This document shows positions 1 to 18,446 of a stretch of DNA of 18,446 bases, one piece after another. How positions within the stretch are numbered: position 1 is the stretch's first letter; the number at the start of each line of letters is the position of its first letter. The stretch is from Deltaproteobacteria bacterium (GTDB lineage: Bacteria > Myxococcota > Polyangia > Polyangiales > B10-G4): contig JAFDCW010000012.1 in assembly GCA_019312705.1 (NCBI GenBank), positions 1 to 18,446 of the forward strand, read 5' to 3'. The notes beneath the pieces were generated by a model. That model did not search any database, was not told where the DNA came from, and saw only the letters and a list, made by a program, of their open reading frames with translations. A program made the position numbers and the translations under genes.

Positions 1-1287
1 GAGGCCGCCCTCTCCTCGGGCGACGAGGGATATGCCTTCGTCGAGGGAAGCGTAGGGCATGATCGTCGAGACCGGGCCGAAGACTTCGAGCTCGTGGACG
101 AGGGTCGAATCGCCGGTGGCATCGTTGCGCAGCAGGACGGGACCGACGAAACAGCCCCGGTCGGCGTCGGCGTCGATGAGCTCGACCTTTTCTGGGTCGC
201 CCCAGACGACCTTGCAGCCGCTCTCGATGAGCTTGGCCATGCCGGCGCGCACGTCGCGGTGCTGTTGCTCGTTGGAGAGCGGGCCCATGCGCACCTCGTC
301 GAGGTGGGGGTTGCCGACGGTCACCACCGAGAGGGCCTCGCCGAGGTCCTCGATGACCCGGTCGATGATGGCCTCGGGCACGAAGACACGCCGCGTCGCC
401 GTGCACTTCTGGCCCGTCTTCTGGGTGATCTCCCGGGACGCGTGGCGGATGAACATCTGGTAGGTATCGCTGCCCGCCTCGACGTCCTCGCCGAGGACCA
501 TCGCGTTGAGGCTGTCGGCTTCGACATTGACCCGGACCGAGCGCTCGATGACGTTGTCCATGCGCCGGAGCATGGCGCCGGTGTCGCCGGACCCGGTGAA
601 GGCGAGCACGTCTTGGGGCCCGAGGTGGGTGACCAGGTCGCCGGCGCTGCCGCAGACGAAGGACAGCGCGCCGTCCGGCAGCACCTTCGCGTCGACGAGG
701 GTCTTCATCAGCCGGTAGGCGGGTAGGATGGTGCTCGTCGCGGGCTTGGTGACGACGGGCATGCCGGCGAGCAGGGCGCAGGCGGCCTTTTCGGCGAGGC
801 CCCAGGCGGGGAAATTGAAGGCGTTGATGTGCAGCGCGACGCCCCGGCGTGGCACGCGCAGGTGGTGGCCCCAGAAGCGCGCGCCCCGGGTGAGCTGTTC
901 GCCTTCGCCTTCGACGAGGTAGGTGCGGTCCCCGAGGCGCTTCCCGACGCCGGCGTAGTAGGCGAGGGTGCCCGTCGCTCCGTCGATGTCGAACTTCGAG
1001 TCCGACAGGGTCGTGCCGGCGTTGATGATCGAGGCCTCGATGAGCTCGTCGCGGACCTCGTGCAGGGCCTTCGACATCTCTTTCAGCATGGCGCCGCGCT
1101 CGGCGAAGGTCATCGCTCGGAGCGCCGGCCCGCCGACGTCGCGGGCGTAGGTGAGGGCCGCCGCGAAGTCGAGGCCAGAGGTGCTGGTCTCGGCGACCGC
1201 CTCCCCCGTCGCCGGGTTCTTCAGCGTCGCCTTCTTGCCGGTCCCGGCCTTCCACTCACCGTTCAGATAGCTCTCGAGCTCGATCAT
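1..1287 (-). CDS. PaaZ/BoxD-type aldehyde dehydrogenase, 3' end outside the window
   Basis: The protein is an NAD(P)-dependent aldehyde dehydrogenase of the type that oxidises CoA-thioester semialdehydes in aerobic phenylacetate (PaaZ) or benzoate (BoxD) degradation. The 429 visible codons hold NAFNFPAWG with the catalytic Asn near residue 158, KPAT at 171-174, FTGSGDTG at 230-237, Glu256 in NVEADSLN and the nucleophile Cys295 in GQKCTATRR. From memory these numbers equal those of E. coli PaaZ (E256, C295). I chose ATG 1287 because GGAG lies 6 nt upstream and MIELESYL aligns with PaaZ MQQLASFL. An ATG at 1299 adds MENR but has no ribosome site. The C-terminus is missing, so it is unknown whether a PaaZ-type MaoC hydratase domain follows or the protein ends near 520 residues as in BoxD. 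The dehydrogenase family is certain; the exact substrate is not. Confidence 0.9.
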
Positions 1288-1422
1288 CCGATTCTCCATG
1301 TCGGCAAGAAGGCGTAGCGGCGCCGGAGGCGACGTGAAGCTAGATTGCCGACCGACGTCGCACTGTCGGGGCTTGGGCTGGCGCCCGCCGTGTGTAGCCT
1401 CACGACGGCACCCCCGTAACGG

Positions 1423-1444
1423 CCGTTCGCCGTCCGTTCGCCGT
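1423..1444. repeat. Two perfect 11-bp tandem copies in the gap upstream of the aldehyde dehydrogenase
   Basis: CCGTTCGCCGT occurs twice head to tail in the 166-bp gap between the 74-residue protein and the aldehyde dehydrogenase. The repeat could be a binding site for a regulator of the dehydrogenase or simple slippage. No convincing promoter hexamers were seen beside it. Confidence 0.5.
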
Positions 1445-1453
1445 CCCGGCGTC

Positions 1454-1678
1454 TCAACAGCCCCGGCGCTCGGCCATCACGCTCACCAGGAGCGCCCGGA
1501 GCCCGCGCTCGTCGAGGCCGGAGACGATCTCGGCCTTTTCGGCGATATGCGGAAAGCCGCCGCCGATGAGATCTGCGAGGCGGATGGGATAGACGAGGTG
1601 GCCGCGGTGCATGGCCGCGAGCAGACCTTTGATCTCGTCGTCGGTGAGCGTGCTGAGGCCGGGGCTGCCGAATGCCAT
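1454..1678 (-). CDS. Small hypothetical protein, 74 residues
   Basis: I do not recognise this protein. It reads as a compact globular small protein: an N-terminal TDDEIKGLLAAMHRG helix, a central YPIRLADLIGGGFPHIAEKA stretch, and a second helix LDERGLRALLVSVMAERR. The residue pattern (amphipathic helices, Gly turns, no low complexity) looks like real coding sequence, unlike the Arg/Pro-rich shadow frames around it. It lies 91 bp downstream of the membrane-protein gene and 166 bp upstream of the aldehyde dehydrogenase on the same strand, so it may be the tail of the deformylase operon. No clear Shine-Dalgarno precedes ATG 1678. No signal peptide or membrane segment is visible. Confidence 0.6.
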   Translation of the reverse strand: MAFGSPGLSTLTDDEIKGLLAAMHRGHLVYPIRLADLIGGGFPHIAEKAEIVSGLDERGLRALLVSVMAERRGC

Positions 1679-1769
1679 GGGGGGTCAATTGGGACGTGCC
1701 CGCAGCGCGCGCAAGGGAATACCCGTCGGTGGGATGGCTCTCGCCCCCGTCACGTCCTCTGGGCCGCCC

Positions 1770-2618
1770 TCAGAGCAGCTTCTTCAAGAGCCCTGCCGCG
1801 CCCATCGCGCGCATCTTCCGCAAGCGGATCGTCCCCGCGATGGCGACGCCGAGGCCCATGATCAGGGCGAAGGGACCGCAGCAGGCGAAGGCGAAGCTCG
1901 TCTTCCGCGCGTTGCCCGCCACTTCCTCCACGGCGCCAACGGAGCGGCGAATCACGCCCCCGCTCGACGCATGGAGAGTGCCCCCCTGAAGGACCCCGGT
2001 GAGCACCACGGTCTCTCCGTGGGGGACCAGCTCGCGTTCGACGTCCGCGTGCAGGCTCGTGGTGTGGTCTTCGATTTGCACCGGGTATCGTTCGTCCCCG
2101 TACTTCACGGCGAGGGGGCGGCCGTTGCGGCCCGCTTGGTGTTCGACCTGGGCCCGGGCTCGACGGTCGATGGTTGCTTCGATGATCGCCGCGTTCACGA
2201 TGGGCAGCCGATGCGTTCCGTCCGTCAAGTAGGCGTCCGGGGCGACCTCGGTCCAGTCGACGAAGACGAGCTCCCCGGGAGCCCCGTTCTTGCTGCCCGC
2301 GGTGGTTCGTGCGCTGACCCGCAGGCGGCCGCGGACGACCGGGGTGCCGTCGTCGGGCATCTGGAGCGGCGCCGCGCTCTCGAGGCGGCCCGAGACCCGA
2401 GCTGGCCCCTGGTGCGTCGTCGCGGCGGCCAAAGTCACGACGTCCGAGTCGTCGTCGAGCACGCCCGAGACGAGACCGAGCACGCCCATGACCGTCGTCG
2501 CGGCGCCGATCAAGAGCACCACGCACCCCGCCGCGCGAAACGTTCGGGCGCCATCCCACGCCCTGTTGCTGACCCCGAGCGGTGCGCCGTCCGGGCGAAG
2601 CAGCGAATCCCACGCCAT
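1770..2618 (-). CDS. Two-helix membrane protein, possibly GIDE-like
   Basis: The 282-residue protein has a transmembrane helix at about 28-53, an extracytoplasmic-looking beta-rich domain of about 185 residues, a second helix at about 243-265 and a basic tail. The domain begins GPARVSGRLESAAPL and later has ERELVPHGETVVLTGVLQGG. This layout (two helices bracketing a domain with a 'G-x-V-x-G' opening and an 'E..l..G..v.v.G' strand) recalls the GIDE domain of MULAN-type proteins and their bacterial relatives, but the match is weak and from memory. The gene starts 6 bp after the deformylase stop with no Shine-Dalgarno, so translation is probably coupled. A role in membrane or envelope quality control is speculative; it could equally be an unrelated lineage-specific membrane protein. 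Confidence 0.7.
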   Translation of the reverse strand: MAWDSLLRPDGAPLGVSNRAWDGARTFRAAGCVVLLIGAATTVMGVLGLVSGVLDDDSDVVTLAAATTHQGPARVSGRLESAAPLQMPDDGTPVVRGRLRVSARTTAGSKNGAPGELVFVDWTEVAPDAYLTDGTHRLPIVNAAIIEATIDRRARAQVEHQAGRNGRPLAVKYGDERYPVQIEDHTTSLHADVERELVPHGETVVLTGVLQGGTLHASSGGVIRRSVGAVEEVAGNARKTSFAFACCGPFALIMGLGVAIAGTIRLRKMRAMGAAGLLKKLL

Positions 2619-2624
2619 GGGCGG

Positions 2625-3200
2625 TCAGCTGCCGAACCGCGAGACCAACGCCTCGGCTCGTTTGACGAAGGCTGCCTTGTGGTAGCGCTCGAAGTGGGAC
2701 CAGGTGCAGAGGGTGGTCGCGTCCGTGACCCGGTCGACGAAGAGTCGCCCCTCGAGGTGGTCCACCTCATGCTGGAAGGTGCCCGCCGTGAGGCCCTTCA
2801 CCACTCGGTCGATGTCGTTGCCATCCCGGTCCCAGGCGCGCAGTCGGAGCTCGACGGGGCGCTCTACGAGCCCGCGGAGGTCAGGCACGCTCAGGCAGCC
2901 CTCGTAGTTCGAAAAGCGTTCTTCGCCGACGGGCACCAGGTGGGGGTTCACCAGGATGGTGAGGGGGATCTTCGGCTTGTACGGGTACCTGGGGTTTTCG
3001 CCGACCTCCATCACGCAGATGCGGACCGGTTCATACACCTGGTTTGCGGCGAGGCCGGCGCCCAGGGCCTCGCGCATGGTCTCGATGAGGTCGTCGATGA
3101 GGGCCTGCATCTCTGGGGAGGCCAGCTCTTCTCGATTGATGGCGCGGGCGGGCTCCCGCAGCACTGGATGCCCGATGGTCGCGATACGCCGGAGCGTCAA
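2625..3200 (-). CDS. def: Peptide deformylase
   Basis: This metalloenzyme removes the formyl group from the N-terminal methionine of new proteins in the cytoplasm. All three family motifs are present: GAGLAANQ at 47-54, EGCLS at 100-104 with the metal-binding Cys102, and HEVDH at 144-148 with both His ligands and the catalytic Glu145. The length of 191 residues is normal. The start is TTG at 3200: it overlaps the upstream aminopeptidase stop as TTGA, has GGAG 6 nt upstream, and gives MTLRRIATIGHPVLR, the usual deformylase N-terminus; no other start fits. Its coupling to an M24 aminopeptidase joins two steps of N-terminal trimming. The region between the first two motifs (VGENPRYPYKPKIP) is slightly extended, as in many proteobacterial secondary deformylases. 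Confidence 0.96.
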   Translation of the reverse strand: MTLRRIATIGHPVLREPARAINREELASPEMQALIDDLIETMREALGAGLAANQVYEPVRICVMEVGENPRYPYKPKIPLTILVNPHLVPVGEERFSNYEGCLSVPDLRGLVERPVELRLRAWDRDGNDIDRVVKGLTAGTFQHEVDHLEGRLFVDRVTDATTLCTWSHFERYHKAAFVKRAEALVSRFGS

Positions 3201-4585
3201 GCGCGGCTCCCGACAATGGACTCGATGGCGGCCGTCGTCTTCGGGATCTCAGCAGTCAGCACCTCGCGCCCGGAGTCGGTGACGAGCACGTCGTCTTCGA
3301 TGCGTATGCCTCGGACGTCGGCGAAGTCGCGCAGCCGCTTCGAGTTCAATCGGCCCTTCGCCAGCTCCCGGAAGCGCGGCGCCTCGAGGATGGCCGGGAC
3401 CTGGTAGAGCCCCGGCTCGATGGTGACCGCCATGCCCACTTCGAGGTCCCGGTCGAGGCGCAGGTAGGAGAGGCCGAACTGCTCGGAGCGCTTTCGGTCG
3501 GGGGCGTAGCCGGCGCGGTCGCCGAGGTCTTCCATGTCGTGCACGTCGAGGCCGAGGAGGTGGCCCACGCCGTGGGGGAAGAACAGCGCGTGCACACCGT
3601 CAGCGACCAGTTCGTCCGGGTCGCCGGTCAAGACACCGAGGTCGACGAGGCCGGCGGCGAGGGCGCGGCACGAGGCGAGGTGCACGTCTCGGTAGCGTAC
3701 ACCGGGGGCCACCGCCTGGATGGACGCCTCTTCGGCAGCCAGCACGACCTCGTAGAACTCTCGCTGGGTCGTCGAGAACTTCCCGCTCACGGGCCAGGTT
3801 CGGGTCACGTCGCCGGCCCAGCCGCCTTCGGCTTCGGCTCCGACGTCGGCGAGCAGGAGATCGCCCCCGCCGATGCGATTGTGGTGGGCGCTGTTGTGCA
3901 GCACCTCGCCGTGCACCGTGACGATGGGGCCGTAGGCGTATTCGAGGTTTTCGGCGACGACGATGCTGTCGAAGGCGGCTCGCACCTCGGCTTCGCGCAT
4001 GCCGGGGCGCGTCACGGTCATGGCCGCGAGGTGGGCGGTGGTGGTCACCGCGGCCGCGCGGCGCAGGCCTCCGATGGCGGCCTCGTCGTGAACCGAGCGC
4101 AGGGCGATCAGCCCGTCGATCAACGGCAGGTCGGTCTCGTCGAAGCAGCCCGGGGTGACCTCGCGGCCCAGCAACGCGGACTGCCGCGCGCGGGTGACCG
4201 GGTCCGGCGCGGGGACCGTCGCCACCCGCTGCCCTCCGAGGGCGTCGACGAGGCGGTCGATGTGTCGCACGCGGCAGCCGGTGCGTTCGGCGATTTGCTG
4301 GTGCCCCGGCTGGGCCCCGTGCCAGAGCGCGTCGTCTTCTGGGACCGGCGGCAGGAAGAGCGTGTGCTGGTCCCCGTCGATCACGAGCATGCCGTCGACG
4401 AGGGGCAGCCCCACCAAGTAGAGGAAGTGGCTCGAGGCGCGGTACGGATAGGCCTGAGCCGGGAAGTTCCGGGACGAGGTTCCTCCGGCGGGCACCAACC
4501 CGAGGGCGCCGTCGAGGCGCTTGCTGAGGCGGTCCCGGCGCTCTTTGAAGGGCCCGACCTCGTACCCTTCGAAGAGCGCGCTCAT
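3197..4585 (-). CDS. pepP: M24 family Xaa-Pro aminopeptidase
   Basis: This dinuclear metal peptidase is predicted to release N-terminal residues in front of proline. Residues 1-160 form the AMP_N-type N-terminal domain (FPAQAYPYRASSHFLYLVGL at 41-60). The pita-bread catalytic domain follows with all five metal ligands: Asp247 in LLADVGAE, Asp259 in WAGDVTRTWPVSG, His338 in FFPHGVGHLLGLDVHD, Glu390 in TIEPGLY and Glu430 in RIEDDVLVT. The 462-residue length fits PepP or eukaryotic-type prolidase-like members. There is no signal peptide, so it should be cytoplasmic. ATG 4585 follows the stop of the preceding gene by one base, and its own TGA overlaps the deformylase TTG start, so it sits mid-operon. 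A prolidase (dipeptidase) specificity cannot be excluded from sequence alone. Confidence 0.93.
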   Translation of the reverse strand: MSALFEGYEVGPFKERRDRLSKRLDGALGLVPAGGTSSRNFPAQAYPYRASSHFLYLVGLPLVDGMLVIDGDQHTLFLPPVPEDDALWHGAQPGHQQIAERTGCRVRHIDRLVDALGGQRVATVPAPDPVTRARQSALLGREVTPGCFDETDLPLIDGLIALRSVHDEAAIGGLRRAAAVTTTAHLAAMTVTRPGMREAEVRAAFDSIVVAENLEYAYGPIVTVHGEVLHNSAHHNRIGGGDLLLADVGAEAEGGWAGDVTRTWPVSGKFSTTQREFYEVVLAAEEASIQAVAPGVRYRDVHLASCRALAAGLVDLGVLTGDPDELVADGVHALFFPHGVGHLLGLDVHDMEDLGDRAGYAPDRKRSEQFGLSYLRLDRDLEVGMAVTIEPGLYQVPAILEAPRFRELAKGRLNSKRLRDFADVRGIRIEDDVLVTDSGREVLTAEIPKTTAAIESIVGSRA

Positions 4586-4586
4586 C

Positions 4587-4898
4587 TCAGCCGAGCCCCG
4601 GCTTTGCCAGGGGCGCGTCGTAGCGCTCCTGTTCGTGCTGCTCGAACTCGTCGGCGCGGGCTTGGGTGCGCCGCTGCCACTCGGCGTGCAGCGTCTGGTA
4701 CGCCTCGACCCGGCCCAGGGCTCGCGCCCGGTCGCCGGTCAGGCTCTCGCCGTCGCCGAGGGCCGCGATGGCGGCGTCGATCTCTTTCAGGCAGAGCCGA
4801 GCCCGCCCGAGGGCGTCCACCGTCTTGTCGAGGTCCGCGAAGTGAGCGGCCTGCACGAGCATCCGCGACCAGGATTTGCGATTTTCGACGAGGTCCAT
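4587..4898 (-). CDS. Hypothetical helical protein, 103 residues
   Basis: I do not recognise this protein. It is almost entirely helix-forming and charged, from MDLVENRKSWSRMLVQAAHF to a C-terminal stretch rich in Glu, Gln and Arg (QRRTQARADEFEQHEQERYD), which suggests a coiled-coil or helical-bundle protein without membrane segments or signal peptide. It leads the operon: its TGA stop is one base before the ATG of the Xaa-Pro aminopeptidase, so the two are almost surely cotranscribed and coupled. ATG 4898 lacks a good ribosome site, which could mean a leaderless transcript. The first 12 bases upstream include a GCGC followed, on the plus strand, by a T-run; no clear promoter can be assigned. 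Confidence 0.72.
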   Translation of the reverse strand: MDLVENRKSWSRMLVQAAHFADLDKTVDALGRARLCLKEIDAAIAALGDGESLTGDRARALGRVEAYQTLHAEWQRRTQARADEFEQHEQERYDAPLAKPGLG

Positions 4899-5150
4899 GG
4901 CGCCGTTGTAGCGCTTTTTTCGGCTCTTTTGGGAGCGGACTTCGGTGACCCGGACCGGGCCTCGGATGTATGGGGTTCAGAGCCCCGCGGTTACGCCGAG
5001 GGTGATGGTGTCCTGGCTGCGCGAATTGGGGACCCAGGCGCGGGTTGCCGGCTCCTGGGGGACGGCGCCTCGGAAGAACGTGCCCAGCCCCGCCGGGCGT
5101 GCAGCACCGAGGAGGCGCTATTCCGCCATGGCGTCTTCCGGGGCATTGCT
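4899..5150. other. Gap between lipase and operon, with possible decayed coding remnant
   Basis: On the minus strand the frame of the lipase continues after its stop. A second in-frame stop lies at 5118-5120, followed by 46 open codons from 5117 ending at a TGA at 4977-4979. The last residues are AWVPNSRSQDTITLGVTAGL, an alternating pattern like the final strand of an outer-membrane barrel. No start codon with a ribosome site precedes it. It may be the end of a lost gene, or chance in GC-rich DNA. No terminator hairpin with a U-run was found here. Confidence 0.3.
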
Positions 5151-6467
5151 CTAGTCGTCTGTTGAGTCGCCCTCCGGCGGCGTTTCGCCGCCGGCTACGG
5201 GCGCGTTTGACGCCGGTGCCTCGCCGCACCGCGCCAAGGCCGCGTTGAGGTGCCGAGAGGTATCGGCGCTGCGCAGGACCCCGGTGTGGGTATTCGAGAA
5301 CCCTTGCATGTCCATCGCCTCGGCCATTGCTTCAGGGCGCAGCTGGCTGGCGAGGGAGACGACGGTGTCCGTCTGGCCGTCGACGTGGCCGAAGAAGAGG
5401 TGGTATTCGAGGCCTGCGGGGAGGGGGATCTCGTAGAGGGTCGGGATCGTCTCGCCCTCCGGGTCGAGGTTGCGCCACGAGGGCACGACCACCGGCGCGG
5501 ATGAGACGCCCATCGCCGCCGATGGCATGCCGCCCAGGGGCGAGTCGATGGTCACGAAGGTATGCACGAAGCGCCCCTCGTCCTCGGGGTGGTTCTTGAG
5601 GAAGAGGCGCGAGAGCACCCCGCCCATGCTGTGAGCAACGAGGCACATATGATCGTAGCCGTGTTGGCGGCGCATGTCGTTGAGCACGCGCTGCATGGCC
5701 GTGGCGACCATCCCCAGCTCGAACCCCGAGGGGTAGTGGAAGACCCACGGTTGAAAGCGCCCGTGGTCGAGGCCCTCGACGAGGGAGGCGAACTCCTGGG
5801 GGTAGCCGCTGATGCCGTGCACAAAAAGCACGGGGACCTTGGCTGGGTCGTAGGCGCCGAGCAGGAAGAGACCCCAGCCTGGCTCGTCGAGGAACTCAAC
5901 CGGGTGCCAAAGGCCCCGGGGCCCCGTGTCCGGGCCGAAGCGCGGTGACTCCATGGGCAAGATTGTGCCGCTCAGCCCCCTTGTCCCCCGCTCCAGCTCT
6001 TCGTCGGCGATCTCGGGGACGTTCCGGATGGCCCGGTCCGTGATGCGGATGTCGACGTGCCCGCGCATCTCGCCGGCCTGGACCGGGATCGGGGCGAAGT
6101 TATTGTAGGCGGCGATGCGTTCGTGTTCGTCCTCATCCCATTGGAAGTTTCGATTCGTATCCTCGTAGGCCACGACGCGGTACTGGCCGGGGGGCACGAT
6201 AAAGAAATACTCACCGGGGCCGTGCAGCTCGATCTTGTCGACCGGATGGTCCGGGGCGCCGTCGATTTCGCCGAGCCTCAAGAGACCAATCACGACGGGA
6301 CTCTCGTTCCAGTCCTCTACGTCGATCGCGCCGCTGATCCTCGCGTGGTGCTCCAACTCGTCGAGGTTGTCCTGGAGCGCGCCGAACATGCAGCCGCCGA
6401 GGGGCAGGGCGGCCAGGACGACTAGAACGGTCAGGGCGGTGAAAACGGAGTTCGGCTGCAATCTCAC
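5151..6467 (-). CDS. Lipoprotein alpha/beta hydrolase (lipase/esterase-like)
   Basis: A predicted envelope-anchored serine hydrolase of the lipase type. The signal peptide ends in the lipobox LGGC (Cys26). Residues 42-142 form a beta-sandwich-like domain holding an EF-hand-like loop, DTNRNFQWDEDE (103-114), with acidic or amide residues at positions 1, 3, 5, 7, 9 and 12. The hydrolase core follows: VLFVHGISG (oxyanion region, His217-Gly218), the nucleophile Ser280 in VAHSMGG, a likely acid Asp367 in GQTDTVV and His394 in NTHTGVL. The C-terminal tail is Pro/Glu/Asp-rich and unstructured. GTG 6467 is chosen because GGGAG lies 8 nt upstream and the signal peptide starts there. The substrate is unknown; long-chain esters or glycerolipids are plausible. 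It is transcribed away from the sugar dehydrogenase gene. Confidence 0.88.
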   Translation of the reverse strand: MRLQPNSVFTALTVLVVLAALPLGGCMFGALQDNLDELEHHARISGAIDVEDWNESPVVIGLLRLGEIDGAPDHPVDKIELHGPGEYFFIVPPGQYRVVAYEDTNRNFQWDEDEHERIAAYNNFAPIPVQAGEMRGHVDIRITDRAIRNVPEIADEELERGTRGLSGTILPMESPRFGPDTGPRGLWHPVEFLDEPGWGLFLLGAYDPAKVPVLFVHGISGYPQEFASLVEGLDHGRFQPWVFHYPSGFELGMVATAMQRVLNDMRRQHGYDHMCLVAHSMGGVLSRLFLKNHPEDEGRFVHTFVTIDSPLGGMPSAAMGVSSAPVVVPSWRNLDPEGETIPTLYEIPLPAGLEYHLFFGHVDGQTDTVVSLASQLRPEAMAEAMDMQGFSNTHTGVLRSADTSRHLNAALARCGEAPASNAPVAGGETPPEGDSTDD

Positions 6468-6576
6468 GGCGGTATCTCCCAGGTGCGTCTCCCTTGTATA
6501 AGACTGCCGGCCTTGCGCAAAGCGTGTCTCTGCCCAGCCCGTGGCTTCTCCCTGGGACCCGCGTTACCGTTCGCGG
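6468..6576. promoter_or_regulatory. Divergent intergenic region between lipase and sugar dehydrogenase
   Basis: This 109-bp gap must hold the promoters for both flanking genes. A plus-strand TATAAG at 6497-6502, read as a TATA-rich patch on either strand, is the only AT-rich hexamer that stands out in this GC-rich DNA. No matching -35 element at 16-18 bp was convincing for either direction. The GGGAG ribosome site for the lipase lies at its left edge. Confidence 0.3.
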
Positions 6577-7965
6577 ATGGATGGATTTTCGACGCATAGG
6601 TTGGGCACGTTATTCGCGCTCGGGGCCCTGACTCTCACCGCCTGCGGCGATGACGGCACGACGACCGATGCCGCAGCAGACAGCGGGACTCCCCCTGGGG
6701 ACTCCGGCGCCGGCGATAGCGCGGCGCCTCTGGACTCGAGTACGCCGACGGACTCGGCCACGCCGACCGACACCGGCCCCGCCGACACCGGACCTCCCAT
6801 CGCCTGCGGCGATACGCCACTGCCGAGCCTCGCCACCGCGCAGGTCGCGGCTGGGGCGACCTTCGACCGGCCCCTCTTCGTCGCCCAGGCCCCGGGCAAT
6901 AGCGACACCCTCTGGGTCGTCCAGCGCGGCGGGCAGATTGTCTTGGTCCGCGGTGACGCCATCGTCGGCACTTATCTCGACGTGAGCGACCGAATCGCGA
7001 CCAGCACCGGACGCGGCGAGGAGCGCGGACTGCTCGGCCTCGCCTTCCACCCGGACTACGCCACCAACGGGCGCTTCTTCATCTACTACACGAGCGACGA
7101 GAGCCCCATGAAAGACGTCGTCGCGGAGTATGGCGTCTCCGGCGACGCCGATGTCGCCAACGATGCGGAGGTCCGGCGCCTGGTCGCTATCGACGACAGC
7201 CAGGGCAATCACAACGGCGGCATGCTGACCTTCGGCCCCGACGGCTTCCTCTACGTGGGCGTCGGCGACGAAGGCGGGAGCTGCGACCGCCACGGCCCCG
7301 ACGGCTCCCCTGGCAACGGCCAGAGCCTCGATACGCTCTTTGGGAAGATCCTCCGCCTCGACGTCGACAACACGACGGGAGGGTTCGCGGCCGCCGGTAA
7401 CCCCTTCTCCGGAGCCGCTGGCCTGCCGCAGATCTGGTCCTACGGCGTGCGCAACCCCTGGCGCTTCGCGATCGATCAGACCAACGGCGACATGTACATC
7501 GCCGACGTCGGCCAGAACGCCATCGAGGAGATCAGCATCGACCCGGGCACGTCGACGGGCGGGGAGAACTTCGGGTGGCGCTTCTTCGAGGCCGACCGCC
7601 AGAGCTCGGTCAGCGGCTGCGACGACACGGGCTTCGATACCATCACGCATCACGAGCCTGCGGTCGTCATCGAGCAGGGCTCCGACACCGAGCTGCTACG
7701 GGGGGCATGCTCGATCACCGGCGGCTACGTCTATCGCGGCAGCGCCATCCCGGACCTCCGGGGCGTGTACCTCTTCGGCGACTGGTGCAGCCGCGACGTG
7801 GCTAGCCTTCGTTACTGCGAGGGCTCCGTGGCCTCGACCGAGCGCGCCATGGATCTCACCTCCGTTGCCAGCGGTCTCGCGAGCTTCGGCCAGGACCAGG
7901 CGGGGGAGCTCTACCTCGTCTTCCTCGGCGACGGCGAGATTCACAAGATCGTCGCGGCACCGTGA
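6577..7965 (+). CDS. PQQ-dependent sugar dehydrogenase-type lipoprotein
   Basis: A predicted six-bladed beta-propeller quinoprotein that oxidises sugars (soluble glucose/sorbosone dehydrogenase family). The start at ATG 6577 gives a clean lipoprotein signal ending TLTAC (Cys23); a GTG at 6541 would add 12 residues with no ribosome site. Residues 24-75 are an Asp/Ser/Thr/Pro stalk. The catalytic domain shows GEERGLLGLAFHPDY (147-161), NHNGGMLTFGPDGFLYVG (His212 aligns by eye with the catalytic His144 of Acinetobacter sGDH), YGVRNPWRF (289-297, Arg292 matching a PQQ-contacting Arg), IADVGQN and GGENFGW. The 462-residue length is usual. The stop overlaps the cytochrome start as GTGA, which suggests the cytochrome is its electron acceptor. 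The true substrate is unknown, and some relatives do not act on glucose. Confidence 0.88.
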   Translation: MDGFSTHRLGTLFALGALTLTACGDDGTTTDAAADSGTPPGDSGAGDSAAPLDSSTPTDSATPTDTGPADTGPPIACGDTPLPSLATAQVAAGATFDRPLFVAQAPGNSDTLWVVQRGGQIVLVRGDAIVGTYLDVSDRIATSTGRGEERGLLGLAFHPDYATNGRFFIYYTSDESPMKDVVAEYGVSGDADVANDAEVRRLVAIDDSQGNHNGGMLTFGPDGFLYVGVGDEGGSCDRHGPDGSPGNGQSLDTLFGKILRLDVDNTTGGFAAAGNPFSGAAGLPQIWSYGVRNPWRFAIDQTNGDMYIADVGQNAIEEISIDPGTSTGGENFGWRFFEADRQSSVSGCDDTGFDTITHHEPAVVIEQGSDTELLRGACSITGGYVYRGSAIPDLRGVYLFGDWCSRDVASLRYCEGSVASTERAMDLTSVASGLASFGQDQAGELYLVFLGDGEIHKIVAAP

Positions 7966-9827
7966 GGCGAGGCGCGGTGCGCATGTTCGCCTGGGGCGCG
8001 GCCGTGGTCACCGTGGTTGCTGTGGTCACCGTGGTCGCAGGGGGATCTTGGCCGGCTCTGGCGAGTGCCCAGATCTTCATGCCCGGGAGTCAGCCCGCCG
8101 GCGATGACGGCGGGATCGAAACGCCGATCCAGAGCTCGAACAGCTGCACCATGTGCCACGCGCTCTACGACGACGCCGACGACTACGAGCCCTGGGACGG
8201 CTGGCGCGGGACGATGATGGGCAACTCGACCCGGGACCCGGTCTTCCGGGCGGCCCTCGCGATCGCCGAGGTAGACCTCCCCGGGGCGGCGGACTTTTGC
8301 GTGCGCTGCCACTCGATGCCGGCGTGGCTGCGCGGGCGCTCATCGCTGCCCGAGTGGTCCGAGGCCGATGGTCCGCGCTTCCTCCCCGACGAGGACGGCT
8401 TTCCATCGTCGGAGCTCGACGGCCTCGCCTGCCAGGTCTGCCACCGGGCGACCAACGACGTGCCCTCCGACCCGATGGCGCCCTACGCCTCGAACGCTCA
8501 GATCTACTTCTACGACGGCCCCGAGGGCGCGGTGCGCACGGGGCCTTACTCGTACGGCGCCGGCGAAGACCCGACCCACCCGACCCTGGTCAGCGATTTT
8601 CTGCCGACCGGTGACTTCTGCGGCCAGTGCCACGACATCATCAACCCCGTCTTGATGGGCCACGCCCCCGACGGAACCCCGACGGGCCGTCCCTTCGCTA
8701 TCGAGCGCACCTACAGCGAATGGCGGAACAGCGCCTTCGCGGCCCGGGGCGAGACCTGCCAGGACTGCCACATGCGCGAGGTCGGCGAGCCGGTCCGCGC
8801 CTCGATCGAAGGCGGGCCCCGGGACTACCTCCGGCGCCACGACCTAGTGGGCTCGTCGAGCTGGGTGCTCCGAGCCCTCGCTGCGACCGTCCCGGACAGC
8901 GACGGCGATTGGACCGCGGCCCTCGAGCGCAGCGCCGGCAAGGCCGAGGCGTTCATGACCGAGGCCGCGCAGCTCGATGTGACCGACGCCGGCCTCGTCG
9001 GCGAGACGGCGAGCGCGACGGTCCGGGTCACCAATCTCACGGGGCACAAGTTGCCTACGGGCTATCCCGAGGGGCGCCGGATGTGGCTCGAAGTAGCCGT
9101 CGTCGACGCAACCGGTGAGGCCGTGGCCGGCTCGGGCCTCTACGACCCCACGACCGCCGTGCTCACCGAAGACACCCAGTTGCGCACCTACGAGTCCAAA
9201 CTGGGTGAAGGCGACGAGCCGAGCTTCCACTTCGCCCTCAACGATACGGTCCTCCGGGATACTCGCATCCCCCCGGAGGGCTTCACGGCGCCGCCGGAGC
9301 TCGACATGGCCCCCGTCGGCCGCGACTACGGCGACGGCGCCGGGGGTTACCGTCACTGGGACGAGACGTCCTATGAGATCACTGCGTGCGGGGAGGGCGA
9401 GCTTGCGCTTCGCGTGCGCCTGCTCTTCCAGTCGACGACCCGCGAGTACATCGAGTTCCTCCGGGACAACACCCCAGACAGCGCGGACCCGGACATCACG
9501 AACTGGGGCGCCATCTCGTACCAGCTCTGGCTCGACGAGGGGGGCCGCACCCCGACGACGATGGCCGAGGTGACGATGGCGCTCGGGGCGTCCCCGGGGC
9601 CGTGCCCCGAGCCGCCGATAGACGCCGGCGCGGATGCTGGGGTCGATGCGGGGCCCGACAGCGGATTCGACGCGGGCCCCGGGCCCGTCCCCGAGGATGA
9701 CGGAGGGTGCGGCTGTTCGACGCCTGGTTCTGGGCCCGGGGGTTCGGTTCCTTTCTACTCCGGCCTCCTGTCCTTCCTGTCCTTCCTGGCCCTCTTCTCC
9801 CGATCGCTCCGACGCTTTCGCCCCTGA
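7962..9827 (+). CDS. Pentaheme c-type cytochrome with MYXO-CTERM-like C-terminus
   Basis: A secreted multiheme cytochrome c predicted to carry electrons. Five CxxCH heme sites lie in the first 270 residues: CTMCH (62-66), CVRCH (113-117), CQVCH (157-161), CGQCH (220-224) and CQDCH (266-270). A Sec signal peptide ends near ASA. Residues 335-550 form a beta-rich domain (TASATVRVTNLTGHKLPTGY) seen in other large multiheme proteins. An Asp/Ala/Gly stalk then leads to GGCGCSTPG, a hydrophobic helix and an Arg-rich end (SRSLRRFRP), the layout of MYXO-CTERM sorting signals. GTG 7962 is preferred because it overlaps the dehydrogenase stop and supplies the positive charges MRRGAVR; ATG 7983 would leave an uncharged start. 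It probably accepts electrons from the upstream quinoprotein. Family function is otherwise uncharacterised. Confidence 0.9.
   Translation: MRRGAVRMFAWGAAVVTVVAVVTVVAGGSWPALASAQIFMPGSQPAGDDGGIETPIQSSNSCTMCHALYDDADDYEPWDGWRGTMMGNSTRDPVFRAALAIAEVDLPGAADFCVRCHSMPAWLRGRSSLPEWSEADGPRFLPDEDGFPSSELDGLACQVCHRATNDVPSDPMAPYASNAQIYFYDGPEGAVRTGPYSYGAGEDPTHPTLVSDFLPTGDFCGQCHDIINPVLMGHAPDGTPTGRPFAIERTYSEWRNSAFAARGETCQDCHMREVGEPVRASIEGGPRDYLRRHDLVGSSSWVLRALAATVPDSDGDWTAALERSAGKAEAFMTEAAQLDVTDAGLVGETASATVRVTNLTGHKLPTGYPEGRRMWLEVAVVDATGEAVAGSGLYDPTTAVLTEDTQLRTYESKLGEGDEPSFHFALNDTVLRDTRIPPEGFTAPPELDMAPVGRDYGDGAGGYRHWDETSYEITACGEGELALRVRLLFQSTTREYIEFLRDNTPDSADPDITNWGAISYQLWLDEGGRTPTTMAEVTMALGASPGPCPEPPIDAGADAGVDAGPDSGFDAGPGPVPEDDGGCGCSTPGSGPGGSVPFYSGLLSFLSFLALFSRSLRRFRP
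8004..8039 (+). repeat. Two 18-bp tandem copies inside the cytochrome signal peptide
   Basis: GTGGTCACCGTGGTTGCT at 8004-8021 is followed directly by a copy at 8022-8039 with two third-position changes. It encodes VVTVVA twice and lengthens the hydrophobic core of the signal peptide. It probably arose by slippage or duplication kept in frame. Confidence 0.75.
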
Positions 9828-9957
9828 GCTAGCGAGGCTCGCTTGCCGGGCGCAGCCGCTGAGTCGGCACACATCGTGCGGGCTCGTACGGGGAGGTAAC
9901 GCAGGCTTCACCTGCGCGGAGGTGCTCCTTGCTGCCCCGATGTCGTTGCGAAACGCC

Positions 9958-9978
9958 AAAAGGGGACCGTCCCCTTTT
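9958..9978. repeat. Perfect 21-bp palindrome between convergent genes, possible bidirectional terminator
   Basis: AAAAGGGGAC and GTCCCCTTTT face each other around a single C, giving two perfect 10-bp arms. Each strand ends the hairpin with four T residues. It lies in the 185-bp gap between the convergent cytochrome (stop 9827) and lipoprotein (stop 10013) genes, where a two-way terminator would be expected. The same gap holds two weaker hairpins, AGCGAG/CTCGCT at 9831-9843 and CGCAGG/CCTGCG at 9900-9916. The GGGGAC...GTCCCC termini are shared with the larger palindrome at 15442-15687. Confidence 0.65.
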
Positions 9979-10012
9979 CGGTCCAGGGCTGCGAGGAACT
10001 CTCCGGGCCGAG

Positions 10013-11014
10013 TTACGGCGCGACGCGGTAACCAAGCCAGGTGAAATACGGTAGCTCGGAGCCCGGGTCGCTCTCGACGAACGTGCCATCTGCCGAAACC
10101 GTGCCGGTCCCATAGGCTACGAGGTCTGCCTCTTCGACCGGTGTTCCATCTGCTAGCTCGGTCGCGAGACCACCGACGAGCAGCAGCTCGACCCTGGTGC
10201 CGGCGGGGATCGACGTGGTGTTCGGAATGCGAACGGGGACGCCTCCCCCATCGGCGCTTCCCTCCTCGCCGAACCCGTAGAGGCCCGCGAGGCCCGCGCC
10301 CGCGGCAAAACACGGAGCGTCGGAGCCGACGGGAACTCGCCGGCCGGATAGCGCGTCGTAGTCGACCCCGAATCCGAGACGATCGGGTACGATGTCCATC
10401 TCGAGACCATCGTCGAAGACGACGGTGCGCATGGCGGTGGCGTCGCCGATCGGGGGCCGGGTGATCGCCGGGGGCGTAGCGTATAGGACGTGTGCGTCGG
10501 CGAGAGTCAGGACCCCGTCGACGGTTGGGCTCGGGTCGAGGTCGCAGTACGTGGTGGCGTAGCCACCTTCAGGGAGCAGCATACGGAGCGCCGCCGACGC
10601 CCAGCACTGAAATTCGTCGGGTACCTCGATGATGTAGACTCCGGCGGCGTCGGCGGTTGGCGGTTCGAGACAAGTGAGGGCTCGACCCGGCGATCTTCGG
10701 ATGCAGGCTTGGGGCCGGGCCCCGGCGATGGGGCCGCCGCTCTCGGTCTCGATCGTGCCGTGCACCTCGGCGACCAAGGTGCCCTCGCAGCTCGCACCGC
10801 TATCCGCCCTGGCGCCAACGTCTGTAGTACCGTCCATGCCGGTGTCCTGGCTGCCCAGGTTCGTGTCCGGGGCATCGAGGGCGCCATCGAAGATCGCGGA
10901 ATCGACCGCGGAGGGGCCGTCATTGCAGCCGGACGACCCCCCGAGAACACAAATCACCAGTAACCAGAGCGCACTTCGCCCGTAGGTGTGCCGCCGATCC
11001 ATGACTCGAATCAT
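10013..11014 (-). CDS. Lipoprotein with carboxypeptidase-regulatory-like domain
   Basis: A predicted outer-envelope lipoprotein of unknown function, 333 residues. The signal peptide ends in a GSSGC lipobox and is followed by an Asp/Ser/Thr-rich stalk (DTNLGSQDTGMDGTTD). A beta-sandwich of the carboxypeptidase-regulatory/CarboxypepD_reg type follows, with EVHGTIETESGGPIAGARP, then Cys-containing strands and TADAAGVYIIEVP. The C-terminal half is beta-rich with VPVRIPNTTSIPAGTRVELLLVGG and does not resemble a known enzyme. I chose ATG 11014 because AAGGTGG lies just upstream; ATG 11002 is the alternative and would share a CATG with the divergent gene. Longer in-frame extensions to 11197 run antisense through the next gene's signal and stalk and are not believed. 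It converges on the cytochrome gene. Confidence 0.8.
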   Translation of the reverse strand: MIRVMDRRHTYGRSALWLLVICVLGGSSGCNDGPSAVDSAIFDGALDAPDTNLGSQDTGMDGTTDVGARADSGASCEGTLVAEVHGTIETESGGPIAGARPQACIRRSPGRALTCLEPPTADAAGVYIIEVPDEFQCWASAALRMLLPEGGYATTYCDLDPSPTVDGVLTLADAHVLYATPPAITRPPIGDATAMRTVVFDDGLEMDIVPDRLGFGVDYDALSGRRVPVGSDAPCFAAGAGLAGLYGFGEEGSADGGGVPVRIPNTTSIPAGTRVELLLVGGLATELADGTPVEEADLVAYGTGTVSADGTFVESDPGSELPYFTWLGYRVAP

Positions 11015-11792
11015 CTTCACCACCTTCGCTTTAGTCCTTTTTCCTGTGATCGTTACCGCCTGTAACGAAGAAAGCCGGCCGCCTCCAGGGACCGGCGACA
11101 CATCTGTGGGCGATTCAGGTGCGCGAGGGTTGGACTCTGGCCCGGCGGCCCCGCCGGACTCCTCGCCCTCGGCGGATGCGGGGGTGGATTCGTGCACTCC
11201 CGAATGCGGGGGGCAGGCGTGCGGTGACGACGGATGCGGCGGAACATGCGGCGAGTGTGTCGGTACGCAGGTCTGCTCCCCCGACGGCAGCGCCTGCCTC
11301 GCCTCGCCCGCCGCGCTTCCGTGCCCCCCGGTGGGACCCTACGGCACCGAGGCCGGAGACATCGTCGCGAACGTAGCTCTCGTCGATTGCGACGGGACGG
11401 AATACACCCTGCACGCTCTCTGCGAGGCTCCGGTCTCGTGGGTCTTCGAGTATGCCGAGTGGTGTCCGACGTGCCGCGCCTTTGCACCGACGGCCCAGAG
11501 GCTCTACGAGCGCCACCAGCCGGATGGCCTCGAGGCGTACATCGTAATCGCAGCGAACGCCGACTACGGCGCCCCTGACGCGGAACTCTGTGCCGCGGTG
11601 CGGGAGCGTTACGGTTTCACTATGCCCGTCCTCTACGACTCAACGGGCGTCTTCGCCTCCACGCTGGACGTGCCGACGAACGACTACAACCTGATCATGT
11701 CTCGCGGCATGCGGATGGTGTACGAGGCTCGCTACGATGACTCGACCGTCGAGGCCGAACTCGCCGCCGCCTTCGCGGCCGGCGCGCCCTGA
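11001..11792 (+). CDS. Thioredoxin-like lipoprotein with Cys-rich CGDDGCGG stalk
   Basis: A predicted envelope lipoprotein with a TlpA/AhpC-like thioredoxin fold, 263 residues. MTRIIFTTFALVLFPVIVTAC is the lipoprotein signal with Cys21 at the lipobox. A Ser/Pro/Asp stalk leads to CTPECGGQACGDDGCGGTCGEC (8 Cys within residues 65-99), a signature common in Myxococcota surface proteins. The thioredoxin domain has the redox site CPTC (155-158, AEWCPTCRAF) and VPTND with a likely cis-proline at 225. It may reduce or isomerise disulfides outside the inner membrane, or support cytochrome maturation for the neighbour gene; this is inference. ATG 11001 is preferred to GTG 10986, which would add MCRRS in front of the signal. 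Its start overlaps that of the divergent lipoprotein. Confidence 0.86.
   Translation: MTRIIFTTFALVLFPVIVTACNEESRPPPGTGDTSVGDSGARGLDSGPAAPPDSSPSADAGVDSCTPECGGQACGDDGCGGTCGECVGTQVCSPDGSACLASPAALPCPPVGPYGTEAGDIVANVALVDCDGTEYTLHALCEAPVSWVFEYAEWCPTCRAFAPTAQRLYERHQPDGLEAYIVIAANADYGAPDAELCAAVRERYGFTMPVLYDSTGVFASTLDVPTNDYNLIMSRGMRMVYEARYDDSTVEAELAAAFAAGAP
11050..11068. promoter_or_regulatory. Short inverted repeat in the divergent lipoprotein region
   Basis: TCGTTAC and GTAACGA are separated by CGCCT. The 7-bp arms lie 36-54 bp upstream of the minus-strand start at 11014, where an operator could act, yet they also encode the lipobox VTACNE of the thioredoxin-like gene. Function is a guess; chance is possible. 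Confidence 0.25.
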
Positions 11793-11916
11793 CCGAAGAG
11801 TGTCCCTCTATGCCCGAAGAAGGCCTCGCCTGGCCCTCTCCATCATATTGGGCCGCCGTTGGCGTCCCTGAGGGCCTGCTTGCCAGGGGCGCCGTAGCAC
11901 GGTACCCAGCGTCGCC

Positions 11917-13730
<1,814 letters not shown>

Positions 13731-13731
<1 letters not shown>

Positions 13732-14357
13732 TGAAGCAGCTCGCATTTTGGGTCTTCGTCGCCGGCGTCGTCATCTCCGCGTGCTACGGCGCCAAGCTCG
13801 CCCCCGTCGAAGAGGGGGCCGGGTCGGGTCCCGATGGAGTGGTCACCCCGGCGGACCGCATCAGCTCCTGGTGGGACGCCGCGGCCATGCCGTTCAGCGT
13901 GGGCGTTTTGATGATGGTCGGCGGGGGGCTCCTCGGTCGCCACATCGAGAAGCTCGCCCACGCATCGGCCCACGAAGGCCAGGTCAGCGCCAGCGGGGAC
14001 GGCCCCGGCGAGGTGATGGACAAGATCGGCCAAGAGCTCGACAAGCTTCCCGCAGGCAGTCTCGGGGACTCAGTCGCGGAGGTCCAGGCGGGCCTCGACC
14101 GCGTGCTCGAGGAGCTGGTGCCCGAGTTCTTGTTGCACCGGACGCGCATGATCGCCGACATGGGCCTCGAGCACTTCGCCGAGATGATCGGCCAGTTCTC
14201 GTCGTTCGAGCGCAACACGGCGCGGGCCTGGAGCGCGCTGACCGACGGCGTGCCGTCGGAAGCCGAGGTCTCCGTCGAACGGGCCAAGGCCGCGTTGGTC
14301 CAGGCCAAAGAGGCCTTCGACCGCGCCGCAGATGCGTCAGGCTCGGCCTCGGCGTAG
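13731..14357 (+). CDS. Small membrane protein coupled to the OPT transporter
   Basis: I do not recognise this 208-residue protein. It begins MKQLAFWVFVAGVVISACYG, either a membrane helix or a lipoprotein signal with an ISAC box at Cys18, and has a second helix at about 52-69 (PFSVGVLMMVGGGLLG). The remainder is soluble and helical: amphipathic stretches such as MDKIGQELDKLPAG, VQAGLDRVLEELVPEFLLHRTRMIADMGLEHFAEMIGQF and an Ala/Lys/Glu-rich end. A GGAGG site lies 6 nt before ATG 13731, and the ATG overlaps the OPT stop. The arrangement suggests a dedicated accessory or regulatory subunit of the transporter. A role as a periplasmic or cytoplasmic coupling factor is inference. Confidence 0.78.
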
Positions 14358-14365
14358 AGGTTCCC

Positions 14366-15430
14366 ATGGGCAACGACACTTCCATCGCAGGTTTTGCTCT
14401 CGGATTCGCTCTGTCGGTCGTGGCTGGATGCGGTGCGACGCCGCCACAGCCCCAAGCAGGCACGGCTGCGGCGAGTGGTGACCGAGCTTCAGCCGTCGCT
14501 GCGCCCCGCCGGGGAGGGCGCGCCTTCGATCTTCAGGGGCACCGGGGCGCCCGAGGTCACGCGCCCGAAAACACGCTGGTCGGCCTTCGTCGCGCCCTCG
14601 CCATCGGGGTGACCACCCTCGAGATAGATCTCGCCCTCACCGCCGACGGCGTCGTCGTCGTACACCACGACGAAACCCTCAATGCCGACCTCACCCGGGG
14701 GCCCGATGGGGAGTACATCGACGGTACCGCCGCCGTGCCCCTGCGCCAGCTCTCCGTCGAGGCCCTCTCCCAGCTGGACGTCGGACGCATTCGAGCCGGC
14801 ACGGCGTACGCGATGCGTTTCCCCGATCAGGTGCCGGCCGACGGGGCGCGCATCCCCACCCTCGCCGCGGTCTTCGCCTTTGTCGAGGAGGTGAGCGGCG
14901 GCACCACTCGCTACAACCTCGAGCTGAAGCGCTCTCCCATCCATCCGGACCGAACCGCCGACCCCGAGACCTTCGCCCGCGCGGCTCTCGCGGTGGTGGA
15001 CGCCGCCGCGGTGCGTAACCGAGTGAACTTCCAGTCATTCGACTTCGCCTGCCTCGACGCCCTTCGTGCCCTAGGCGGCGATTCCTCCGACGATTTGACC
15101 CTCGCCTGCCTGACGGTCGCCGAGGACGACCCCACCCCCTGGTTCGCTGGGCGCAGCCTCGGAGATCACGACGGCTCGTGGCCCGCCTTGGTCGCCGCCG
15201 CGGGTTGTGACACCTGGTCCCCGCGCTTCGAAGATCTCACCGCCGACACCATCCGCGAAGCTCATGGTCTCGGCCTCCGCGTCATCCCCTGGACCGTGAA
15301 CGACCCCGCGCAAATCGCCGAAGCCCATGATCTCGGCGTCGACGGCCTCATCTCCGACTACCCCGACCGCGTCCGAGCCGACCTCGCGGCCCGGGGCGAA
15401 GAGCTGCCGATCGCATTTCCCGCAGACTGA
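14366..15430 (+). CDS. Glycerophosphodiester phosphodiesterase lipoprotein
   Basis: A predicted metal-dependent GDPD-family enzyme that hydrolyses glycerophosphodiesters to glycerol-3-phosphate and an alcohol, at the cell envelope. The signal peptide ends VVAGC (Cys22) and a short Ala/Gln/Pro stalk follows. The TIM-barrel motifs are QGHRGARGHAPENT (57-70, His59, Glu68), EIDLALTADGVVVVHHDETL (Glu86, Asp88, His101), NLELK, and near the end GLRVIPWTVN and GVDGLISDYPD. The length of 354 residues is usual. ATG 14366 has AGAGG 5 nt upstream; longer in-frame readings back to 13748 overlap the previous gene and are not used. It lies 8 bp after the small membrane protein, so it is probably in the same operon. 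It could feed phosphate or glycerol scavenging. Confidence 0.92.
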   Translation: MGNDTSIAGFALGFALSVVAGCGATPPQPQAGTAAASGDRASAVAAPRRGGRAFDLQGHRGARGHAPENTLVGLRRALAIGVTTLEIDLALTADGVVVVHHDETLNADLTRGPDGEYIDGTAAVPLRQLSVEALSQLDVGRIRAGTAYAMRFPDQVPADGARIPTLAAVFAFVEEVSGGTTRYNLELKRSPIHPDRTADPETFARAALAVVDAAAVRNRVNFQSFDFACLDALRALGGDSSDDLTLACLTVAEDDPTPWFAGRSLGDHDGSWPALVAAAGCDTWSPRFEDLTADTIREAHGLGLRVIPWTVNDPAQIAEAHDLGVDGLISDYPDRVRADLAARGEELPIAFPAD

Positions 15431-15461
15431 AGGTCGATTTCGGGGACGGTATAAATTTTCT

Positions 15462-15637
15462 GGCTCTTCCGGGAACCGGGTGGGTGATTTCGACGAAATC
15501 CGGTAAGCCAGAGGAGTCAAGAAGATGGCCTGCGGCTTTCGCAACCGAGACCGCTTTCGAATGGCCATCTACTTCCACCTCGGCCTCGATATGACGCCCG
15601 AGCCCCTGCTTTCACCCACCTGAATTCCAGAAGAGCC
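15462..15637 (+). mobile_element. Internally deleted ISL3-like element (MITE-like)
   Basis: A 176-bp element with imperfect inverted ends. GGCTCTTCCGGGAAC... on the left and, read from the right, GGCTCTTCTGGAATT... match at 21 of the first 26 bases, and both continue into GGTGGGTGA. Flanking 8-bp sequences AATTTTCT (15454-15461) and AACTTTCT (15638-15645) match at 7 of 8, consistent with the 8-bp duplications made by ISL3-family insertion sequences. The interior keeps a scrap of a transposase C-terminus and a small palindrome GATTTCG-A-CGAAATC (15486-15500). It cannot move on its own but might be mobilised by a full-length relative elsewhere in the genome. Confidence 0.78.
15507..15623 (+). 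pseudogene. C-terminal scrap of an ISL3-type transposase
   Basis: The frame from 15507 to the TGA at 15621-15623 encodes ARGVKKMACGFRNRDRFRM followed by AIYFHLGLDMTP and a short tail. The pattern K-x-K-x-A-x-GFRN-x4-FR is the hallmark end of ISL3/IS204/IS1001 transposases as I remember them. A TAA at 15504-15506 closes the frame upstream, so the first 90% of the gene has been deleted. It sits inside the inverted ends described above, which links it to the mini-IS. Confidence 0.65.
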
Positions 15638-15695
15638 AACTTTCTTACTTTCGCCTTCGCGAAAGTAAGAAAGTTTATACCGTCCCCCCTCGCGA

Positions 15696-16940
15696 CTAGA
15701 TTCGGTACGGGACGCTGACCTGGAAGGTCGTCTGCTGGAAGTGCGGGAAGTGGGCGCCGCGGACGGCCCGAGCGACGCAGGAGCCCGTGGCGGTGCCGGC
15801 GAACTGGCCGGTGACGCGGCTGCTCGCAACTCGGCCGGTAGAGCCTCTGACGGTGATGGTCGTGTTGGCGACGCCGTGGCGTCCGTTGCGGGCGCCGCAG
15901 CGGGCGGCGGCTTCGCGGACCGAGCGTAGGGCGGCGCGAACGCTGTCGCGAGACGGAGTCGCGGGGAGGGTGCTCGGCGGCTGCGCGCGCGCGGCCTCCC
16001 TGCCCACGGCCTGGTTCATGAATTCGTCGAGCGTTTGGGCGCCGGTCCCTCGGGCGTCGACCTGTGCGCTCTCAGGCTGCCGATCCGGGCGCCTCTCCGG
16101 GCGTCTCTCGTGACGTGAACTGCGGTCGCTGTGGTTCCGGCGTCCGTCCCGAGGCCGGGCATCGCCGCCCGGAGCGCCTTGCTCTTCGGCGATGTCGGGC
16201 GCCGGGTCCTCACCACGGTCCTCCCCGTGGGCACCTTCCGGTGCGGCTGCTGGGGCGGCGAGGGTGTTCGGCACCGCGCGCCCCTCGGCCCCGGTCGCCG
16301 ATGGCGCCGGCTCTCTCCGGGTGTGCTCGCCCGCCGCGATGGGGCCGGTCCCCGTCGACGGGCCCGTGGCAGCCACCACGGAGGACGGCCCGGTCACCAG
16401 GACCGCGATGATCGCCGCGGCCGCCAAGACGACGATGCCGCCGACCGCGGTGACCGCGATGAGCAGGCCACGGTCCCGTTTCCTCTGCACAACCGGCTGG
16501 AAGACCGGGCTGCCGAGGCCTCCCCCGAGGGGCGCTCTCGTGCCGAGCCTGAGCAGGTCGTCGACGCTCTCCGGGCTGGCCCTCTCGAGGCCTGATTCCT
16601 GGTTCGCATCGGCAGCGCTGGCGAGAGCACGAATGTCGATCAGTCCCGAGGCTTCGCCCGAAACGCCTCCGGTTGGAGCGCGGGAACCGACCTCGGTGGC
16701 CGGCGACCCCGAAGAGCCTCCGGTAGAAAGACCGGTCGCGAGGGCGCGGAGGTTCTGGAGCGAAAAGAGCACGGAGCTTTCATTGCGCTGCCCAGTCCTC
16801 GCCCGGTCCTCGGCGACCGGCGTCGGCCTGCAGACGATGAGTTCGCTGCACCTCTTGCACCGAACCCTGAAGGCCCTGCCGGCCACCTTGTCGTCGGCGA
16901 TTGAGTACCTGGCGCTGCACTTGGCGCAGACGATCTTCAT
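15696..16940 (-). CDS. Zinc-finger membrane protein with AgmX/PglI-like C-terminus
   Basis: The 414-residue protein starts with an MJ0042-type zinc ribbon (MKIVCAKCSARYSI; Cys5, 8, 28, 31). A flexible region carries two short motifs, NESSVLFSLQNL (53-64) and ASGLIDIRALA (97-107). A single transmembrane helix (about 158-183) follows, then a long Ala/Pro/Arg/Asp-rich linker, then a folded C-terminal domain of about 85 residues: VRAALRSVREAAARCG ... TITVRGSTGRVASSRVTG ... CVARAVRGAHFPHF ... VSVPYRI. This end matches the AgmX/PglI C-terminal type, a TonB-C-like fold with a conserved Cys pair. The layout places the zinc finger in the cytoplasm and the C-terminus in the periplasm. Relatives in myxobacteria include gliding-motility proteins (AgmX/GltJ), but most are uncharacterised. 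GAGGG lies 7 nt before ATG 16940. Confidence 0.85.
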   Translation of the reverse strand: MKIVCAKCSARYSIADDKVAGRAFRVRCKRCSELIVCRPTPVAEDRARTGQRNESSVLFSLQNLRALATGLSTGGSSGSPATEVGSRAPTGGVSGEASGLIDIRALASAADANQESGLERASPESVDDLLRLGTRAPLGGGLGSPVFQPVVQRKRDRGLLIAVTAVGGIVVLAAAAIIAVLVTGPSSVVAATGPSTGTGPIAAGEHTRREPAPSATGAEGRAVPNTLAAPAAAPEGAHGEDRGEDPAPDIAEEQGAPGGDARPRDGRRNHSDRSSRHERRPERRPDRQPESAQVDARGTGAQTLDEFMNQAVGREAARAQPPSTLPATPSRDSVRAALRSVREAAARCGARNGRHGVANTTITVRGSTGRVASSRVTGQFAGTATGSCVARAVRGAHFPHFQQTTFQVSVPYRI

Positions 16941-17104
16941 GCGATGACCCTCGATGGGGGCGCTGTTGGGTGCGCGCCTAGGGCCTCACGAAACTCGTCC
17001 GTGAGCCAGCCCTCTGCCGCCTCGAGAATCGCATCGGCCCCGTGATGCGTTCGAAGATACGAACCCGCCGCCGGGCGACGCCTTGGACAAAAAAGCCGAA
17101 CTCG

Positions 17105-18446
17105 TCAGCGCAAGGGCACGCGGAGGGTCAGGGGGGCGTCGCTCGGCTCAGTGGCCTCGGCGGCGGCGAAGACCAGGCTCTCGGCCTCGCGGACATTGGG
17201 GACGATGACCAAGGACCACGGAGAGCCGGGCGCAGGCGCGCGGCCGATGGCGATGAGGTCGGTCGTATCGTCGCCGTCGATGTCGGCGAGGACGAAGCTC
17301 TGGAGGGCGGCGCCCTCGATGTTCACTAGGGTCTCTTCGGTGAATGTCCGGGCGTCGTCCTGCTGACGCAGCCAGACCAGGCGCTGCCCGTCGATACCTA
17401 CGATGTCGCGCCTACGGTCGCCGTCGATGTCCCGGAGCGCGATTTGATGAATCGTGGCCGGTGCGACGATCTGCCGCGCGGCGATCGACTCGACGGGCCC
17501 AGCGGCCACGAGGTGCAGCCCGTTGGCGCGGATGACGACGTCTTCGTCACCGTCGCCGTCGAGGTCGCCGCTGACGAGCTCCGCGACCGAGGCCATGGTG
17601 ATCTCCTCGGTTCGCGGGAAGTGGGACGTGCCGTCCCCGAAGTGGATGCGCACGACGTCCGTGCCTGCGGCGCTGATGATGGCGTCCTCCTCGCCGTCAC
17701 GGTCGAGGTCGGCGACGGCGATGTTCACGTCGCCGACGCCGGCGCGCAGGACGACCGCTCGGGTCGGTGACGGACCACCGTTGAAGACCCACACCTCGCT
17801 GGCCCGTCGGGCGAAGTCGCTGCCCCGGTTTGCCGCGAGGATCTCGAAGCCCGGGTTCCCGTCGAGCTGAGCGAGGGCGATGCTCGTCGCGGAGATGGGC
17901 GCCAGGTGCACGGGCGCCTCGAAGGAGCCCATCGCGTCGCGACGGATGAGGAAGAGGGCGCCACCCCGCGGGTCGCCGTCGACGGTCACCCCGAAGAATG
18001 GCGCGACCAGGTCCCCGAGGCCGTCCCCGTCGACGTCCATGCTCCCGAGAGGCCCCGCGAAGAGTGGGATCATGGCGGCGCTCGCACCGGTGGGGCTCGC
18101 GTCCAACGTAGCGACCCGCACCGGCTCCGTTTCGCCGTGCCCAAAGGCGTAGACGTGAACCCGGGGGCCGCACCCGATGGCGACCTCGCGCCGAGCGTCC
18201 GACACGACCTCGACCGCGGCCAGGCTCACCCGAGCTGCGTCCGGTGAGCAGATGGTCCAGGTCGGCGGCACGGGGCGCGGCGCCGCCGGGTCCGCGTCGA
18301 CCGCTGCGCTCGCCGACTCATCGCCGTCGTCGGCGTCGTCGCCATCGCCTGTGGTATCGCCTGCCTCCGAGTCCTCGGTGCCCTCTCTGCCCTCCGAGTC
18401 GTTAGCGCCCGCCGAGTCCCCGGAGTTCTCGGAGTTCTCGGAACCT
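17105..18446 (-). CDS. FG-GAP/VCBS beta-propeller protein, 5' end outside the window
   Basis: The frame stays open from the right edge to the TGA at 17105-17107, giving 446 visible codons without a start. The first 58 are a Ser/Glu/Asp/Gly-rich stalk (SENSENSGDSAG..., GDGDDADDGDE) like those behind lipoprotein Cys residues in this window, so a lipobox probably lies just outside. The rest is a propeller of FG-GAP/VCBS repeats with calcium-binding loops: DVDGDGLGDL, DLDRDGEEDA, DLDGDGDEDV, DIDGDRRRDI and DIDGDDTTDL, each followed by a hydrophobic strand. Such proteins usually act in adhesion or surface binding. GTG 18269-18271 is an internal in-frame codon, not the likely start. No partner is visible in the window. 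Confidence 0.88.
   Translation of the reverse strand, partial: GSENSENSGDSAGANDSEGREGTEDSEAGDTTGDGDDADDGDESASAAVDADPAAPRPVPPTWTICSPDAARVSLAAVEVVSDARREVAIGCGPRVHVYAFGHGETEPVRVATLDASPTGASAAMIPLFAGPLGSMDVDGDGLGDLVAPFFGVTVDGDPRGGALFLIRRDAMGSFEAPVHLAPISATSIALAQLDGNPGFEILAANRGSDFARRASEVWVFNGGPSPTRAVVLRAGVGDVNIAVADLDRDGEEDAIISAAGTDVVRIHFGDGTSHFPRTEEITMASVAELVSGDLDGDGDEDVVIRANGLHLVAAGPVESIAARQIVAPATIHQIALRDIDGDRRRDIVGIDGQRLVWLRQQDDARTFTEETLVNIEGAALQSFVLADIDGDDTTDLIAIGRAPAPGSPWSLVIVPNVREAESLVFAAAEATEPSDAPLTLRVPLR

What the first reader, a model, noticed from the sequence alone, without database searches (positions are those of the whole stretch)
15442..15687. A mini ISL3 element nested inside a long palindrome
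Seen directly: GGGGACGGTATAAA and its complement bracket the region, a 176-bp element with GGCTCTTC inverted ends sits inside, and 8-bp flanks AATTTTCT/AACTTTCT match at 7 of 8. Removing the element plus one flank rebuilds a palindrome with 29-bp arms and a CTTC loop. The palindrome is thus the older structure and the insertion a dated event. Mini-IS caught in the arm of a palindrome suggests the element targets hairpins or cruciforms.
Basis: partly seen in the sequence, partly recalled or inferred. Interest (0 to 1): 0.72.

Follow-up and report, generated by a model that had tools for sequence, protein, structure and literature searches.

The report
Stunted jumping gene inside mobile palindrome
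A shortened copy of one jumping gene landed inside a small DNA palindrome that itself looks like a dispersed remnant of a different jumping gene, and a close relative still carries the undisturbed palindrome at the same spot; the nesting is real but needs no special liking for hairpins.

Summary
A 176-bp element (15462-15637) with GGCTCTTC inverted ends and 8-bp flanks equal at 7 of 8 sits in one arm of a 62-bp palindrome. The predicted empty site exists: L001 (genome G001; neighbouring protein 98% identical) has the uninterrupted palindrome between the same flanks. The element is an internally deleted ISL3-family element keeping both ends and the last ~30 codons of the transposase gene. The palindrome is a dispersed repeat: 26 intact copies in G001 plus one 1177-bp element with the same 26-bp ends around a probable Y1 (REP-associated type) transposase, resembling published TIRYT/TIRtron repeats. 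Hairpin targeting is not supported: the 9 ISL3 insertions with readable target duplications lie in ordinary DNA, and the palindrome is 62 of the 81 non-coding bases between two convergent genes. The element's own other copies could not be examined. Side finding: in 26 of 26 palindromes the arms match perfectly although 5 arm positions vary between copies; the only arm mismatch seen is in the split copy.

The parts
15442..15461 (+). outer part of the left palindrome arm (20 nt); its last 8 bases, 15454-15461 AATTTTCT, are the left copy of the target duplication, with T at 15456 where the relative has C
15462..15637 (+). 176-bp internally deleted ISL3-family element, GGCTCTTC...GAAGAGCC ends
15525..15623 (+). 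remnant of the 3' end of an ISL3 transposase gene (32 codons and stop, read in frame; the first codon need not be a start)
15638..15645 (+). right copy of the 8-bp target duplication, AACTTTCT
15638..15687 (+). rest of the palindrome: remaining left arm, CTTC centre, whole right arm
14366..15430 (+). upstream neighbour, glycerophosphodiester phosphodiesterase-like protein (PF03009), ends 11 bp before the palindrome
15696..16940 (-). downstream convergent neighbour, zinc-ribbon protein (PF13717); its stop codon starts 8 bp after the palindrome

Best explanation
Two unrelated mobile elements are nested. First, a 62-bp palindrome made of two back-to-back terminal repeats of a Y1-transposase element (TIRtron-like) came to lie between two convergent genes in an ancestor shared with G001. 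Later, in the window's lineage, a non-autonomous ISL3 derivative (both ends plus the 3' tip of the transposase gene, middle deleted) was inserted into the AT-rich part of one arm, presumably by an ISL3 transposase acting in trans, duplicating 8 bp. One duplicate has since changed (C to T at 15456). Shown: the empty orthologous site, the 8-bp duplication, the ISL3 remnant, the dispersed palindrome family and the Y1-like element with the same ends. Inferred: transposase supplied in trans, origin by internal deletion, mobilisation of the palindromes by the Y1 protein, and that the target was taken as ordinary AT-rich non-coding DNA.
For: Empty site with the same flanks: 159 bases ending inside the left arm at 96.9% identity and 20 of 20 bases downstream. 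Transposase tail remnant aligned with the 3' end of a full-length ISL3, L172 (NF033550 at 329 bits against a cut-off of 180; PF01610 at 247 bits), whose left end GGCTCTTCCGGAATTCGTGTGGGT resembles the window's. Related full-length elements: L196 left end GGCTCTTCTGGGTTTTGTGTGGGT; eight copies in G371 with ends GGCGCTTCAGGAATTCGTGTGGG, 7 of 8 with perfect 8-bp duplications. Palindrome family: 26 copies plus one 1177-bp element with the same 26-bp ends. Non-hairpin targets in 9 of 9. Non-coding gap of 81 bp, 62 of it palindrome.
Against: The element's own parent and other copies were not found: 0 full copies in 96 relatives, plasmids, phages or viral contigs. The left 60 bases align with L172 only over the terminal repeat. 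L172's right end is imperfect (GGTGCTTC) and its right flank is masked, so its duplication cannot be read. The Y1-like protein scores below curated cut-offs. 'Ordinary target' is argued from relatives, not from this element.
Confidence: 0.88

Rival explanations
1. The ISL3 derivative, through its transposase, prefers hairpins or cruciforms, and the palindrome was chosen because it extrudes.
For: It sits in a 29-bp-arm palindrome with a predicted single-strand fold of -34.4 kcal/mol; other IS families are known to target REP palindromes (PMC1525189, passages). L146, an ISL3 without readable duplication and so outside the count, has a 9-bp-stem hairpin about 22 bases from its end, and L142, also without duplication, a 6-bp stem at its assumed junction.
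Against: Of 9 relatives with target duplications the longest stem within 40 bases is 3-6 bp, within the shuffled range; the insertion is not at the tip; the palindrome is 77% of the available non-coding gap; one case only, and noticed because it lies in a palindrome.
Confidence: 0.07
2. The palindrome is mainly a host feature, a two-way transcription terminator between convergent genes, and not a mobile element.
For: It fills most of the gap between convergent genes; its arms are unchanged against G001.
Against: Of 25 other G001 copies, a rough frame-based look called 7 convergent, 13 tandem, 4 divergent, 1 unclear; the same sequence forms the ends of an element with a transposase-like gene; one other TIR-like family exists beside a second such gene.
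Confidence: 0.08
3. G001 lost the ISL3 derivative by exact excision, so the empty palindrome is not ancestral.
For: The centre of the palindrome is inverted between the two records, so the site has undergone some change.
Against: 26 of 26 palindromes in G001 are uninterrupted, so the empty form is the normal one; exact excision of such an element is the rarer event (general knowledge).
Confidence: 0.03

Closest known systems
ISL3 family insertion sequences and miniature derivatives of IS
   Same: GGCTCTTC-type ends, 8-bp target duplication, transposase tail homologous to NF033550/PF01610 proteins
   Different: only 176 bp, no transposase; exact parent not found
TIRtrons / TIRYT repeats (Di Nocera et al. 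2013, PMC3733652: abstract, section 16 and passages read); TnpA_REP subclass 2.1 with DnaA_C-like tails (Quentin et al. 2018, PMC6006769: section 20 and passages read)
   Same: Y1-like protein with DnaA_C-like tail flanked by inverted repeats starting GGGGAC; the repeats also form dispersed families and dimers
   Different: motif is GGGGACGG, 7 of 8 of the published GGGGWSAS; protein matches are below curated cut-offs; the dimers here are near-perfect palindromes with 1-5 nt centres
REPINs of RAYTs (Bertels and Rainey 2011, PMC3116915: passages read)
   Same: two inverted end repeats forming a hairpin, conserved ends, variable middle; insertion of DNA into REPINs is already proposed there as a source of single REPs
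   Different: no unpaired GTAG or CGTC foot; arms pair to their outermost base
IS elements that target REP sequences (Tobes and Pareja 2006, PMC1525189: passages read)
   Same: an IS-derived element splits a dispersed palindromic repeat
   Different: there, targeting was accepted only with 4 or more copies and over 45% association, for IS3, IS110, IS4, IS256 and IS5; 'ISL3' has 0 occurrences in the text; here there is one copy

Membership tests
ISL3-family element (non-autonomous derivative) | terminal inverted repeats of the ISL3 type (GGCTCTTC; type recalled, then checked on loci with ISL3 transposases) | tested here: met
   window ends compared with L148, L149, L172, L196
ISL3-family element (non-autonomous derivative) | 8-bp target duplication | tested here: met
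   7 of 8 equal now; the relative has a single AACTTTCT at the site
ISL3-family element (non-autonomous derivative) | sequence homology to an ISL3 element inside the ends | tested here: met
   32-aa remnant matches transposase tails in 6 of 282 genomes; nucleotide alignment with L172
autonomous ISL3 insertion sequence | complete transposase gene | tested here: not met
   six-frame translation shows only the tail
hairpin- or REP-targeting IS | several independent insertions in such targets | tested here: not met
   0 of 9 ISL3 relatives; other copies of this very element could not be examined
TIRYT / TIRtron | Y1 transposase of the REP-associated type with helix-turn-helix tail | tested here: inconclusive
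   Y1_Tnp 20 bits (cut-off 23), Bac_DnaA_C 22.1 (31.5), REP_Tyr_transpos 31.1 (80); E 8e-4, 1.6e-4, 2e-7; HIH and a later tyrosine read by eye
TIRYT / TIRtron | gene flanked by long inverted repeats with GGGGWSAS | tested here: inconclusive
   26-bp perfect repeats around the L133 gene; start GGGGACGG fits 7 of 8 motif positions
TIRYT / TIRtron | the same repeats dispersed in the genome without the gene | tested here: met
   26 palindromes in G001
classical REP (GTAG or CGTC superfamily) | unpaired GTAG or CGTC foot at one end of a hairpin | tested here: not met
   arms pair to the outermost base in 26 of 26; CGTC occurs inside the paired arm only

The most novel reading that the evidence does not exclude
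The palindromes of this family keep their arms identical through hairpin-templated correction (template switching during replication, or recopying at transposition), and the insertion is a natural knock-out of that process: by parting the arms it stopped the correction, so the split copy carries the only arm mismatch seen (C to T at 15456, in the duplicate outside the remaining hairpin), while the duplicate inside the remaining hairpin is unchanged. The inverted centre between window and G001 would be a second trace of the arms meeting.
Probability: 0.18. Interest if true: 0.55.

Novelty: new member of a known kind. Interest (0 to 1): 0.33.

Why it matters
It is a clearly ordered nesting of two mobile elements in an uncultured lineage, with the empty site in hand, and it shows that a miniature ISL3 can be recognised by a transposase-tail remnant. 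The palindrome family, in which every varying arm position is matched by its partner in 26 of 26 copies, is a clean test case for how bacterial genomes keep palindromes perfect. If the element did target hairpins it would add ISL3 to the IS families known to use REP-like sites, but the evidence here does not support that.

Tried and rejected
One search failed through a wrong frame and was repeated with eight proteins; the ninth was scanned later.

DNA search for the element in 96 relatives gave 1 weak hit (56 bases at 75%, G017), which proved to be an ISL3 transposase tail and not a copy. Plasmids: no match. Phages: one 34-base piece at 88%, E 0.02, in Burkholderia phage FLC9, over the transposase-tail part; not followed. 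Viral contigs, end pattern: 0. End-pattern searches: 1 of 183 genomes and 2 of 377; the backward control gave 3 hits, so I take these as chance. The viral hit to the palindrome pattern has no second arm and is taken as chance. The palindrome pattern also gave one lone 2-mismatch hit in G026 among 96 genomes, not examined. Rfam: 0 matches in the window.

Dropped before the target count: L184 (no duplication, 1 of 8); L142 (3 of 8), L146 with its overlapping locus L160 (1 of 8) and L159 (1 of 8), which have paired ends but no duplication. L172 and L196 were not usable (masked flank, partial element). The remaining PF01610 loci gave no end pair under my criteria.

The downstream gene gave only a 54% identical match on another contig of G001, so synteny beyond 20 bp downstream is untested. 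A wider hunt for relatives of the L172 transposase gave 2 of 79 genomes. An assembly artefact cannot be excluded for the inverted centre: L001's contig ends 20 bp past the palindrome. No protein structure was predicted and the search for homologous proteins was not used.

Full report
OBSERVATION. The 176-bp element at 15462-15637 has ends GGCTCTTCCGGGAACCGGGTGGGTGA and, on the other strand, GGCTCTTCTGGAATTCAGGTGGGTGA. It is flanked by AATTTTCT and AACTTTCT. Taking out the element and one flank copy gives a 62-bp palindrome with 29-bp arms and centre CTTC.

EMPTY SITE. One scan of genome contigs with the OPT transporter encoded at 11917-13731 found a 98% identical protein in MAG 'Deltaproteobacteria bacterium B10_G4' (L001, genome handle G001); several of the next hits (65-73% identical) bear names such as Myxococcales, Myxococcota, Polyangiaceae and Sandaracinus. 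L001:9519-9580 is the uninterrupted palindrome. The 159 window bases that end inside the left arm align there at 96.9%, and the 20 bases after the palindrome are the same in both. The arms equal the rebuilt arms of the window; the centre is GAAG, the exact reverse complement of CTTC. So the palindrome was there before the two lineages parted and the element came later in the window's lineage. The left flank copy differs from the relative at one base, 15456 (T for C).

THE PALINDROME. In G001 the arm occurs 28 times forward and 27 times reverse with up to 3 mismatches. I looked at all 28 forward places: 26 are intact palindromes of 59-62 bp (25 fetched ones and L001), one is a pair of ends of a 1177-bp stretch (L133), one is a lone 3-mismatch end (L137). 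The 26 have perfectly complementary arms of 28-30 nt; they are 20 distinct sequences if read in either orientation. Within the outer 28 arm bases five positions vary among copies (12, 14, 20, 21, 27), with 0 mismatches between the arms in 26 of 26 copies. L133 has 26-bp perfect terminal repeats of this sequence around a 334-aa ORF that matches Y1_Tnp, REP-associated tyrosine transposase and Bac_DnaA_C weakly, each below its curated cut-off. Di Nocera and colleagues (PMC3733652; abstract, section 16 and passages read) describe TIRYT genes flanked by inverted repeats, many with the motif GGGGWSAS, which also form dispersed families, often as dimers. Quentin and colleagues (PMC6006769; section 20 and passages read) place most of these in subclass 2.1, with DnaA_C-like tails. 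The palindromes are best read as dimers of such repeats. Of 96 genomes searched, G001 has the family and one other has a lone 2-mismatch hit.

THE ELEMENT. One frame contains MACGFRNRDRFRMAIYFHLGLDMTPEPLLSPT and a stop. This matches ends of ISL3 transposases in 6 of 282 genomes of G001's phylum. The left end aligns mainly over the terminal repeat. The simplest reading is an ISL3 element with its middle deleted. No exact parent and no second copy was found.

DOES IT TARGET HAIRPINS? G371 has eight copies of an ISL3 with related ends; seven are 98.0-98.9% identical to the eighth. 7 of 8 have perfect 8-bp duplications. L148 and L149 in other genomes have them too. For these 9 sites the longest stem in the rebuilt 72 bases is 3-6 bp, within the range of 200 shuffles each; the window's site gives 19 bp in the same frame against a shuffled maximum of 9. 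The target 8-mers hold 2-7 A/T of 8, the window's 6. Two ISL3 copies without a duplication, not counted, have somewhat longer stems nearby: L146 a 9-bp stem about 22 bases from its end, L142 a 6-bp stem at the assumed junction. G001 has no detected ISL3 transposase, so its 26 empty palindromes say little about preference. In the window the neighbouring genes stop at 15430 and 15696; without insert and duplication the gap is 81 bp, 62 of it palindrome. An insertion that spares both genes would mostly land in the palindrome. Hairpin targeting is neither needed nor supported, though the element's own other copies could not be seen.

ARM SYMMETRY. Five positions vary yet never mismatch in 26 copies; the centre is inverted between orthologues; and the one copy with parted arms has the one mismatch. 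Together this suggests that adjacent arms are kept alike. Template switching at imperfect palindromes is a known process (PMC7202029, seen only as a search listing with the start of its abstract). Young copies made as hairpins would explain it as well. In a second repeat family of G001, whose 21-base repeats lie some 35 bases farther apart, 2 of 16 close inverted pairs have unlike arms (places, paired by hand and counted); this shows that unlike arms can persist in such repeats, and it fits the idea only if the longer spacing matters. With a single mismatch this stays a hypothesis.

PRINT. ISL3 is not among the families that Tobes and Pareja list as targeting REPs (PMC1525189, passages). Bertels and Rainey already propose that DNA inserts into REPINs (PMC3116915, passages). 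Literature searches combining ISL3 with REP sequences (1 paper), ISL3 family with repetitive extragenic palindromic (46 papers of which 15 were listed) and ISL3 with palindrom, target site and MITE (1 paper) showed no listed title about ISL3 elements in palindromes; apart from PMC1525189 and PMC3116915, both in the listing, I opened none of the listed papers, and only the held open library was searched.

VERDICT. A real, well-ordered nesting of two known kinds of element, ordinary in mechanism as far as can be seen.

Noticed in passing
G001, L189 (C30:14145-14693) and the places: A second, 44% identical Y1-like transposase gene in the same relative is flanked by another repeat, GGGGACGCGAGGTTGCTTAATTGTCTTACGC, doubled on each side; with up to 3 mismatches its first 21 bases occur 41 times forward and 31 reverse in that genome.
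   Followed up: partly
window 15655-15658 and L001:9548-9551: The 4-nt centre of the palindrome is CTTC in the window and GAAG in the relative: an inversion of the centre, or an assembly artefact.
   Followed up: partly
window 14301-15461 against L001: Identity is uneven: 69-90% per 100 bases over most of the phosphodiesterase gene and upstream of it, 95% in the 100 bases from 15301, and 94.8% over 11830-14324 in a separate local alignment; possibly recombination.
   Followed up: no
L001:9581-9600: The relative's contig ends 20 bp past the palindrome, as assemblies can do near repeats.
   Followed up: no
L176, L179, L181, L183-L187 (genome G371): Eight near-identical full-length ISL3 copies, seven with perfect 8-bp duplications: a recently active element.
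   Followed up: partly
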